Positions 1 to 62,010 of a stretch of 62,010 nt of DNA are shown here, piece after piece (position 1 is the stretch's first letter; every line of letters begins with the position of its first letter). The position numbers were made by a program, and so were the translations under genes. The notes under the pieces were generated by a model. That model had not been told where the DNA came from and made no database searches. It was given only the letters and a program-made list of their open reading frames with translations. Source of the DNA: Thermoplasmata archaeon (lineage in GTDB: Archaea; Thermoplasmatota; Thermoplasmata; Lutacidiplasmatales; UBA184); contig JAKIVS010000001.1 in assembly GCA_022750435.1 (NCBI GenBank), forward strand, positions 350,895 through 412,904, written 5' to 3'.

Positions 1-54
1 GGCGCGCGCCTTCCTGCCGGTACGCGACTATTCGACGTTTCGAAGGCGGGCCGA

Positions 55-582
55 GTGATCGGGTTCGTGCAAGCCGCAACGCGATTACTCGTCCTGGGGG
101 TTGGCAGCCTCTTCCTCGCCCTCACACTACTCGCAGTTCTGGTCCCAATCTCTGGGAGCCAGTCGGAGAATACTTTCGTGATTGCACTCTTTCTGGTCCT
201 GGGGTCGGCCCTAATTTTCGGAGGTTCCCGGATGCAGGCCCGGACGCTAGTCGAAGTGGGCGTCGGACCAGTTGGGCTGTCGTTCACGTATTCCGATCGG
301 GTAGTCGTCAATTCACATTGGCGTGACCCAGACTTCGATCTCCGGTTTCAGGATAACACGCAGGACGAGTCGATCGACCCGTTTGATCGAAAACGGGTGA
401 TCATGTTCTACTTGCGGGACAGGGTCGACGACGTGACCTTGGAACTAGTCGGAGCGACCTTGTCCGGGGCCTCTCGGCAGGGCCTACCGGTTTCCGGCCG
501 CCGTGAGGAGTGGAGAACTCGAAGCGGGATTTACCACCCGATGGTTTTGCGAGTCGGGGTGTCTGCACCGCCACACGGGTAA
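55..582 (+). CDS. Hypothetical membrane protein, two N-terminal TM segments
   Basis: Predicted 175-residue protein starting at a GTG. Residues about 9-33 and 38-57 are strongly hydrophobic and look like two membrane segments; the remaining ~115 residues are soluble and charged, with an Arg/Asp-rich middle. I recognise no family and no catalytic motif. The upstream context is cut by the window edge, so a longer or operonic gene cannot be excluded. Codon use is somewhat less GC-biased than in the metabolic genes further on, in keeping with the accessory look of the first 5 kb. The reading frame is plausible; the function is unknown. Confidence 0.5.
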   Translation: MIGFVQAATRLLVLGVGSLFLALTLLAVLVPISGSQSENTFVIALFLVLGSALIFGGSRMQARTLVEVGVGPVGLSFTYSDRVVVNSHWRDPDFDLRFQDNTQDESIDPFDRKRVIMFYLRDRVDDVTLELVGATLSGASRQGLPVSGRREEWRTRSGIYHPMVLRVGVSAPPHG

Positions 583-897
583 TCAGCCGCCAGCCGGGTG
601 CGACGACAGCGAACTTACGCCCGAGTCAGCCTGGATTCCCCCGCCGTACGGCAAACCAAGAACATGGAATCATTCTGCGTCGACGGACGGCTCAGTCTCC
701 ACGCAGGTCGCGGCTGTCCCGAAACGGAGGCTCGACAAGTCATCATCGGCAGAAGTGTATCCCACTTATTCGGCTGTATCAGGCGAATCCGCTCGGGGTT
801 ACCCGGCCCATTGGGCGGTAACTTGGAGCCCGAAATCGTCAACAACATTCCGACCGTGGCAAGCCAAGTCTGAAAACCGAGGAGGGGGAAAACCGGG
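583..897. other. Intergenic stretch, no convincing gene
   Basis: No reading frame here has believable protein character. The stretch contains one copy (about 754-804) of an imperfect ~50-bp repeat whose second copy lies at about 1880-1930. It ends in a purine-rich GAGGAGGGGG, a strong ribosome-binding-site candidate placed just before the ATG of the broken NTF2-like gene. It looks like decayed or spacer DNA. Confidence 0.4.
754..804. repeat. Imperfect ~50-bp repeat, copy A
   Basis: This copy shares GTGTATCC, an ACTT/CGGC block and the exact 16-mer at 783-798 with copy B at about 1880-1930. On the minus strand both copies read as similar peptides with a core of (N/S)PERIR followed six or seven residues later by DT, so this may be a fragment of a once-coding duplicated segment rather than an operator. 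Confidence 0.45.
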
Positions 898-1269
898 ATG
901 AGCGTTGAGGAGGAGGTGCTTGCCGCCGAGGAAGGGCTCCGCCTAGGCGACGCCGGCCCGGATCCGGATACCGGCCGAGCCTTCGAAGAACTCCTCGCAG
1001 ATGACGTCCTCTTCATCCAATCGGAGGGCCAGACTGCGGGCCACTAGGCCCTCGTCGTTGCCGCGCATCGTCCGCCCCGAGGGAAGACATTCTCCTCGGT
1101 GCGGCTAAGCGAGGTCCTTCTCCGGGACCTCGGCTCGGCTGTCGCCGTCGCCTGCAGGACCGACTATACCATCGGGGAAAGAGCATTCGCCATTCGGACC
1201 CTCCGCCTTTGGCAACAGCGAGGGACGACCTGGCAGGTGGTCGTTGTCGCCCTCATGGGCATCCCCTGA
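898..1269 (+). pseudogene. NTF2-like (DUF4440/SnoaL-type) protein gene interrupted by TAG at codon 50
   Basis: The frame opens with ATG at 898 behind a strong GAGGAGGGGG ribosome-binding site and encodes 123 codons up to TGA at 1267-1269, but codon 50 (1045-1047) is TAG. Before the stop, a helical start (MSVEEEVLAAEEGL) leads to LLADDVLFIQSEGQ. After it come alternating beta-strand segments ending LRLWQQRGTTWQVVVVALMG, the strand pattern of DUF4440/SnoaL-like cone-shaped proteins, where the C-terminal W-Q-V-V strand is typical. Both halves are needed for the fold. Likely a nonsense-mutated pseudogene; a sequencing error or amber decoding are alternatives. Family assignment is from pattern recognition only. 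Confidence 0.55.
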
Positions 1270-1321
1270 CTGATTGCAACCCCGGCTCGCATTCTTGGAC
1301 CGAGACCGCGGAACGCCCGGC

Positions 1322-1585
1322 CTATAGCTCGTAGACTTTCGATCGATGAGCGAACCGAGTAAAAGTTACCCTCTCCCCGTCGAGCTCGTAGATACCGCGA
1401 TAGTCCCCTATCCGAAGCCTCCAGGCCGACCGCCCCCCTTTCAGCGGGCGAATGTCGAGACCGGGTCGGGGGCGTCGAGGGTCGTCCGACAGGAGAGCGA
1501 AGGCACGGTTGAATCGGAGCTGAACCTGGCGAGGCAGCCGCGCGAGCTCCCGTTCGGCGCTTGACTGGAGAAAAACATCGGTCAA
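1322..1585 (-). CDS. RelE/ParE-family toxin
   Basis: 87 residues, the usual length for RelE/ParE superfamily toxins, which cleave ribosome-bound mRNA or poison gyrase. The N-terminus (AERELARLPRQVQLRFNRAF) is the two-helix hairpin. Then follow PLKGGRSAWRLRIGDYRGIYELDG and a final strand with FAHRSKVYEL, matching the family pattern of a central W-R-(L/V)-R-(I/V)-G-D-Y-R strand and a terminal HR..VY. It starts 3 nt after the stop of the antitoxin gene at 1589-1798 on the same strand, the standard antitoxin-first order. Whether the target is the ribosome or gyrase cannot be told from sequence. Confidence 0.8.
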   Translation of the reverse strand: MTDVFLQSSAERELARLPRQVQLRFNRAFALLSDDPRRPRPGLDIRPLKGGRSAWRLRIGDYRGIYELDGERVTFTRFAHRSKVYEL

Positions 1586-1588
1586 TGA

Positions 1589-1798
1589 TCAGAGCTTCAG
1601 GCGCCGTCTTACCTCGGGCAGCGGGATGCTCTTCTCCTCGTGGAGACGTCGATAGTGTTCCCGCCAAAATTGGGGAGGTGGAACTTCCTCCATTAGCTCG
1701 TTAAGCACGTCATCGTAGGTGGCATCGCCCACCTTGTACGACTTCAACTTCCTCAGGGTGTCCGAGCGGACGGGGACGGTAGTTGCCGGCGACGCCAT
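1589..1798 (-). CDS. Antitoxin of the RelE/ParE pair (short DNA-binding type)
   Basis: 69 residues. The N-terminal VPVRSDTLRKLKSYKVGDATYDDVLNELM resembles archaeal VapB-like/ribbon-helix-helix antitoxins, in which a short strand is followed by two helices. The C-terminal part (FWREHYRRLHEEKSIPLPEVRRRLKL) would wrap the toxin. It is transcribed first, 3 nt ahead of the toxin gene. The same architecture, with TYD(D/E)V and a closing EVRRRLKL/ETRKRLGL, recurs in the antitoxin at 2252-2467, so the two modules are paralogous. Such antitoxins normally repress their own operon; I cannot pick out the operator with certainty. Confidence 0.75.
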   Translation of the reverse strand: MASPATTVPVRSDTLRKLKSYKVGDATYDDVLNELMEEVPPPQFWREHYRRLHEEKSIPLPEVRRRLKL

Positions 1799-1879
1799 CT
1801 CATGGCAACAATGGTGGCGATAGTCTTAACGCTTTACGCCCGGTTTTTTCGAGGGCGAGCAGAGCCCTGAGGGTTGTAG

Positions 1880-1930
1880 GTGTATCCACTTCGGCCTGCA
1901 CTTGCCAGCGAATCCGCTCGGGGCTATCCG
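1880..1930. repeat. Imperfect ~50-bp repeat, copy B
   Basis: Second copy of the repeat described at 754-804. The exact 16-mer lies at 1908-1923. The copy sits between the first antitoxin gene and the second toxin gene, in a region (1799-1957) without a supported gene. Confidence 0.45.
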
Positions 1931-1957
1931 ACACAATTTCTGCCCTGCACAATCGTT

Positions 1958-2251
1958 CTATCGGGGAAGTTTTCGGAGGTCGGAGTACGTTGAGGACGTG
2001 CGTGGCCGATACCCTGCAACGGAAACCACCGGACCGTCCACGCGGTAGAACACCCTCCAACGCCCGACCGTTAGCCGCCAGAGGCCCGGAGCATCCCGGA
2101 CCTGTCGAGTATCGAGCAACGGGTCGCCGCCCATCGGTCGAAAGGAGAGGCGCACGAGAGACTCGATCACGAGAACCTGTGTTTCCCGCGGGAGCGATTC
2201 GAGCTCACGCTCGGCCGCCGGACGGTGTTCGACTCGGAAGGTTGGGGGCAC
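1958..2251 (-). CDS. RelE/ParE-like toxin, second module
   Basis: 97 residues. RPAAERELESLPRETQVLVIESLVRL forms the helical hairpin, followed by VRDAPGLWRLTVGRWRVFYRVDG, a divergent version of the W-R-(L)-x-(V)-G-x-(W/Y)-R-V-x-Y strand of the family. The terminal His-Arg of the first module is not preserved (the tail reads RPRTSSTYSDLRKLPR), so activity is less certain. The gene begins directly after the antitoxin stop at 2252. It is a diverged paralogue of the 1322-1585 toxin. Confidence 0.7.
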   Translation of the reverse strand: MPPTFRVEHRPAAERELESLPRETQVLVIESLVRLSFRPMGGDPLLDTRQVRDAPGLWRLTVGRWRVFYRVDGPVVSVAGYRPRTSSTYSDLRKLPR

Positions 2252-2467
2252 CTAGAGCCCCAGTCGCTTCCGTGTCTCTTCGAGAGGGATGCCCGGCCCC
2301 CCCTCCCGCATCCTCCGATCGAACTCTCGGATCTCCGCCTCCGTTGGGTCCTGCTCGATGAGGTCGAGGATCACCTCGTCGTAGGTCTCTCCGCCGCGCT
2401 TCCGCCTCTCGAGCAGCCGACGGGTCGACTCGTGAACCTGGATGCTCGTGATTGCGTCGGTCGGCAT
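2252..2467 (-). CDS. Antitoxin of the second RelE/ParE module
   Basis: 71 residues from the ATG at 2467. Earlier in-frame ATGs at 2488 and 2500 are possible, but an A/T-rich stretch at about 2491-2510 sits where a TATA element for a leaderless mRNA starting at 2467 would be. AITSIQVHESTRRLLERRK is a ribbon-helix-helix-like start, and GGETYDEVILDLIE and ETRKRLGL match the first antitoxin. It is immediately followed by its toxin with no gap, implying co-translation. Confidence 0.72.
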   Translation of the reverse strand: MPTDAITSIQVHESTRRLLERRKRGGETYDEVILDLIEQDPTEAEIREFDRRMREGGPGIPLEETRKRLGL

Positions 2468-2682
2468 GCCTCTGTCTATGGCATCCATAGACTTAATCAT
2501 TTCAGCCAATCGTCCGGCGACTACCGGCCCTCCGCCGCCTGGGTAGGGGGGTTGGGGCGAGCGGAACGGCACCCGACCTGTCGGGATTCCCATTAGTCCC
2601 GCTCGGGGCTCTGGTCCGGATGCGGGCATCCCCCCATCGCCCCAATCGGGGAGTACCGATTCGGTTCCCGGCGGTCGAGCCT

Positions 2683-3456
2683 CTACATTGAAGGCGGCGG
2701 GGGCGGGGCCATCGGGGGCATCATCGGGGCGGACATCGCGGCTTGGGCTTTCCTCAGTCGCTTCTGAACCTGGTGGGCCCCGATGAAGACGAGGATGGGC
2801 GCGAGGATCGCGAGGACCGGAATGATGTAGAAGATGGCGCCGACCTTCGCGACCGTGCTCTGATACCGCGAACCGAACCGCCAGAGTCCCAGAATCGCCC
2901 CGATAAGACCGAGGAACGCCAAGAATCCGCCCCCGTAGAGCAGGGCAGTAGAGCCGCCCGGGAGGGACGTCGCATTGTTCTGACAGCTCGTGTCGGTGGA
3001 GGCACAGCCGAGCGCCGTGTGAATCGAAGCGGCGTAGAGCCCGGCGAATCCGAGCAGGAGCAGGAGTCCGATGAGGCCGATGACGCAGAGCACCATGGGC
3101 ACGGTGAACCGGCCGTCCGCCTTCCGGAGGCTTGCGAAGCCGAGCGTGTACAGTACGAACGACAGGAGCGCGAGTGCCACGCCGGCGAGGATGGCACCAA
3201 TCGCGAGGAAAATCGTGTTGAGGATGGTCTGGAAGTTCGCCCTGGAAGAGATTCCACCGCCGACCGCGAAGCCCACGTCGAGGAGGACGATGAACACGCC
3301 GGCGATTGCCAGGCCCAAGCCCAGGATGCCGAGGAGGGCTCCCCACTTGATGCGAGAGGCCCCGGCCATTTCGGCCTCCGTCGGGGGCATCAGTCCGTTC
3401 ATTCCCGGCCCCACCGGCGCCGGCGCACCGGGCGGTGGGTTCCACGTAGCCGCCAT
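2683..3456 (-). CDS. DUF973-family integral membrane protein
   Basis: 257 residues: a short Pro/Gly-rich N-terminus with a conserved-looking IKWGALLGILG entry, then about five hydrophobic segments (roughly residues 38-62, 78-106, 118-143, 172-193, 206-230), and a Pro/Met-rich tail ending PPPPPS. This arrangement, with a soluble Cys-containing loop (CASTDTSC) between TM3 and TM4, is that of the archaeal DUF973 membrane family, common in Thermoplasmata and Sulfolobales and of unknown function. It is monocistronic as far as can be seen. A TATA-like TGATAAC at about 3482-3490, enclosed by an 8-bp inverted repeat, lies about 28 bp upstream. Confidence 0.7.
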   Translation of the reverse strand: MAATWNPPPGAPAPVGPGMNGLMPPTEAEMAGASRIKWGALLGILGLGLAIAGVFIVLLDVGFAVGGGISSRANFQTILNTIFLAIGAILAGVALALLSFVLYTLGFASLRKADGRFTVPMVLCVIGLIGLLLLLGFAGLYAASIHTALGCASTDTSCQNNATSLPGGSTALLYGGGFLAFLGLIGAILGLWRFGSRYQSTVAKVGAIFYIIPVLAILAPILVFIGAHQVQKRLRKAQAAMSAPMMPPMAPPPPPSM

Positions 3457-3873
3457 GCAGAATCTCGGTCGGCTCGTTAGTTATCAATCCTGCGTCGGAG
3501 TGCTAACGAGTTTGTCGCCCTCGAGTCCGACCTCACAGCCGTCGATGTCGAGTCTGCAGCCCGTAGGGGGCACGGGATTGGGTCGGACGGACGAATCTTC
3601 GTTGATCTCAAGGACCGACACATCGGAGATTCCTTCCAAGGTCCGGGGTAGAGCTCGCGTCGGCCGAGCGCGGGTCGGGTGGGGGGGATGCCTCCGCTAT
3701 GGTCCGGATCCGCGCGGGGCCATGGTTCGAATACCTCGGGGGGTGACTCTTGACGAAACTCCAAAGGGGCGCCAACCTTCGACGAGTACCCTGCCGAGAA
3801 GGGGCAGAAACCTCCGGTCCGGGCTTAGGTGCGAACCGCGACAGGGAACCGAGGTTTTCGATGATCCGGCGGT
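3457..3873. other. Intergenic region, only promoter-like structure seen
   Basis: No frame in these ~417 bp has believable protein composition. The end next to the DUF973 gene holds a TATA-like element inside the inverted repeat CTCGTTAG (3473-3480)/CTAACGAG (3503-3510). A TTCGAAT motif near 3726 resembles a tRNA T-loop but lacks matching arms. Confidence 0.4.
3473..3510. promoter_or_regulatory. 8-bp inverted repeat flanking the DUF973 TATA-like element
   Basis: CTCGTTAG and CTAACGAG are perfect inverted repeats separated by 22 bp. Between them lies an A/T-rich core reading TGATAAC on the minus strand, about 28 bp before the DUF973 start codon. This is a good shape for a promoter with a flanking operator, but no regulator is identified. 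Confidence 0.35.
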
Positions 3874-4329
3874 CTACGTGCTCCCTGACTTCCTGAGTTC
3901 CAACTGCCACGAGATGCCGTACTTGTCGTCAAACCAGGCAAAAAGTTGGCTGGATCGGTAGGACCGAAGCGGCATGTGAACCTTCCCGCCGTTCGAGAGA
4001 CTCGTAAAAAGGCCGGTCAACTCTTCAACTGAACGGCAGCTCACGTACAGCGAGAACGCGGGGGTGAACGCGAGCCGCGCATCCCCTTCGCTCTCGGTCG
4101 CCATGAAGCGCTGCCCGGCGAGTGTAAACGCCCCTCTCCGAAGCTCGCCAGCCGGTACCTGCTCCCCCTCTCCATGACGTTCTAGATACTCGACCTTCGA
4201 ATCCGGAAACAGCGAGACGTAGAATCGGATGGCTTCCTCGGCCTTTCCGTACTGCGTTCCTGAGAACGTCAGGAAGGTCGTGATCGACGGTGGCTCGGGA
4301 CCGGTCTTGGTGCTCCCCGAAGCGCTCAT
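3874..4329 (-). CDS. VOC-superfamily protein, PhnB-like (3-demethylubiquinone-methyltransferase-like domain)
   Basis: 151 residues. ITTFLTFSGTQYGKAEEAIRFYVSLFPDSKVEYLERHG and FTLAGQRFMATES are the hallmark start and middle of the PF06983/PhnB-like branch of the vicinal-oxygen-chelate fold, and FDDKYGISWQLEL is its usual end. Members are often annotated as 3-demethylubiquinone methyltransferases or glyoxalase-like proteins, but for most no reaction is proven. I chose the second ATG (4329) because a GATAATC element on the minus strand (4351-4358) lies 25-28 bp upstream; a longer start at 4347 exists. Single gene. Confidence 0.75.
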   Translation of the reverse strand: MSASGSTKTGPEPPSITTFLTFSGTQYGKAEEAIRFYVSLFPDSKVEYLERHGEGEQVPAGELRRGAFTLAGQRFMATESEGDARLAFTPAFSLYVSCRSVEELTGLFTSLSNGGKVHMPLRSYRSSQLFAWFDDKYGISWQLELRKSGST

Positions 4330-4784
4330 CACGCTGGCGAACGCCAACTCCGATTATCAGCTCGCCGGGGTTGGTGTTTGGGCCTCCGTTCGTGGGGGGG
4401 GATCCTAGGCCGCAGCGAACCCAGAATCGAAGCCATGTCGAACACCACCTTACGCTCGGTCGGCCGGACCGTCCCAGCGCCGCAGGATTGTCCGACGGGA
4501 CAGGGAAAGGATCGCTCGCCCCAGGACCACGCACGGTATTCGAGGGCCGCGGCCACCGACACTGTTTCCCACTTTTTGGCAACAGAAGGTCAATCCCCTC
4601 GGGGCTACGCTTCGATTCCGACCGGGACCGGCGCGTCGCTGACCTTCGTTTCACCAGGGCGGCACCCGTTGAGGTGAGGCCCCTCGCAGGTTGTGGCGAG
4701 TCGGAGCAGGAGCGTCTCCCGCCGGGCCCCACGTGGCTCCGCCAGATTCCAGAACGACCTGAAATCGGAGCCGGCCGCCAAGGC
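4330..4784. other. Intergenic region without a supported gene
   Basis: About 455 bp. Apart from the promoter-like GATAATC at 4351-4358 for the VOC gene, I see no frame with protein-like composition, no tRNA arms and no long inverted repeat. It separates two minus-strand genes and looks like spacer or decayed sequence. Confidence 0.35.
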
Positions 4785-5021
4785 CTACTTGTCGGTGGTG
4801 TCCTCGACGCGCCCCATGGGAGTGTTCTGCTTCCGGGTGTAGCCGCCCCGGGAAATCATCACGGCGCCGAGGACCAAGAGGACGACGAACACGACCAACG
4901 CCTCCACCCAGTAGCTCCGGCTCAGGTACACGACGTAGCCCGCCGCGCCAACCCCGATGAGGATGACGAGAACTCCCAGCACCTTCAACAGACCGCCCCA
5001 TTCGTACTCCCCGTACCCCAT
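4785..5021 (-). CDS. Small two-TM membrane protein, unknown function
   Basis: 78 residues: a short Tyr/Glu/Trp-rich N-terminus, hydrophobic segments at about residues 11-31 and 38-57, and a polar tail with GYTRKQNTPMGRVEDTT. No family recognised. The composition is clearly that of a real small membrane protein rather than a shadow frame. A CCTTAACCCC element on the minus strand (5058-5067) is a possible TATA box with a short leader. Confidence 0.5.
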   Translation of the reverse strand: MGYGEYEWGGLLKVLGVLVILIGVGAAGYVVYLSRSYWVEALVVFVVLLVLGAVMISRGGYTRKQNTPMGRVEDTTDK

Positions 5022-5249
5022 CGATCGGACCTCAGCCAGATTCCGAGACTGAGGTTGGGGTTAAGGCTCTGCTGGGTTCAATTTGAGCGGCGCCCGGAGA
5101 ACGAGAAGGCGGTTCGACACCCGGTTCTCCGTCGAGGGCGAGTCCGAACCTGGGGAGTCGAACCACCCTCCGATTCGGGACCGGGCGGGGGGCGCGGAGG
5201 GGCGTCCGCCGTCCGGCCATCGATGCGTTTGGCGACTCTCTTCGGACGG

Positions 5250-5258
5250 ACTTATGAC
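5250..5258 (+). promoter_or_regulatory. TATA-like element for the DinB-fold gene
   Basis: ACTTATGAC centred about 27 bp before the ATG at 5281, the spacing expected for a leaderless archaeal transcript. Confidence 0.45.
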
Positions 5259-5280
5259 CTCGGCGGCCTGACGGTTTCGC

Positions 5281-5814
5281 ATGAGCGAAGTCGCCTGGGT
5301 GCGCCGGTGGTTCGCGTACAACTCGGCCGCTCGGCACGGGTACTTTGAGACGCTGGCGAAACTTCCTCCAGCCGAGCTTACGCGAGATCGCGGAGCCTCG
5401 TTCCCGACCCTGCTCGACATCCTCGGCCATTCGATGGGCGGCATCGAGACCTGGATCGTACGGATGTCCCCGGTGATCGGGGAGTCGATTGCGCCGTACG
5501 ACGGGCCCGATCCCGTGACGCTGGACGACCTGCGAAAGTACGAGCGATCCACCGAGGACCAAGTCGAACGATTCTTCTCCCGGCTCTCGGACAAGGACCT
5601 GGACCGGGCGTTCCTCGTCCCCAAGTTGCCCCCGTGGTGGGATGAAGATTTCACCGCGGGTGTCCGCGGCACGCTGCTCCATGTGGTCGAGCACGAACTG
5701 CAACACCGGGGAGAGCTCAACGCCCTCTTGTGGCAGATCGACGTCGACCCGCCGATCCTGGACTGGGGCACGTTCGAGGAAACGCACCCCCGCTCGTCGA
5801 CGGGGACATCGTAA
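5281..5814 (+). CDS. DinB-superfamily protein (four-helix metal-binding fold)
   Basis: 177 residues, typical for the DinB/YfiT-like superfamily of four-helix-bundle proteins, which usually hold a divalent metal with three histidines and in some lineages act as thiol transferases. The start WVRRWFAYNSAARHGYFETLAKL, the His in DILGHSMGGIETWIV and the pair in LLHVVEHELQHRGELNALL supply the expected metal ligands (first His on helix 2, HxxxH on helix 4). It is unrelated to DNA polymerase DinB further on. A TATA-like element supports the ATG at 5281. Substrate unknown. Confidence 0.8.
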   Translation: MSEVAWVRRWFAYNSAARHGYFETLAKLPPAELTRDRGASFPTLLDILGHSMGGIETWIVRMSPVIGESIAPYDGPDPVTLDDLRKYERSTEDQVERFFSRLSDKDLDRAFLVPKLPPWWDEDFTAGVRGTLLHVVEHELQHRGELNALLWQIDVDPPILDWGTFEETHPRSSTGTS

Positions 5815-6023
5815 CCTGGCGAGGGTCTTCCGTCGAACGAGCGGTGGGGCGGGTTGCTGGCGGGACGGCGAACGGGCGCACCCTCCTGGACCGGCCGCAT
5901 CGACCGCCGCCGGGCGTGTTCGGGCCGACGTCCACCACGCCGAGGCCGGGTCCCTCGAGGAACCCGACGACGAGGGACCTCCCGGCTTCCGCGGCGCTCC
6001 ATTCGTACGCGCAGGGGCGTCGG

Positions 6024-7274
6024 ATGACGGTTGCTCCCATTCCGACCACGATCCAGTCCGTCCGTCGGCTGGCGGTCACGAAACAACGCCTCAGCGGGAC
6101 GCCGGGCCCACGCCCCACTGGGACGACTCTCCTTTCGGTGGTCCGGGACCTCGGCTACATCCAGTGGGACCCCGTCCCCATCGTCGCACCGTCCCACCTC
6201 CTCTCCCTCTGGGCCCGGATCGGCGACTTTCCGGTCTCCCTGCTCGACGACCTCCTCTGGCGCCAACGGACGATCTTCCAGCATTGGACCCCGCTCGCCT
6301 CCCTCGTGCTGACCGAGGATTATCCCCTCTACCGGTCGCTCATGCGCCGATACCCCGGCTCGCTCTCCCCCTCGTGGGCGAACCACGGGACCCGGGCGGA
6401 GAGATTCCTGGCCGGACACGTCGAGCTCCGCCGACGGATCCTCCGGCAGCTCCGGAACGGACCTCTCCGCCTCGGGCAGTTCGAGGAGCACCGGGGAACG
6501 AAACGCGACGACGGGGAATGGTCGTTCGGGAGCGATGTCTCGCAGATGCTGTTCCACCTGCTGATGCGCGGCGATGTGATGATCGTCGGCCACGAGAACA
6601 ACCAGAATCTCTGGGGGCTCTCCGGCCCGTTCCTCCCGAAGTGGGTCAATCGAACGGCGCTCTCCCAAGACGAGGCCGAACGCGCGGCGGCGCGACGGGC
6701 CATCCGCGCCCTCGGAACTGCGACCCCGTCGGAGATCACGTTCTACTTTATCCGCGGACGCTACCAGCGTCTGCGCGCGACCCTGACCGACCTCGAGCAC
6801 GAGGGTGGGATCCATCGGGTGGCGGTCGAGGGGTTGGGTCCCCGGGACACGCGGTACGTCGACGACCGTGACCTGGCCCTGCTGGAATCGATGGGAACGG
6901 GGACGTGGGAGCCGCGCCTGTCCCTGCTTCCCCCGTTCGACAACATGACCATCAGCACCGCGTGGATGGACCGGTTGTTCGGGTTCCATTACGTCCGCGA
7001 GCAGTTCCTGCCCCGCGAGAAGCGAAAGTTCGGCACCTACGTGCTGCCGATCCTCTGGGGCGACCGGTTCATCGGTCGGATCGACCCCAAGTTCGACCGG
7101 GCACGTGGAGAGCTCGTGGTCCATGCGGTCCATGCGGAGCCCGACGCGCCGACCGACCCGGAGGTCGCCGACCGCATCGGAGAGACGATCGGCCGTCTTG
7201 CCACGTTTCTGGGGGTCGAGCGGGTGACCTACACCCCGCGAGTACCGAGGCCCTGGAGGAGCGCGCTGCACTGA
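6024..7274 (+). CDS. YcaQ/AlkX-like winged-helix DNA glycosylase family protein (HTH_42)
   Basis: 416 residues from the ATG at 6024; the frame is open further upstream but that part is compositionally implausible. The family (AlkZ/YcaQ, PF06224) unhooks DNA crosslinks using a Q-x-Q or Q-x-D catalytic motif. Here LGYIQWDPVPIVAPSHLLSLWARIG carries Q-W-D, the Q-x-D form seen in the YcaQ/AlkX branch, followed by the conserved H-L-x-L-x-x-R. Winged-helix units follow (TPSEITFYFIRGRYQRLRATLTDLEHEG), then LLPPFDNMTI and the WGDRFIGRIDPKFDR strand pair. Likely role: base-excision repair of alkylated or crosslinked DNA. Enzymatic activity is inferred from the family. Confidence 0.75.
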   Translation: MTVAPIPTTIQSVRRLAVTKQRLSGTPGPRPTGTTLLSVVRDLGYIQWDPVPIVAPSHLLSLWARIGDFPVSLLDDLLWRQRTIFQHWTPLASLVLTEDYPLYRSLMRRYPGSLSPSWANHGTRAERFLAGHVELRRRILRQLRNGPLRLGQFEEHRGTKRDDGEWSFGSDVSQMLFHLLMRGDVMIVGHENNQNLWGLSGPFLPKWVNRTALSQDEAERAAARRAIRALGTATPSEITFYFIRGRYQRLRATLTDLEHEGGIHRVAVEGLGPRDTRYVDDRDLALLESMGTGTWEPRLSLLPPFDNMTISTAWMDRLFGFHYVREQFLPREKRKFGTYVLPILWGDRFIGRIDPKFDRARGELVVHAVHAEPDAPTDPEVADRIGETIGRLATFLGVERVTYTPRVPRPWRSALH

Positions 7275-7435
7275 GTTCGGCCCGGCGACGGCGGCCACCC
7301 GTCGTACCGATGGAGATTGACCCCGACGCGAACCGCACCGTCGTGCTCGCAGTTCGGGGGCCGTCAGACCCCGGATTCGTCAGCCTCGTGACGGCAGTCC
7401 ACCGTGCTCCCGGGGCGAGCCCGGGGCGCGCGAGA

Positions 7436-8260
7436 CTAAGGTAGTCCGTCCGGGTCGAACGATGCGGAGAGAAACTGGAGGGTCCGACGCCAGGCGTCGG
7501 CGGCGCTCTCGGCATGGTAGTTGGACGGACGAGTGTCGTTGAAGAACGCATGCTTGGCGCCCGGGTACACCTGCGAGGAAAAGCTCCGCCCGCTTCGGGC
7601 CATGGCCTCCGCGAACAGTGGGACGGTTCCCGTCAGGCCGGGGTCGAGTTCTCCGTACAGGCCGAGAACGGACGCGCGGATCCGCGGCACGTCGTCGATC
7701 GGTGGATTCTGCCCGTAGAACACGACGGCCGCTCGCAGCTCGGGATCGAGGGTGGCGAGCCGCGCCGACATGGCGCCCCCGAAACAGAACCCAACGGAGC
7801 CGACTCTTCGGGGATCGACCTCGGGGAGACTCCGAAGGTACGTGGTCAGCGCCAGCAAGTCTTCCGCAAACCCTGCCTGAACCGAGGGATTCGTGACCGT
7901 GCCGAACGCCTCCAGCACCGGCCGTCGTTCCGGCGGCTGGGTCGCCGCGAACTCCGCGAACTTTCCGGGGTCCTTCCGGAGTTCCGGCGGCGCTTGGGCC
8001 AGCGATTGCATCGCCAGCGCGATGTTCGCCGGGGTGAGGACCGCCCGGACCTCCCGCGGGAACAGCTCGGGAGCCGCCGCCACGTACCCCTCGGCGGCGA
8101 ATCGCTCCGCCACGTTCCGGATGTGGGCATCCGCGCCGAAGATCTCGTGGATGACCACGACGGCGGGGCGCGGAGTCGAGGAGTCCGGCGGAAAGGCGAG
8201 GAAGCAGTCCATCGTACCGTGCGGGGTGGGCAGGGCCACGGTGCGACTCGGTGCCGGCAT
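7436..8260 (-). CDS. Dienelactone hydrolase family protein
   Basis: 274 residues from the ATG at 8260. It has the alpha/beta-hydrolase fold of dienelactone hydrolases, with Cys-Asp-His catalytic residues: nucleophile Cys in VGFCFGGAM, Asp in LYGELDPG, His in PGAKHAFFND. The N-terminal PAVVVIHEIFGADAHIRNVAERFAAEGYVAAAPELF is diagnostic. Cellular substrates of most archaeal homologues are unknown, so carboxylester or lactone hydrolysis in the cytosol is as far as one can go. The frame is open further upstream but the Arg/Pro-rich extension is not credible. Neighbours give no pathway hint. Confidence 0.88.
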   Translation of the reverse strand: MPAPSRTVALPTPHGTMDCFLAFPPDSSTPRPAVVVIHEIFGADAHIRNVAERFAAEGYVAAAPELFPREVRAVLTPANIALAMQSLAQAPPELRKDPGKFAEFAATQPPERRPVLEAFGTVTNPSVQAGFAEDLLALTTYLRSLPEVDPRRVGSVGFCFGGAMSARLATLDPELRAAVVFYGQNPPIDDVPRIRASVLGLYGELDPGLTGTVPLFAEAMARSGRSFSSQVYPGAKHAFFNDTRPSNYHAESAADAWRRTLQFLSASFDPDGLP

Positions 8261-8319
8261 GGAGCAGGACTCGAACGGTTCACCCCGAGATAATCCGGTG
8301 GGTCCCGGCCTTGGTGCCG

Positions 8320-8601
8320 TTACGGCTCGGCCTTCCGAAGCCGAACGCCGTCCGGGCTCTCGAGCGTAAGCTTGCGTTCCTGGCAATGCTGCAGCGCGCG
8401 GTTCAGACCCGCGAGCGAGACCCGGTGACCCCTTCGCTCGAGTTCCTCGAGGAGTTTGCGGCGACGGACCGGATCCTCCGACGTGCGAAGGCACCCGAGG
8501 ATGGCGTCGAGGAGCCCGGGAGGTACCCCGGCCGGCGGCGATGACGCCCGCGCGGTCGTCTCGGGTTCCGCCACGATCCCGGGGGAGCGACGCGTCCTCA
8601 C
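8320..8601 (-). CDS. Small protein with winged-helix-like C-terminal region
   Basis: 93 residues. The first ~25 are low-complexity. From about residue 28, LLDAILGCLRTSEDPVRRRKLLEELERRGHRVSLAGLNRALQHCQERKLTLESPDGVRLRK reads like helix-helix-helix-wing, the shape of a small DNA-binding domain. No family recognised. It is divergent to the DUF6855-like gene at 8799 and lies just upstream of the dienelactone hydrolase gene on the same strand (59 bp), so it may be its regulator; that is speculation. Confidence 0.5.
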   Translation of the reverse strand: MRTRRSPGIVAEPETTARASSPPAGVPPGLLDAILGCLRTSEDPVRRRKLLEELERRGHRVSLAGLNRALQHCQERKLTLESPDGVRLRKAEP

Positions 8602-8798
8602 AAGAGTTGGGGAGGGTCCCGCACCGGTCCTCGACCGAGGGTCAGCCCCCGTCTCCCCCTCGGCCCATTCCCTGGCCTCCGGCCCCGGGGGTGTCGCCCG
8701 GAGGGCGAGCCACTCCCGGCCTGTCAGAAGAGAAAGCAGAACGTCTAAGCCCCCGGCCCCAGTCCCGAGCCGGTCGTCGAGTGCCCGTTGGGGACCCG

Positions 8799-9263
8799 AT
8801 GACCGAGATCATGGGAGCCGAGGGGAGCGGAACGAAGGGAGCGTCGGGGACGAGCGTCGGGTCGGAAGGAAGCCGCGAGCACCCATGGAAGCTGAAGACC
8901 CCGAGCGGCGCCTCCGAGTTTCTCGCGTTCCGTGACCCGAGTCTCGACCCGCCGGCGCTCGTGGTGCAGGTCGGAAACACGGAGCTCCGGTACCAGCTCC
9001 GGTGTCTCGATGACCTGGCGGCCGCGCTGAAGAAGCACGGGGATTGGATGCCTCTCGGCAGCGCGGACGAGCAGAAGCCGGCTGCCCCCGGCACCGTGGA
9101 GGCGTGGGGTCGATCACCGACCAACCCGGTCGGCGGATGGTACGGACTGAAGAAGGGACTTCGGGGACGATTCGGAAACTATGTCCCGCCCGTGATGGAG
9201 AAGCTCGGCCTCGCCGAGGTCGAGCACAATCCGAAAGGCAACCGGATGCGGGCGCGAACGTAG
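8799..9263 (+). CDS. Conserved protein, DUF6855-like
   Basis: 154 residues from the ATG at 8799 (an alternative ATG is at 8811). After a Gly/Ser-rich N-terminus the sequence is dense in conserved-looking motifs: PWKLKTPSGASEFLAF, PPALVVQVGNTELRYQLRCLDDL, KKHGDWMPLGSADEQKP, GTVEAWGRSP, NPVGGWYGLKKGLRGRFG, YVPPVMEKLGLAEVEHN and RMRA. I recall this pattern as a small conserved family present in archaea and actinobacteria (DUF6855); the family number is from memory. The basic GLRGRFG-to-RMRA region suggests nucleic-acid binding. Function unknown. Confidence 0.7.
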   Translation: MTEIMGAEGSGTKGASGTSVGSEGSREHPWKLKTPSGASEFLAFRDPSLDPPALVVQVGNTELRYQLRCLDDLAAALKKHGDWMPLGSADEQKPAAPGTVEAWGRSPTNPVGGWYGLKKGLRGRFGNYVPPVMEKLGLAEVEHNPKGNRMRART

Positions 9264-9610
9264 GACCCCGCCCCCACTGGGCCACGGGGTCACCCCGACC
9301 CACGACCACCGTTCCTCCCGACCGGAGAACGCCCACCGGACACACTCAAACGCTCGCGCCGGGGCGTGAGCCTCCTCCGACTGTTCGTCGACGGGACGGT
9401 CGACGGTGGTCTGCGGCTCCTACGATGGGTTTATGTCAGCCCGTTCGGCTCGGCGGCCCGAGGCTCTACGACCGCTAGCATCGTGCCCTGCGGATCTGGG
9501 AGAAACCTCGACCTGCGGCTCCAGCACGTCTCCGCGACGGAGAACCTCCGCCGCGCGGCCGCGCTCGCGGGGAGCGCCCGTTAGGGCACTCCCGAGCGCG
9601 GTGCGCAACC
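9264..9610. other. Upstream region of kdpA; probable long leader
   Basis: No credible gene in 347 bp. TTTATG at 9430-9435 is the only good TATA-like element, which would place transcription start near 9460 and give kdpA a leader of about 150 nt. The putative leader is GC-rich and could fold, but I do not recognise a known riboswitch in it. Confidence 0.35.
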
Positions 9611-11296
9611 ATGCTGGCATCCTCCTCGCTTGCCGACGTCCTGTTCACCCTCGGCCTTGGGCTCCTCCTGGCCCGCTGGCTCGGGATTTACATGGCGAAG
9701 GTCTTCCAGGGCCGCCCCACGATCCTGGACGGGCTGTTTGACCCGGTCGACCGGGTCGTCTACGGGGTCCTCGGCGTCGACCCCCGCCGGGCCATGGGCT
9801 GGAAGGAGTACGCGGGCGCCCTGATCATCGCCAACGGCGTCGCGCTCTTGTTCGTCTTCGTACTGCTCCTGTTCCAGGGGAGCCTCCCCTGGAACGCCTT
9901 CCACGTCCCGGGAATGACCTGGGACCTCGCCTTCCACACCGCGAGCTCGTTCACGACCAACACCGATTACCAGCACTACGTCCCCGAGCAGCAGGTCTCG
10001 CTCCTGAGCGCCTCGCTCGGGCTGCAGATGCTGATGTTCCTCTCCGCGGCGAGCGGCCTCGCGGTCCTCGTCGCTTTCGTCCGTGGCTTCCTTCGGAAGG
10101 ACGGCCGGATCGGGAACTTCTGGTCGGACCTCGTGCGGTGCCTTACCCGGGTGCTGTTCCCGCTCGCCGCCGTCGGGGCGATCGTCCTGCTGTTCGCCGG
10201 CGTTCCCGAGACGCTCGCCCAATCGGTCCACCACGCGCTCCTCGGCGGCGGATACGAGATCGTCCCCACCGGGCCGGTCGCCACGTGGGACTCGATCGAG
10301 ATGATCGGGACGAACGGGGGCGGCTACTTCGCGGCGAACGCTGCCCACCCGTTGCAGAACCCGACGGCGTTCACCAATCTCGTGGAGATCGTGATGATGA
10401 TGCTCCTCACCTTCGCCCCCCCGTTCCTATTCGGCCGGATGGTCAAGCGGCCCAACGAGGCGTACCCCCACATCGGGGCGATCCTGATCATCTTCGTCGT
10501 CGCCCTTCTCCTCCTGTTCTACTTCGAGGCATCGAACCCGTTCCTGACCGGCGCGGGGGTGAGCCAGAACAACGGCTACTTCGTCGGGGCGGAGTCCCGA
10601 TTCAGCGTCGCCGAATCGGTCCTGTTCCAGGGGATGAGCGTCTACGGGAACGTCGGGGCGACGACCATGTCCCTCGGTTCGCTCACCCCGGGGGCCCAAT
10701 CGGTCCTCCTCTGGGGGATCTTCCTCCAATGCGCGCCGGGGGGGGAGGGGACCGGCTTCGGCACGCTCCTCATCAACGCGCTACTGGCCATCTTCGTCGG
10801 CGGCCTGATGGTGGGCCGCACCCCCGAGTATCTCGGGAAGAAGATCGGCCCGGCCCAGATCCGATGGGCGATCGTCACGCTCCTCGCGCACCCGCTCGCC
10901 ATCTTCATCCCGCTGGCGGTCGCGTCGGTCGCCGGGATCACCCAGGTCGCCGCCGGCCCCGGCTCCCATGCGTTCACCGTCGTACTGTACGAGTTCACGA
11001 GCGAGTCGGCGAACAACGGCAGCGGGATGGGGCCGATCAACGACGCGACGCCGTTCTTCAACGTCGCGGGCGGGATCATCATGCTGTTCGGCCGGTTCGT
11101 GCCGATGGTCGCCATGCTGGCGATCGGCGGAGCCCTCGCCCGGCAACCCGAGATCCCGGTGGGTCCGGGAACTCTGAAGACCTCGTCGGTCACCTTCACG
11201 CTCTACCTCGTCGGATTCCTGCTGATCGTTACCGGCCTCCTCTTCCTGCCGGTGCTCGCGATGGGGCCATTCGCGCAGGGGGTCAACTGGCCGTGA
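9611..11296 (+). CDS. kdpA: Potassium-transporting ATPase, K+-channel-like subunit KdpA
   Basis: 561 residues, matching KdpA (about 557 in E. coli). KdpA is the K+-selective, channel-like membrane subunit of the Kdp P-type ATPase. Its four selectivity-filter loops are visible: TTNTDYQ, GTNGGGYFAANAAHP, GNVGATTMSLGS and NNGSGMGPINDATPFFN, between roughly ten hydrophobic helices. GMSVYGNV and APGGEGTGFGT are further family signatures. The third-loop and fourth-loop sequences differ in detail from proteobacterial ones but keep the glycines. First gene of kdpABC; its stop overlaps the kdpB GTG as GTGA. No kdpF-like peptide or KdpDE sensor lies next to it. Confidence 0.96.
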   Translation: MLASSSLADVLFTLGLGLLLARWLGIYMAKVFQGRPTILDGLFDPVDRVVYGVLGVDPRRAMGWKEYAGALIIANGVALLFVFVLLLFQGSLPWNAFHVPGMTWDLAFHTASSFTTNTDYQHYVPEQQVSLLSASLGLQMLMFLSAASGLAVLVAFVRGFLRKDGRIGNFWSDLVRCLTRVLFPLAAVGAIVLLFAGVPETLAQSVHHALLGGGYEIVPTGPVATWDSIEMIGTNGGGYFAANAAHPLQNPTAFTNLVEIVMMMLLTFAPPFLFGRMVKRPNEAYPHIGAILIIFVVALLLLFYFEASNPFLTGAGVSQNNGYFVGAESRFSVAESVLFQGMSVYGNVGATTMSLGSLTPGAQSVLLWGIFLQCAPGGEGTGFGTLLINALLAIFVGGLMVGRTPEYLGKKIGPAQIRWAIVTLLAHPLAIFIPLAVASVAGITQVAAGPGSHAFTVVLYEFTSESANNGSGMGPINDATPFFNVAGGIIMLFGRFVPMVAMLAIGGALARQPEIPVGPGTLKTSSVTFTLYLVGFLLIVTGLLFLPVLAMGPFAQGVNWP

Positions 11297-13374
11297 GCGC
11301 CGCGACCCCGAGCCAGACGCAGGCCGTCGGTGCCACCGTGAGCGTTCGACGCGTCGCCCACACGAGCGTGGGCGTCGTCCTGAGCCGATCTCTCGCCAAG
11401 TTCGACCCGCGGAAGCAGGTGCGCAACCCGGTGATCTTCGTCGTCTACGCCTTCACGTTCTTCACCGCGGCCGTCTGGGCATTCCCCTGGCTCTTCCCGG
11501 ACATCGTCGCCTCCGGCTACTCCCGGCCGTACTACCTCGCCGTCACGGTGATCCTGCTGCTGACGGTCTGGTTCGCCAACATCGCGGAAGCCGTCGCGGA
11601 AGCGCAGGCGAAGGCGCAGGCGGACAGCCTCCGGGAAGTCCGGGCCGGACTGCGGGCGCGCCAGATCCTCCCTGATGGACGCCGCCGCTGGGTCGCCGGT
11701 ACCCAGCTCCACCGTGGCGACCTCGTCGAGGTCCGACCGGGCGAGACCGTCCCGTTGGACGGCGACGTGGCGAAAGGCGGGGCGATGATCGACGAGTCCA
11801 TGATGACCGGCGAGTCGGCCGCGGTCGTCCGGGAGAGCGGCGGCGACCGGACCAGCGTCCTCGGCGGAAGCCGCGTCCTGGACGGGACGATCGAACTCCG
11901 CATCACCGCCGAACCCGGAACCAGTTTCCTCGACCGGATGATCCAGCTCGTCGAGGCGACGAGCCGCGACAAGAGCCCGAACGAGATCGCCTTGACGCTC
12001 GTGCTGAACGCGCTCACCCTCGCGTTACTCGTCGTCGTCGTGACGTTCGCCTATCTCCTCGATTTCACCCAGCTCGGGCTCGGCACCGTGAACCTGGCGA
12101 CGCTGATCGCCCTCTTCGTGTGCCTGGTTCCCACGACGATTGGGGGCCTCCTCTCGGCAGTCGGGATCTCCGGGGTGACCCGGGTTGCCAAGTCGAACGT
12201 GGTTTGCAAATCCGGCAAGGCGATCGAGGCGGCCGGCGACCTCGACGTGCTCATCCTCGACAAGACGGGGACGATCACCGTTGGCGCTCGACTGGCCGTC
12301 CAGTTCGTGGCCGCCCCCGGCGTGGACGCCGACCAGTGCGAGCGGACCGCGCTGCTCGCCTCCCTGCTCGATGAGACGCCGGAGGGACGGTCCATCTCCC
12401 GCCTCGCGACCCTGCGAGGGATCCGCCTCGAGAAACTGAAGACGACCGACGTGAAGGCCATCCCGTTCTCGACGGCCCGGAGGATGTCGGGGCTCGTCCT
12501 CCCCGACGGCACCGAGGCGATGAAAGGCTCCGTCGGCGCCATCACCGAATACGTCGGCGTGTTCCCGGCGGAGCTCCAATTGGTCGCCGACGACGCGAGT
12601 CGCCGCGGGATGACCCCCCTCGGCGTTGCGCTTGGGAAGAAGGTCGTCGGTCTCGTCCTCCTCAAGGACGTCGTGAAGCCCGGCATCAGCCAGCGAATCC
12701 AGGAACTCCGGACGATGGGGATCCGGACGATCATGTGCACCGGGGACAACCGACTCACGGCGCTCTCCATCGCACGGGAAAGCGGCGTCGACGAGTTCGT
12801 GGCCGAGGCGAAGCCCGAGACGAAGCTGAAGCTCGTCGCCCTCGAGAAGAGCCACGGTCGGCTGGTCGCGATGACCGGCGACGGCACGAACGACGCCCCG
12901 GCCCTCGCGAGGGCCGACGTGGGGTTTGCCATGAACAGCGGAACCTCGGCGGCGAAGGAGGCCGGCAACATGGTCGACCTCGACAGCGACCCGACGAAGA
13001 TCATCGACGTGATCTCGATCGGCAAGCAGCTGCTGATCACCCGCGGCGCGCTCACCACCTTCTCGATCACGAACGACGTGGCGAAGTACTTCGCCGTGAT
13101 CCCGGCGATCTTCGTCGGCGTCACCACGCTCGGCTTTCTCAACGTCCTCCAGCTCTCCGACCCTCGGACGGCGGTGCTGGCGACGCTCCTGTTCAACGCG
13201 CTGATGATTCCGGTCCTGATCCCGCTCGCGCTGATCGGGGCGTCGTTCCGGCCGATGCCCGCCGTGGACCTGCTGCGGCGCAACCTCTTGCTCTACGGAC
13301 TCGGCGGTCTCGTCAGCGCCTTCGTTGGGATCAAACTGCTCTACATCATCATGACCATGCTGGGGTACCGATGA
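11293..13374 (+). CDS. kdpB: Potassium-transporting ATPase, ATP-hydrolysing subunit KdpB
   Basis: 693 residues from GTG 11293, which overlaps the kdpA stop. P-type ATPase that couples ATP hydrolysis to K+ uptake. Motifs in order: actuator loop MMTGESAAVV, phosphorylation site LILDKTGTITVGAR (Asp of DKTGT), nucleotide-binding KGSVGA, hinge MTGDGTNDAPALARADVGFAMNSGT. Membrane helices occur near residues 40-90, 240-290 and in the last ~110 residues. Length and motif order are standard. The stop overlaps the kdpC ATG as ATGA, so A, B and C are probably translated in a coupled way in stoichiometric amounts. Confidence 0.97.
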   Translation: MSAATPSQTQAVGATVSVRRVAHTSVGVVLSRSLAKFDPRKQVRNPVIFVVYAFTFFTAAVWAFPWLFPDIVASGYSRPYYLAVTVILLLTVWFANIAEAVAEAQAKAQADSLREVRAGLRARQILPDGRRRWVAGTQLHRGDLVEVRPGETVPLDGDVAKGGAMIDESMMTGESAAVVRESGGDRTSVLGGSRVLDGTIELRITAEPGTSFLDRMIQLVEATSRDKSPNEIALTLVLNALTLALLVVVVTFAYLLDFTQLGLGTVNLATLIALFVCLVPTTIGGLLSAVGISGVTRVAKSNVVCKSGKAIEAAGDLDVLILDKTGTITVGARLAVQFVAAPGVDADQCERTALLASLLDETPEGRSISRLATLRGIRLEKLKTTDVKAIPFSTARRMSGLVLPDGTEAMKGSVGAITEYVGVFPAELQLVADDASRRGMTPLGVALGKKVVGLVLLKDVVKPGISQRIQELRTMGIRTIMCTGDNRLTALSIARESGVDEFVAEAKPETKLKLVALEKSHGRLVAMTGDGTNDAPALARADVGFAMNSGTSAAKEAGNMVDLDSDPTKIIDVISIGKQLLITRGALTTFSITNDVAKYFAVIPAIFVGVTTLGFLNVLQLSDPRTAVLATLLFNALMIPVLIPLALIGASFRPMPAVDLLRRNLLLYGLGGLVSAFVGIKLLYIIMTMLGYR

Positions 13375-14057
13375 GCGGCGCCCCGACCCCCCACCGGGGG
13401 GCTCGGCCCCACCGCGAACCGCGCGAGCTGTCGCCCGAGCTCGGCGGGGAGGAGGCCCCCGGAACGGGACTCGCCCCGGACCCGCCGTTCCAGTGGCCGA
13501 GCGGCCGCGCCCTGTTCGCCGGCCTCGCGCTCCTCATCCTGCTCGCGGGCGTTGCCTATCCCTACGTGTTCACGGTCGCGGCGGAGACGCTGACTCCGGC
13601 GACGGCGACCGGGGCCAACATCACCCTCGGCGAGAACATCACGAACCCGGCGCTGTTTTGGCTCCGACCGTCGCTCATCGACTTCCAGCCGTACTCCGGG
13701 GCCGGCGGGGAGGTGCCGTATGGGCCGGTCGATCCCGCGCTCTACAATCAGACCGAGCAGTACATCGCGGAATACGGCCTCAAGAACGTCTCCGTCCCCC
13801 TGAACCTTGTCAGCCCTTCGGCGAGCGGCCTCGACCCCGACGTGACCCCGGAGGCCGCGCTCGTGCAGATTCCCCGGGTCGCGCATTTCAGCAACCTCAC
13901 CCAGTCGGTCCTCCTGGCTTGGGTCGACGCGGCGATCGTCTCTCCCGTCGCCGGATTCCTCGGACCGTCCTACGTCGACATCATTGCCCTCGACCAGACG
14001 ATGATCGCTCACCTCGGCGCAAGCACGCCGCTTGACCTCGGTATGACCTCGAGGTAG
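13371..14057 (+). CDS. kdpC: Potassium-transporting ATPase, subunit KdpC
   Basis: 228 residues; KdpC is a single-pass membrane subunit needed for assembly and activity of KdpFABC. A TM segment at about residues 47-67 (ALFAGLALLILLAGVAYPYVF) is preceded by a Pro/Arg-rich extension of about 45 residues not seen in the ~190-residue bacterial proteins. The signature follows: NPALFWLRPS, then VSPSASGLDPDVTPEAALVQIPRVA, the family's S-G-L-D-P-x-(I/V)-(S/T)-P motif. Last gene of the operon; 108 bp separate it from the nickel transporter, which has its own promoter. Confidence 0.92.
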   Translation: MSGAPTPHRGARPHREPRELSPELGGEEAPGTGLAPDPPFQWPSGRALFAGLALLILLAGVAYPYVFTVAAETLTPATATGANITLGENITNPALFWLRPSLIDFQPYSGAGGEVPYGPVDPALYNQTEQYIAEYGLKNVSVPLNLVSPSASGLDPDVTPEAALVQIPRVAHFSNLTQSVLLAWVDAAIVSPVAGFLGPSYVDIIALDQTMIAHLGASTPLDLGMTSR

Positions 14058-14132
14058 CGCGCGGGCGTCCGGTCCCTCCGACCGACGGGAGAATCGCCCG
14101 GCCGAGCGGTACTACGAATTCGCAAAACAACA

Positions 14133-14142
14133 TACCTTTATG
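14133..14142 (+). promoter_or_regulatory. TATA-like element for the nickel transporter gene
   Basis: TACCTTTATG centred 28 bp before the GTG start at 14166, consistent with a leaderless nickel-transporter mRNA. An 8-bp palindrome CGAATTCG (14115-14122) lies just upstream; no convincing full NikR-type dyad was found. Confidence 0.5.
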
Positions 14143-14165
14143 CGGGTCCGGGGCTGCGTTGTCCC

Positions 14166-15266
14166 GTGCAGGACGCCCCCCCCCCGGCGACGCTCGGGCT
14201 CACCGGCCCCGAGCGGCTACGGATGGTCGCCCTCTTCGTCGGGATCGGCGTCGTCACGCTGCTCGCCTTCTTCGCGGCGTTCACCTTCCTCCCCCACCAC
14301 TACTCCCAGGAGGCGACCCCGGGGGCGCTCATCTTCTCTGGGCTCGCCATCACGGCCTACATTCTCGGCCTCCGACACGGATTCGACGCCGACCACATCG
14401 CGGCAATCGACAACACGACGCGGAAACTCCTCAACGACGGCAAGCGGCCGCTCACCGTCGGGACCTGGTTCTCGCTCGGGCATTCGACGATCGTCTTCGG
14501 CCTGATCGCCGCCCTGGTCGTCCTGACCGAGTACATCCGCTCGCACGTCGCCGCGTTCGCGCAGTTCGGTGCGGTCGTCGGCGCGCTCGTCTCCGGCGTC
14601 TTCCTGTTCCTGATCGGGCTCGTCAACGTCCTGATCGCCGTCGACGTCTACCGAATCTTCCGCGGGCTGCGGGACCGGGAGTTCGACCAGGCTGCCCTGG
14701 ACGCGCAGATGGACAAGCGCGGGTTCCTCTATCGCTATTTCGGCCGACTGTTCAAGATGATCCAAGAGCCGTGGCAGATCTACCCGATCGGGGTCCTGTT
14801 CGGCCTCGGGTTCGACACGGCGACCGAGGTGCTGCTGATCACGGTCAGCGTGGTGTTCGCCACGACCACGAGCGTGCCGTTCGGGGCGGTGCTGCTCCTC
14901 CCGCTGCTGTTCACCTGCGGAATGGTCCTCGCCGACACCGTCGACGGCTTCGCCATGCGCTACGCGTACGGGTGGGCGTTCCTCAAACCGATCCGGAAGA
15001 TCTACTACAACCTCACCCTGACCGTCATCTCGGTTCTCGTCGCCTTCGTCATCGGCGGCATCGAGGTCCTCGGCGTCGTCGGGATCGAGCTCGGTCTCCA
15101 GGGTCCGTTCTGGAGCGAGATCGGCGGGCTCAACTTCGAGGTGCTCGGCATCGCGATCGTGGTCGTGTTCCTGGGTTCCTGGGCGGTCGCGATGGGGATC
15201 TACCGGTACAAGGGCTACGAGCAGATCGGCTTCGGCCCGGAGCCGCCGAGCCTCTCGACGCCGTAG
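14166..15266 (+). CDS. Nickel/cobalt permease of the NiCoT (HoxN/NixA) family
   Basis: 366 residues from a GTG start. Secondary transporter that imports Ni2+ and/or Co2+ at high affinity. The family signature RHGFDADHIAAIDN on TM2 (metal path), FSLGHSTIVF, and LFGLGFDTATEV are all present, with about eight membrane helices and the usual length. The adjacent nikR gene 13 bp downstream makes nickel the likely substrate and suggests the pair is co-transcribed and autoregulated. Which nickel enzyme needs it is not visible in this window. Confidence 0.93.
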   Translation: MQDAPPPATLGLTGPERLRMVALFVGIGVVTLLAFFAAFTFLPHHYSQEATPGALIFSGLAITAYILGLRHGFDADHIAAIDNTTRKLLNDGKRPLTVGTWFSLGHSTIVFGLIAALVVLTEYIRSHVAAFAQFGAVVGALVSGVFLFLIGLVNVLIAVDVYRIFRGLRDREFDQAALDAQMDKRGFLYRYFGRLFKMIQEPWQIYPIGVLFGLGFDTATEVLLITVSVVFATTTSVPFGAVLLLPLLFTCGMVLADTVDGFAMRYAYGWAFLKPIRKIYYNLTLTVISVLVAFVIGGIEVLGVVGIELGLQGPFWSEIGGLNFEVLGIAIVVVFLGSWAVAMGIYRYKGYEQIGFGPEPPSLSTP

Positions 15267-15279
15267 CGAGGGAGGATTC

Positions 15280-15801
15280 GTGGCGCGCCGAGTCGTCCGG
15301 ACCGCCATCTCCCTCGAGCCGGAGGTTCTTGCCTCCCTCGACGAGTGGGTGCGCGGGCGCAACTCCCGCAGCCGCTCGGACGCAATCCGGTTCCTCGTCC
15401 GCGGCGCCACCTCCGCGAATTCCCTCGCCGACCCCGGGGCCGACGCCGTCGGAACGGTGATGGTCCTCTACGACCACCGATCGCCGTACGTCCAGCGCCG
15501 CCTTACGGCGGCCCAACACCGATGGGGCGACCACATCCGATCCTCCAGCCACGTTCACCTCGAAGGGGACGTCTGCCTCGAGGTGATGATCCTCGTCGGC
15601 CAACGCCGCGAGGTGGAGCGCGCGGCGGAGGATCTCCGTGGGGTCAAGGGCGTCAGCCAAGGGGACTTCCTTCTCGCCTCGCCCGGGACCGCGGGGGGCC
15701 GAACGGGGCACCACCACCCCCATCCCGCGCCCTCCCGCCGCGAGAAGGAACCCGCAGCCCCGGTCGTCAGCCGAACAGGCCGGTCACGTAGTTCTCGGTG
15801 A
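15280..15801 (+). CDS. nikR: Nickel-responsive regulator NikR
   Basis: 173 residues from GTG 15280, behind a GGAGGA site. N-terminal ribbon-helix-helix ([35 protein letters not shown]) binds DNA; the C-terminal ACT-like domain binds Ni2+ through His-His-Cys seen in [15 protein letters not shown] plus an upstream His (YDHR). NikR normally ends near [11 protein letters not shown], so this protein has an unusual ~40-residue tail beginning with HHHPHP. The last 35 nt overlap the 3' end of convergent pstB. Predicted role: repress the nickel permease when nickel is sufficient. Confidence 0.92.
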
Positions 15802-16534
15802 GCTTTTCCTTCGCGTGGTGGAAGATCGTGTCGGTCGTGTCGAACTCCACGAGCTTCCCGAGGTAGAAGAACGCCGTGTGGTCGGCGACCCGCGTCGCCT
15901 GCGCGAGGTTGTGCGTCACGATGACGACCGTGTAGCTCTCCTTGAGCTCGTGCAGGAGGTGCTCGATCTTCGTGGTCGCGATCGGGTCGAGGGCCGAGCA
16001 CGGCTCGTCGAGCAGCAGGACCTCGGGCCCGACGGCCAGGGCCCGGGCGATGCACAACCGCTGCTGTTGCCCGCCGGAGAGGCTCGTCGAGGGCGCATCG
16101 ACGTCGCCCTTCACCTCGTCCCAGAGTCCGGCCCGTCGCAGGCTGTCGAGCACGCCCGCGTCGAGCTGGTCGTGCTGCCGGATCCCGAGCAATCGGAGAC
16201 CGGCCGCGACGTTCTCGTAGATCGAGAGGTTCGGGAACGGGCTCGGGCGCTGGAACACCATCCCGACCCGGCACCGGACGAGCACCTCGTTCTGGGTCCG
16301 GATCTCCGCCCCGTCGAGCGTGATCGAGCCGTCGACGCGCCCGCCGGGCGTTTCCTCGTGGAGTCGGTTCAGGCAGCGAAGGAAGGTGGATTTGCCGCAC
16401 CCGGAGGGGCCGATGATGGCAGTGACCTTGCCTTCAGGAATGTCGAGGTCGATGTCGTAGAGGACCTGGCGCTTCCCATACCAGGCGTTGAGCCCACGAA
16501 CCGCGAGCTTGCCGGTCGGAACGGGGCTACTCAT
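15767..16534 (-). CDS. pstB: Phosphate ABC transporter ATP-binding protein PstB
   Basis: 255 residues, standard PstB length. Walker [11 protein letters not shown]-loop [18 protein letters not shown], signature [15 protein letters not shown], Walker [13 protein letters not shown] and switch His in [12 protein letters not shown] are intact; [18 protein letters not shown] is characteristic of PstB. It energises import of phosphate through the fused PstCA permease encoded immediately upstream (8-nt overlap). Last gene of the pst operon. No PhoU gene follows, which is unusual because phoU commonly closes this operon. Confidence 0.96.
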
Positions 16535-18533
16535 TCGACGGGGCCCTCCGCAGCAGAAGCCGGGTACTCAGGCTGATGATGAGCATGATGCCGAGGAGGA
16601 GGAGGGTCGCTCCCCAGGCGTCCGTCTCCCAGTTGGCGTAGCCGGAAAGCCCGGACTCGAAGATGACGAGCGGCAGCGCCCCGATGGGATGCGTCAACCC
16701 GAGGGGCCAGTACTGGAAGCCCCCGGTGGTGAGGAGGAGCGCCGCCGTTTCGCCCCCGGCGCGGGCAGCGGCGAGGAGGACTCCCGTCACGATGGCGTTG
16801 CGCGCCGTGCCGATCGCCACCCGCAAGGTCACGCGGTGCCGGGGGAATCCCAGCGCGAGGGCGGATTCCCGAACGGCGACCGGGACGGTCTTCAGCGCCT
16901 CCTCCGTCGTCCGGACGATGAGCGGCAGCATCAGGATCGATAGGGCGACGCCGCCGGCGATGCCGCTGTTCGCGACGCTCGGCACGTACTCCAGGAAGAC
17001 CACGAGCACGAACGTGCCGAGCAAGATCGAGGGAATGCCGGTCATCACGTCCGTGACGAAGCTGACCCCCGGTCCGAGCCGATGTCGACCGTACTCCGCG
17101 AGGTAGATGCCGATCAGAATGCCGACGGGGACGGCGATGAGCGCCGCGAGCCCGAGGAGGATGATCGTACCTTCGATCTGCGGTCCGACCCCTCCGATCG
17201 GGCAGTTCGGCGTGACGGGACCCGGATTGCACGCCGCGGGCTGGGTCTCCGTGTAGAACGTCGGTCGCACGACGGCCGGTCCGCCGTAGCCGACCGCCGT
17301 GTAGAGGATGCTGGCGAGCGGTACGACCGCGAGCACGGTCGCGAGCAGGCAGAGTCCGCCGACCAGCAGGAACGTTCCGTGACGCCGTCGAACCCGTTGG
17401 GGCAGCCGCGCCAGGGCCGCCCGACGCCATTCGGGATGGGCGCCCGGTACGACGGCGGTCCCGACCCCGGTGGACCCCGCCGCGAGGCCCCTGTGCGGTC
17501 GGCGTCGACGGAGAGGGGACCCGCCGGCTTCCCCGCGCCGGATCCTCCAGATCAGGAGTCGCGCGACCACGTTGACCGCGACGGTGAGGAGCAGGAGGAC
17601 GAGTCCCAGCTCGATGAGGGCCCCGTAGATGGCCGGGCCCTGCGCCACCGCCGAGTTGAGATCGTTCGCGATCCAGCTCGAGATGGTCTGGCCCGGGGAG
17701 AACAGGGAGCTCGGCACCTGGTTGTTGTTCCCGACGACCAGGGTCACGGCGATCGTCTCCCCGAGCGCCCGGCCGAGACCGAGCAGGATCGCGCCGACAA
17801 TCCCGGACATCGCGGGGCCAAGCACGGCGAGCCGGGTCGCCTCCCACCGGGTCGCGCCGAGGCTCATCGCCGCCTCGCGCTGCTGACGCCCGACGGCGGA
17901 GAGGGCCTCGCGCGAGACGGCCGAAATTGTCGGAAGGATCATGATGGCCAGGACAACCCCGGCGGTGAACACGTCGAGACCCCCGGCGTGGCCGGAGAAC
18001 GGACCGACAGCGCCGGTCAGGTGCTGGATCCCCGGTTCGACCGAGCCGGCCATCAGGGGGACGAGGACGGCGAGCGCCCAAAATCCGTAGACGACCGACG
18101 GGATCGCAGCGAGGAGGTCGACGGTCGTGGTCAGCGCGAAGCGGACCCGCGTCGGGGCGAGCTCCGAGAGGAACACCGCGACCCCGAGGGCGAGCGGAAC
18201 GGCGAGGACCAGGCCGATGGCGCTGGTCACCAGCGTCCCGGCGATGAACGGAAGCGCGCCGTACACCCCGTGCACGGGGTCCCAGGTATCGCGACCGAGG
18301 AAGCCGGGTCCGTTCAGGAGGATCGACGACCACGACGCCTTCGTCAGCGTCGCGACGATCCCGAGGAACAGCGCGAGGAGAGCGAGGGCGAACGCCCCGG
18401 TGAGCGCGTGGAACGTCCGGCTGAGCCGGAGAAGAAGGGTCCCGCGACGGAGCAGCTCCGGCCGCGGGACCCGAAGGGTTGTCGTGGGTATCTCGGGCCC
18501 CCCCTTAGCCGCAGGCGGGGATGGCCTCCCCAT
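16527..18533 (-). CDS. pstCA: Phosphate ABC transporter permease, PstC-PstA fusion
   Basis: 668 residues in one uninterrupted frame, about the sum of PstC (~320) and PstA (~290). The N-terminal half is PstC-like, with an EAA loop at [25 protein letters not shown] and helices about 40-335. A basic, Pro/Gly-rich linker ([20 protein letters not shown] region) and one extra hydrophobic helix join it to a PstA-like half with its own EAA loop ([20 protein letters not shown]) and [16 protein letters not shown]. Both domains keep the cytoplasmic coupling loops for PstB. The start overlaps the end of pstS by 29 nt. Fusions occur in a few lineages but are not the rule. Confidence 0.9.
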
Positions 18534-19737
18534 TAAACGTCAGCGTCCCGAGCCCCGTCGCATCGAGCGCGAGGACCGAGGCCGGTACATTGACGTAGTA
18601 CAGAGAGGCCGCGTACGACTGGCCCGCGTGGATCGTCCAGTTCAGGAACTGGTAGATCGCCTGCGCCCGGTCGAGGCCCGGTTGGTACCCGAGGTCCAGC
18701 TTCTGGTAGACGAACGCGTAGGCGAACGTCACGAGGGGGTAGTCGCTCGTCCCCGGGGAGTTCACCAGGCTCACGTTGTTCCAGTTGCCGCCGGCGACCG
18801 CCGGGAACGTCAGCTTCGCCGACACGTTCGCGACCGCGCTCGCCGAGTCGGCCAGGTTCGGCTTGACGTACTGGCCCGCCGGGTTGAGGACCGAGGCGTA
18901 CTGGACCTGGTTGTTGAGCACGTCCGTCAGGTCGACGTAGCCGAAGGTGTACGGAGTCTTGAGGACCCACTTGTACACACCCGAGTTCCCCGTCTCCCCG
19001 ACCTCGGCGCTCAGGTGGGGCCAGCCGACGGTGATGCCCTTGCCGACGGAGGTGTTCCACTTCGGGCTGTCGTCCGAAAGGAAGTTCGTCAACACGTACG
19101 TCGTGCCGGCCGCGTCGGCTCGGACGACGGGGTAGATCGGCTCGTTGCCGGGGTGGAAGCCGGAGTTGTTCGCGGTGATTCGCGAGTCGTTCCAGTTCGT
19201 GATCACGCCGAGGTAGATGTCCGCGATGACGGGCCCCGACAGCTTGAGGGGCGTGGAGACTCCGGGCAGGTTGTAGACGATCGCAAGGGCACCGGCCGTG
19301 ACGGGGAGCGTCAGGATGGCCCCTTTCATCTGCGCCTGGGTGGTCGCGTTGATCGGGTTGTCCGTCGTCGCGATGTCGACCTGGGCGTTCTGGAGCGACG
19401 TGATCCCCGCGCCGGCCCCGGAGGGGCTGTACGAGAGGGTGTTGCCGTCGGCGGAGTTGTAGTTCGTCTGCCACGAACTCATGATCGGCGTGATGAAGCT
19501 CGCCCCCGCTGCCAGGAGGGTGACGGCGGTGGGGCACGCGCCGGGAACAGTGGTTCCGGGCGTGCTCGTCTTCGGATGGTTGCCGAACCAGCCGGCACTG
19601 AATCCCACGACCACGAGGATTACGACCACGGCGATCACCGCGATCGCCGCGTAGAGCGGGGTCCTGCGGGAACTTCGGCGAACGATCGTCTCGGTCGGCG
19701 GGGGCACGGACGGCTCGGTGGGCGCTGCTGCGGCCAT
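18505..19737 (-). CDS. pstS: Phosphate-binding protein PstS, membrane-anchored
   Basis: 410 residues from the ATG at 19737, chosen because TCTTTATATC on the minus strand (19761-19770) sits 28 bp upstream; an ATG-less extension to 19755 is less likely. One N-terminal TM anchor (about residues 27-52) replaces a cleaved signal, putting the binding domain outside. The domain starts LLAAGASFITPIMSSWQTNY (PstS normally has GAG-(S/A)-(T/F)-x-x-P) and has the phosphate-contacting SYSPSGAGAGI and RADAAGTTYVLTNFLS. It captures phosphate and delivers it to PstCA. First gene of the operon. Confidence 0.93.
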   Translation of the reverse strand: MAAAAPTEPSVPPPTETIVRRSSRRTPLYAAIAVIAVVVILVVVGFSAGWFGNHPKTSTPGTTVPGACPTAVTLLAAGASFITPIMSSWQTNYNSADGNTLSYSPSGAGAGITSLQNAQVDIATTDNPINATTQAQMKGAILTLPVTAGALAIVYNLPGVSTPLKLSGPVIADIYLGVITNWNDSRITANNSGFHPGNEPIYPVVRADAAGTTYVLTNFLSDDSPKWNTSVGKGITVGWPHLSAEVGETGNSGVYKWVLKTPYTFGYVDLTDVLNNQVQYASVLNPAGQYVKPNLADSASAVANVSAKLTFPAVAGGNWNNVSLVNSPGTSDYPLVTFAYAFVYQKLDLGYQPGLDRAQAIYQFLNWTIHAGQSYAASLYYVNVPASVLALDATGLGTLTFNGEAIPACG

Positions 19738-19760
19738 GTCGGCGCGGCGCACCAAGGGGG

Positions 19761-19770
19761 GATATAAAGA
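19761..19770 (-). promoter_or_regulatory. TATA box of the pst operon
   Basis: TCTTTATATC on the minus strand, centred 28 bp from the pstS start codon; one of the clearest TATA boxes in the window. It implies a leaderless pst mRNA. Confidence 0.65.
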
Positions 19771-19793
19771 GCCTAATACGGATGCATTCGGCC

Positions 19794-19813
19794 CTGTTTC
19801 TACGCGGAAACAG
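19794..19813. promoter_or_regulatory. Inverted repeat CTGTTTC-N6-GAAACAG upstream of pstS
   Basis: Two perfect 7-bp arms around TACGCG, 24-52 bp upstream of the pst TATA box and about 75 bp before the cysC TATA-like element on the other strand. Size, symmetry and location fit an operator for a homodimeric regulator, possibly phosphate-responsive. No regulator is identified. Confidence 0.45.
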
Positions 19814-19883
19814 CGCTTGAATCAGTCCAACATACGCAGTGAGAGACGGAGCGCCCGGACCCGCGGGAGCTCCCGGGTGGCGA

Positions 19884-19893
19884 ACCTATTTGG
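19884..19893 (+). promoter_or_regulatory. TATA-like element for cysC
   Basis: ACCTATTTGG centred 28 bp before the ATG at 19917; it decides the start against a longer GTG frame beginning at 19839. Confidence 0.45.
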
Positions 19894-19916
19894 CCCCGCG
19901 CGCTGGGTCGGGCACG

Positions 19917-20480
19917 ATGGCACAGGCACCGGGGCCCGACGGTCACGGGTTCGTGGCGTGGATCGAAGGCATCCCGGGATCGGGCAAATCGACGCTCTCC
20001 CGTCTCGTCAGCCAGAAGCTGAAAGCCCAGGGGTTCCGCGTGGAGGTGCTCGATGGCGACGAGGTCCGGGCGATGTTCTCGCCGGAGCTCGGCTACACGC
20101 GGAAGGACCGGGAGTTCCACGCGCGCCGCGTGAGTTACGTGGCCCGAATGCTCGCCCGCAACGGGGTCGCGGTCGTCGTCGCAATGATCACGCCGTACGA
20201 GACGTCCCGCCAGGCCGCCCGGGCGGTGGCGAGCGACCACTTCAGCGAGGTCTGGCTGAACTGCCCGGTCGACGTGTGCCGGGCCCGCGACGCGAAGGGA
20301 CTCTACAAGCGGGCGGGCGAAGGCTCCATCAAGAAGTTCACCGGAGTCGACGACCCGTTCGAGGAGCCGCTCAACCCCGACCTGGTCGTCGACACCGCGA
20401 ACGGCGCCGCCGAAGCGGGGGCCGAACAGATCCTCGCCCACCTGCGGTCGCGCGGATTCCTGCGCGATTCGGCCGCGTAG
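19917..20480 (+). CDS. cysC: Adenylylsulfate (APS) kinase CysC
   Basis: 187 residues from ATG 19917. It phosphorylates APS to PAPS with ATP. Walker A is GIPGSGKSTLSR (usually GLSGSGKST). VEVLDGDEVRAMFSPELGYTRKDREFHARRVSYVARMLARNGV is the APS-binding region, with the D-G-D and N/S-R-x-x-x-R pattern of the family. VDVCRARDAKGLYKRAGEG and KKFTGVDDPFEEPLNPDL complete it. No ATP sulfurylase or PAPS reductase is adjacent, so PAPS may serve sulfation rather than assimilation; that is open. Confidence 0.9.
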   Translation: MAQAPGPDGHGFVAWIEGIPGSGKSTLSRLVSQKLKAQGFRVEVLDGDEVRAMFSPELGYTRKDREFHARRVSYVARMLARNGVAVVVAMITPYETSRQAARAVASDHFSEVWLNCPVDVCRARDAKGLYKRAGEGSIKKFTGVDDPFEEPLNPDLVVDTANGAAEAGAEQILAHLRSRGFLRDSAA

Positions 20481-20584
20481 CGCGCGCTTCGGGGCGCCCC
20501 CGAGCCGCCCGAGAAGGGCTGGCCCTCCCTCCGCCCTCCGACACGCCGGAGCGTTCATGTACCGCGAGTCCGCTCCTCCTCGCC

Positions 20585-20929
20585 ATGGCGGAGGACGACT
20601 CCCTCGAACCCCTGATGAACGACCTGGAGACCTACCTCAACGCGCACCCGGAGCAGCCGTGGTGCGTCCACGAGATGTACGACAAGGTCGGACTGAAGCA
20701 CATGGGCGAGGACATCCTCGTCGAGACCCAGCGGGCCCTCAACCACCTCGCCCGGTCGGGCCGTATCGACACGTCCGGGATGATCGTGGAGCGGAGCGAA
20801 GGGGTCTGCGACGATTGGTTCTACTGGTCGAAGAAGGCCGGCCACACCGAGCTCGGCGGATTCGGCAGGCCGTGGCAGTTCCCCGCCCTCTCCGACCGGA
20901 TCCAGCAGCACTGCCGCCACCGGGTCTAG
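20585..20929 (+). CDS. Small hypothetical protein, winged-helix-like
   Basis: 114 residues from ATG 20585. The sequence LMNDLETYLNAHPEQPWCVHEMYDKVG...VETQRALNHLARSGRIDTSGMIVER reads as three helices and a wing, as in small archaeal DNA-binding proteins. The rest (SEGVCDDWFYWSKKAGHTELGGFGRPWQF) is Trp-rich. No family recognised. It lies 104 bp after cysC and could be transcribed with it or from its own weak promoter (GTTCATGTAC, about 26 bp upstream). Confidence 0.6.
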   Translation: MAEDDSLEPLMNDLETYLNAHPEQPWCVHEMYDKVGLKHMGEDILVETQRALNHLARSGRIDTSGMIVERSEGVCDDWFYWSKKAGHTELGGFGRPWQFPALSDRIQQHCRHRV

Positions 20930-20990
20930 GCGCGGCCGTCCCCCTCCGAACCGAACGACGCTCGCCCGACCGCGGACCCCGAGAGCGAGG

Positions 20991-21926
20991 ATGCCCGAAC
21001 GGAGCTGCGCGACCCGCGCGCTGAAGGTCGCCCGCCACCTCCAGAGGACCCGGCCGGACATCGTCCCGGCCGTCGAGCCGCTCTCGGGGTTCGCCAACGT
21101 CCTCGAGGGGTCCGACCCCTCGATGCGCTACCTCCTGCGGGACGCGCTCGCCCCGGGCAAGGTGCCGGCCGCGGGGCCGAGCGCAATCGCCCCGTTGTTC
21201 CAGGGCTCCCTCACCTTCGTTCACCTCACCGTCCAGGCCGGAGGGAAACAGCTCGCGCTCTCGCCGACGGATCTCGCGACGGCGATGAAGTTCGCTGGCG
21301 GGGCCCTCGGACCGATCTCCCGCTACGCCTCGCAGTACGGGCCGAACAGTCTCGGTGTGGCCGAGTCACCCGTCGAACTCCCGGTGTCGGTGCCGAAGGG
21401 AGTGTACAACGATTCCACGGTCCAGGGGTGGGTCGACGGCGTGATGGACGCCAGTCCGTTTCCCGCGAGCGTCGGCGCCGTGGTCGTCCTGAATCCCCCC
21501 GGTCCGGTCAACACGGACGCCGACGCGAGCCGCGGCGTGCTCGGGTATCACGGCCTGGCGAAGGTCCCGTACGTCTTCGTGAACGTTCTCGGGGCGAACC
21601 TCACCGTCCCGGATGCCGCGGACCTCTACGCGCTCGCCCTCAGCCACGAGATCGCCGAGATGACGGTCGACCCCTCGGCCAACCTTGCCAATCCCGAGGT
21701 GTGCGACCCGTGCGGGCCAAACTGCCAGACGCCGATCCGTGCCTACTTCGACTCCGTGGGGTCGTTCCTCGGCGGGATGACGGCCTTTCCTCCGCCGTTC
21801 GAGTACGGCTTTTTCCTGAACGCCATCGTCCAGCCGGCGTCGGCGACCCAATGCCCGGCGCCGGCGGCCGCGTGCGCGTATGCCCCGCCCAAGGACCCTC
21901 CCCCCCGCCCCCCGGCGAGGAGCTGA
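20991..21926 (+). CDS. Hypothetical protein with metalloprotease-like SHEIAEMTVDP motif
   Basis: 311 residues. The middle is a globular domain with VGAVVVLNPPGPVNTDADASRGVLGYH, then YVFVNVLGANLTVPDAADLYALALSHEIAEMTVDP, followed by EVCDPCGPNC and FDSVGSFLGG. A SHE(L/I)xE..TDP motif occurs in a group of secreted bacterial and actinobacterial proteins thought to be zinc-dependent peptidases, and three nearby cysteines could form a metal or disulfide site. The C-terminus is Pro-rich. No signal peptide is obvious, so localisation is unclear. The metallopeptidase assignment is tentative. It is followed closely by the YkgJ-type gene. Confidence 0.5.
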   Translation: MPERSCATRALKVARHLQRTRPDIVPAVEPLSGFANVLEGSDPSMRYLLRDALAPGKVPAAGPSAIAPLFQGSLTFVHLTVQAGGKQLALSPTDLATAMKFAGGALGPISRYASQYGPNSLGVAESPVELPVSVPKGVYNDSTVQGWVDGVMDASPFPASVGAVVVLNPPGPVNTDADASRGVLGYHGLAKVPYVFVNVLGANLTVPDAADLYALALSHEIAEMTVDPSANLANPEVCDPCGPNCQTPIRAYFDSVGSFLGGMTAFPPPFEYGFFLNAIVQPASATQCPAPAAACAYAPPKDPPPRPPARS

Positions 21927-21940
21927 GACTCCCACCAGCC

Positions 21941-22966
21941 TTGGCGCTCTCTCGGCTCGATGGCGCCCTCCTGGGCGGATTCCGGTTCCAATGCCGTCCG
22001 GGGTGCGGACTGTGCTGCTTCGCCGAGCCCGCCGTCACCAGCGAGGAGCGACAGCGCCTCGTCCAGATCGAACCCGACCTCGAGTTCGTCGAGGGGGAGC
22101 GGGGGTGGGCGTTCCTGGCGGCCCGTCCGAACGGGGGGGCCTGCGAACTGCTGAGCGAGAATCGGTGCCGCGCCCACGGCGGACGACCGACCCCGTGCCA
22201 GCAGTTCCCGGTCACCGTCCACGTCTCCGACCGGGCCCAGGCCAGCCTCGTCCTCTCCTGCCCGGGCCTCGACCCGTCGGGTCTGCTCCGCTGGAGCGCC
22301 GGTCCGCCGACCGCCCAAGCCCCCGTAGGCCTGGCCGCGGAGCTCGCGGCAGCGGAGGCGGAGTGGGTGCGTTCGGGAACGGAACGCGAACTCGACCGGC
22401 ACGCGGTCAAACGGGGTCGGTCGCTTTCGGCGGCCGGAGTGACCGGGCTGCGCGCGGCGCTGCACCGGGAGCTTCCCTGGCCCGAGCCGACCGACTTCCC
22501 CTCCGAGGATCCTCCCGATGCGGAGGACGGCTTCGAGGAGCTCCCCATCACGTTCGTGGGCGCCCACGGTCGCGTGGCGTTCGGAAGCCACCCCGGCGGC
22601 TGGATGCTCCTCGCAATTTCCGAAGCGGGGGACGAGCCGAAGACGCTGGGGGTGGTCCCACCGCCCACGTCCCCTCCGCCTCTCACGACGGCCGGCGAGC
22701 AGCTCGTCCGCGCCTACCTGCACTATCTCGTCGAGCGAGACGACGCGATCGACGGCGTGTTCGCGCAGGGAGGCCCGGAAGGTCCTGTCACCGACGCGGT
22801 CGCGGCGGACCTGGTCCGAACGGCGGCGACGGTCCTGTCTCGTGCGTCCGTCCTCCAACGGCTCGACGGACGCGAGGAACCCCTCGATGCGGCGGACATC
22901 TGGGACGGAATCCGGGCGACCGACGCCGAGTGGCTGGACCGTCCGACCACGGGCCGACGGTTCTGA
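21941..22966 (+). CDS. YkgJ-family cysteine-cluster protein (putative Fe-S/zinc)
   Basis: About 341 residues if started at TTG 21941; the start is uncertain, since the only alternatives in frame are a CTG at 21923 or codons inside the preceding gene. The N-terminal domain has the family's Cys pattern: FRFQCRPGCGLCC, a downstream GGACELLSENRCRAH and GRPTPCQQFP, i.e. eight spaced cysteines that likely bind an Fe-S cluster or zinc. The C-terminal 200 residues are not recognised. YkgJ-like proteins are widespread and mostly uncharacterised. Only 14 bp separate it from the upstream gene, suggesting co-transcription. Confidence 0.75.
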   Translation: MALSRLDGALLGGFRFQCRPGCGLCCFAEPAVTSEERQRLVQIEPDLEFVEGERGWAFLAARPNGGACELLSENRCRAHGGRPTPCQQFPVTVHVSDRAQASLVLSCPGLDPSGLLRWSAGPPTAQAPVGLAAELAAAEAEWVRSGTERELDRHAVKRGRSLSAAGVTGLRAALHRELPWPEPTDFPSEDPPDAEDGFEELPITFVGAHGRVAFGSHPGGWMLLAISEAGDEPKTLGVVPPPTSPPPLTTAGEQLVRAYLHYLVERDDAIDGVFAQGGPEGPVTDAVAADLVRTAATVLSRASVLQRLDGREEPLDAADIWDGIRATDAEWLDRPTTGRRF

Positions 22967-22975
22967 TCAGGCCGA

Positions 22976-24124
22976 TTACCGGTCGGTTCCCGCGCCGCGT
23001 CCCTCGGACTCCCCGAGGATCGAGCAGACGGCGCAGAGGCCCCGGTACCCTTCCTTGGCGGACCGGTCGCGGCACGACGGGCACATCGGGGAGCGGCAGG
23101 AGCGGCACGGTTCCCCCTGGTCGTTCGGACCGAGGCGGGCGTCGCATCCCACGCATCGGACGTCGGCGGAAACCGAGGGCGCCGCAGGGAGCTCGAGCTT
23201 CGGCCGCGAGCTGGCCCTCCCGGCGCGTTGTTCGAGCTCGGAGAGGAGCTTCCGATATTCCACCTCCGCGTCGTCCGGGGGAGCGGCCGGCGTCGGTGGG
23301 GTCGGCTTCGAGCGCTCGGCCGGTGGAGCGCTGGGTCGGAGGGCCGGCACGGTCCGAGCCTTCGTCGGCGGCGTCGCCACCGGGGGGGAGACGACCTTGG
23401 GGGCCGGACCCTCCGCCGGCCCGGGCGCTTTCGGTCCGGGTCGAGCCCACGAGGGCGGGGGTGGGACGATGCGGGGGCCGTGCGGGGGTGCGGTGGTCGC
23501 CGTCGCCGCCGGTGCGGGAGGCGCCGGGGGCGCGGCGTTCGCCGCCGACTCGAGGTCCGCCACCAACCGGTCGACCTCGGAGGCCAGCGAATCGATCCCA
23601 TGGGTGACCGACATCGGAGCCGGGGGACTCAGATCGGCGGCGGCCGCGGGGACTTCCGACGGTCCGCGCACCTCCCGGGGCTCCTCCCACTCGGGCAGAA
23701 CGAGCTCGGGGGCCGCTGCTTCGGCGGAGGAGGTCGTCCGATCCGTTCGGGCCGAGCGGAGCTCGGATTGCAACGCGACCCACGCCGCGCGCTCCACCAC
23801 CACGTACTCCGGCGAGGAGCGGGCCTCCTTCAGCCAGGCGTCTCCCGAGAAATCGCCGACGAGGAGCGACGCCGAGCCGCCGGCCGACGCGATCACCCCG
23901 ACCGAGAACGCGAGCACCCAAAGCGGCATGCGCGAGGCGTGCGGGGCCAGGGAGGCGTGAAAGAGGACGTAGGCGATCAGCAGGGAGGCTCCGGCCAGAA
24001 CGAGGAGGGGCAGGGAGAACCGGAGCCGCTCCGACCGTTCCTCGGCGAGGCGGCGCTCGGCGTCCGCGGCGTCCGCCGCAGGGTCGGCGCCGTCGCGGCG
24101 CAGGATGACCGGGGTGGTCCTCAT
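22976..24124 (-). CDS. Two-TM membrane protein with Pro/Ala-rich linker and C-terminal treble-clef zinc finger
   Basis: 382 residues from ATG 24124. A short cytoplasmic start with an Arg/Glu-rich helix precedes two TM helices (about residues 36-57 and 66-88). A ~190-residue Pro/Ala-rich disordered stretch with one coiled-coil-like segment (GIDSLASEVDRLVADLES) follows, then AEVEYRKLLSELEQRAG and a compact cysteine domain: CVGCDARLG, CRSCRSPMCPSCRD, CAVC. Eight Cys in C-x2-C pairs suggest two interleaved zinc sites, like RING/FYVE-type fingers. Function unknown; the layout suggests a membrane-tethered interaction hub. Confidence 0.6.
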   Translation of the reverse strand: MRTTPVILRRDGADPAADAADAERRLAEERSERLRFSLPLLVLAGASLLIAYVLFHASLAPHASRMPLWVLAFSVGVIASAGGSASLLVGDFSGDAWLKEARSSPEYVVVERAAWVALQSELRSARTDRTTSSAEAAAPELVLPEWEEPREVRGPSEVPAAAADLSPPAPMSVTHGIDSLASEVDRLVADLESAANAAPPAPPAPAATATTAPPHGPRIVPPPPSWARPGPKAPGPAEGPAPKVVSPPVATPPTKARTVPALRPSAPPAERSKPTPPTPAAPPDDAEVEYRKLLSELEQRAGRASSRPKLELPAAPSVSADVRCVGCDARLGPNDQGEPCRSCRSPMCPSCRDRSAKEGYRGLCAVCSILGESEGRGAGTDR

Positions 24125-24233
24125 CGGAGGACGGCGGGGATGCCTTCCCCCCCTGCGACGAACGAACTCGGGGAGAATTGGGATCGGAACGGCCGGGAGG
24201 AACGGTCCATCGTTGTGGGGAAAGGTTTGGGAA

Positions 24234-24252
24234 GGGCGGCCTTCGACCGCCC
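24234..24252 (-). terminator. Possible hairpin terminator after the 24280-24837 gene
   Basis: GGGCGG/CCGCCC stem with a 7-nt loop about 30 bp downstream of the stop, followed on the minus strand by TTCCCAAACCTTT. Weak evidence, because archaeal terminators often need only T-rich runs. Confidence 0.3.
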
Positions 24253-24279
24253 CTCCAGTGCGGGCCGTGGTACCCCGAT

Positions 24280-24837
24280 CTACGGGGTGATCACGATCTG
24301 CAGAGTCGAGATCCCGCCGGTCGGGGCGAGCGCGCTGCCGTAGTCGACGTACAGCGTGACCGTCGCCGCGCTCGTCAGGGTTGTGCCGAGGGTGAACGTC
24401 ACCGTGTTCTCCCCGAGAGTCGGTCCGACGCCCCACTGCGTGGTGATCTCCATCTGATAGGTCCCGGCCGGAGCCGTGGTGCCCGTCGTGATGGTGTAGA
24501 CCTGCGCGTAGTCGCCCGACGCGCACGTCGCGGAGCCCGTCGTCGCCGACACGAAGGCCGAGACCGCGCCCCCAACACCACCGGTGCTGGGGATCGCCGT
24601 CGAGCCGCTCGAGCAGGAGGCGACCGCGGCCGGTGTGTTGCCCGGGGCGACGGCGAGGGTGCCGGCGGTCCCGGAGCTGAGCAGCACACTGTTGCCGCCC
24701 GCCACCTGGTTGGTCGTCGAGGTCTCGTTCGTCGAACTCACCGTGACGAGGGAGGCCAGGACAAATCCACCGGTCATCCCGAGGATCGCCACCACCGTCG
24801 CCGCGTAGATCAGCCGTCCTGGCACCTTCTTCGCCAC
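24280..24837 (-). CDS. Signal-anchored extracellular protein, pilin-like layout
   Basis: 185 residues: basic start MAKKVPGRL, one hydrophobic helix (about 9-30), then a Ser/Thr/Gly-rich, almost Lys-free extracellular part rich in beta-strand alternation (VTFTLGTTLTSAATVTLYVDYGSALAP) and two Cys. The layout fits a surface or pilin-like protein of archaea, but there is no clear type III signal-peptide site, so it may simply be membrane-anchored. It has its own promoter region containing a 7-bp dyad (24875-24894). No family recognised. Confidence 0.5.
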   Translation of the reverse strand: MAKKVPGRLIYAATVVAILGMTGGFVLASLVTVSSTNETSTTNQVAGGNSVLLSSGTAGTLAVAPGNTPAAVASCSSGSTAIPSTGGVGGAVSAFVSATTGSATCASGDYAQVYTITTGTTAPAGTYQMEITTQWGVGPTLGENTVTFTLGTTLTSAATVTLYVDYGSALAPTGGISTLQIVITP

Positions 24838-24874
24838 GTTCGCTCCGTTGCCGGCCTTCGCCAGCCCAATTGAG

Positions 24875-24894
24875 AATACGCATCAAGGCGTATT
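24875..24894. promoter_or_regulatory. Inverted repeat AATACGC-N6-GCGTATT
   Basis: Perfect 7-bp arms around ATCAAG, 38-57 bp upstream of the surface-protein start (minus) and ~165 bp before the helicase gene (plus). The A/T-rich arms could also serve as TATA elements. The geometry (7-6-7) equals that of the pst dyad but the sequence differs. Confidence 0.4.
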
Positions 24895-25025
24895 TGTACC
24901 CATACGGTCCCCGAAGGGACCTTCGCACGGGACCGCCCCCGCGCGGCGCTCGCAGGGACCCTGCCGGCATCCTCTATCCCCACTCTGTCTAGGGGGCCGC
25001 GCCCTTCGGCGGTTCGCGGGCGTAC

Positions 25026-25034
25026 CGTTAACCC
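25026..25034 (+). promoter_or_regulatory. TATA-like element for the DEAD-box helicase gene
   Basis: CCGTTAACC centred about 28 bp before ATG 25058. The same ACCGTTAA core recurs before uppS and the aCPSF2-type RNase gene. It argues against the in-frame GTG at 25040. Confidence 0.45.
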
Positions 25035-25057
25035 CCCCCGTGGGTGGCACGGACAAG

Positions 25058-26401
25058 ATGCCGAACGACCCCGAGAAGCGCCACGCCGAGCCGACCACGT
25101 TCGAGGACCTGCCCCTCCACCCGACCATCCGGGCGGGCGTCCGCGAGCTCGGCTACACCGAGCCGACCCCCATCCAAAGCCGCACGATCCCCGACGCCGT
25201 CCTCGGCCGCGACCTCATCGGGACGGCCCAGACCGGCACCGGCAAGACCGCCGCCTTCCTCCTGCCGATCCTCGAGCGGTTGCTCGATCACCCCAACGGC
25301 CGCATCCTCGCCCTCGTCCTCACCCCCACGCGCGAACTCGCGCTGCAGGCGAACGAGTTCCTCGACAAGCTCGGCCGGCACACTCGCCTTCACGGCGCCG
25401 CGGTCTACGGCGGCGTGGGGATGGGCGAACAGGAGCGCGCGCTCCGCGGGGGTGCGGAGATCGTCGTGGCGACCCCGGGCCGCCTCCTCGACCACATGAG
25501 CCGCGGCTACGTGAACTTCACGAACCTCGAGATCCTCGTCCTGGACGAGGCCGACCGGATGCTCGATATGGGGTTCCTCCCCGACGTCCGGAGGATCCTC
25601 TCCCGGCTCCCCCGCCGCCGCCAGACGATGCTGTTCAGCGCGACGATGCCGCCCGAGGTCGTCCGTCTGGCGCGGGACTTCCTCACGGAGCCGAAGACCG
25701 TCCAGGTCGACCCGACGGCGGCGGCCGCCGTAGGCGTCTCCCACCTCGCGCTCCCCGTTCCGACCCACCTCAAGACCGATCTCTTGGTCGAGCTGCTCGC
25801 CGACCAGACGATGACGAGCGTGCTCGTCTTCACGCGGACCAAGCACCGCGCCGACCGGGTCGCGCGTCAGCTCAGCCTCCGCGGCGTCGGGGCGACCGTG
25901 ATCCACGGCGACCGAAGCCAGGCCCAGCGCGTCAAGGCGCTCGAAGGATTCCGCACGGGGCACAACCGTGTCCTGGTCGCGACCGACATCGCCGCCCGTG
26001 GGATCGACGTCGAGGGCGTCAGTCACGTTGTCAACTACGACGTCCCGAGCGAACCGGACGTCTACATCCACCGCGTCGGGCGGACCGCCCGCGCTCAGCG
26101 CCTCGGCGATGCGTTCTCGCTCGTCGGACGCGAGGAGGAGGACGACCTCCACCGGATCGAGCAGCGCCTCGGCGTCGAGATCCGGCGGGCCCAGGTTCCC
26201 GGATTCGATTACAAGAAGCCGGCCGCCGACCGCGTCGATAGCTCGGCCGGACAGTTCCGGGGGGGCGGCGGCGGAGGACGACGCGGCGAGCGTCGGGGAC
26301 CTCCGAGGGAACGGGGCCGCGGACGACCTCCCCCGCGGGGACGCTCGGGCGGGGGTCGCCCGAGTGCGGAGCCGCGCCGCGAGCGCCGCGCCTCCTGGTA
26401 G
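25058..26401 (+). CDS. DEAD-box ATP-dependent RNA helicase with RGG-rich tail
   Basis: 447 residues from ATG 25058. Complete DEAD-box core: Q-motif TFEDLPLHPTIRAGVRELGYTEPTPIQ, motif I AQTGTGKT, Ia PTRELALQ, Ib TPGRLLDH, II VLDEADRM, III FSATM, IV VFTRTK, V ATDIAARGIDV, VI HRVGRTARA. A C-terminal Gly/Arg-rich tail (about residue 395 on) is typical of RhlE/CsdA-like helicases and aids RNA binding. Likely roles are ribosome assembly and RNA unwinding in the cytosol. Monocistronic; the next gene is convergent 14 bp away. High confidence for the family; the specific substrate is unknown. Confidence 0.95.
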   Translation: MPNDPEKRHAEPTTFEDLPLHPTIRAGVRELGYTEPTPIQSRTIPDAVLGRDLIGTAQTGTGKTAAFLLPILERLLDHPNGRILALVLTPTRELALQANEFLDKLGRHTRLHGAAVYGGVGMGEQERALRGGAEIVVATPGRLLDHMSRGYVNFTNLEILVLDEADRMLDMGFLPDVRRILSRLPRRRQTMLFSATMPPEVVRLARDFLTEPKTVQVDPTAAAAVGVSHLALPVPTHLKTDLLVELLADQTMTSVLVFTRTKHRADRVARQLSLRGVGATVIHGDRSQAQRVKALEGFRTGHNRVLVATDIAARGIDVEGVSHVVNYDVPSEPDVYIHRVGRTARAQRLGDAFSLVGREEEDDLHRIEQRLGVEIRRAQVPGFDYKKPAADRVDSSAGQFRGGGGGGRRGERRGPPRERGRGRPPPRGRSGGGRPSAEPRRERRASW

Positions 26402-26415
26402 GGGACTCGCCCGTC

Positions 26416-27501
26416 CTAGTTGGCGGGGAAGGAACGCCCGAGGAGTCGGGCGGCTTCGCGAACGATCGCGTCGACGCCGAACTCCTCGGGGACTTCCGGC
26501 GTCGATTGCGCGGGAGTCGAGCGGGCGAGACGCCGCCCGACGGAGGTGAGTACCCTCGGGACGGTGTCGCGCATGTAGCCGCCTCCGCCCGTCACGAGGA
26601 GCCGGCCGCCGCACACTTCGTCCGCGAGGCCGACCACCGTGTCGAGGGCCGCGGCGAATCCTGCGTCCGAGTACTCGAGTTGCCCCAGTCCATCCCCGGC
26701 ATGACCGTCCACCCCGTGTTGGAGGACGATCCAGTCGGGCCGGAACTCCCGGACCAGCGGGACGGCCACGCGCCGGAGGAGGGGAAGGAGGGTTCCATCG
26801 CCGGCGCCGGGCGGGACGGGGAGGTTGACCTTCAGTCCGGCCCCGTCCGCCCGCCCCGTCTCCTCCGCTGCGCCGGTGCCGGGGAAGAGGGTGCGTCCGT
26901 CCTGGTGGAGGTCGATGTCGAGGACGCGCCCATCGTCGTAGAATCCGTACATGACCCCGTCCCCGTGGTGGACGTCGAGGTCGATGTAGGCGACCCGACG
27001 GAACGGCCCGCCGGGGCGAACCCCGGACGCGATCGCGACCGCCAGGTCGTTGAAGATGCAGAACCCGCTCGCGCGGCTCGGGTGGGCGTGGTGGAGGCCC
27101 CCGGCCGGGGAGAACGCCCGGACCGTGCGGCCCTCGACGATGGCCTGGAGACCGGTGAGCGCTGCCCCGACCACGCGAGCGGCCGCAATATCGCACCCGG
27201 GGAAGGCGGGCGTGTCGCCGCGGTCGAGCAGGCTACCGGGAGGGCGCTGGGCCATTTCCCCGACGAACGCCACGTACTTCGGGGTGTGGAACCGCCCCAG
27301 GACCTCCGACGGCGCGGCGTCGATGGGGCCGGAGGCTTCGATCGCGGGCACTCGGCTCTGCGGGCCGAACTCGGCCAAGATCGTCTGGGCCGCGTCCGCG
27401 CGGTATCGGACCTGGAACGGGTGCGTCGGCCCGAACTCGTACTCGAGAAGCCGGTCGTCCCAGAGGAGGGTTGCCCGGGGGCCGACCATCACCTCCCACA
27501 T
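26416..27501 (-). CDS. Histone-deacetylase superfamily (AcuC/HDAC-fold) amidohydrolase
   Basis: 361 residues if started at ATG 27501 (ATG 27489 is equally possible). Zinc-dependent HDAC fold: HPFQVRYRA start, SPAGGLHHAHPSRASGFCIFNDLAVA with the catalytic His pair, YIDLDVHHGDGV with Asp/His zinc ligands, VLQHGVDGHAGD with the second Asp, and LVTGGGGYMRDT with the conserved Gly-Tyr. Candidate substrates are acetylated proteins such as Alba, acetoin-related compounds or polyamines; archaeal members are rarely tested. It is divergent from the small winged-helix gene, sharing a 113-bp intergenic region. Confidence 0.9.
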   Translation of the reverse strand: MWEVMVGPRATLLWDDRLLEYEFGPTHPFQVRYRADAAQTILAEFGPQSRVPAIEASGPIDAAPSEVLGRFHTPKYVAFVGEMAQRPPGSLLDRGDTPAFPGCDIAAARVVGAALTGLQAIVEGRTVRAFSPAGGLHHAHPSRASGFCIFNDLAVAIASGVRPGGPFRRVAYIDLDVHHGDGVMYGFYDDGRVLDIDLHQDGRTLFPGTGAAEETGRADGAGLKVNLPVPPGAGDGTLLPLLRRVAVPLVREFRPDWIVLQHGVDGHAGDGLGQLEYSDAGFAAALDTVVGLADEVCGGRLLVTGGGGYMRDTVPRVLTSVGRRLARSTPAQSTPEVPEEFGVDAIVREAARLLGRSFPAN

Positions 27502-27614
27502 CGTCGATGCAAGATGGCTCCATCGATGCGCGGACGAGGTACCGCCGACCGGCGTTCGCCCCCCCGGGGAACGTCTTATCTCTCGCGGCGGGTCGGCGGC
27601 CCGAGGGTCCGACG

Positions 27615-27839
27615 ATGGCACTCGAAGACGAACTGTCGCCGAACGCCGTGAAGGTCTACAAGTCGCTGAAGGAGAGCGGGTTCCTCAGCGAAGAGAAAAT
27701 GGGGACCGCCGAGCGCGTCACGATGACCGTGAAGCTCCCGAAGACGATGGTCATGAACGCGCTCCAGGAACTCCAGACCAAGGGGTTCGCGCGGCGCAAG
27801 GTGCGCGAGAAGGCGGCCGGCTACTATCTCGTCAAGTAG
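27615..27839 (+). CDS. Small winged-helix DNA-binding protein
   Basis: 74 residues from ATG 27615. LSPNAVKVYKSLKESGFLSEEKMGTAERVTMTVKLPKTMVMNALQELQTKGFARRKVREKAAGYYLV has the helix-helix-turn-helix-wing layout of MarR/TrmB-like archaeal regulators, with the recognition helix at KTMVMNALQELQTKG and a basic wing. Too short for a ligand domain, so it may be an abundant regulator or chromatin-like factor. The neighbours (HDAC-fold enzyme, TFB) make a role in transcription plausible, but that is inference. Confidence 0.7.
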   Translation: MALEDELSPNAVKVYKSLKESGFLSEEKMGTAERVTMTVKLPKTMVMNALQELQTKGFARRKVREKAAGYYLVK

Positions 27840-27851
27840 CGGTCGCGCGCG

Positions 27852-28799
27852 TTACGCGCTGCCGGTGCGGTGCATCAGCCGCTCCACGAGTCGACTGGTC
27901 GATCGGAGCGTCACTTCGGTGACGGCGCTCACCCGGGCCACCTGCGCCCGGGAGCGTCGCTCGCCGTTCCGTTCCGCCGCGAGGTAGATCAACGCCGCGA
28001 CGAGCCCATGCGGGGAGAGACCGGACAGTTCCGGGTCCTCGTGCGCGACCTCGAGCATCTCCTCCACCGTCTGGCGGACCTGCGCGGAGAGCGCAAGCTC
28101 CTCGGCGTACCGGGCGAGGAAGGCGCGGGCGCCGACGGCCTGCACGGGGGCCGCGCCGCCCCGTTGAATGACTTTGAACGCGCGTCCGACCTCGGAGCGC
28201 CGGGCGCCGACCGCCTTCGAAACCTCCCCGAGCGTACGGGGAAGGGAGTAGCGTCGGCACGCCGCATACAGGGTGGCGCCGACGCTGGAGGGGAGACTCC
28301 GTCCCCGGAACAATCCGCGGACCTTCGCCTCGCGGAACACACGCTCCGCCTCCTGGACGACGACCGGAGGAAGGCCGAGACGCGTCGCGCTCTGCCCGAT
28401 CTCGGTCCGCGCCTCGGACCGCTCGAGGGGCCCCTCGATCGCCCGCGAGGTCTGGCGGCGGGAGACTCGGTTGAGATGCTGGAATTCGTAGCGTCGGTGC
28501 CAGCCGAGCGGACGGCCCTGGCCATCGCGCGAGCCGGTCAGGACGGATCCCAGGGCCCGGCGGCTGCCCCCGGGCGTGGTGAACGGTCCAATCCCCCGCC
28601 CGGAGCCATCGGATCCCGGGTCATCGGAGATTCTCGGGGGAGCGGCGACGATCGCGGCGTCGTCGAAGACGAGCCCGCACTCTCCGCAGTGCTCCTCCAT
28701 CCGGGCCGCGTCCACGACGCGGTGCCGCGCCCCGCACATCGGGCAAGCGGCGGCGACCGCCGCGACGCTGGCCGTGGTCAGGTCCCCGGACCCTGTCAC
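27852..28799 (-). CDS. tfb: Transcription initiation factor TFB (TFIIB homologue)
   Basis: 315 residues from a GTG at 28799. TFB bridges TBP-TATA and RNA polymerase. The N-terminal zinc ribbon is ACPMCGARH...MEEHCGECGLVFDD. The B-finger/linker region follows (RRALGSVLTGSRDGQGRPLGWHRRY), then two cyclin folds, the first with SSVGATLYAACRRYSLPRTLGEVSKAVGARRSEVGRAFK, the second with LSPHGLVAALIYLAAE. CAAATACC on the minus strand (about 28824-28830) lies 28 bp upstream and supports the GTG. Archaea often have several TFBs; whether this is the housekeeping one cannot be told. Confidence 0.93.
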   Translation of the reverse strand: MTGSGDLTTASVAAVAAACPMCGARHRVVDAARMEEHCGECGLVFDDAAIVAAPPRISDDPGSDGSGRGIGPFTTPGGSRRALGSVLTGSRDGQGRPLGWHRRYEFQHLNRVSRRQTSRAIEGPLERSEARTEIGQSATRLGLPPVVVQEAERVFREAKVRGLFRGRSLPSSVGATLYAACRRYSLPRTLGEVSKAVGARRSEVGRAFKVIQRGGAAPVQAVGARAFLARYAEELALSAQVRQTVEEMLEVAHEDPELSGLSPHGLVAALIYLAAERNGERRSRAQVARVSAVTEVTLRSTSRLVERLMHRTGSA

Positions 28800-28822
28800 A
28801 GTGTCACATGGAGATGGGTCGG

Positions 28823-28831
28823 GGTATTTGA
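28823..28831 (-). promoter_or_regulatory. TATA-like element for tfb
   Basis: TCAAATACC on the minus strand, centred about 28 bp from the GTG start. It is why the GTG at 28799 is preferred over longer frames. Confidence 0.5.
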
Positions 28832-28917
28832 GCGTCGTGGACCTCTTTTCGGGACGGGAATCCACCGCCCGGACCCGGGCGAATGGTTTTTCGGCAGTTC
28901 CCCCCCCTTGAGCGCCC

Positions 28918-29577
28918 ATGCGCCCGTGGCTGGTCATCCTCGGCGCCGCCTTCCTTGTCGTGGGGGCCGGCGCGCTGGGGGCCCTCCTCCTCACGCCTCC
29001 GGCGTCGGTGACCCAGGAGGCGACCAGCCAGCTCGATGGGCAGTTTACGCCGGGGGGGAGCGTCGCCTCCTTTGTCGTTCCCGCGGCGAACGCCTCGCAG
29101 GGGACCCTCGTCGTCCATTGGTCGGCCTCGGCCCCGGTCTCCGTTCGCCTCGTGCTCCCGTGTCCGTCCGGCGCCACGGGATGTGCCGCACAGACCCTCG
29201 CCACGTGGCCCTCGAACTCCTCGGGATCGACGACGGTGTCGGGTTCGCTCCACTGGGAGTACGTGCTCACCTGGGGAGCGCCGGCCGGACAATCGGCGAC
29301 GTTCTCGTTCTCGACGTCGGCCAAGTGGACGGTCACTCCCCCGCGGCCGATCGCGGACACCATCGCCGAAGTCGCGAGCGGACTCCTCACCGCGGTCGGC
29401 GCCGTCGCCTTGTTCCTCGGGCTCTTCCTCCGGGGCGGGTTCCAGCGGCCGCCTCCCTTGGTCTCGCAAGGAGCCGAGGACGCCGAGGCGATCGGCCGCG
29501 CTACTGACCCCAGAACGGGGACGTCTGACGCCGGATCCGGACGACCTCGTCCAGGACCCCCTTCTCGCTCGGGGTGA
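28918..29577 (+). CDS. Hypothetical two-TM extracellular protein
   Basis: 219 residues. N-terminal TM/signal (WLVILGAAFLVVGAGALGALLL), then about 110 residues of Ser/Thr/Pro-rich beta-type extracellular domain with one CPSGATGC disulfide candidate. A second TM follows at about residues 151-170 and a short basic cytoplasmic tail. No family recognised. TTTTTCGG about 28 bp upstream is TATA-like. Its last 77 nt run antisense into the 3' end of the aIF5B gene. Confidence 0.6.
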   Translation: MRPWLVILGAAFLVVGAGALGALLLTPPASVTQEATSQLDGQFTPGGSVASFVVPAANASQGTLVVHWSASAPVSVRLVLPCPSGATGCAAQTLATWPSNSSGSTTVSGSLHWEYVLTWGAPAGQSATFSFSTSAKWTVTPPRPIADTIAEVASGLLTAVGAVALFLGLFLRGGFQRPPPLVSQGAEDAEAIGRATDPRTGTSDAGSGRPRPGPPSRSG

Positions 29578-31267
29578 GGTTCGCCGCCCGCAGGGCGCGC
29601 GCGGTGCCCTCGGTGATCAGGACGTACAGCGTATCCCCCTCCTCGATCGTGCGGTGAACCACGGCCCCCTCGATCGACACGGCGATCTCCATCCCCTCCT
29701 CGGCCTGCGCGATCGATTCGCTGTCGTGCTGGAGGCCCCGGACGTGCCCGACCTCCTCCCCGGTCGCGTTCATGAGACGGACCCCCGGCCGCAGCGTGCC
29801 CGCGAGCACCTTCATCCCCACGATCGCGGGCTTGGAGGCCCGGAAGACGAACCCGGGGAGGAACCGCACCTTCGCGGGGTGGACGACGACCAGGCGACGG
29901 TCGGAATCGAGCGAGGCGAGCCGGGCGGTTCGCCAGGCGACGTACTCCTCGAGGATCCGGTACATCACCTCGCCGCGGAACACCTTCACGCCGGACGACT
30001 CGGCTTCCTGGAGGACCTCCGGGGGGACCGGAACGTGGAAGGCGAGGACCGCCCGGTGCGAGGCGTCCTTCACCGTGGCGATGTTCATCACCGTCGGACG
30101 TCCTACGGGACCGACCTCGGCCTCGTGGATCGGGATCTTCTCGGAATTGCACTCGAAGGCGAGCGCCTCCAGGCCGCCGAGGGTGTCGGCGGCGAGCGCC
30201 ACGCCGGTTTCCGCGAGGTCCGCGACCGGATGGCTCTCCGATTGGAGCGCGGCGATGACCGCTTCGCGGTCTTGCGCGTTCGTGACGACCTTCAGAAGCC
30301 CACCGGGCATCGCCTCCTCGATCCCCGGCGCGGACAGGTAGACGCCCGCCGCCGCCTCGACTTCCTGGAGCGATTCGAGCTTGACCGTCTTCCCGGCGGG
30401 GCCCCGCGTCGGGGGCGCCGGCCGGTAGAGGCCGCGGATCTTCGTGGCGAACGGTTCGCGACGCCCGTTCGCGATCACCTCGTCGCCGACGCGCAGGTGG
30501 CCGCGGTAGACGATCACGTTCCCGACGGGTCCGATCCCCTTCTGGTCGCTCCGCTCGAGGATCGTCGCCTCGCCGCCGCCGGTGGCGACCTTCAGCTCCG
30601 ACTTCAGGAACCGTTGCGAGAGTCCGACCAGCAGGGCGAGGAGCTCCGCCACCCCGACGCCGGTCCTCGCGGAGACGGGCGAGAGGCCGACGTTCCGGGC
30701 GAAGTCGCTCACCCGGTCGTACCGGTCGGCGGAAAACCCCATCTGGTCGAGCTGCTCGGCGATGCTGTAGGTCCGTTCGTCGAGCGCCTTCGCGAACTCC
30801 GGGCCCGAGCGCTGGATCTGGTCGGCGAGGGAGACCGGTCCGGACGGCTTGCGCCACCCCGGGACCAGGTCAATCTTCGTCATCGCCACCACGAACGGGG
30901 TCTTCTCGTGGCGGAGGATCTGGACCGATTCGCGGGTTTGGGGCTTGAACCCCTCCTTCACGTCGACAACGAGCACGGCGATGTCCGCGAGCGCACCGCC
31001 CCGGCGTCGCATCGTCTCGAAGGACCGGTGCCCCGGCGTGTCGATGAACAAGAGACCCGGGACCTGGAACCCCTCGGTGGAGACGATCCCGTGGCTCAGG
31101 ACCGCGACCGTCGCGAGGGGGACCTCGATGGCGCCGATGTGCTGCGTGATCCCGCCGGCCTCCCGGGCCGCACGGATCGAGCCGGCGATCCGGTCGAGGA
31201 GCGTCGTCTTGCCGTGGTCCACGTGACCGAGCAGCGAGACGATCGGCGGGCGGAGGGTCGACGCCAC
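29501..31267 (-). CDS. infB: Translation initiation factor aIF5B (IF-2 family)
   Basis: 588 residues, matching archaeal aIF5B (about 590-600). This GTPase promotes subunit joining and initiator-tRNA positioning. G1 GHVDHGKTT, switch II DTPGH, G4 TKID and G5 SARTGVG are present. The domain II/III region contains GGLEAL, and the domain IV C-terminus (RPGVRLMNATGEEVGHVRGLQHD) is of the archaeal/eukaryotic kind. No intein. The start is GTG 31267; a GGTAAAGGGC element about 28 bp upstream lies inside the end of the preceding gene. Last gene of a long minus-strand block. Confidence 0.95.
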   Translation of the reverse strand: MASTLRPPIVSLLGHVDHGKTTLLDRIAGSIRAAREAGGITQHIGAIEVPLATVAVLSHGIVSTEGFQVPGLLFIDTPGHRSFETMRRRGGALADIAVLVVDVKEGFKPQTRESVQILRHEKTPFVVAMTKIDLVPGWRKPSGPVSLADQIQRSGPEFAKALDERTYSIAEQLDQMGFSADRYDRVSDFARNVGLSPVSARTGVGVAELLALLVGLSQRFLKSELKVATGGGEATILERSDQKGIGPVGNVIVYRGHLRVGDEVIANGRREPFATKIRGLYRPAPPTRGPAGKTVKLESLQEVEAAAGVYLSAPGIEEAMPGGLLKVVTNAQDREAVIAALQSESHPVADLAETGVALAADTLGGLEALAFECNSEKIPIHEAEVGPVGRPTVMNIATVKDASHRAVLAFHVPVPPEVLQEAESSGVKVFRGEVMYRILEEYVAWRTARLASLDSDRRLVVVHPAKVRFLPGFVFRASKPAIVGMKVLAGTLRPGVRLMNATGEEVGHVRGLQHDSESIAQAEEGMEIAVSIEGAVVHRTIEEGDTLYVLITEGTARALRAANLTPSEKGVLDEVVRIRRQTSPFWGQ

Positions 31268-31292
31268 GACCCGTTGGACGGTGGACGGCCCT

Positions 31293-32621
31293 TTACCGTT
31301 TCGAGGCGCCCGAGCGACCGGCGTCGTCCGTCAGGTCGGCGAGGGAGCCGGCCACGAGGGGCACCAGCAGCTCCCCGGCCTCGAGGCCGCCGTGCGCTCC
31401 CGTCAGGAATCGCTTGGGCGCGGCGGCCCCGGGCAGCCGGTACGTGAAGCACTCGGGGCTGCGCGGGAACGCCACCACGTCGCCGATCCGTTCCCGGATC
31501 TCCGGATGGAACGGGGGCGGGCCGAACAGCTCGGCCCTCAGGATCTCCTCCGTGCCGTGGACCGGGGTCCTCGGGGCCATGCGACGGCGGAGGGCCCGCT
31601 CGAGGGCCGCGGCGCGTCCCGGCCGGACCGCGAAGAACCCAGCGCGCCGGTCCCCGGCGAGCGGGCGCACGATCTCGCGAAGGAGGGCGCGCTCCTCGTC
31701 GACCGAGACCCGCCCTCGGACCGTCGCCGGGACCTGACCGTGGTCGCCCGTGATCGCCACGCGGACGGCGCGGGTGCGGACGCGAGGGAGCTGCGACGCC
31801 GCGCGACGGAGCAGGTCGGCGATCCGGTCCACCTCCATCGCGAACCACCGCGGGTCCGGTCCGACGAGATGCTGCACCGTGTCGAGCTCCGACCAGTACA
31901 GGTAGAGCACCCTCGGGGGCCGGGGACGACCGAGGATGCCGACGAGCTGGTGGACGAGGTGGGAGGCCGTCGCGTAGCCGACGAACTCGGCGCCGTCGTA
32001 GAGGAGGCGCGTGAGGCCGCTCCCCTCGAAGATGTCCCGCGTCAGGACGGTGGTGCGCATTCCGCGTCGCGCGAGCGTCGGCGCGCCCGTCAGCATCGAC
32101 GGGGTCCATCCGGGACCGATCAGCTGGTCCCGCGCGCCCGTGCCGACGGGCGCCATGTTCAGCATGTCGCCGACGACCCCGAATCGAGGCAGGTACTGGC
32201 GATACCCGACCAGGCCGTGGCGTCCGGGAGGGACCCCGGTCGAGAGGGAAACCAGGGCCGCGGTGGTCGTCGACGGGAAGACGGTGGTCAATGGAACGGC
32301 CGATCGGGCCCACGTGGTTCCGGTCGGGCCCGCCGCCCGGCTCCACTCGAGGAATCCGTCCCAACCAAGGGCGTCGACCAGGAAGACCAGCCGGGTGCCG
32401 TCGGTTGTGTCCGAGAACGGGTCGACGGACTCCTCCAGCGGGGGCGCCAGCATCGGTCCCCGCCGTCCTCGGGCCCCCGAGGCGGCGAACGCGGAGACCG
32501 CGAGGTTGACGATCGACCGACCATCGTAGCGCGGCACCGGAAGTCCCGTCGGCCCGTCCGTGCGCCAGATCCGCCGACCGGCGGAGTCGGCCGGTCGGGC
32601 GAAGGCTTCGGGGACGCTCAC
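31293..32621 (-). CDS. Alkaline-phosphatase-superfamily phosphodiesterase/nucleotide pyrophosphatase
   Basis: 442 residues from GTG 32621, which overlaps the upstream stop as GTGA. Type I phosphodiesterase/nucleotide pyrophosphatase fold: metal Asp in LVFLVDALGWD, nucleophile Thr in TTVFPSTTTAALVSLSTGVPPGRHGLVGY, LYWSELDTVQHLVGPD and AITGDHGQVP supply the remaining metal ligands. It hydrolyses phosphodiester or pyrophosphate bonds; substrate unknown. There is no signal peptide, so probably cytosolic. Translational coupling to DUF1634 and TauE genes suggests a shared role, perhaps in export or metabolism of an anionic compound. Confidence 0.85.
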   Translation of the reverse strand: MSVPEAFARPADSAGRRIWRTDGPTGLPVPRYDGRSIVNLAVSAFAASGARGRRGPMLAPPLEESVDPFSDTTDGTRLVFLVDALGWDGFLEWSRAAGPTGTTWARSAVPLTTVFPSTTTAALVSLSTGVPPGRHGLVGYRQYLPRFGVVGDMLNMAPVGTGARDQLIGPGWTPSMLTGAPTLARRGMRTTVLTRDIFEGSGLTRLLYDGAEFVGYATASHLVHQLVGILGRPRPPRVLYLYWSELDTVQHLVGPDPRWFAMEVDRIADLLRRAASQLPRVRTRAVRVAITGDHGQVPATVRGRVSVDEERALLREIVRPLAGDRRAGFFAVRPGRAAALERALRRRMAPRTPVHGTEEILRAELFGPPPFHPEIRERIGDVVAFPRSPECFTYRLPGAAAPKRFLTGAHGGLEAGELLVPLVAGSLADLTDDAGRSGASKR

Positions 32622-33007
32622 GACACGACCCCGAAGGCGAGGCTGCTGAGCAACACGAGCAAGACGAATCCGGTGATCAGGACGTAGGGGCGATCCCGGA
32701 CCCTCGCGAAGCTCTCGAGCGCCAGTGCGACGCGAATCACCGGGGTCGCCGCGAGGACGGCGACTCCGACGAACAGATACGCCCACGGGTCGCCGGCGCC
32801 GAGCGCTCCCACGAGTCCCCGAAGGGGCAACGCCCCCACGCTCCCCGCGATCCCCGCCGTGCCCCGGAGCACTGCGAGCAGGAATCCGACGAAGAGGAAA
32901 ATCCCGGAGACGAGCACCCCGACGCGGAGGAGGTGGCCGACGGCGTCGCGGAGACCCGGAGGCTCCGGGGGCGGAACGACGGAACGGGAAGCGTCCGATC
33001 CCGTCAC
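32618..33007 (-). CDS. DUF1634 family membrane protein
   Basis: 129 residues from GTG 33007, overlapping the TauE/SafE stop (GTGA). Three hydrophobic segments (about residues 26-47, 73-93, 107-127); LRVGVLVSGIFLFVGFLL, DPWAYLFVGVAVLAATPVIRVALALESFARVRDRPYVLITGFVLLVLL is the DUF1634 pattern. This family is typically encoded next to TauE/SafE permeases, as here, and is thought to be an accessory of that transporter. Function otherwise unknown. Confidence 0.85.
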   Translation of the reverse strand: MTGSDASRSVVPPPEPPGLRDAVGHLLRVGVLVSGIFLFVGFLLAVLRGTAGIAGSVGALPLRGLVGALGAGDPWAYLFVGVAVLAATPVIRVALALESFARVRDRPYVLITGFVLLVLLSSLAFGVVS

Positions 33008-33906
33008 GGAATCGCCCCCACCCCGCGAGCGACCATGAGCACCGCCGCCAGGACGAGCACGCCGACGAACAACACCTTCAATCGGCCCACCGGAGCGTGG
33101 TGCCCGAACGCCCGGCCGACGATGGTGCCGAAGAACACGGCGAGCACGACGGGGGCCACGAGCCCGAGGACGACGTCGCCCGCGAACAGGTAGACGAGCG
33201 CCCCGGCCGCGGCCGTGACTCCGATCATGAACGTCGAGGTTGCTGTCGCCACGCGCAGCGGGACGTTCATCAGCGTGTTCATCGCGGGGACCTTGAAGAT
33301 CCCCCCACCGATCCCGAGGAGACCCGAGGAGATTCCCGCGAGGCCGGCGAAGACAAGGCCGACCCTCGTTCCGGTGACCCGGTAGCTCCGGCGGATCCCG
33401 GTAAGCGGACCGACGTACTCCCCCTCGAGCCTCAGCCTCCGGGCGAGCGGGTCGTCCGGGGGGTTCGGCACCACGTCGCGGTCGCGCGAGGACGCCATCA
33501 GGGCGGCCGCAATCAGAACGACGGGGACGAACGCGAACACGAGGATGTTCGAATGGGCGGCGAGGATCGTCACGGCGACCACGGCGCCGACGAGCCCACC
33601 GACGGCGGTGGCGGTCTCCAGGAACATCGCGAGCCGGACGTTGGTGAGACCGGACTGCACGTCGTTCGACGCGGCGGCGGAGGAGGTGGCGATGACGCTG
33701 ACGATGCTCGCCGCAATGGCCACGTGAATGTCCACGCCGAATAGGAGGACGAGGGCCGGGACGAGGAACAGTCCCCCCCCGACGCCGAGCGCCGCCCCGA
33801 CCGCGCCGGCGGCGAAGGCAACGGCGAGCAGGACGACGAGCGAAAGGAGCGGGCTGAGCCCGCCGAGGGTGACGATGACGAGCCCCACCGATGCGCCCCG
33901 TGGCAC
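33004..33906 (-). CDS. TauE/SafE-family anion exporter
   Basis: 300 residues, GTG start at 33906 (GTG 33888 is an alternative). Two-repeat TauE/SafE fold: VAFAAGAVGAALGVGGGLFLVPALVLLFGV and LAGISSGLLGIGGGIFKVPAMNTLMNVP contain the family's G-x-G-G-G motifs, in about eight membrane helices. Members export sulfite, sulfoacetate or other sulfonates/anions. Context (DUF1634 accessory and a phosphodiesterase in a coupled operon) does not define the substrate. An A/T-rich GTTAAGTAAC palindrome at about 33920-33929, inside the end of dinB, may be its promoter. Confidence 0.88.
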   Translation of the reverse strand: MPRGASVGLVIVTLGGLSPLLSLVVLLAVAFAAGAVGAALGVGGGLFLVPALVLLFGVDIHVAIAASIVSVIATSSAAASNDVQSGLTNVRLAMFLETATAVGGLVGAVVAVTILAAHSNILVFAFVPVVLIAAALMASSRDRDVVPNPPDDPLARRLRLEGEYVGPLTGIRRSYRVTGTRVGLVFAGLAGISSGLLGIGGGIFKVPAMNTLMNVPLRVATATSTFMIGVTAAAGALVYLFAGDVVLGLVAPVVLAVFFGTIVGRAFGHHAPVGRLKVLFVGVLVLAAVLMVARGVGAIP

Positions 33907-33919
33907 TAGCCGGGATGCG

Positions 33920-35023
33920 TTACTTAACGGGTGGGCCGGGCCCGTCGAACGAATCGAGCGTGCGCTGCCGGTCCGTCGCCGGGCGGAATCGCTCGGTATG
34001 CACCGAGACGGTCCGAACCTTCCGTTGCCGGCCGGCGGCCTCCGCGCTCCACAGCTCCTCGAACAGCCGGCGGGCGGTCGCCGAGAGCCGCTCGGACCCC
34101 TCCGCCGCGCCCGTCAGGGTCCGGGCGCGCGTCGTCCTCGAGAAGTCCTCCCACCGTACCCCGACGGCGACGGTCTGGTAGCGCAACCTCTCCTTCGCGA
34201 GGCTCTCGGCGAGCTCGCGGGCGAGGCGGTCGATGGCGACCTCGACCTCCCGGGGGTCCGACACGTCGGTCTCGAACGTCCGGTCCGAGGAGCGGGAGCG
34301 GGGGCCGAGAACGTCGGGTCCTTCGACGAGCTCCTCGCCGCGGGCGAGGCGGATGAAGTATCGTCCGGAGTCTCCGAACTCGCGTCGGGCGGCGAGCGGC
34401 AATCCCTTCGCCAGGTCGCCGATCGTCACGATCCCGAACGAGGCGAGCCGGGCTTCGGTCTTCGGTCCGACACCCGGGATCGACCGGGTCGGCAATGGCG
34501 CCAGGAACGCTGCGACCGATTCCGGGCGGACGACGACCACGCCGCCGGGCTTCGCCCGGTCGCTCGCGATCTTGCCCACCGCGCGGGAGGTGGCCACACC
34601 GATCGAGGCCGGCAGGCGGAGCGACTCTCGGAGGTCGGACTGGACCTCGAGCGCGACCGTCCCGGCCGCATCGGCGTCCGGAGCCTCGAGCCGCACGGCC
34701 GCCTCGTCGATGCTGAGCGGGACGACCTCGTCGAATCGGAGGGCGAGGCGCGCACGGACCTCCTCTGCGGCCCGCCCGTACTTCGGGAAGTCGGCGGCGA
34801 TCCAGACCGCCTCCGGACATCGGCGGCCCGCTTCGCCGACGGGCATCGCGCTTCGGACCCCGAAGGCCCGGGCTTCGTAGCTCGCCGAGAGGACGACGCC
34901 GCGAGTCGGTCCCTTCGACGGATCCGGGCCGACGATCACGGCCCGGCCGACGAGGTCCGGGCGGTCGCGGAGCTCGCAGGAGACGTAGAAGGCGTCGATG
35001 TCGATGTAGAGGACCCAGCGCAC
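33920..35023 (-). CDS. dinB: DNA polymerase IV (Y-family, Dbh/Dpo4-like)
   Basis: 367 residues, usual for archaeal Y-family polymerases that copy damaged DNA. Catalytic carboxylates are in YIDIDAFYVSCE and SIDEAAVRLEA (the D-E pair is kept, but the usual A-Y-L-D that follows reads A-A-V-R). IPGVGPKTEARLASFGIVTIGDLA is the thumb HhH region. The C-terminal RQRTLDSF is a PIP box (Q-x-x-L-x-x-F) for binding the PCNA clamp. It sits 51 bp downstream of the KaiC-like pair and 13 bp upstream of tauE. Confidence 0.94.
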   Translation of the reverse strand: MRWVLYIDIDAFYVSCELRDRPDLVGRAVIVGPDPSKGPTRGVVLSASYEARAFGVRSAMPVGEAGRRCPEAVWIAADFPKYGRAAEEVRARLALRFDEVVPLSIDEAAVRLEAPDADAAGTVALEVQSDLRESLRLPASIGVATSRAVGKIASDRAKPGGVVVVRPESVAAFLAPLPTRSIPGVGPKTEARLASFGIVTIGDLAKGLPLAARREFGDSGRYFIRLARGEELVEGPDVLGPRSRSSDRTFETDVSDPREVEVAIDRLARELAESLAKERLRYQTVAVGVRWEDFSRTTRARTLTGAAEGSERLSATARRLFEELWSAEAAGRQRKVRTVSVHTERFRPATDRQRTLDSFDGPGPPVK

Positions 35024-35074
35024 CGCCCCGCCTCCGCGGCGGAGGGAACGGTGGTCGGCGGCTTGGGGGTTGCG

Positions 35075-35797
35075 CTACCGACCCCGGCTGAAGTCGATCG
35101 CCTTCGCGTCCACCGAGATCCCGCCGGCGCCGATCTGGTACGGTTGCACGGTTCGAGCGTGCGCGGTCCTTCGCATCTTCAGGATGCGGAGCGAAAGACC
35201 GATGCGGTGACCGTCGTCGGCGGAGGAGTATCCGAGCAGGATGACGCCGTCCGCGATGTATTCCGAAAGGCCGTCGCGGCTCACGGACGGGTGGATCGGG
35301 TCGGCCTCGGCCGTCAGCACAGTGGTCGCGCCCGCCTCGCGGCAAACGCCGGCGAGCCCGAACAGGGTCGTACGCCGGGACGGTTCGTCGTCGGACAGCA
35401 TGTTCAGCAGGCTGACCGAGTCGACGACGATCCGCTTCGCCCCGAGCTGCTTCAGCTCCCGGCCGAGGTCGCTCTGGATCCGCTGGAGGTTCTGGTGGGT
35501 CTGCTTCGGGTCGAGCCGGATCACCTTGACGATGCCGCCCTTCAGGGCGGCGTCTACGGGCCAGCCGAACTGACGCGCGCTCGCGAGGAGCGCGGGTTCT
35601 TCTTCCTCGAGGGAGAGGAACACGCCGGGCTCGCCGTGCGCGGCGCCGGCGAACAGGAACTGGAGCCCAAAGCACGTCTTGCCGGTGCCGGGGAGCCCGG
35701 TGACGAGGACCACATGCCCGGGCGGAAGGCCGCCCCCGAGCATCTCGTCGAGTCCGACGATGCCGGTGGAGACCCTCGGAGGTTCAGACTCGCTCAT
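35075..35797 (-). CDS. RecA/KaiC-like ATPase (RAD55/KaiC family), active-looking
   Basis: 240 residues, one KaiC domain. VSTGIVGLDEMLGGGLPPGHVVLVTGLPGTGKTCFGLQFL holds an intact Walker A (GLPGTGKT). VFLSLEEEEPALLASARQFGW has the conserved Glu pair and KRIVVDSVSLLNML the Walker B Asp-Ser; LRILKMRRTAHARTVQPYQI ends the domain. Single-domain archaeal KaiC homologues act as ATP-dependent switches in signalling, motility (ArlH) or repair. There is no archaellum cluster here. It overlaps by 14 nt the gene for a related protein with a broken P-loop, so the two likely work as a pair. Confidence 0.88.
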   Translation of the reverse strand: MSESEPPRVSTGIVGLDEMLGGGLPPGHVVLVTGLPGTGKTCFGLQFLFAGAAHGEPGVFLSLEEEEPALLASARQFGWPVDAALKGGIVKVIRLDPKQTHQNLQRIQSDLGRELKQLGAKRIVVDSVSLLNMLSDDEPSRRTTLFGLAGVCREAGATTVLTAEADPIHPSVSRDGLSEYIADGVILLGYSSADDGHRIGLSLRILKMRRTAHARTVQPYQIGAGGISVDAKAIDFSRGR

Positions 35798-36707
35798 ACT
35801 GCGTGGTCACCAGGCCGTTGAGGGAACTGACCCGGATGACGAAGCGACCCTGTTGCTCGTGCGGGATCCGGGCGAGAAGGGGCATGAACCGCTCCACCAG
35901 CATCGTACGTTGGCGGTGGGAGGAGTGCGGGCTCGTCGTCCAACTGAAGTTGAGCACGCCGTCGACGGAGTCGTAGAGCGCCTGTTCCGTCGCGGCCGGG
36001 GCCACGCCCCGGGAAAGGAGAAGGTAGACGACGCCGCCCCAGGATTTGGCGCGACGACGGAGGCCCTTCACGAGCGTCAGGAGGGACTCGGGGTCGACCG
36101 AGCGACGCACCAGGAGGTCCGTCAGGGAGTCGACGATGACGAGGTTCGAGCCGCCGTCCCGTTCGACCGCGTCGGCGAGCGCTCCCAACGGCTCGGCCGG
36201 CGAGGACGCACCCCGTCCCCCGGAGAGGAGGCTGCCCCCGACCTTCGCCCACGTAGGAGGGACCACGGACTCGGCGAAGTACGAGGGAGAGAGGTCGTGG
36301 AAGGTGAGGTGACGGTCGAGGCCGTTGTGGTACGATGGGTCGAAGGAGCCGGCGATCTCGCGCATCACCTGCTCGCGCGAACGGGTGAGACTGACGTACG
36401 TGACCCCCTTCGGGTAGGTGAACGGACCCTTCGCATTCCCCAGGAAGAACCGGTGGAGCGCCGGGTCGTCGTAGTACATCATCAGGTGGACCGCCGAGGT
36501 CAACGCGAATTCGACCTGGCCCGCACCGGCGTCCCCGGCGAGGAGCACCACGGAGCCGACGGGCATCCCGCCGCTCAGGTAGTCAAAGTCGGCGACGCCG
36601 GTGGGCATCCGTTCCGGGGTCGGGACGGTCCGGACCGAGGGAGCGAACCCCTCCGAACCCACGGTCTCGGTCGGTATCGACCACGCGCGCGGCGACTCCA
36701 CGGCCAT
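35784..36707 (-). CDS. RecA/KaiC-like protein with degenerate Walker A
   Basis: 307 residues. It has the same fold signatures as its downstream neighbour (MPTGVADFDYLSGGMPVGSVVLLAGDAGAG; VTYVSLTRSREQVMREI; NLVIVDSLTDLLV), but the P-loop reads GDAGAGQVEF: the invariant Lys is Gln and the following Ser/Thr is Val, so ATP binding is probably lost. The terminal region (MLVERFMPLLARIPHEQQGRFVIRVSS) is extra. Likely a non-catalytic partner or scaffold for the active KaiC-like ATPase; this is inference from gene overlap and shared ancestry. Confidence 0.78.
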   Translation of the reverse strand: MAVESPRAWSIPTETVGSEGFAPSVRTVPTPERMPTGVADFDYLSGGMPVGSVVLLAGDAGAGQVEFALTSAVHLMMYYDDPALHRFFLGNAKGPFTYPKGVTYVSLTRSREQVMREIAGSFDPSYHNGLDRHLTFHDLSPSYFAESVVPPTWAKVGGSLLSGGRGASSPAEPLGALADAVERDGGSNLVIVDSLTDLLVRRSVDPESLLTLVKGLRRRAKSWGGVVYLLLSRGVAPAATEQALYDSVDGVLNFSWTTSPHSSHRQRTMLVERFMPLLARIPHEQQGRFVIRVSSLNGLVTTQYERV

Positions 36708-36743
36708 CCTTCGTGCTCGGCGGTTCGAGCCGGGCGACCAGTA

Positions 36744-38066
36744 TTAGAAGCGTCCGCTCGACGGGCTGACCGCGCGCGTGGCACCCGGCTTGAGGAGCTC
36801 CCGGACGATCACCGTCGCGTAGCTTCCCTTCGGCAAGGCAAAGTCGAGGCGCACGCCAGCGTCGTCCGGCCGGACCCCGATCGGAGGCGTCCCGATCGTC
36901 ACGGGGCGCCAGGCCCCCGCGCTCGACAACTCGGGGAACGACGGGAGCCGGAACCCGTCCGGGGGAATGCCGGTCTCGGCGAGCACCTGGGTAAGGAGGG
37001 CTCCCACGGGTCCCCCCGGGTTCGTGGTGGCGTACCCAATGAGCGGCCCGGCGAGCCGCGCCCGACCCTTGCGCACCGTGTCGAGGCACTCGGGGAGGTT
37101 CCCCGCCTCAACCGGGATGGCGTCCCGGGACGGCGTCGTCCCGTCCCGCGCCACGCGAAGGAGGGTGTCTCCGGGAATCGGGACGGAGAGCGAGAGACCC
37201 GCGGCGACCCGGTCCGTGATCCACCGGTTGAACATCCAGGACTGGACCGCGTGGACGAACAAGAGACGAAGCTCTCGGGCCAGTCCACGGAGCGCCACCT
37301 CCGGCGAGGCGCCGCGCGCCAAGCGCTCGAGGATCTGCCGCTCGAATCGGTAGGCCCGCGGAAACTCCGCGAGCGCCTTCCGCGCATCGTGGTCCTGGGC
37401 ATAGGCGAGGCGGGCCGCGCGACCTTCGTCCCCCGAGGCGTCGGGGAGGCCGGTCAGGTAGACCTCCACGGCGGCCGCGGCGTCGCCGGCCACCAGCGCC
37501 TGCCCGACCAGATGGGTGATCGGTCGAACCTCGCCGAACCGCTGGGGGCCGAACAGGTTCGGGACGACGCCGAGTTCGACGAGCTGGCGGACGGTCTCGC
37601 GGAACGCCCCCGCGGCCGCCTTGGCGTCCTCCAGTGCCGTGACCCGGATCGAGAATCCGTTCCCGTAGTGGTGGCCGAGCGAGAGTCCGTCGCGTGCCCG
37701 GTAGGTCTCCAGCACCTCGACCCCGGGGATCGGGACCGGCCCCGCCGGAGGGTCGCCCCGGTAGGAGAACAGCCGGTCCGCCACCGCCCGCCGGTCCTTC
37801 GTTCCGGCCCAGGCGATGGCGTTTCGAGGAAGACCGAGCCACTCCCCCAGCCGCGCGGCGAGCTCGTGCTGTTCCCAGTCGCGGCTGCGGACCTTCAGTA
37901 CGATGAACCGGCCGGCCGGATCGGGGACCGGGTAGGAGGAGATTTCCCGGACGACGAAGTCGTCGGCCTCCGCCTTGATGGTCCCGGCGACGGGGGGGGT
38001 CGTCGTGGCGTAGAATCCGAGGCCGATGGCCCGTTCGGACTCCGGCGGCTGCCAGAGGTCCGGCAC
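36744..38066 (-). CDS. truD: tRNA pseudouridine(13) synthase TruD
   Basis: 440 residues, usual for archaeal TruD. It isomerises U13 of tRNA (and sometimes other positions) to pseudouridine. Motifs: DDFVVREI near the N-terminus, catalytic Asp in WAGTKDRRAV, GHHYGNGFSIRV, VPNLFGPQRFGEVRP and the C-terminal LDFALPKGSYATVIVREL. First gene of the minus-strand block; 36 bp to the KaiC-like gene. The divergent gene at 38128 shares the 61-bp intergenic region, with AAGCCTTAG/GGCTTTTC elements serving either side. Confidence 0.95.
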   Translation of the reverse strand: MPDLWQPPESERAIGLGFYATTTPPVAGTIKAEADDFVVREISSYPVPDPAGRFIVLKVRSRDWEQHELAARLGEWLGLPRNAIAWAGTKDRRAVADRLFSYRGDPPAGPVPIPGVEVLETYRARDGLSLGHHYGNGFSIRVTALEDAKAAAGAFRETVRQLVELGVVPNLFGPQRFGEVRPITHLVGQALVAGDAAAAVEVYLTGLPDASGDEGRAARLAYAQDHDARKALAEFPRAYRFERQILERLARGASPEVALRGLARELRLLFVHAVQSWMFNRWITDRVAAGLSLSVPIPGDTLLRVARDGTTPSRDAIPVEAGNLPECLDTVRKGRARLAGPLIGYATTNPGGPVGALLTQVLAETGIPPDGFRLPSFPELSSAGAWRPVTIGTPPIGVRPDDAGVRLDFALPKGSYATVIVRELLKPGATRAVSPSSGRF

Positions 38067-38127
38067 GCCGGCTCGACCGATTCTGCCAGAAAAGCCTTAG
38101 CCCACGCCCCCTCCTCGTTGGACCCGG

Positions 38128-38604
38128 ATGATACGGGCCACCGCCCGCGTCCTGAGGAACGTCATCGAACTCGAGGTCTCAGGGGAAGCATGGACCGCGA
38201 AGCCGGTCGCCACCTCGGACGGGGCGATTGCGCGGAAGATCGTCTCCCTGTTCTCGACCACCTACGAGACGTACCGGGCGCCGGAACCCACCGTCGTGTA
38301 CTCCACGGTCACGTACTTTCCGAAGAAGGACGAGATCCTCGTCCAGGTCGGGGAGCAGAAGTGGCGGACGAAGTCGTCGATCTTCGGCCCGATGACGTTC
38401 GAGTACGGCGGCGTCCCGTACGAGATCCACGAGAAGCTCACCGGGCGCTACGCAATCCTCCGCGAGGGGAAGGTCGTCGCCGCCGGCGAGCTCGGGTTCC
38501 GGTCGTGCGTGCTGCGCGATAGCCCCGTCGACCTCGAGGGGTTCTTCGCGAACCTCGCTCTCGGTTACCTGATCCGGACCCTCGTCTGGGAGATGTTCCG
38601 GTAG
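38128..38604 (+). CDS. Hypothetical beta-rich protein (possible scramblase/LURP-like fold)
   Basis: 158 residues from ATG 38128. Almost all beta-strand alternation (VIELEVSGEAWTAKPVA; VVYSTVTYFPKKDEILVQVGEQKWRTKSS; YEIHEKLTGRYAILREGKVVAAGELG) closed by a hydrophobic helix (FFANLALGYLIRTLVWEMF). That pattern resembles the tubby-like/scramblase fold of LURP-one-related proteins, but I am not sure of the family. A TATA-like AAGCCTTAG about 30 bp upstream is shared with truD. Function unknown. Confidence 0.6.
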   Translation: MIRATARVLRNVIELEVSGEAWTAKPVATSDGAIARKIVSLFSTTYETYRAPEPTVVYSTVTYFPKKDEILVQVGEQKWRTKSSIFGPMTFEYGGVPYEIHEKLTGRYAILREGKVVAAGELGFRSCVLRDSPVDLEGFFANLALGYLIRTLVWEMFR

Positions 38605-38614
38605 GCGGTCGTCG

Positions 38615-40006
38615 CTAGCGCCGCCGTGGCGGTCGGAAGGCGAGCGCGCGCATCGAGCGCCAGGGGCGGTGACGGACGGTCGGTCGAGGGAGCGTGAACA
38701 TGTGGTACGGGATCGGCGCGAGTATTCCCATCCCCACCACGACGGCGATGGCGCCCACCAGATACGCGAAGTGCCAGCCGTAGGTGACGAACAGGTATCC
38801 TCCGAGCAACGTTCCGAACAGCCCACCCGCGCCGGCGACGGCGTTGTAGAGACCGAGCGCCCGTCCCCGGCTGGTCCGGCCGACGAGGCGGATCAGGAAC
38901 ATCGTGCTCGCCGTACTGATGAACGCCCACGTGACCCCGAGCAGCGCGTTCAGGATCGAGATCCACCCGACCAGGAGCGGGCTGCCGATCCCGAAGGCGA
39001 TGTAGAGCGGACCCCAGAGGAACAGGAGCATCAGGAGGGCCCGGCCGCCGAGCGATTGGAGGAAGACGAGCTTCGGGGACGCCCATTCGACGAGCTTCCC
39101 GGAATGGAAGAACAGGGCCGTGGAGGCCGCGCTGGCCGCGAGATAGACGATGAACACGTCCGCGTTCCGGAACCGGAGCGTTTCCGCAAGGAACACGGGG
39201 AACGGCCCGTAGAAAACGTCGAAGCCCACGGTCATGACACCGAGGGCCGCGAGGAACACGAGCTCCCGGCGGGGGATCCGTTCGGCGGGGGCCCGGGTGA
39301 GCTCGACGATGTTGAGGACCCGGCTCCGGTAGTGCCGGACCCGTTCGAGGACCCCGCGGTGCAGGTTGATCAATTCGGCGACCGAGCGCCGTTCGACGCG
39401 CGCCGCCGGCTCCTCGATCCAGGCGGCCGCGATCACCGCCGAGAGGATTGCGAGTCCGCCCGCGGTGATCAGGAGCGCCGTCATCGCCGAGATGATCGTC
39501 TCGTTGCCGCCGATCACGAACAGCCACACGAAGCCGAGGGCCAGGCCGACCGTCGTGCCGATCCCGGAAATGAGGCCGAACAGCCCGATGTCCTGCGGCC
39601 ACCAGCGCTTGTGGCGCGTCTCGAGCAGCAGCATCGTGCCGATCGGGGCGCTCGCGGCCGAGGCGAGCCCCTCGGCGACGTTGAGCCAGAAGTACGTGAT
39701 CAGGTCGTGCGCGAGCGCGATGAGGATGATCGCGACGCCGGTCGCGAGGAACGACCCGACGAGGAAGTACTTCCGGTGGGCGACCCGGTCGGAGAGGTTG
39801 CCCCAGAGGATCGTGAACGGCACCTGGCTCATCGCACTCGCGCCGATGATGATCGTCACCGCGAACGCCGAGGCCCCGAAGTGCTCCAGCGCGAGGAGCG
39901 GGATCAGCGGGGTCGCGATCCCGTCGGTGATGGCGAGCGGCAGGTAGGCGAGGAACCACAGGTCGTTCGACGAGGGCCGGACCGAGACGCGGGCCTTGAT
40001 GTCCAC
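38615..40006 (-). CDS. Major facilitator superfamily transporter
   Basis: 463 residues, twelve hydrophobic segments. The loop 2-3 signature GNLSDRVAHRKYFLVGSFLA (G-x-L-x-D-R-x-x-R-(K/R)) and TSRGRALGLYNAVAGAGGLFGTLLGGYL in the second half mark the MFS. LETRHKRWWPQDIGLFGLISGIG is typical of efflux-type members. The substrate cannot be inferred. A perfect 20-bp palindrome lies 10 bp upstream of the ATG, so expression may be regulated. Convergent with the 38128 gene 10 bp away. Confidence 0.88.
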   Translation of the reverse strand: MDIKARVSVRPSSNDLWFLAYLPLAITDGIATPLIPLLALEHFGASAFAVTIIIGASAMSQVPFTILWGNLSDRVAHRKYFLVGSFLATGVAIILIALAHDLITYFWLNVAEGLASAASAPIGTMLLLETRHKRWWPQDIGLFGLISGIGTTVGLALGFVWLFVIGGNETIISAMTALLITAGGLAILSAVIAAAWIEEPAARVERRSVAELINLHRGVLERVRHYRSRVLNIVELTRAPAERIPRRELVFLAALGVMTVGFDVFYGPFPVFLAETLRFRNADVFIVYLAASAASTALFFHSGKLVEWASPKLVFLQSLGGRALLMLLFLWGPLYIAFGIGSPLLVGWISILNALLGVTWAFISTASTMFLIRLVGRTSRGRALGLYNAVAGAGGLFGTLLGGYLFVTYGWHFAYLVGAIAVVVGMGILAPIPYHMFTLPRPTVRHRPWRSMRALAFRPPRRR

Positions 40007-40016
40007 GGTCGGCTGC

Positions 40017-40036
40017 CCCGGCCGCGCGCGGCCGGG
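40017..40036. promoter_or_regulatory. Perfect 20-bp palindrome before the MFS gene
   Basis: CCCGGCCGCG directly followed by its reverse complement, 11 bp before the MFS start codon. It lies between the gene and its A/T-rich promoter candidates (GAATTTGG at about 40037-40044; CTTTAAAC at about 40057-40064, minus strand). Either an operator or a 5'-leader hairpin. Confidence 0.45.
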
Positions 40037-40112
40037 CCAAATTCAGTCGGAATCTTCGTTTAAAGACTCGTCCGGAGGCGCACGGCTCCGTCGGACGGCA
40101 CGTAGCGGCGGC

Positions 40113-40697
40113 TCAGGCGTCGGCGACGCCGAGCGTCTCGAACAGCTCGAGCATGTCCTTCTCATCGACCCACTCGACGCGCAGGTAGTCGCGGATCGTC
40201 CCGTCGCTGATCCCGAACCTCCGGGCCTCGTCGACCACGAACTGGTAGGCCTCGATCTCGGTGGGGCGCCGGACGTACGACAGTTTGTCCGGCCACAGCT
40301 CGCGGCCGTCGTGCCGCTGCCGGATATGGCAGAGCTCGTGGAAGATGTCGAGGTAGAGGGTGAGGGCCGGGCTCTCCTTCAGGTGGCCCGAGCCAACGAC
40401 GATGCAGTCGGTGTCCGGGGAGACGACCGGCTTCCACCGACGCCGGAACGACTTGGGAAGGTCGAACGGCGCCACGTACATCCAGACGTCCTCGTCGACG
40501 ACCTCGATGCACGTTTCCTCGTGGAGTTTGACGCGCTTCGCCGCATTGGGTTCGTGCCGGGTCGCGGTCTCCATCTTGTTGAGCCCGGGGAACACGACGA
40601 GCAGCGGGTGGCGACCGACGGAAATGTCCCGCGTGACCCGGAACCCCTTCGGGGCGTCCTCCACCGTGGGGGCGGGTGGCGTCTTCTTCGGGGCCAT
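40113..40697 (-). CDS. Putative zinc metallopeptidase (HExxH, ImmA/IrrE-like)
   Basis: 194 residues from ATG 40697. Single-domain zincin: DIFHELCHIRQRHDG provides HExxH, and the downstream RPTEIEAYQFVVDEARRFGI gives the third-ligand Glu, the arrangement of ImmA/IrrE N-terminal-like peptidases that cleave regulators. The N-terminal ~80 residues form a beta-rich domain (RHPLLVVFPGLNKMETATRHEPN) not recognised. No membrane segment; cytosolic. CCTTATTGG on the minus strand centred 26 bp upstream supports the start. The target is unknown. Confidence 0.72.
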   Translation of the reverse strand: MAPKKTPPAPTVEDAPKGFRVTRDISVGRHPLLVVFPGLNKMETATRHEPNAAKRVKLHEETCIEVVDEDVWMYVAPFDLPKSFRRRWKPVVSPDTDCIVVGSGHLKESPALTLYLDIFHELCHIRQRHDGRELWPDKLSYVRRPTEIEAYQFVVDEARRFGISDGTIRDYLRVEWVDEKDMLELFETLGVADA

Positions 40698-40718
40698 CGA
40701 CGAGCGGAGCGAACCGGG

Positions 40719-40762
40719 CCAATAAGGGTTCGCGAATCCACGAGGGCGAGGGGTCTAATTCC
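40719..40762. promoter_or_regulatory. Divergent promoters of the zincin and P1-peptidase genes
   Basis: CCAATAAGG (40719-40727, read CCTTATTGG on the minus strand) lies 26 bp before the zincin start. TCTAATTCC (40754-40762) lies about 23 bp before the GTG at 40781. Both suggest leaderless mRNAs. Confidence 0.45.
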
Positions 40763-40780
40763 GGCGTCCGGTCCCGGTTC

Positions 40781-41824
40781 GTGGCGAAGCAGGTCCCCTC
40801 GTCCCGGAGCACGGTCCCCGGCGTTCGGCTCGGCCACGCGGCGACAGCGACCGGGTCCTCGGGGGTGTCGGTCCTCCTCTTCGACCACGCGGCCCCCACC
40901 GTCGTCGATGTTCGCGGGGGGGCCTCGGGGACGTACGACACGGCCTCGCTTTCGCTCGACGCGACCTTCGGTGGTCGGTGGGCCGTCTTTTTCACCGGGG
41001 GCAGTCTCTTCGGGCTCGACGCCGCAGGGGGAATCCGCGACGAGATCCTCCGCCAGGGCGGGGGACAGTCCGTGTTCGCGAACCGCAATCGAATCGCTCA
41101 GGTTTCGGGCGCCGTGCTGTACGACCTCCCTCGGACGACCTGGACGCGGCCCGACTATCGGGAGCTGGGACGGCGGGCCGCCCGGGCGGCCCATCCGATC
41201 GTGGAGGGTGCCGGCCGTGTCGGCGCCGGGAGCGGCGCTCGGATCGGGAAATACCTCGGACACGGGCATTCCCAACGGGGGGCGCTTGCGGTCGTGGTCG
41301 AACCGGTCGGCCGGGGGACTCGCATGGCGGCCCTGGCCGTCGTGAACGCGGTCGGAGCCGTCCGCGATCCCTCCACCGGGGAATGGATCTCCGGAGCCCG
41401 GGACGACGCCGGGAGGCTAGTACCCCCGGAACTCTCCGCGCCGACCCCCCTGACCGGAACGACCCTCGTCGCCATCGTGACGAACGTCTCCGTACCCCGC
41501 TCCACGCTCCAGAGGGTCGCGGCGTTCGCCCACGCCGGTCTGGCTCGGGCGGTGGTGCCCGCTCATACGACCACCGATGGCGATACGGTGTTCGTGACGT
41601 CCACCGGATCGGACACGCGCCGGCGACCGACCGAGAGCCGCCCCGGCGAACTCGGGGATCGACTCGGGGCCGTGGCCGAACGGATCACCGTGCGGGCCAT
41701 CGTCCGCGCGGCGCGCGAGTCTAACCGGACTTCGGACCGCCCGGGCGACGGAGGGACGTCCCCCGGAGGCCCCGGATCAGGTCGGTCTTCGTCACGATCC
41801 CGACCAGCAGGCCGCGCTCGGTGA
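40781..41824 (+). CDS. P1 family peptidase (S58, DmpA-like)
   Basis: 347 residues from GTG 40781; an earlier ATG at 40676 is antisense to the zincin gene and implausible. The family comprises N-terminal-nucleophile aminopeptidases that self-cleave. SSRSTVPGVRLGHAATATGSSGVSVLLF, GGASGTYDTASLS, FTGGSLFGLDAAGGI, GAGSGARIGKYLG, AALAVVNAVGAVRDP and LTGTTLVAIVTNVSVPRSTLQRVAAFAHAGLAR are the usual blocks; the Thr pair in GTTLVAIV is at the expected self-cleavage site. The 3' 104 nt are antisense to the XRE-CBS gene, and the Arg/Ser-rich tail there looks like a run-on. Confidence 0.82.
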   Translation: MAKQVPSSRSTVPGVRLGHAATATGSSGVSVLLFDHAAPTVVDVRGGASGTYDTASLSLDATFGGRWAVFFTGGSLFGLDAAGGIRDEILRQGGGQSVFANRNRIAQVSGAVLYDLPRTTWTRPDYRELGRRAARAAHPIVEGAGRVGAGSGARIGKYLGHGHSQRGALAVVVEPVGRGTRMAALAVVNAVGAVRDPSTGEWISGARDDAGRLVPPELSAPTPLTGTTLVAIVTNVSVPRSTLQRVAAFAHAGLARAVVPAHTTTDGDTVFVTSTGSDTRRRPTESRPGELGDRLGAVAERITVRAIVRAARESNRTSDRPGDGGTSPGGPGSGRSSSRSRPAGRAR

Positions 41825-42308
41825 CGAGCACGGCGGGGTAGCGGGTCAGGATCCCGGCCAAGACGTCGGCCGGGCACTCGGCGTCGACCTGGGGGTAGGA
41901 CGCTTCCTGCACGTCCCGGACGTGCATCCGCCGGGCGTTCGGGCGCGCCACGGCGCGCAACAGCCCAGCTTCGGAGACGGAGCCGGTGACGCGGCCCCCC
42001 TCGGCGACCGGGAGCTGGGAGAACCCGCCCTTCTCCATCGTCTGGGCGGCGTCCGCCAAGCTCGCCCCGGCGTCGACGGTCACGAGATTCGTGTGGAACA
42101 CGTCGCGGGCCCGGAGGTGCGGGGCCGCGACTCCCTCGTGCGTGGCCAAGTAGGAGTCGATCCGCTGAACGAGGTCGTACGAGGGCCGGATCTGGCCGCG
42201 CTCGATCCGGCTGACCGTCGCGTCGCTCCGTCCGACCGCCCGGGCGAGTTCCCCGAGGGGGATGCCGAGCGAGAGGCGACGCTTGCGCAGCTCCTCGAGC
42301 GCCTCCAT
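41721..42308 (-). CDS. XRE-type helix-turn-helix regulator with CBS-domain pair
   Basis: 195 residues. The N-terminal HTH (LRKRRLSLGIPLGELARAVGRSDATVSRIERGQIRPSYDLVQRI) is followed by two CBS motifs (VTVDAGASLADAAQTMEKGGFSQLPVAEGGRVTGSVSEAGLL and AECPADVLAGILTRYPAVLVTERGLLVGIVTKTDLI). Such HTH-CBS proteins are widespread in archaea and probably sense adenine nucleotides to regulate transcription. A CCATAG element 28 bp upstream on the minus strand supports the ATG at 42308. Target genes are unknown. Confidence 0.9.
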   Translation of the reverse strand: MEALEELRKRRLSLGIPLGELARAVGRSDATVSRIERGQIRPSYDLVQRIDSYLATHEGVAAPHLRARDVFHTNLVTVDAGASLADAAQTMEKGGFSQLPVAEGGRVTGSVSEAGLLRAVARPNARRMHVRDVQEASYPQVDAECPADVLAGILTRYPAVLVTERGLLVGIVTKTDLIRGLRGTSLRRPGGPKSG

Positions 42309-42331
42309 GCGAGGGCGGGCAGGAGGGTCGG

Positions 42332-42339
42332 CGCTATGG
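42332..42339 (-). promoter_or_regulatory. TATA-like element of the XRE-CBS gene
   Basis: CCATAGCG on the minus strand centred 28 bp from the start codon, suggesting a leaderless mRNA. Confidence 0.35.
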
Positions 42340-42411
42340 GGTTTGCCGAGGCGGGAGTGGAGGGCGCTCGACGAAACCTACAAGCCGAGTGCCCTCGTAC
42401 ACTCTCTTGGG

Positions 42412-42678
42412 ATGCCCCCATCGACGGCGCCGCCCCGCCGGATCAGCTGGATTGCCGCCCCCCCGGAGATTTGCACCCTATGCAAGGAGCCGCTCGGCCT
42501 CCCGGACGATACCAGCGCCTGGAACGGCTTGCCGGCCCACCGCGAGTGCGTGCGGGTCCACCTGATCCAGCGCGACCCCGCGTTCCGGGAGCCGGAGTCC
42601 CCGGAATTCACCGAGGATCCGTCGGAGGACGTGGACGGTTCCGGGCCCCGCGAGGACGACGATTCCGACCCCGGTTGA
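42412..42678 (+). CDS. Small hypothetical protein with CxxC...HxxC zinc-binding pattern
   Basis: 88 residues from ATG 42412. After RRISWIAAPPEICTLCKEPLGLPDDTSAWNGLPAHRECVRVHLI, the C-x2-C and H-x2-C could bind one zinc, and a strongly acidic tail (EDPSEDVDGSGPREDDDSD) follows. No family recognised. It may interact with nucleic-acid-binding partners through the acidic tail, which is speculation. It lies 104 bp before the radical SAM gene on the same strand. Confidence 0.6.
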   Translation: MPPSTAPPRRISWIAAPPEICTLCKEPLGLPDDTSAWNGLPAHRECVRVHLIQRDPAFREPESPEFTEDPSEDVDGSGPREDDDSDPG

Positions 42679-42718
42679 GCGCCCCCGAGGCCTTCTCGGA
42701 GACCGCCGGTCGGAACCC

Positions 42719-42728
42719 ATAATAATAC
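42719..42728 (+). promoter_or_regulatory. A/T-rich promoter element of the radical SAM gene
   Basis: ATAATAATAC, unusually A/T-rich for this genome; predicted transcription start near 42750. The leader would begin with a small hairpin, ACCGCG-GCGTT-CGCGGT (42752-42768), followed by the ribosome-binding site GAGGGGGG before ATG 42783. Confidence 0.5.
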
Positions 42729-42782
42729 GACCGTAGTCCAACCGGCCACAGACCGCGGCGTTCGCGGTGTGAGGGGGGATCG

Positions 42783-44375
42783 ATGCCGGAGGTGGTGCTC
42801 ACGTGCGACTGGACGATGATGAGCAATCATCACCGGAAAGAGTTCCTCGGTTTCGGGACCACCACCCCGGCCTACATCCTGCCCGAGCAGGTGTACCAGC
42901 GCCTGTTCTTCCCCATGATGGACGTCGACGCGAGCGGTTTCCCTCGCGAAGCGCCGTACGGGCTCCGCAAGGTCGAGGCGGCGCTGATGGACGCCGGCAT
43001 CGACGCCCGGATCGTCCATCCGAGCCATCTCCACCGCTACATGCCCGGGGAGGCGAAGGTGATGCTCGTCTCCGGCCACGACTACTTCGGGCTCAATCCC
43101 CCGAGCTCGACCTTCGGCGGCGTCATGGGCAAGGAGCCGCTCAACTGCGTGAATTTCAAGCGGCTCCTGACCCAGCCGTGCGTCCTCGACGCGCGGGCCA
43201 AGGGGATGAAGCTCCTCGCGGGCGGCCCCTGCGCTTGGCAGCTCGCGCCGGCGACGCAGATGAAGCTCCCGTGGGTGGGACAGTTCGTCGCCTCGATCGG
43301 CGGCATCGACTCCGTCGTCGAGGGCGAGGCGGACGTCTACGTCCGCGACCTCGTCAAGAAGGCCCTCGCCGATGAGTTCCTCCCCCCGCACGTGGTCCTG
43401 AGCGCGAAGGAGGCGCCGAAGGTCGAGGAGATCGCGACCATCCGCTACCCGAGCGTCAACGGGCTCATCGAGATCGGTCGAGGTTGCTGCCGGGGCTGCT
43501 CGTTCTGCTCGGTGACGACCCGGCCGACCCGCTGGTACCCGCTCGAGAAGATCGAGCAGGAGCTCGCGGTCAACGCGAAGTCGGGGATCCGCAAGGGCCT
43601 GCTCCACTCCGACGACGTGTACTTCTACGGAAGCCCGAACGTGATGCCGCGGGAGGACAAGCTCCTCCCGCTGCTCAAGCTCGCGAAGCGCTACTACGAC
43701 CAGGTCGGCTGGAGCCACGTCGCCGTGGCGTCCCTGATGACCAAGCCGAAGCTGCTCGGCCAGTGCGCCGAGATCCTCAACGACGAGAAGCAGGACTGGT
43801 TCGGTGTCGAGGTCGGCGTGGAGACCGGCAGCCCCCGGATGATCACCGCGGCGATGCCCGGGAAGGTCGCCCCGTTCAAAGCATCGCAATGGCCCGAGCT
43901 GGTCGTCCAGGCGGCCGGCCTGATGAACGACAACCACGTCTATCCGGCGTGCACCTTCATCGTCGGGCTCCCGCAGGAGACCGAGGACGACGTCCTGAAG
44001 ACGATCGAACTGATCGACAACCTCTGGGACTTCAAGGCGATCTTGGTGCCGATGTTCTTCGTGCCGCTGGGGCACCTGAAGAACAAGGACTGGATGCGAC
44101 GCGACCGGATGAGCGACGTCCAGCAGGAGCTGTTCCGGCGGGCGCTCACCCACGGGCTGCGGCAATCCAAGGTGCTCCTCCGCGACTTCTTCGACTGGGA
44201 AGGGAGCCACACCACCGCCTACCGGACCGCCTTCCGCGGCTTCATCGGCTTCCTCGAGACGCTCAGCCGGATGAATGGGCTGTGGAGCGAGCCGACCCAC
44301 GCGACGAAACCGATCGTCGACCCGATGCGATTCCCGGACCGACTGCCGGTCCCGACGATCCCGATGCGGGAATAG
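42783..44375 (+). CDS. Radical SAM protein with N-terminal cobalamin-binding-like domain
   Basis: 530 residues. The first ~200 residues resemble a B12-binding Rossmann domain (LRKVEAALMDAGIDARIVHPSHLHRYMPGEAKVMLVSGHDYFGL; GMKLLAGGPCAWQLA), although a D-x-H-x-x-G motif is not evident. The radical SAM core starts LIEIGRGCCRGCSFCSV (C-x3-C-x2-C binding a 4Fe-4S cluster). GVEVGVETGSPRMI and PACTFIVGLPQETEDDVLKTI are typical core strands. In archaea this architecture includes lipid-modifying enzymes such as GDGT ring synthases (Grs) and others; I cannot decide the reaction. Own promoter, 5'-leader with hairpin and ribosome-binding site, not operonic. Confidence 0.85.
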   Translation: MPEVVLTCDWTMMSNHHRKEFLGFGTTTPAYILPEQVYQRLFFPMMDVDASGFPREAPYGLRKVEAALMDAGIDARIVHPSHLHRYMPGEAKVMLVSGHDYFGLNPPSSTFGGVMGKEPLNCVNFKRLLTQPCVLDARAKGMKLLAGGPCAWQLAPATQMKLPWVGQFVASIGGIDSVVEGEADVYVRDLVKKALADEFLPPHVVLSAKEAPKVEEIATIRYPSVNGLIEIGRGCCRGCSFCSVTTRPTRWYPLEKIEQELAVNAKSGIRKGLLHSDDVYFYGSPNVMPREDKLLPLLKLAKRYYDQVGWSHVAVASLMTKPKLLGQCAEILNDEKQDWFGVEVGVETGSPRMITAAMPGKVAPFKASQWPELVVQAAGLMNDNHVYPACTFIVGLPQETEDDVLKTIELIDNLWDFKAILVPMFFVPLGHLKNKDWMRRDRMSDVQQELFRRALTHGLRQSKVLLRDFFDWEGSHTTAYRTAFRGFIGFLETLSRMNGLWSEPTHATKPIVDPMRFPDRLPVPTIPMRE

Positions 44376-44379
44376 CGAG

Positions 44380-44904
44380 CTACTCGGCGTCGTCGGGCAA
44401 CGGCGCCGCGGGCGGCGCCTCGTCCCGGTGGACCACGCGCGGCCGGTAGGTCGAGGGGACGGTCGGTCCCTGCGACGTTCCGACCACGTCGAGGTGGATC
44501 TCGTTGCCGTTGCCGTCGTACGCCCGCCATTGCCCCGGCCCGTACGGCGCCCCGAGGATGATGTGGCGGCGCCCCCAGTGACGGAACAGGGTCAGGTCGG
44601 CCTCGGACGGATGGAGCGCCCCCGACGGATGGCTGTGCACGGTGCCCGCAACCCCGAGGTCGACCGGCAGCATGTAAAGCTGGAAGTTCGCATGGCGCCG
44701 CCCGGCGGTCGTCCCCGGGACGAGGAGCAGGTCGGTGATCAGGCCGGGTTCGTCGGACCGGAGCACGCCGCCGAACTCGTTCGGAAGGGCGGAGCGTGCG
44801 CAGGCGAGCACGGAGTCGAGGCACCGACGCGTGATGGCGGTGGGGGACCGTCCGACGCGCGGGGCGTCGGCGGCGCGCCTACGCGTGGGACGGAAGATCG
44901 GCAT
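44380..44904 (-). CDS. JAMM/MPN+ domain metalloprotease (desampylase-like)
   Basis: 174 residues from ATG 44904. JAB1/MPN metal-binding motif complete: Glu in LPNEFGGVLR and HSHPSGALHPSEADL (H-x-H-P-x6-S-x2-D). Archaeal stand-alone JAMM proteins remove ubiquitin-like SAMPs from targets or process sulfur carriers. The Pro-rich C-terminus is not conserved. The start overlaps the NAD-kinase end by 26 nt, so the JAMM gene is the last cistron of the IMPase-NAD kinase operon. Substrate unknown. Confidence 0.85.
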   Translation of the reverse strand: MPIFRPTRRRAADAPRVGRSPTAITRRCLDSVLACARSALPNEFGGVLRSDEPGLITDLLLVPGTTAGRRHANFQLYMLPVDLGVAGTVHSHPSGALHPSEADLTLFRHWGRRHIILGAPYGPGQWRAYDGNGNEIHLDVVGTSQGPTVPSTYRPRVVHRDEAPPAAPLPDDAE

Positions 44905-45763
44905 CGTCCTTCGGCTCCGGGTCGCCGGCCTCCTCGCTCCAGGGAAGGATCCGCTTGCCGTGCAGGCGGCGGAAGAAGCGCGAGCCGAACCGGACGAACG
45001 ACGCCGGTCGGGGCGAGCGGAAGGTGAGGACCGCCTCGCCCCCGTGGAGCTTCTCCTCGTGCTGGCCATCGACCACCACGATCCCGTCCTTCCCCTCGGT
45101 GAGGAGCCGGACGGACACGGTTCGCAACGGGTCCACGACGAGCGCGCGCTGGGGGGCGCGGAACGGGGCGAGGGCGGTGATCACGATCCCTTCGACGGCC
45201 GGATCGAGGATCGGACCGAAGGCGGACATCGCGTACGACGTGGAACCCGTCGGGGTGGCGACGATCACCCCGTCCGCGTGGAGCCGACCGATCGGACGGC
45301 CGTCGACCGCCACCTCGAACCGTCGCATCTTCGCGACCTGGCTCGTGTGGAGGACGACCTCATTCGTCGCGTCGGGGAGCGGGCGTTCGCCGACCTCGCT
45401 CGCGAGCTTCATCCGGTCCTCGACGAAGTAGCGGCCGTCCAGGACGAGCTCGAGCGCCGCCGACAGCGCGGGCCCGTCGTCCCCGTCCACCTCGGCGAGG
45501 AAACCCACCGTACCGGCGTTGACGGTCAGGAGCGGGACCGAGGATCGCCGGAGCGCATGCAAGAACGTGCCGTCCCCGCCGATGGCGATCAGGACCTCGG
45601 CCTCGAGGGACTCGAGCGGCGCCTCGGCCGAGGGGAGCTCGGCGGCCGCGCGGGTCTCGCTGGCGACCACGACCTCGGCCCGGTTCCCGAGGAGCTCGAC
45701 GGTCCGACGCGCCAGGCCGAGCGCGGTCGGGTTGTGGGGGTTTGCGGTGACCCCGACCTTCAC
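44879..45763 (-). CDS. nadK: NAD kinase
   Basis: 294 residues from GTG 45763, which overlaps the IMPase stop (GTGA). It phosphorylates NAD(H) to NADP(H). AEVLIAIGGDGTFLHALRR holds the GGDGT motif. VNAGTVGFLAEV, LHADGVIVATPTGSTSYAMSAFGPILDP and PFRAPQRALVVDP are the other conserved blocks. Its close partner, an IMPase-fold phosphatase, is also fused to NAD kinase in some archaea (MJ0917 type), where it dephosphorylates NADP. The pair could therefore balance NAD and NADP. Confidence 0.94.
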   Translation of the reverse strand: MKVGVTANPHNPTALGLARRTVELLGNRAEVVVASETRAAAELPSAEAPLESLEAEVLIAIGGDGTFLHALRRSSVPLLTVNAGTVGFLAEVDGDDGPALSAALELVLDGRYFVEDRMKLASEVGERPLPDATNEVVLHTSQVAKMRRFEVAVDGRPIGRLHADGVIVATPTGSTSYAMSAFGPILDPAVEGIVITALAPFRAPQRALVVDPLRTVSVRLLTEGKDGIVVVDGQHEEKLHGGEAVLTFRSPRPASFVRFGSRFFRRLHGKRILPWSEEAGDPEPKDDADLPSHA

Positions 45764-46572
45764 AGATACCCCTCGGGGTGCGCCCGCTCGCCGAACTTCG
45801 CATCGCCCCAGGCGAAGACGCTCGTCCGCTGGCCGAGGGCGAGCGGAAAGTGCTCGAGCGACCCGCCGCTCACGTCGGTGGTGGTTCCGCCGGCCTCCAC
45901 GAGGATCCGGTAGGCGGCGGCGATGTCGGTGACGCGGAGATTGCGGTTCGGCGTGTCGTTCTCGAACACGTAGGCGTCGGCGGCGCCCTCCGCGACCGCG
46001 AGCATCTCGAGCGAGGCGCAGCCGAGGGAGCGGACCCGTCGAGCTCGGGCGGCCAGGCCGACCACGCGGCTCGTGGCGTGGCGCCCCAGGTTCAGGAAGA
46101 AGAGCTCGGAGCGAACGTCCCACGACCGGGTCCGCAGCCGGTGCCCATCGCGGAACGCCCCGTCGCCGCGCGTGGCCCAGTAGGTGGTTCCCCGCGCGAG
46201 GTCGCGGACGACGCCGATCTCGATGCCGCCCAGGTCCGTGCGGCCGAGGGCGAGACTCACGGTCGAGAACGGGAGGCCGCGGATCGCGTTGTGGCTTCCG
46301 TCGATCGGGTCGATGACGAGGAGCGGGCCGCCACCGCGTTCGATGAGCCCGGCCTCCTCGCTCAGGATGTCCCAGTCGACGCGCTCCTCCTTGAGAGTCG
46401 CGAGCACTTGCGCCTCGGCGACGCGGTCCACTTCCTCGGTCGGGCTGCCGTCGGCCCCCATCGCGACGACATCGGCGCGGTGCGGGCTCGTCGACGCTTG
46501 ACGAACGGCCGCGTGCACCGCTTGCGCGACGCGGAACAGGACCTCGAGCTCGCGCGAGCGCTCGCCCGCCAC
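45760..46572 (-). CDS. Inositol-monophosphatase-family phosphatase (IMPase/FBPase/NADP phosphatase)
   Basis: 270 residues, standard. Mg2+-dependent phosphatase: ILSEEAGLIE supplies the first metal Glu, PLLVIDPIDGSHNAIRGLPFSTVSLAL is the D-P-I-D-G-(S/T) signature, and LRVTDIAAAYRILVEAGGTTTD the second conserved Asp region. Archaeal members can act on inositol-1-phosphate, fructose-1,6-bisphosphate or NADP(H). The GTGA overlap with the NAD kinase gene makes NADP phosphatase activity a reasonable guess. First gene of the operon; the promoter is GCTAATAGG, 26 bp upstream on the minus strand. Confidence 0.92.
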   Translation of the reverse strand: MAGERSRELEVLFRVAQAVHAAVRQASTSPHRADVVAMGADGSPTEEVDRVAEAQVLATLKEERVDWDILSEEAGLIERGGGPLLVIDPIDGSHNAIRGLPFSTVSLALGRTDLGGIEIGVVRDLARGTTYWATRGDGAFRDGHRLRTRSWDVRSELFFLNLGRHATSRVVGLAARARRVRSLGCASLEMLAVAEGAADAYVFENDTPNRNLRVTDIAAAYRILVEAGGTTTDVSGGSLEHFPLALGQRTSVFAWGDAKFGERAHPEGYL

Positions 46573-46593
46573 GCGCGCGCGACCCTGCCCTCG

Positions 46594-46639
46594 CCTATTA
46601 GCGTGCGCGCGACGCGCCGCCGCCCGCCAACCGTTAAAT
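46594..46639. promoter_or_regulatory. Divergent promoters of IMPase and aCPSF2-type RNase genes
   Basis: CCTATTAGC (46594-46602; GCTAATAGG on the minus strand) lies 26 bp before the IMPase start. CCGTTAAAT (46631-46639) is centred 28-29 bp before the ATG at 46664. Both are consistent with leaderless transcription. Confidence 0.5.
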
Positions 46640-46663
46640 CGAACGCCCCGGGTGCGCCGCCCG

Positions 46664-47896
46664 ATGGAACTCCAATTCCTCGGCGGCGCTTCGGAGGTCG
46701 GTTCGCTCGGCCTCGTCGTCCGCGATCAGGGCCGCACGCTCCTCTTTGACTACGGAATGACCCCGACCGACCCGCCGTCGTACCCTCGACCGGCACCGGT
46801 CCACATCGACGCGGCGTTCCTCTCCCACGCGCACCTCGACCACTCCGGCATGATGCCGCTCCTCACCCGGCTTCCCCATGCCGAGATCGTCGCGACGCCC
46901 GTGACCGCCGCCCTGACCGACCTCCTCGCCAAGGACACGCTCAAGATCGCGAAGCTCGAAGGCTACCTTCCCCCGTACGCGCCCGCCGACATTCACGCGC
47001 TCCACTCCCGGTTCACGACCATCGACCGGAAGGGAACGTTCCGCCGCAAGGGGATCGAGGTCGAGCTGACCCCGGCGGGCCACATCCCGGGGGCGACGAT
47101 GTACCGCTTCCGCGGGGAGAAGGACCTCTTGTTCTCTGGCGACGTGCAGACGATCGGCACCCATCTCGTCGGTCCCGCGCAGCCGGTCCAGTGCGACGTC
47201 CTCGTTCTCGAGTCGACCTACGCCGGCCGGGAGCACCCGGACCGGAAGGAGACGGAGCGGAGGTTCCGCGACCGCGTGGCGGAGACCGTCGAGCGCGGCG
47301 GCAAGGCGATCGTGCCCGCGTTCGCCGTCGGCCGGGCCCAGGAGGTCCTGATGTCGCTCGCCCACTCGGGCTTCGAGGTGTACCTCGACGGGATGGCCCG
47401 CAACGTGAACCATATCTACGCGGCGGCCCCCGAGTACCTCGCGGACCCCCGCCGCTTCCACCGGGCCATGGAGTCGGTCCACCTCGTCGAGAGCGCCGCC
47501 ATGCGCCGCCACGTGGTCCGCGACGCCGACGTCATCGTGACGACGGGCGGAATGCTCGACGGCGGCCCCGTCCTCCACTACATCGGCGAATTGCACCGCG
47601 ACGCGAACAGCTCGATCTTCCTGACCGGCTACCAGGTCGAGGGCTCGAATGGCCGCCAGCTGATGGACGACGGGACGTTGACGATCGACGAGGTCACCGT
47701 GCGGCCGGCGTGCGACGTCGAGAAGTTCGACTTTTCGGCGCACGCGGGGCACTCCGACCTGGTGAAGCTCGTCCAGGCGACCGGCGCGAAGACCGTGGTG
47801 CTGATGCACGGCGACCAGCGGGAGAAGCTCGCGGCCGCGCTGGAAGGGTCGGTGCAGGTGCTCGTGCCGCAGAACGGCGAGCGCCTCGTCGTCTAG
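46664..47896 (+). CDS. Beta-CASP metallo-beta-lactamase ribonuclease (aCPSF2-like)
   Basis: 410 residues from ATG 46664. MBL core: LSHAHLDHSGMMPLL (H-x-H-x-D-H) and LLFSGDVQTIGTHL. The beta-CASP insert has motif A LESTYAGREHP, motif B region AIVPAFAVGRAQEVLM and motif C FDFSAHAGHSDLVKLVQ with the final His. There is no N-terminal KH domain and no RNase J extension, so it belongs with aCPSF2-type enzymes that process or degrade mRNA in archaea, with endo- and/or 5'-exonuclease activity. The 3' end overlaps the DUF488 gene antisense. Confidence 0.92.
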   Translation: MELQFLGGASEVGSLGLVVRDQGRTLLFDYGMTPTDPPSYPRPAPVHIDAAFLSHAHLDHSGMMPLLTRLPHAEIVATPVTAALTDLLAKDTLKIAKLEGYLPPYAPADIHALHSRFTTIDRKGTFRRKGIEVELTPAGHIPGATMYRFRGEKDLLFSGDVQTIGTHLVGPAQPVQCDVLVLESTYAGREHPDRKETERRFRDRVAETVERGGKAIVPAFAVGRAQEVLMSLAHSGFEVYLDGMARNVNHIYAAAPEYLADPRRFHRAMESVHLVESAAMRRHVVRDADVIVTTGGMLDGGPVLHYIGELHRDANSSIFLTGYQVEGSNGRQLMDDGTLTIDEVTVRPACDVEKFDFSAHAGHSDLVKLVQATGAKTVVLMHGDQREKLAAALEGSVQVLVPQNGERLVV

Positions 47897-48257
47897 CGGC
47901 GAGCCGCTCGCGCAGCAGGCCGGCCACCACGGCCGCCTCGGAGCGGGGGTCCTCCTTCGCGGCGTGGAGGAGGGTCACGGTGCCGCGCTCCGCTTCCTCG
48001 ACCAGGCGGTCGATCGCCTCGTCGACGCCTTCGAGCTCCATCCGGAACTTGAGCGAGAATTCGGCGAAGTTCTCCGGGGAACGGCAGTACCAGTCCCAGA
48101 GACGCTTGGAGGGGGCGAGCTCCTTCCACCATCCGTCGATCGCGGCCGCCGACGCCCGCAGCTCCCTCGGCCACTCCCGGCCCACGAAGTAGCGATGGCC
48201 GTCCTCGGCCGTCGGCGGGTCGAGGACGTGCTTGGTCCGGATGCGTGCGTCCGTCAT
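47694..48257 (-). CDS. DUF488 family protein with run-on Arg/Ala tail
   Basis: About 187 residues (ATG 48257; GTG 48263 also possible). Residues 1-125 are a standard DUF488: IRTKHVLDPPTAEDGHRYFVGREWPRELRA, WWKELAPSKRLWDWYCRSPENFAEFSLKFRMEL and RGTVTLLHAAKEDPRSEAAVVAGLL. From about residue 126 the sequence becomes Arg/Ala/Pro/Ser-rich because it is antisense to the RNase gene, as if the original stop codon had been lost. DUF488 proteins are small, widespread and uncharacterised. It follows the Rieske gene directly (7-nt gap or less). Confidence 0.8.
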   Translation of the reverse strand: MTDARIRTKHVLDPPTAEDGHRYFVGREWPRELRASAAAIDGWWKELAPSKRLWDWYCRSPENFAEFSLKFRMELEGVDEAIDRLVEEAERGTVTLLHAAKEDPRSEAAVVAGLLRERLAARRRGARRSAARAPAPTLPARPRASPAGRRASAPRSSRRSPGRASPGRSAPRAPKSRTSRRRTPAAR

Positions 48258-48263
48258 CCGCAC

Positions 48264-48599
48264 CTACGGCAACTCGACCCAGACCATGCCATCGTCCACC
48301 CTCGTCGCGTACCGCTGCAGGGCGGTCGCGACGCCGGTCGGGGGGACCACTCCGTCCGGGTCGGCCAAGACCGCCCCGGAGGTCGTGTCGTACGTGGCAC
48401 CGTGCAGCGGGCAGACGATCTTCTCGTCCTCCAGGGTCCCGTCCACAAGGAGACCGCCCTCGTGGGTGCAGATCCCGTCAAGGGCGAACACGGAGGGGCC
48501 CACCCGGACCACGAGGACCGTGGCCCCTTCGATGAGGACTTCGCGCTTCGAGCCCGGCGGAAGGGTCTCGAGTGCCAGCCCCGTCGACCGCCACGGCAT
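48264..48599 (-). CDS. Rieske-type [2Fe-2S] ferredoxin
   Basis: 111 residues, a single small Rieske domain. ALDGICTHEGGLLVDG and KIVCPLHGATYDTTSG provide the C-x-H ... C-x2-H ligands for the [2Fe-2S] cluster. No transmembrane segment, so it is a soluble Rieske ferredoxin of the kind that feeds oxygenases or nitrite reductase-like enzymes. No oxygenase is next to it; the redox partner is unknown. First gene of a two-gene unit with DUF488. Confidence 0.93.
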   Translation of the reverse strand: MPWRSTGLALETLPPGSKREVLIEGATVLVVRVGPSVFALDGICTHEGGLLVDGTLEDEKIVCPLHGATYDTTSGAVLADPDGVVPPTGVATALQRYATRVDDGMVWVELP

Positions 48600-48641
48600 T
48601 GGCTCCGGCCATCGGGGGAGGCTACTTAGCGCCGCCCGGGC

Positions 48642-49688
48642 TCAGATGTCGCGCACGCCCGGGATGGAATCCGCGGGCGCCGCCTGGGCTCGCCGGACCG
48701 CGAGCGCTTCCGCAATCGCCTCGCGCAGCTCGGGCACCCCGGCCCCCGTCTTCGCCGAGACGCTCAGCCACTCACCGTTCGTCCGGACCAGGTCGGACTT
48801 CGTCCCGACGATCAGGAACGGCACGTTCGGCAGCTCCTCCCGCCACTTGGCGAGGAGACGCTGCTGGTCGTCCATCGGGTACCCGCAGCTCTCCGACGGG
48901 TCGATGAGGAAGACGACGAGCGTCGCCGCGTGTTCGACGGCCCTCTCGGCCTCCCGTTCCGCGCTGCTCCGCCGCCCGACCCGACCGAGAACGCCGGGCG
49001 TGTCGAGGATCTGCAATCGGTCAAAGCCCAGGTCGGCGTGGCCGACCTCGATCGCCAAGGTGGTGAACGGGTACTCCGCCACCTTCGGCCGAGCGGTGGA
49101 GAGACGCTCGACCAGGGAGGACTTCCCGACGTTCGGGAACCCCGCAATCACCACCGTCGGCGCGAGCGGGTCCAGTTGGGGTCTCGCCTTCAGGAACCGC
49201 GCGATCTCGTCGAGCTTCCGAAGGTCCGGGTCGACCTCGCGGACGAAGCTCGCGATCCGGCCGTAGAATCGCCGCACGAGCGCCCCGAACGCTTCGACGC
49301 TGGACGCTCGGCGGAGGGACCGTTGCTCCTCCGCGGAGAGCCCCCGGATCCGCTCCACGGCGCGCTGGACCCTCCGGCGCGAATGCTCGAGCTCCCCGAC
49401 TCCGAAGCGGTCGGCGACGAGCGTCCGCTCGAAGTCGGTGAGCGGAGGCTTCGAGAACCGATGGTCGGCGGCCCGCAAATGCCGGACGACCACGGCCCCG
49501 GAGCGCACGATCTTCAGCATCGCCCGGCGACGGGACCGGTCGAGCGGCGTCGAGCCGTGCGGGGTCGCCTTGTACGCCCGGTGGAACGCCGTGTCGAGAA
49601 TCGCCGAGGACGGCGGCGTGCCGGGACGGGCGCCGCCGGCGGCGCCGCGGTCCTCCTGTCCCTTGCGCAGGCCCACCTTCGCGGTCAT
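48642..49688 (-). CDS. NOG1/Obg-like GTPase
   Basis: 348 residues from ATG 49688. G1 GFPNVGKSS, switch II LQILDTPGV, G4 GTKSDL and G5 SVSAKTGAG are in place; FPNVGKSSLVERLSTARPKVAEYPFTTLAIEVGH is the Obg-HflX-type pattern. The N-terminal ~190 residues (ADHRFSKPPLTDFERTLVADRFGV and LRKLDEIARFLKARP) match NOG1-like archaeal proteins, linked to large-subunit assembly. The arrangement is typical, although the NOG1 family is often longer at the C-terminus. Confidence 0.88.
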   Translation of the reverse strand: MTAKVGLRKGQEDRGAAGGARPGTPPSSAILDTAFHRAYKATPHGSTPLDRSRRRAMLKIVRSGAVVVRHLRAADHRFSKPPLTDFERTLVADRFGVGELEHSRRRVQRAVERIRGLSAEEQRSLRRASSVEAFGALVRRFYGRIASFVREVDPDLRKLDEIARFLKARPQLDPLAPTVVIAGFPNVGKSSLVERLSTARPKVAEYPFTTLAIEVGHADLGFDRLQILDTPGVLGRVGRRSSAEREAERAVEHAATLVVFLIDPSESCGYPMDDQQRLLAKWREELPNVPFLIVGTKSDLVRTNGEWLSVSAKTGAGVPELREAIAEALAVRRAQAAPADSIPGVRDI

Positions 49689-49818
49689 CGACGGTCTCCT
49701 CGGCGCTGTCGGCCCGGCTCTAATGACGGTTCCGGGAGGGTTCGCGGTTCCACCAGGGTCGCGCGAGAGAAGCGCTTTTGAGGAACACCCCACTCGGACG
49801 CCTCTCGGGGTTCGCTTC

Positions 49819-51204
49819 GTGCCTCGCTGGATTCCGGACGACCCGGAGACGGAGCTGGCTCTCCTCACGGAGATCGGCCTCGCGAATGCCGAGGAGCTGT
49901 TCTCCGACGTTCCGCGTCGGATCCGCCTCGGCCGGATGGGGGTCGGGCCGGGCCGCGAGGAGATCGACGTCGTCCGGACGGTCGACAAGATCCTCAGCCG
50001 GAACCGGCCCTACACGGGCTTCGCCAACTTCCTCGGCGGCCGAATCTCGCCACGGTTTGTCCCCGCGGCCGTCGATTCCATCCTCCTCCGGAGTGAGTTC
50101 TACACCTCCTACACTCCGTACCAGCCCGAAGCGAGCCAGGGGATGCTCCAGGCGCTCTTCGAGTTCCAGAGCCTCTGGGTGGAGCTCACGGGACTCGATG
50201 CGGCGAACGCCTCCCTGTACGACGGCGCGACGGCCGCCGGAGAGGCGATGCTGCTCTCCCGCCGGATCCATGAGGGCGACCGGTTCCTGATCCCCGCGAG
50301 CCTGCCTTGGGAGGAGAAGAGCGTCCTCGCGAACTACGCCGTCGGCACGGGGGCTCGGATCGAGGAACTCCCGTTCGACGACCGGACCGGCCGAATCGAC
50401 CTCGAACAGACGAAGACCGCCGTCGCCAAGGGGGGCGTCTTCGGAATTCTGGTCGACGTACCGAATGGGTTCGGCCACGTCGATGAGACGCTCCTCGACC
50501 TGAAGTCGGCCATCGGCACGGTACCTCTCACGGTCGTCGCCGACCCGCTCGCCCTCTCGGTCCTCTCGGCCCCCGGCGACTGGGGAGCCGACATCGTCGT
50601 CGGGGAGGGTCAGGGGTTCGGTGCGAGCCCGTCGTTCGGGGGACCCCTCTTGGGGCTGTTCGCGTGCCGTCGGGAGCACCTTCGATTCTCCCCGGGACGC
50701 ATTGTCGGGGCGACGCGCGACGCGGAGGGACGCCGCGCCTTCACGCTCACCCTGCAGACGCGCGAGCAGCACATCCGGCGCTCGCGGGCGACCTCCAACA
50801 TCTGCACCAACCAATCGCTCCTCGCCCTCGCCTTCGTCGTGTACGCGACCACGGTGGGCCCGAAGGGCCTCGCGGCCCTGGAGCGGTCGCTGTCGGAGAA
50901 GGCGCGCACACTGGCGAGCGCGCTCGGGACCATCGACGGGCTCCGGGCCCCCCGGTTCGACGCACCGTACTTGCACGAGTTCGCGGTCGGCGTGACCCGA
51001 GGGACCGCGAAGGGATTCCTCGACCGGCTCCGCCGCAAGAAGATCCTCGGCGGCCACCCGCTCGCGGATCCGCGGCCGGGGCGCGGCGACGGCGGGCCCG
51101 AGCTGTTCCTGACCGCCGCCACCGAGTTCGTCGGGGAGAAGGAGATCGCCAAGTTTGCGAAGACCGCGCGGACCGCCCTCGCCCACGTTCCGGGGGCCGC
51201 GTGA
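49819..51204 (+). CDS. gcvPA: Glycine dehydrogenase (decarboxylating) subunit 1, GcvPA
   Basis: 461 residues from GTG 49819. An upstream ATG at 49723 would add 32 atypical residues. P-protein is split into PA and PB subunits in archaea and some bacteria. Motifs: WIPDDPETELALLTEIGLANAEELFSDVPRRIRL (usual start), FLGGRISPRFVPAAVDSILLRSEFYTSYTPYQPEASQG, FEFQSLWVELTGLDAANASLYDGATAAGEA and ATSNICTNQSLLAL. With GcvPB it decarboxylates glycine onto lipoyl-GcvH (not in this window). First gene of the metabolic operon. Confidence 0.93.
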   Translation: MPRWIPDDPETELALLTEIGLANAEELFSDVPRRIRLGRMGVGPGREEIDVVRTVDKILSRNRPYTGFANFLGGRISPRFVPAAVDSILLRSEFYTSYTPYQPEASQGMLQALFEFQSLWVELTGLDAANASLYDGATAAGEAMLLSRRIHEGDRFLIPASLPWEEKSVLANYAVGTGARIEELPFDDRTGRIDLEQTKTAVAKGGVFGILVDVPNGFGHVDETLLDLKSAIGTVPLTVVADPLALSVLSAPGDWGADIVVGEGQGFGASPSFGGPLLGLFACRREHLRFSPGRIVGATRDAEGRRAFTLTLQTREQHIRRSRATSNICTNQSLLALAFVVYATTVGPKGLAALERSLSEKARTLASALGTIDGLRAPRFDAPYLHEFAVGVTRGTAKGFLDRLRRKKILGGHPLADPRPGRGDGGPELFLTAATEFVGEKEIAKFAKTARTALAHVPGAA

Positions 51205-52661
51205 CGTTCCGGCAGGCCCGCTACGACGAACCCCTCGTCTGGGAACTCGCGCGCCGCGGAGGCGCCGCGAACGATGCCGCCGCCACCATCCCCGGGATTC
51301 CCGAGCGGTTCCGGCGGGCGAAGGCACCGGATTGGCCGGAGCTGAGCGAACTCGAGGTCGTCCGCCACTACACCCGGCTTTCCCAGATGAATTTCGGCAT
51401 CGACACGAGCGCCTACCCGCTGGGCTCGTGCACGATGAAGTACAACCCGAAGGTCTCCGAACTGCTCGCCCGGCGGGACGGGGCCGCGGCGCTCCATCCG
51501 TACCAGCCGGAGGAGACCGTCCAGGGCGCGCTGGAGATCCTCTGGCGACTCGAGACCGCCCTCGCGAAGATCACGGGGCTCCCCGAGGTATCGCTCCAGC
51601 CGGCGGCCGGGGCCCACGGCGAGTACGCGGCCCTCCTGATGATCCGGGCCCACATTCAGGAGAGAGGTGAGCTTGCCAAGCGGACGGAGGTCCTCCTCCC
51701 CGACACCGCGCACGGAACGAATCCGGCGTCCGCGGCGATGGCCGGATTCACGACCCGGGAGATCGCGAGCGTCGACGGGTGCGTGGACGTCGCCGCGTTG
51801 AAGGCCGCCGTCAGCGACCGCACCGCCGCGTTCATGCTCACGAACCCGAACACCGCGGGGCTGTTCGAGTCCCAGATCGGCGAGATCGCCGAAACCGTCC
51901 ACGGCGCCGGTGGAATGCTCTACTACGACGGCGCGAACCTGAACGCGATCCTGGGGGTCACCAACCCCGGGCGGATGGGGTTCGACGTCGCCCACCTGAA
52001 CCTGCACAAGACCTTCGCCACGCCGCACGGAGGCGGAGGCCCGGGGGCCGGCGTCCTGGCGGCCTCCGACGTGCTCGGACCGTACCTCCCCGTCCCGCGG
52101 GTCCGCAAGACCGGTCGGTCGTTCCATCTCGACTACGACCGACCGAAGTCCATCGGAAAGATCAAGACCGGCTACGGAAACTTCGGACTCGACCTCCGCG
52201 CCTACGCGTTCCTCCTCACCCATGGGGAGGAGGGACTCCGCCACATCAGCCGTCGGGCGGTGCTCAACGCGAACTACCTCGGCCAGAAGCTCGGGAAGTT
52301 CCTGCCCCGGCCGTTCCGGACGCTCGTCAAGCACGAGTTCCTGCTCTCGGGAACCCCCTTGAAGGCGAACGGGGTCCGCACCCTCGACCTCGCGAAGCGG
52401 TTGTTGGACGAGGGATACCACGCCCCGACGATCTACTTCCCGTCCCTCGTGGACGAAGCCCTGATGATCGAGTTCCCGGAAACGGAGAGCCGCCGGGAGC
52501 TCGATGGGTTCGCCGCCGCGTTCGAGCGCGCGGTCACGGACACCCCCGAGCATCTCCATGCCGCTCCGACGGCCACCTCGGTGCGTCGGGTCGACGAGGT
52601 CCTCGCAGCCCGCCAGCTCCACCTCTCACGGAAGGACCTCGACCTGCCACAACCGTCTTGA
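51201..52661 (+). CDS. gcvPB: Glycine dehydrogenase (decarboxylating) subunit 2, GcvPB
   Basis: 486 residues; the GTG overlaps the gcvPA stop as GTGA. It carries the PLP-binding lysine in HLNLHKTFATPHGGGGPG. FGIDTSAYPLGSCTMKYNPKVSE, LQPAAGAHGEYAALLMIRAH, VLLPDTAHGTNPASAAMAGF and MLTNPNTAGLFE are the family blocks. Together with GcvPA it forms the active P-protein of the glycine cleavage system, which produces CO2, NH3 and methylene-THF (or a modified pterin). Normal length. Confidence 0.96.
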   Translation: MTFRQARYDEPLVWELARRGGAANDAAATIPGIPERFRRAKAPDWPELSELEVVRHYTRLSQMNFGIDTSAYPLGSCTMKYNPKVSELLARRDGAAALHPYQPEETVQGALEILWRLETALAKITGLPEVSLQPAAGAHGEYAALLMIRAHIQERGELAKRTEVLLPDTAHGTNPASAAMAGFTTREIASVDGCVDVAALKAAVSDRTAAFMLTNPNTAGLFESQIGEIAETVHGAGGMLYYDGANLNAILGVTNPGRMGFDVAHLNLHKTFATPHGGGGPGAGVLAASDVLGPYLPVPRVRKTGRSFHLDYDRPKSIGKIKTGYGNFGLDLRAYAFLLTHGEEGLRHISRRAVLNANYLGQKLGKFLPRPFRTLVKHEFLLSGTPLKANGVRTLDLAKRLLDEGYHAPTIYFPSLVDEALMIEFPETESRRELDGFAAAFERAVTDTPEHLHAAPTATSVRRVDEVLAARQLHLSRKDLDLPQPS

Positions 52662-52686
52662 GCCCCCCCGGCCCTCAGAACGCCCC

Positions 52687-53796
52687 ATGAAGGCCCGCGT
52701 CCTCCGCGTGTTCGAGCAGCTCGACGCCCACACCGACGCCCTCGTCCTGCAGAACTCGATCGACCCGCACCTCGATCAGAGTTTCTTCTACCTGTTCGAC
52801 GTTCCGAGCGGTCTCTTCGAGGGGTCGGTCGCGATCGCCCACCGGGACGGACGCCTCGACGTCCTCTCCTCCCTGCTTGAGGAGGAGAGTGCGCGCCAAG
52901 CCGCGAAGCACGACAGCTCCGTCACCGTCCACGCCATGAAGGACAACGCCGACCGGGAGAAGATCGTCAAGAAGCTCCTCCCGAACGCCGGCACCATCGC
53001 CCTCAACTTCCGGGAACTCACCCACGAGACGTTCCTGCAGATCGAGAAGGCGTTCCCGTCGGCGAAGTGGGCCGACGCGAGCGCCGCCGTCCGGAAGGCC
53101 CGGATGATCAAGGACACGAGCGAGATCGCCCGACTGGAGAAGGCGGCCCTGATCGGCTCGGCGGTCGCGAAGAAGATCCCGTCGATGCTCAGGACCGGGA
53201 TCACCGAGCTCGAGCTCGCGGCCGAGATCGAGTACGCCATGGGACGCGAGGGTGCCGCGGGACGGAGCTTCGCGACCATTGCCGGCTTTGGCCCGGACGG
53301 GGCGGAGCCGCACTTCGCACCCGGCGGGCGCAAGCTGGAACCGGGGATGTCGATCGTCTGCGACTTCGGGGCGTTCTACGAGCGCTACGCCTCCGACATC
53401 ACCCGCTCCTTCCACTTCGGCCCGCGCGACGCCGAGATGAAGCACGTCCACGACACCGTCTTCGCCGCCCAGGAAGCCGCCCTCGCCGTCGTGCGGGATG
53501 GCGCGATCGCGAAGGACGTCCACGGGGCCGCGGCGAAGGTGATCGACGCCTCGCCGTTCCGCGGACGGTTCACCCACGGGCTCGGGCACTCGATCGGACT
53601 CGCGGTCCACGACGGCTTTGGCATGAACCCGCTGAGCGAGGAGCCGCTCCAGACCGGGATGACCATCACCATCGAACCCGGCATCTATCTGCCCGGCAAG
53701 GGCGGGGTGCGGATCGAGGACGACATCGTCGTTACCGACGAGGGCTACCGGTTCCTGACGAAGGCACCCCGGGAGTACCTCGAGGTGGCGGCGTGA
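52687..53796 (+). CDS. M24-family aminopeptidase (Xaa-Pro peptidase-like)
   Basis: 369 residues from ATG 52687, 25 bp after gcvPB. Pita-bread fold with all five metal ligands: VCDFGAFYERYASDITRSF (Asp, Asp), FTHGLGHSIGLAVHD (His), ITIEPGIYLPG (Glu) and GVRIEDDIVVTDEG (Glu). The N-terminal creatinase-like domain spans residues 1-125. It cleaves Xaa-Pro peptides or related substrates in the cytosol. Position in the glycine-cleavage/sugar-phosphate operon probably reflects shared expression rather than one pathway. Stop overlaps the next GTG. Confidence 0.93.
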   Translation: MKARVLRVFEQLDAHTDALVLQNSIDPHLDQSFFYLFDVPSGLFEGSVAIAHRDGRLDVLSSLLEEESARQAAKHDSSVTVHAMKDNADREKIVKKLLPNAGTIALNFRELTHETFLQIEKAFPSAKWADASAAVRKARMIKDTSEIARLEKAALIGSAVAKKIPSMLRTGITELELAAEIEYAMGREGAAGRSFATIAGFGPDGAEPHFAPGGRKLEPGMSIVCDFGAFYERYASDITRSFHFGPRDAEMKHVHDTVFAAQEAALAVVRDGAIAKDVHGAAAKVIDASPFRGRFTHGLGHSIGLAVHDGFGMNPLSEEPLQTGMTITIEPGIYLPGKGGVRIEDDIVVTDEGYRFLTKAPREYLEVAA

Positions 53797-54815
53797 GAAT
53801 CGGGGTCCTCACGGGGGGCGGTGACTGCCCCGGGCTCAACGCCGCGGTCCGGGCGGTCGTCTACCGGGCCGGCAAGAGCGGCCACGACGTCATCGGTTTC
53901 CTCGACGGATGGAAGGGGGTCCGGGACGACATGGCCCGTTCCCTCGTCCCCACCGACGTCGCCGACGCGATCCTCCGCGGCGGGACGCTGCTCGGCAGTT
54001 CGAGGACGAATCCGTTCGCGAAGCCGGAGGACGCGGAGAGGGTGCTGGCCACCCTCGACCGCCACCAGATCGGCGCGCTCGTGGCCATCGGCGGCGACGA
54101 CACGCTGAGCGCCGGTCGTGAGCTTTCCCGCCGGGGCCGGAAGGTCGTGGGCATTCCGAAGACGATGGACAACGACGTCTCGGCGACCGACTGGACGTTC
54201 GGGTTCGACTCGGCCGCCAGCGTCGCGGTCGACGCGCTCGAGCGACTGCGGGACACCGCGGCGAGTCACCACCGCGCCGTGGTCCTCGAGGTCATGGGGC
54301 GCCACGCCGGGTGGGTCGCCCTCGCCACGGGTCTCGGCGGCGCCGCCGACTTCACGCTCCTCCCGGAAGAGCCGTACGACGAGGCCCGGTTGATCCAGCA
54401 CGTCCGCGCAGCGGTCAAGCGCAAGGGGTTCGCCCTGGTCGTCGTCTCGGAGGGCGTGGACCTTGGCCCTCGGAAAGGGAGCTCCGGCGGGAAGGACGAG
54501 TTCGGTCACGAGCTCCTGAAGGAGCGGGAAGCGGGGCCGGAGGTCGCCCGCCGAATCGAAGCGGCGACCGGCATCGAGAGCCGGAGCGCGGTCATCGGCC
54601 ACATCCAACGCGGCGGTTCCCCCACCCTGTTCGACCGGATCCTCGCGACCCGGATGGGAGCGACCGCGGTCGACCTGATCGACGCCGGTCGGTTCGGCGA
54701 AGTCGCCGTGCTTCGCGGCGCCGAGGTCGTCGGCGTGCCGTTCGACGAGGCGCTGCGGGAGAACAAGAAGGTCTCGCCCGCGTGGGCCGACCTCCTGCAC
54801 ACCTTCGACGCGTAG
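53793..54815 (+). CDS. pfp: Phosphofructokinase, predicted pyrophosphate-dependent
   Basis: 340 residues, GTG overlapping the previous stop. PfkA superfamily: MRIGVLTGGGDCPGLNAAVRAVV and RTNPFAKPEDAERVL start it, and VVLEVMGRHAGWVAL and IGHIQRGGSPTLFDRILATRMG follow. Two diagnostic positions favour PPi over ATP: Asp in IGGDDTL (ATP enzymes have GGDG) and Lys in GIPKTMDND (ATP enzymes have PGTIDND). It probably interconverts fructose-6-phosphate and fructose-1,6-bisphosphate reversibly with PPi, giving a link between glycolysis and gluconeogenesis. Archaea more often use ADP-dependent or ribokinase-type kinases. Confidence 0.92.
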   Translation: MRIGVLTGGGDCPGLNAAVRAVVYRAGKSGHDVIGFLDGWKGVRDDMARSLVPTDVADAILRGGTLLGSSRTNPFAKPEDAERVLATLDRHQIGALVAIGGDDTLSAGRELSRRGRKVVGIPKTMDNDVSATDWTFGFDSAASVAVDALERLRDTAASHHRAVVLEVMGRHAGWVALATGLGGAADFTLLPEEPYDEARLIQHVRAAVKRKGFALVVVSEGVDLGPRKGSSGGKDEFGHELLKEREAGPEVARRIEAATGIESRSAVIGHIQRGGSPTLFDRILATRMGATAVDLIDAGRFGEVAVLRGAEVVGVPFDEALRENKKVSPAWADLLHTFDA

Positions 54816-54822
54816 GGGCGTC

Positions 54823-55872
54823 ATGCGGGTCCGGGCGCTCTGGTGGGACAAGGGCCGGCTGGCCCTGATCGACCAGCGCCTCCTCCCCCAGAAGGAGAAG
54901 GTCCTGCGACTGCGGACCGTCGCCGAAGTCGCCCGGGCGATTCGGACCATGCAGGTCCGCGGTGCGCCCGCCATCGGCGTGGCCGCCGGCTTCGGCATGG
55001 CGCTCGCCGCCCAAGAGGGCCGGTCCACTCCCGAGGGGGCGGCCCGAACTCTCCGGGCGACGCGACCGACGGCCTACGACCTGTTCGTCGGGGTCGAGAC
55101 GATGCGGACGGCCTGGACGAACGGGGAGGACGTTCTCGCCGCGGCGGAGGCGTACCGCGAGAAGGTCGTCGAAGAGTGCCGCAGGATCGGACTGGCCGGA
55201 GCGGGGCTCTTTCGCCACCGCCCGAACGTCCTGACCCACTGCAATGCGGGGGCCCTGGCGACCGTGGAGTGGGGGACCGCTCTCGCCCCCCTTCGAGTGG
55301 CCCGCGACCGAGGGGCGAAGCTGTTCGTGTACGTGGACGAGACGCGCCCCCTCCTGCAGGGCGCGCGCCTGACGGCGTGGGAGCTCGCGCGCGAACGGAT
55401 CCCCCACGCCGTCATCGCGGACAATGCGGCGGGCCACTTCCTTCGCACCGGTGCGATCGATGCGGTCATCGTCGGCGCCGACCGGGTCGCGCGCAACGGG
55501 GACTTCGCGAACAAGATCGGGACGTACGAGAAGGCGGTGCTCGCGAAGGAGAACGGCGTCCCGTTCTACGTCGCCGCCCCGTGGTCGACGTTCGATGGGT
55601 CGAAGGCCAACGGCCGTTCGATCCCGGTCGAAGAGCGACACGAGGACGAAGTGCTCGAGCTCGCCGGGCGACGGATCACACCGCGCGCCTCGCGAGCGCG
55701 CAATCCGGCGTTCGACGTCACCCCCGCGCGATACGTGACGGCCTTCGTCACGCCCGACGGCGTTGTCCGTCCTTCGGAGCTTCGGAAGCGACTGCCCCGG
55801 ACCCGACGGCCGGAAGGGGCGGCTCACTTGGGGACGAGGAACGGCGTGAGATCTTCCCGTCGCTCCCGGTAG
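54823..55872 (+). CDS. mtnA: S-methyl-5-thioribose-1-phosphate isomerase MtnA
   Basis: 349 residues from ATG 54823, 7 bp after the PFK gene. eIF2B-like isomerase fold: TMQVRGAPAIGVAAGFGMALAA, catalytic Cys in LTHCNAGALATVEWGTAL, Asp in VIVGADRVARNGDFANKIGTY and PFYVAAPWSTFD. It converts methylthioribose-1-phosphate to methylthioribulose-1-phosphate in methionine salvage. A ribose-1,5-bisphosphate isomerase function is possible in this superfamily, but the motifs fit MtnA better. The last 49 nt are antisense to the glycosyltransferase gene, and the final ~20 residues look unconserved. Confidence 0.92.
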   Translation: MRVRALWWDKGRLALIDQRLLPQKEKVLRLRTVAEVARAIRTMQVRGAPAIGVAAGFGMALAAQEGRSTPEGAARTLRATRPTAYDLFVGVETMRTAWTNGEDVLAAAEAYREKVVEECRRIGLAGAGLFRHRPNVLTHCNAGALATVEWGTALAPLRVARDRGAKLFVYVDETRPLLQGARLTAWELARERIPHAVIADNAAGHFLRTGAIDAVIVGADRVARNGDFANKIGTYEKAVLAKENGVPFYVAAPWSTFDGSKANGRSIPVEERHEDEVLELAGRRITPRASRARNPAFDVTPARYVTAFVTPDGVVRPSELRKRLPRTRRPEGAAHLGTRNGVRSSRRSR

Positions 55873-56768
55873 ACCGCGGAGCGGAGGGCGAGGAACCGGA
55901 TCTCGTCCTGGGTGAGGGGAAGCTTCGGCGGGGGCCCGCCGCCCGAGACTAACTTCCAGTCCCCCGCGAGGAAGCTTTCGAACAGTCCCTCGCGCACGAT
56001 CACGTAGTTGTTCCGGCCCAGCTCCGCGTGGCGGATGGGGGAGAGACGGGCTCCGATCGCGGCCAGGGTGAAGAACGAGCGAAGCGCGAGGCGACGTCCC
56101 ACGGGCTTCGAGCCGTTGAACGCCATCAGGTCCGAGACGGTCGCATGGCTCCCGATGATCTGGTCCCGTTGCACGGCATAGATCCGGCGCAGGCGCGCGA
56201 ACCGACCGCCCCGAATGTACCGCATCTGGCGGGCATACGACCCGAGGCTCGCGGACTGGCTGCTCGCCGCCCCGGTGGGATACGCCACGACGCCGAACCG
56301 GGCGACCACGCGAGAGTACAGGTCGATGTCCTCGCCTCCGATGAGGTCCCGCCAGCTCCCGGCCGCTTCGATCGAGTCCCTCGGGAGGGCGACGATCTCG
56401 CTGAACAGCATCTTGGGAAGGCCGAGGGCGAAGTAGCGAGCGAGGATCGATGCGTACGTCGCGTCGTACACGAGGCTCGTGTCGAAGGGGATGACCCAGC
56501 GGCCCCGGCTCACCTCGAAGGCCAGGCGACGCCCGCGCCCCCGATTCTTTTCCCCCTGCCGGACGACCTTCAGCCGGGGCTCCGCCGCGGCGACCTTCGC
56601 CAGCCATTCGCTCGCGCCGTCGTCGCTCGGGCCATCCACGACGACAATCTCGAACGGTACCTGGAGCGATTCCCCGAGGGCGGTGATGCTCGATAGCGAC
56701 GCTGGGAGCCGGTCGACCGTGTTCAGGTTCGTCGCGCAGAACGATACGGTGGGCAGTACGTCGGGCAC
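55824..56768 (-). CDS. Family 2 glycosyltransferase
   Basis: 314 residues from GTG 56768, chosen because CATTAAGTC on the minus strand (56791-56799) lies 27 bp upstream; a TTG at 56780 is less likely. GT-A fold: TVSFCATNLNTVDRLPASLSSI, PFEIVVVDGPSDDGASEWLAKVA and LKVVRQGEKNRGRGRRLAFEVSRGRWVIPFDTSLVY bind the nucleotide sugar, and GGEDIDLYSRVVARFG holds the ED motif of the catalytic base region. There is no membrane helix. Likely adds a sugar to a glycolipid, glycan or nucleotide precursor; acceptor unknown. Confidence 0.85.
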   Translation of the reverse strand: MPDVLPTVSFCATNLNTVDRLPASLSSITALGESLQVPFEIVVVDGPSDDGASEWLAKVAAAEPRLKVVRQGEKNRGRGRRLAFEVSRGRWVIPFDTSLVYDATYASILARYFALGLPKMLFSEIVALPRDSIEAAGSWRDLIGGEDIDLYSRVVARFGVVAYPTGAASSQSASLGSYARQMRYIRGGRFARLRRIYAVQRDQIIGSHATVSDLMAFNGSKPVGRRLALRSFFTLAAIGARLSPIRHAELGRNNYVIVREGLFESFLAGDWKLVSGGGPPPKLPLTQDEIRFLALRSAVYRERREDLTPFLVPK

Positions 56769-56790
56769 TGCGGTCGCCAACGCCGGTCGG

Positions 56791-56799
56791 GACTTAATG
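56791..56799 (-). promoter_or_regulatory. TATA-like element for the glycosyltransferase gene
   Basis: CATTAAGTC on the minus strand, centred 27 bp before GTG 56768. It overlaps the stop codon of the following small membrane-protein frame. Confidence 0.5.
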
Positions 56800-56979
56800 C
56801 GCGGGGAGGCGGGAGGCGGCGGCCAGGGACGGGAGCGCCAGCGGTTCGCCGAGGAAGTGTTCGATGCCGTGGAGGGCGGTCCCGATCTCCGCGGCGAGGT
56901 TGAAGCCGAGGAAGAAGAACACCACCACGATCCCGACGACGAGGGAGACGGTGAGGAACCAGGCCTGCGTTGCGGTCAT
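56794..56979 (-). CDS. Small membrane protein, one TM segment
   Basis: 61 residues from ATG 56979 behind a GCGGAG ribosome-binding-site-like sequence; the same frame is open back to 57171 but the extension is less convincing. MTATQAWFLTVSLVVGIVVVFFFLGFNLAAEIGTALHGIEHFLGE has a strong TM helix followed by an amphipathic segment. No family recognised. Confidence 0.4.
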   Translation of the reverse strand: MTATQAWFLTVSLVVGIVVVFFFLGFNLAAEIGTALHGIEHFLGEPLALPSLAAASRLPAH

Positions 56980-57207
56980 GGGGAACTCCGCGGGAGCGGC
57001 GAACGTCCCGTTCCGGTAGATAAGAAGCCCGTTCGACGCGCAGAGTCCGAGCCCCCCGAACCCGAGCCTTCGAGCGATGAGAGCCTCGTGGGCGCTCGGG
57101 TCGCTCCCCTCGAGCCGTTCGCGGGCGGTCGTCGAGCCGCCCGCCACGGGACGCGGTCCGGGACCGCGCAAGATTCATGAGAGGAGGAGGCTAGCGACCG
57201 CGGAGCT

Positions 57208-57308
57208 GCCCTGGTAGTCTAGCGGTCTAGGATCTAAGTCTGTCGAGCTTGGGACTCGGGTTCGAATGCGGGTCGCACGGCGACCCGCCGAAACTCCCGA
57301 CCAGGGCG
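57208..57308 (+). tRNA. tRNA-Asp(GUC) with a 28-nt T-loop intron
   Basis: Acceptor GCCCTGG (57208-57214) pairs with CCAGGGC (57301-57307), discriminator G57308. D-arm GTCT-AGCGGTCTA-GGAT, anticodon stem TAAGT/GCTTG (57235-57239, 57247-57251), loop CTGTCGA with anticodon GTC at 57242-57244. T-stem TCGGG (57256-57260) pairs with CCCGA (57296-57300). The T-loop is split: TTCGAA (57261-57266) is followed by a 28-nt insert (57267-57294) before T57295, so the spliced loop is the canonical TTCGAAT. The mature tRNA is 73 nt, CCA not encoded. G73 and GUC are Asp identity elements. AGATTCATG at about 57172-57180 could be the promoter. Confidence 0.88.
57267..57294 (+). other. tRNA-Asp intron at position 59/60 within a bulge-helix-bulge
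   Basis: The precursor folds into a textbook BHB. Outer helix is the T-stem TCGGG/CCCGA, central 4-bp helix TTCG (57261-57264)/CGAA (57289-57292), 3-nt bulges AAT (57265-57267) and ACT (57293-57295), inner 8-bp helix GCGGGTCG (57268-57275)/CGACCCGC (57281-57288), loop CACGG. Cuts between the second and third bulge nucleotides give exons that rejoin to a canonical T-loop. Confidence 0.85.
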
Positions 57309-57311
57309 CTC

Positions 57312-57355
57312 CCCGTCCCACGACGGGCCCGACGGGAACCGTTAACCCGTCGGGC
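57312..57355. promoter_or_regulatory. Inverted repeats around the uppS promoter
   Basis: GCCCGACGGG (57327-57336) and CCCGTCGGGC (57346-57355) are perfect 10-bp arms around AACCGTTAA. That loop contains a TATA-like core placed 27 bp before the uppS GTG. A further copy, CCCGTC-CCAC-GACGGG, lies just upstream, so two alternative pairings are possible. Candidate operator, terminator of the tRNA transcript, or both. Confidence 0.5.
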
Positions 57356-57369
57356 TTCCTCGATACGTC

Positions 57370-58182
57370 GTGGCCGAGGCCCCCGAGCGACCGGAGGCTC
57401 CGGCCCGCTCGATTTCGTCGGTCGTTGCCGGCGCGCTCCGCGACGCCCAGGAGCGCCGTCTTCTCGAACGGGTGAAGTCCTCGCCCGTCCCCCGCCACCT
57501 CGCCATCATCATGGACGGCAACCGTCGCTTCGCCGCCGGCCACGGGATGATGATCTCGGAGGGCCACGTTCGGGGGAAGGACAAGCTCGAACAGCTCCTC
57601 GACTGGTGTCTGGAGGTCGGGGTCCGCATCCTGACCGTCTACGCCCTTTCGACCGAGAACCTGGAGCGCCCGAAGGAGGAGCTCGACGCCCTGATGGACC
57701 TGTTCGCGGGGGCATTCCTCGACGTGGTCACCGACCCGCGGGTCCACCGGCACCACATCCGGGTCCGGGCGATCGGGAACCTTCAGCTGCTTCGTCCCGA
57801 TGTCCAGGAGTCCATCCGCCTCGCCGAGGCGGCGACGAAGGACTACACGGAGTACCAATACAACGTCGCGATCGCGTACGGTGGCCGTGAGGAGATCCTC
57901 CTAGCCATCCGGGCGATTGCCCAGGAGGTGGCGAAAGGGGCCGTTCGGCCGGACCAGATCGACGCCCAGATGGTCTCCGCCCGACTGTATACCGCCGACC
58001 TCCCCGACCCGGACCTCGTGTTCCGGACCAGCGGGGAGGAACGGATCTCGAACTTTCTCCTCTGGCAATCGGCGTACGCGGAGCTGTACTTCGCGGACGT
58101 ACTCTGGCCGGGACTCGCCAAGATCGACTTCCTGAAGGCGATCCAGGCGTTCCAAAATCGCGGACGTCGGTACGGCGTCTAA
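57370..58182 (+). CDS. uppS: cis-Prenyltransferase UppS (undecaprenyl/polyprenyl diphosphate synthase)
   Basis: 270 residues from GTG 57370. It adds isopentenyl units in cis to make the long-chain polyprenyl diphosphate that becomes the lipid carrier for glycan and S-layer assembly. The catalytic Asp sits in HLAIIMDGNRRFA, followed by GKDKLEQLLDWCLEVGVRILTVYALSTENLERP, YNVAIAYGGREEI, DLPDPDLVFRTSGEERISNFLLWQSAYAELYF and the FQNRGRRYG end. Membrane-associated, cytosolic side. Located just after tRNA-Asp; its promoter core sits within an inverted repeat. Confidence 0.96.
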   Translation: MAEAPERPEAPARSISSVVAGALRDAQERRLLERVKSSPVPRHLAIIMDGNRRFAAGHGMMISEGHVRGKDKLEQLLDWCLEVGVRILTVYALSTENLERPKEELDALMDLFAGAFLDVVTDPRVHRHHIRVRAIGNLQLLRPDVQESIRLAEAATKDYTEYQYNVAIAYGGREEILLAIRAIAQEVAKGAVRPDQIDAQMVSARLYTADLPDPDLVFRTSGEERISNFLLWQSAYAELYFADVLWPGLAKIDFLKAIQAFQNRGRRYGV

Positions 58183-58235
58183 CCGCGAACCAACCGTCGC
58201 CCGACGCCGGTGAGAGGCCGTCCGGAGCAGCGACG

Positions 58236-58252
58236 GAGTTCGGATCGAACTC
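58236..58252. terminator. Perfect inverted repeat GAGTTCG-GAT-CGAACTC downstream of uppS
   Basis: 7-bp arms with a 3-nt spacer, 54 bp past the uppS stop and about 35 bp before the TATA box of the next gene. It could be a terminator stem or an operator; no T-run follows. Confidence 0.3.
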
Positions 58253-58286
58253 TGAGCCGCAACCGGTGTTTCGAATGTAGGACTTG

Positions 58287-58300
58287 CTTATGTATATTAG
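58287..58300 (+). promoter_or_regulatory. TATA box of the Kelch-repeat gene
   Basis: CTTATGTATATTAG, the most A/T-rich promoter-like sequence nearby, centred about 30 bp before the ATG at 58325; suggests strong, leaderless expression. Confidence 0.55.
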
Positions 58301-58324
58301 GGCGGAGAGATTCAGGGTAAACCA

Positions 58325-59704
58325 ATGCACGCTTCCGGAGTTTGTCGACCCGGTCGCCGGGGACTCGTGGTCGCGGTCCTCCTCACCTCCTTAGGCATGA
58401 TGCTCGGTTCGGGCATGATTGCGAGCGCGCACCCGACCCCGATGGCCGGGACTCCCTCCGTGGCCGCGACCGGATGGACGCAGCTCTCCCCGACGAGCTC
58501 GCCGCTGGGGCTCGCCTCCGGAGGCGCGATGGCGTACGACTCCGCCGACGGGTACCTCGTCCTGTTCGGGGGCTGCTCGAGCGGAGACTTCTGGTTCTCC
58601 ACGTGCACGCCCTCGAACGAGACGTGGATCTACCAACACAACCACTGGTCCCAACTCGTCACGAATCTCACCCCCCCCGCCCGATTCTATGCGAGTCTGG
58701 TCTGGGACGAGAGCGAGGGGTACCTCCTCCTCTTCGGAGGAAACGGCTCCGCCACCACCGGATTCCTCAACGACACGTGGACGTTCGTCCACGGGAACTG
58801 GACGCACCTCTCTCCCTCCACGAGTCCGCCCGCGCGCGCGGCCGCCGGCCTCGTCTATGACGGGTACGATCACTACGTCCTTCTGGTCGACGGCGAGCAG
58901 TACCGCAGCCTCGTCGTGCCCGCGACGAACACGTACGTCGGGGCGGACTTCAACGACAGCTGGAAATTCGCGGGGGGAACATGGACCCAACTGAGCACCG
59001 CCGACAATCCCAGCGCCCGGGACTCGGTTTCCATCACCTACGATGCGAGCCTCCGCTCCGTCGTCCTATTCGGCGGCTTCAACTGGACGACCTACAACCT
59101 CGACGACACCTGGCTCTACCAATCCGGAGTCTGGACGCTTCAGACGTCCCTGAACGGCACGAGCTACGGGCCGATTCCGGGAGACCGGAACAATGGGGCC
59201 CTCGCCTACGACCCCGCCCTCGGAGGCGATGTCTTGTTCGGGGGCCACACCGGCTACCAGTACTATTCCGACACCTGGCTTTTCGCGAACGGCTCGTGGG
59301 GCGCGTTGAACGTGTCCGGACCTTCGGCGCGCTGGGGGACGAGCCTGGCGTGGGACCCGGCCGTGGGTTGCCTCGTCGCGTATGGAGGTTATGTCCCGAT
59401 GACCTACTCGAACGACACCTGGTCCTACGGCTGCTCGAACTCGTCCGGAGGAAACGGCTCCAACGGGAATGGCTCGTCGGGCGGCGGCGGCTCGAACGGA
59501 AACGGCACCAACAACTCGTCGGGGAATGGACTCGGCGGGGGTGGCCTCGCGGGACACCGGTCGTTCGGTCCGGGACCGGCGTCTCCCGGCGCCTGGGTCG
59601 TGATGCCCACGGTCGGGAACGCGATCTTCCTCGGAGGCTTCGGTCTCTCCGTCGGCGTGGGTGGGTTTGCCATCCTGAGTTCCCGCCGCGGCAAGATGCC
59701 GTAG
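58325..59704 (+). CDS. Secreted Kelch-repeat protein with C-terminal TM anchor
   Basis: 459 residues. Signal peptide at about residues 14-36. Then five to six Kelch blades of about 55 residues, each with the pattern (Y/D)-x-x-x-(G/D)-Y-x-(V/L)-L-(F/Y)-G-G ... (D/N)-T-W-x-(F/Y) ... G-x-W-(T/S)-x-L: for example YDSADGYLVLFGGC and NETWIYQHNHW. A Ser/Gly/Asn-rich linker (about residues 370-410) and a terminal TM (GNAIFLGGFGLSVGVGGFAIL) follow. Likely a surface beta-propeller for binding or adhesion. Strong upstream TATA box (58287-58300). Confidence 0.85.
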   Translation: MHASGVCRPGRRGLVVAVLLTSLGMMLGSGMIASAHPTPMAGTPSVAATGWTQLSPTSSPLGLASGGAMAYDSADGYLVLFGGCSSGDFWFSTCTPSNETWIYQHNHWSQLVTNLTPPARFYASLVWDESEGYLLLFGGNGSATTGFLNDTWTFVHGNWTHLSPSTSPPARAAAGLVYDGYDHYVLLVDGEQYRSLVVPATNTYVGADFNDSWKFAGGTWTQLSTADNPSARDSVSITYDASLRSVVLFGGFNWTTYNLDDTWLYQSGVWTLQTSLNGTSYGPIPGDRNNGALAYDPALGGDVLFGGHTGYQYYSDTWLFANGSWGALNVSGPSARWGTSLAWDPAVGCLVAYGGYVPMTYSNDTWSYGCSNSSGGNGSNGNGSSGGGGSNGNGTNNSSGNGLGGGGLAGHRSFGPGPASPGAWVVMPTVGNAIFLGGFGLSVGVGGFAILSSRRGKMP

Positions 59705-59894
59705 GCGCCCGGCGGCCACCGACCGCACGACCGCGGTGCTCGAGGAGCGGCCATCGGAAGTTCCCACGCCCAACCCCCACGGGAGACGTCGCTGTCTCAC
59801 CCGGCCCAGCGCCGTGAGGATTCGCAGAATAAGACGTATGGATAGGGATTAAGAACCCGCTGAGAAACCCCGACTTGCCTCCGAGGAGGAGTCA

Positions 59895-60977
59895 GTGACG
59901 AACCGGGTAAGCACGCGAATCAGCGAGGGAAAGAGTCGAATGGGCGCACGAGCGGTCGGACGCGTTGCGACGTGGGGAGTGGGCGTCACCGCCCTGCTCC
60001 TGCTCGCCGGGTTCGCCGCCGCCTGCGGAAACGGAGGCGGGGGCCACCAGCCGCCCCCGGCAACGACGTGCAGCACCCCGGGGAAGGCGCCCGCGGCGCT
60101 CTATATCCAGAACGCCAACCCGACCACGAGCATCGGCTCGGGGGGGACCCTGACGGCGGAGTTCGAGTTTGAGGTCGCGAATTACACGACGACGGACCTG
60201 AATGCGTGGATCCACGTCCCGACGCTGTACGCGAAGTTCCCGGTCGGGAACGGCTCGTCGTACTTCGACATCCAGTCCGCGCCGCAGAATGCCACGATTG
60301 CCGGCTCGGGCTGGTCGAACCCGATCTCGAAGCAGGTGACCGTCACCACGGCACTCAGCTTCTCGTCGGGATCCGCCTACCTCTCCACCGCGAACCTCGC
60401 GGTGATGGTGATGGGCGGCACGACGAACCTCACGCTCGAGTTCCGATGGGCCTGGACGGAGAACAGCTCCGGCACGGTCACGGCCGGCAGCTGGAGCACG
60501 CCGAGCTCGACCGCCACGACCCCGAACTACCCGAGCATCTTCGTCGCGGCCCCGTACGTCCGCGTGAATGAGACGAGCAACACCACGGCGGGCGGTGGCT
60601 CGTACTTCTCGCTCGCCCTCTGGGGCAACGTCGGCAAGGCGACGTTCCGGACCGCGATCGAAACCACGACGGGCAAGGAACTCCGCTGCTCCCAGGAGCA
60701 GAACTGGTTCGGAGGCTCGTGCTTCGTGTACTCGATCCCGCTGAGCTACAACAACGGGACCGCGCTGCCGAGCGGCAAGTACCTCATCCACGTGCACGAC
60801 AGCCTGGGAGCGATCGTCGCGAGCATCTCGATCACCGTGACGAACGCCTCGTGGAGCTGGTGGGGACACTCCGGGTCGGTCGAGTGCCAGCCCCCGGCGT
60901 CCCATGGGTGCGGCGGCTCGGGCAGCGGCTGGGGCAACGGCTCCGGCACGGGCGGGGGCCGCCACGGTCACTGGTAG
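59895..60977 (+). CDS. Lipoprotein-like extracellular protein, unknown function
   Basis: 360 residues from GTG 59895 behind GAGGAGGA; ATG 59940 is an alternative. The hydrophobic signal VTALLLLAGFAAACGNGGGG ends in an A-A-A-C that looks like a lipobox, so the protein may be lipid-anchored outside the cell. The rest is beta-rich and Ser/Thr-heavy (AEFEFEVANYTTTDLNAWIHV and others), with three to five Cys near the C-terminus and a Gly/His tail. No family recognised. The GATTAAG element at 59846-59852 could be the promoter with a short leader. Confidence 0.65.
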   Translation: MTNRVSTRISEGKSRMGARAVGRVATWGVGVTALLLLAGFAAACGNGGGGHQPPPATTCSTPGKAPAALYIQNANPTTSIGSGGTLTAEFEFEVANYTTTDLNAWIHVPTLYAKFPVGNGSSYFDIQSAPQNATIAGSGWSNPISKQVTVTTALSFSSGSAYLSTANLAVMVMGGTTNLTLEFRWAWTENSSGTVTAGSWSTPSSTATTPNYPSIFVAAPYVRVNETSNTTAGGGSYFSLALWGNVGKATFRTAIETTTGKELRCSQEQNWFGGSCFVYSIPLSYNNGTALPSGKYLIHVHDSLGAIVASISITVTNASWSWWGHSGSVECQPPASHGCGGSGSGWGNGSGTGGGRHGHW

Positions 60978-61014
60978 TCGCACTTGGGAAAAACCCCGAA
61001 GATCAACCCCTTCT

Positions 61015-61048
61015 CCCCGTTGGGACCCTCGAATCGGTCCCGACGGGG
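61015..61048. other. Strong 13-bp hairpin between the lipoprotein-like and thermosome genes
   Basis: CCCCGTTGGGACC (61015-61027) pairs with GGTCCCGACGGGG (61036-61048), one G-U wobble, 8-nt loop CTCGAATC. No T-tract follows, so it is not a typical terminator. It may protect the upstream mRNA 3' end or be part of the thermosome promoter region. Confidence 0.4.
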
Positions 61049-61103
61049 CGACCACCTCCCGCCCCAGTCCACCCCCACGCTCGACGGAAGGGCGCTACCC
61101 TCC

Positions 61104-61113
61104 TTTTAAATAC
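61104..61113 (+). promoter_or_regulatory. TATA box of the thermosome gene
   Basis: TTTTAAATAC, a near-ideal archaeal TATA box. The predicted transcription start is near 61134, giving a leader of about 36 nt before ATG 61170. Confidence 0.65.
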
Positions 61114-61131
61114 AAGCGGAAACTTGCCGCA

Positions 61132-61149
61132 TTTGGCGACACCGCCAAA
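61132..61149. promoter_or_regulatory. Dyad TTTGGCG-N4-CGCCAAA at the thermosome transcription start
   Basis: Perfect 7-bp arms directly over the predicted start site, between the TATA box and the ribosome-binding site GGAGGA (61155-61160). The site fits a repressor operator such as a heat-shock regulator would use. Confidence 0.5.
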
Positions 61150-61176
61150 ATGCTGGAGGAATTCGAACCATGTTGA
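61150..61176 (+). other. 8-codon mini-ORF overlapping the thermosome start
   Basis: ATG at 61150 reads MLEEFEPC then TGA at 61174-61176, so its stop lies just past the thermosome ATG (61170) in a different frame. It lies directly after the dyad, has no ribosome-binding site of its own and could only matter if transcription starts nearby. Possible translational coupling; also possibly fortuitous. Confidence 0.3.
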
Positions 61177-62010
61177 CTGGAAACACGCCGATTCTTGTGC
61201 TGAAGGAAGGGACGAAGCGGGAGAAGGGTCGCGGGGCGCTCGCGAACAACATCGCGGCGGCGAAGGCGATCGCGGACGCAGTCCGCTCGACGCTCGGCCC
61301 GCGCGGACTCGACAAGATGCTCGTCGACTCGATGGGCGACGTCGTCGTCACGAACGACGGGGTCACCATCCTGAAGGAGATGGACGTCGAACACCCGGCG
61401 GCGAAGATGCTGGTCGAGGTCGCGAAGACCCAGGACCAGGAAGCCGGCGACGGGACGACGACGGCCGTCGTGCTCGCGGGCGAGCTCCTCAAGCGCGCGG
61501 AGTCCCTCATCGAACAGAACATCCACCCGACGATCATCAGCCAGGGCTACAGACTCGCCTCCCAGAAGGCGCTCGAGGTCCTCCAGAAGATCAGCCAGCC
61601 CGTCGACGTCAACGACGCGGTTACGCTGAAGCGCATCGCCATCACCTCGATGGCGTCGAAGTCGGTCTCCGCCAACCGGGATCTCCTCGGCGACATCGCG
61701 GTCAAGGCGGTCCTCGCGGTCGCCGAGAAGACCGCGAACGGCCACTACGTCGACCTCGACAACATCCAGCTGATCAAGAAGCAGGGTGGGGCGATGACCG
61801 ACACCGAGCTGATCGAAGGGGTCATCGTCGACAAGGAGAAGGTCCACACCGGGATGCCCACGAGCGTCGAGCACCCCAAGATCGCCCTTCTCGACGCCGC
61901 GCTCGAGATCAAGAAGACCGAGATCGACGCCAAGATCGAGATCAACGAGCCGTCCCAGCTGAACGCCTTCCTCCAGGAGGAGGAGAGCATGCTGAAGCGG
62001 ATGGTCGAGC
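61170..62010 (+). CDS. thsA: Thermosome subunit (group II chaperonin), 5' part
   Basis: 280 codons visible; the gene runs out of the window. It encodes a subunit of the archaeal double-ring chaperonin that folds proteins with ATP. Recognisable blocks: ARALANNI-like [87 protein letters not shown] (phosphate-binding GDGTT) and [10 protein letters not shown]. The start ATG 61170 has GGAGGA 9 bp upstream. Strong TATA box and a dyad suggest regulated, possibly heat-induced expression. Whether it is the alpha or beta subunit cannot be told. Confidence 0.95.

Follow-up and report, generated by a model that had tools for sequence, protein, structure and literature searches.

A tRNA-Asp(GUC) gene with a predicted T-loop intron at position 59/60, and related introns in Thermoplasmata (Ca. 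Lutacidiplasmatales)

The tRNA-Asp gene and its insert

The window, a stretch of 62,010 nucleotides from the genome of a Thermoplasmata archaeon, contains a tRNA-Asp(GUC) gene at 57208–57308. It is followed on the same strand by a cis-prenyltransferase gene (57370–58182, +; PF01255) and preceded on the opposite strand by a glycosyltransferase gene (55824–56780, −; PF00535). The tRNA gene is interrupted in its T-loop by 28 nucleotides, and its parts are arranged as follows.

57208–57266, +: 5′ exon of tRNA-Asp(GUC), positions 1–59 (sequence; near-invariant across 45 loci of the genus)
57242–57244, +: anticodon GTC (sequence)
57256–57260, +: 5′ strand of the T-stem, which is also the outer helix of the bulge-helix-bulge; partner 57296–57300 (sequence and RNAfold)
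57261–57264, +: 5′ strand of the central helix, TTCG (positions 54–57); partner CGAA at 57289–57292 (RNAfold)
57265–57267, +: 5′ bulge, A58 A59 / T; predicted cut after 57266 (sequence and RNAfold)
57267–57294, +: 28-nt intron at 59/60 (sequence and RNAfold)
57268–57288, +: inner helix (57268–57275/57281–57288) and its loop (RNAfold)
57293–57295, +: 3′ bulge, A C / T60; predicted cut after 57294 (RNAfold)
57295–57308, +: 3′ exon with T60, the 3′ strands of the T-stem and acceptor stem, and discriminator G73 (sequence)

The acceptor strands (57208–57214 and 57301–57307) pair at 7/7 positions, the D-stem is present, and the anticodon stem has 5 bp including G-U pairs. The T-stem strands (57256–57260 and 57296–57300) pair at 5/5 positions, only across the 28-nt insert. 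Every element named in the initial annotation, which held that the arms pair only with 57267–57294 removed, is present in the sequence. RNAfold places a 4-bp central helix between two 3-nt bulges, AAT (57265–57267) and ACT (57293–57295), and adds a ninth pair to the 8-bp inner helix. The minimum free energy (MFE) structure of 57256–57300 is the exact hBHBh′ structure at −27.1 kcal/mol (z −3.84, a value that none of 200 shuffles matches), in agreement with the exact bulge-helix-bulge (BHB) geometry that had been claimed. When the whole transcript (102 nt) is folded, the MFE structure retains the two helices of the BHB, central and inner, and a T-stem of 4 bp, but the D and anticodon arms are not formed. 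Cloverleaf arms are commonly missing from MFE folds of unmodified tRNA. As judged from sequence and predicted folding, the reading of 57208–57308 as a tRNA-Asp(GUC) gene with a 28-nt 59/60 intron in a strict BHB, presumably removed by splicing, is confirmed.

It had also been suggested that such a gene is easily missed by ordinary scans, and this holds for two of them. ARAGORN calls no tRNA across the window, and calls tRNA-Asp(gtc) once the 28-nt insert is deleted (0 to 1 tRNA). An Rfam search of 55–60 kb at E ≤ 1 does not list the gene, and in the genome-wide search the Rfam tRNA model sees it as a 15.2-bit fragment, under the cut-off of 29. A covariance model of the T-arm plus BHB, termed R1 and built from 25 sequences, gives the Asp locus, a member of its training set, 49.2 bits, while the runner-up among 35 window matches obtained with filters off has 13.0. 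A scan of the window for uninterrupted T-loop motifs yields 9 matches against 10.4 expected.

Orthologues and the wider set of T-loop introns

Orthologues were sought by DNA search in 101 genomes, comprising the window's own and 100 relatives. Full-length tRNA-Asp with the insert is found in 44 of 61 genomes of the genus (45 loci), including 18/18 of those at least 90% complete; none of the 17 genus genomes from which it is absent reaches that completeness. The exons are near-invariant over the 45 loci, and the intron bodies diverge. No intronless Asp gene of the genus is among the matches listed, down to E about 0.16, and short BLAST matches in genus genomes with no full-length gene were taken for GC-rich noise. 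No second tRNA-Asp was found in the window's genome, the assembly of which is 84% complete. In one relative (G044; assembly with 8% contamination), two tRNA-Asp genes with different T-loop introns (L033, L075) were observed.

Outside the genus, uninterrupted forms of the gene occur. Two genomes of sister family f2 (G061 and G063) carry tRNA-Asp with a T-arm identical to the predicted spliced form, TTCGAATCCCGA, and the junction-spanning T-arm sequence is present in joined form in intronless orthologues L077 and L078. These insert-free genes match the spliced T-arm instead of contradicting the reading, and they agree with the earlier proposal that splicing restores TTCGAAT. A genome of family f3 in the same order (G062) has a short T-loop intron and a second insert just behind the anticodon. 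Among 21 further loci of the class (L080–L100, not all Asp), the T-loop is uninterrupted in 20, and the Gly-CCC gene of G087 (L099) has an intron. Within the genus, the Gln-CUG gene of G022 (L079) has a T-loop intron too.

The Asp gene, which the initial annotation considered by itself, is not a singular oddity. In the window's genome R1 finds 13 matches of at least 35.8 bits (ten in its training set and three not), with the next at 15.9. A chance hairpin was rejected as an explanation on the wide score gaps in the window and genome scans. Ten more genomes of the window's family (f1), picked for completeness and to include three further genera, gave 120 matches at E ≤ 0.01. Across these eleven genomes of four genera, 132 of 133 matches fall within tRNAs whose acceptor and T-stem pair at 7/7 and 5/5 positions; the exception lies at a contig start and is unreadable. 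The genes represent 14 tRNA types: Ala-GGC, Asp-GUC, Glu-CUC, Gly-UCC, His-GUG, Lys-UUU, Leu-UAG, Asn-GUU, Gln-CUG, Arg-UCG, Arg-UCU, Ser-CGA, Ser-GCU and Ser-GGA. Six anticodons with C33 among the 132 genes were assigned by hand. C33 replaces the near-universal U of the anticodon loop in L336, L410, L427, L282 and L386 (Gly-UCC) and in L401 (Leu-UAG).

Asp, Gly-UCC, Gln-CUG and Arg-UCU are matched in all eleven genomes, Glu-CUC in the 8 that belong to the window's genus and in no others, Ser-CGA in only 5/11 and Asn-GUU in 7/11. All 132 introns are flanked by A59 and T60, which puts the predicted splice site between nucleotides 59 and 60; their length is 23–41 nt, and the first base of the 3′ bulge is A in 109/132. 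ARAGORN finds 116 of the 132 genes once they are spliced in silico (115 with the expected anticodon), 34 unspliced, and 0 after same-length deletions elsewhere. The 16 genes that it misses after T-loop splicing all belong to Leu-UAG and Lys-UUU, two types with 18 genes in total, and have an additional insert in the D-arm.

By hand tally, the window's genome has about 39 recognisable tRNA genes, of which about 19 contain introns. Thirteen have T-loop introns, two of these also have a D-arm insert, two more have a D-arm insert alone (initiator Met and Arg-GCG), and four have anticodon-loop inserts (Met, Tyr, Leu-UAA and Trp). This amounts to about 21 introns in 39 genes, or 0.54 per gene; PMC8450103 gives 0.21 introns per tRNA gene for archaea and 0.84 for Thermoproteales. 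D-arm inserts were observed in L269 (Lys-UUU), L265 (Leu-UAG), L132 (initiator Met) and L029 (Arg-GCG), and in further Lys-UUU genes (L440, L446, L443, L466 and L467). They are probably second introns, which in Lys-UUU and Leu-UAG share a gene with the T-loop intron. The tRNA-Trp gene (L134) has a long intron in the anticodon loop, with putative C/D-box-like motifs.

About one third of the tRNA genes in this genome (13 of about 39) go undetected, or are cut short, in searches with tools that lack a model of T-loop introns; the Rfam tRNA model scores above its cut-off for 3 of the 13. tRNAscan-SE version 2 in archaeal mode is described as searching for such introns (PMC8450103). The published genomes of the order were scanned with it, and one of them is reported to have tRNAs for all 20 amino acids (PMC9287336).

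At E ≤ 0.001, 89 of the 101 genomes are matched: 61/61 in the genus with 3–14 matches each, and 28/40 outside it with 1–6 each. A phylum-wide sample of 389 genomes, scanned with stricter filters, has 88 matched genomes, in which 24 listed f1 genomes have 5–12 matches each and the other 64 have 1–4. On this distribution, a small number of T-loop introns are probably ancient within the class; f1 has many more. Outside f1, 30 of 72 matches were parsed, and Arg-CCG (8), Lys-UUU (7) and Arg-UCU (4) predominate among them. One locus called as Met-CAT (L439) has the same sequence as L216, which was parsed as Arg-UCU with a second intron. T-loop introns of merely 13–15 nt, near the minimum able to form the motif, were observed in distant relatives (L454, L463, L464, L455 and L076).

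An exact pattern scan of named species genomes returned at least 118 stretches. Of the 80 listed, 75 lie within a tRNA and five do not (L148, L206, L145, L198 and L210); the other 38 were examined for the pattern and the Asp gene alone. The titles of 77 of the 80 are archaeal. Two bacterial titles (Kiritimatiellae and Arthrobacter; L148 and L206) belong to matches outside tRNAs, which are taken as chance matches, and L143, from a record with the title "bacterium", contains the tRNA-Asp of the family. Archaeal matches listed include Methanomassiliicoccales, with Arg-UCU. Asp matches come from isolates named AcS, SubAcS, JOPF and others, and SubAcS10-22 is an entry in the Ca. Lutacidiplasmatales genome table of PMC9287336. 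The word "intron" does not occur in the main text of that paper, and nothing on T-loop introns in Lutacidiplasmatales or Thermoplasmatota turned up in the open-access literature searched.

Splicing enzymes and the central helix

The endonuclease encoded in the window's genome, outside the window, differs from the homotetrameric type that had been presumed. EndA (L136) has 353 amino acids and matches PF02778 twice and PF01974 twice, which corresponds to two N and two C domains; it is of the tandem-repeat α′2 (homodimer) type, and the dimer is predicted. An alignment read by hand shows that Y291, H299, R323 and K330 are kept; R323 and K330 align with R280 and K287 of A. fulgidus, whose Tyr and His are conserved as well. 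The best solved relatives are 5x89, 1r0v/2gjw of A. fulgidus and 1a79 of M. jannaschii. No ASL/CSL loop is present in EndA between YGS and LSL, where a 13-residue segment has the A. fulgidus length; the same is seen by eye in the listed f1 genomes, with 2 of 31 loci unreadable. The position of the loop is marked in the alignment by 3p1y, a lengthened A. fulgidus chain that is presumably a chimera with an inserted loop. RtcB is also encoded (E 1.5e-171).

Accounts of the substrate range of α′2 enzymes differ. According to PMC12397907 they lack the loop and may be limited to canonical BHB motifs, and α′2 EndA lacking the relaxing loop is described as so limited in PMC4033280, while PMC8707768 describes homodimeric and heterotetrameric forms as also able to cleave BHL-like motifs. 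In this lineage the EndA is of a type described as strict, yet most of the T-loop introns are not strict BHB.

The strict BHB assigned to the Asp copy stands, but it does not extend to the set. Four standard central pairs occur in 52/132 family introns, and in only 40/132 together with two inner pairs. A looser test, with three central pairs and the first two inner pairs, is passed by 107/132. When the inner helix of Asp genes is tested with no gaps, 17/63 are strict; set against the 107/132 of the looser test, this places the small asymmetries further inside the inner helix. Inner pairs i2:−7 and i3:−8 are both held in 112/132, compared to a mean of 34.8 and a maximum of 47 in 200 shuffles. 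Positions 54–57 are all paired in 63/63 distinct intron-bearing Asp genes, 45 of them from the DNA search and 18 from a pattern that itself includes the 54–57 motif. The MFE folds of the T-arm modules contain the central helix in only 34/132 (four pairs in 32, three in 2), and therefore the BHB of most relatives rests on alignment and not on energy.

The deviation is concentrated in the pair formed by position 57 and the opposite intron base (57/−6). In the 55 introns with G57 the opposite base is C in 53, and among the 77 with A57 it is G (70), T (4), A (2) or C (1) (Fisher p 2.7e-33 for C against not-C, a value that ignores relatedness and is not readable as a probability). The switch also occurs within isotypes. 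Two genomes have A57 in Asp, both with G opposite, and one has A57 in Gly-UCC, again with G; one Arg-UCU gene has G57 with C, and two Asn genes have A57, one with T and one with G. Outside f1, A57 faces T in 4/6 and G in 2/6, and both G cases are in sister family f2.

The inner helix begins directly after the third bulge base (i2:−7) in 73/77 A57 introns, which favours an A-G pair in a helix of canonical spacing. The helix might nonetheless slip to UUC/GGA in these introns, with bulges of 4 nt. A simple energetic reading of 57/−6 is disfavoured by the presence of the central helix in only 34/132 MFE folds. One tentative proposal, which is less likely than not, is that the loopless α′2 EndA processes a class of T-loop introns with a non-canonical central helix, in which A57-G is recognised, or UUC/GGA slips, or A57 is modified before splicing. 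Archaeal tRNA A57 is often converted to m1A and then m1I (PMC7668247), a conversion that would block Watson-Crick pairing with U. If true, modification of A57 would connect T-arm modification with splicing order.

Descent of the introns and relation to known systems

It is very probable that the window carries a working tRNA-Asp gene with a 59/60 intron spliced by EndA and RtcB, and that this intron belongs to a largely ancestral family set. In the transcript, the T-stem, T-loop and 28-nt insert would fold into the BHB, homodimeric EndA would cut after A59 (57266) and before T60 (57295), and RtcB would join the exons into the standard T-loop TTCGAAT. The Asp gene would be one of 13–14 tRNA genes of the family with a small hairpin intron at one site. 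The set was probably largely present before the sampled f1 genera split and then inherited gene by gene, with a short 3′-end motif and pairing kept in the introns and nothing else. A possible explanation for the choice of site is that the T-loop TTCRA is near-identical in all tRNAs, so that a hairpin ending in about CGRAAC could build the central helix with almost any of them.

In an alternative history, the introns are spliced but were spread by recent copying between the tRNAs of one genome, a process reported for Thermoproteales. Intron bodies were compared by global alignment with the first base and last six left out. The mean score is 0.151 for the same isotype in different genomes (n 576), 0.063 for different isotypes in the same genome (n 745) and 0.056 where neither is shared (n 7325). 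The greater likeness of same-isotype bodies favours inheritance by isotype over recent copying in f1, and recent transposition inside f1 was rejected on the nearness of the same-genome value to background. A different picture comes from genes in or close to family f17: the introns of Glu-UUC (L190, CP070751.1), Gly-CCC (L099) and Arg-UCU (L171) are alike by eye, which suggests copying between tRNAs there. As an account of the f1 set, recent copying is improbable.

It is still less probable that the mature tRNA keeps the insert and has an expanded T-loop. The arm in question docks on the D-loop, and its own loop would lengthen from 7 to 35 nt; the Asp gene keeps every other tRNA feature. Two sister-family genomes show the exact spliced form, cleavage-type geometry is kept at both ends of the insert, and EndA and RtcB are encoded. 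A decayed tRNA gene broken by a hairpin insertion, which would fit the failure of ARAGORN and Rfam to recognise the gene with its insert in place, is very improbable, given exons that hardly vary over 45 loci from 44 genomes, no match to another Asp tRNA in the 84% complete assembly, and use of the same site in 14 tRNA types.

Introns at 59/60 are already known as a kind, and were described in Crenarchaeota by Sugahara 2008 and Fujishima 2010, as cited in PMC4090602. What is new is the high number of T-loop introns throughout this lineage of Thermoplasmata (Ca. Lutacidiplasmatales), together with the coupled 57/−6 pattern. Acid-soil Thermoplasmata join Thermoproteales, Thaumarchaeota and Asgard archaea as groups with many non-canonical tRNA introns, here concentrated at one site. 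The set is well suited to studies of the spread and excision of tRNA introns. With an enzyme of the strict type, a single site and 14 tRNAs in dozens of related genomes, the proposed coevolution of EndA loops and intron structure becomes directly testable. Disruption of tRNA genes has been proposed to protect them from integrating elements (PMC4390854, citing Randau and Soll).

A close likeness is to the 59/60 introns of Thermoproteales and other Crenarchaeota, which share the site, removal through a BHB and occurrence in many tRNAs per genome (PMC4090602). The introns of those groups occupy many positions and include very similar copies across tRNAs (PMC4090602), whereas here one site dominates and descent follows isotype; very similar introns across the tRNAs of one genome were not found in f1 (0.063 vs 0.056). 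The crenarchaeal enzyme is mostly (αβ)2 (PMC4033280) with a Crenarchaea-specific loop (PMC12397907), in contrast to the α′2 type with no loop. The tRNAs of Atabeyarchaeia and Freyarchaeia (Asgard) likewise have introns at non-canonical positions and in high load (PMC11291895), but 92–95% of their genes have introns and more than half have several, compared to about 19/39 here, 13 of them at one site. On the enzyme side, Archaeoglobus fulgidus EndA (1r0v, 2gjw) and the Ferroplasma homodimer (PMC8707768) are of the same tandem-repeat homodimer type. The A. fulgidus enzyme also shares the Tyr/His/Lys triad, the Arg280 equivalent and the lack of a loop at the ASL/CSL place; it is described as limited to canonical BHB, whereas many of the substrates predicted here deviate in the central helix.
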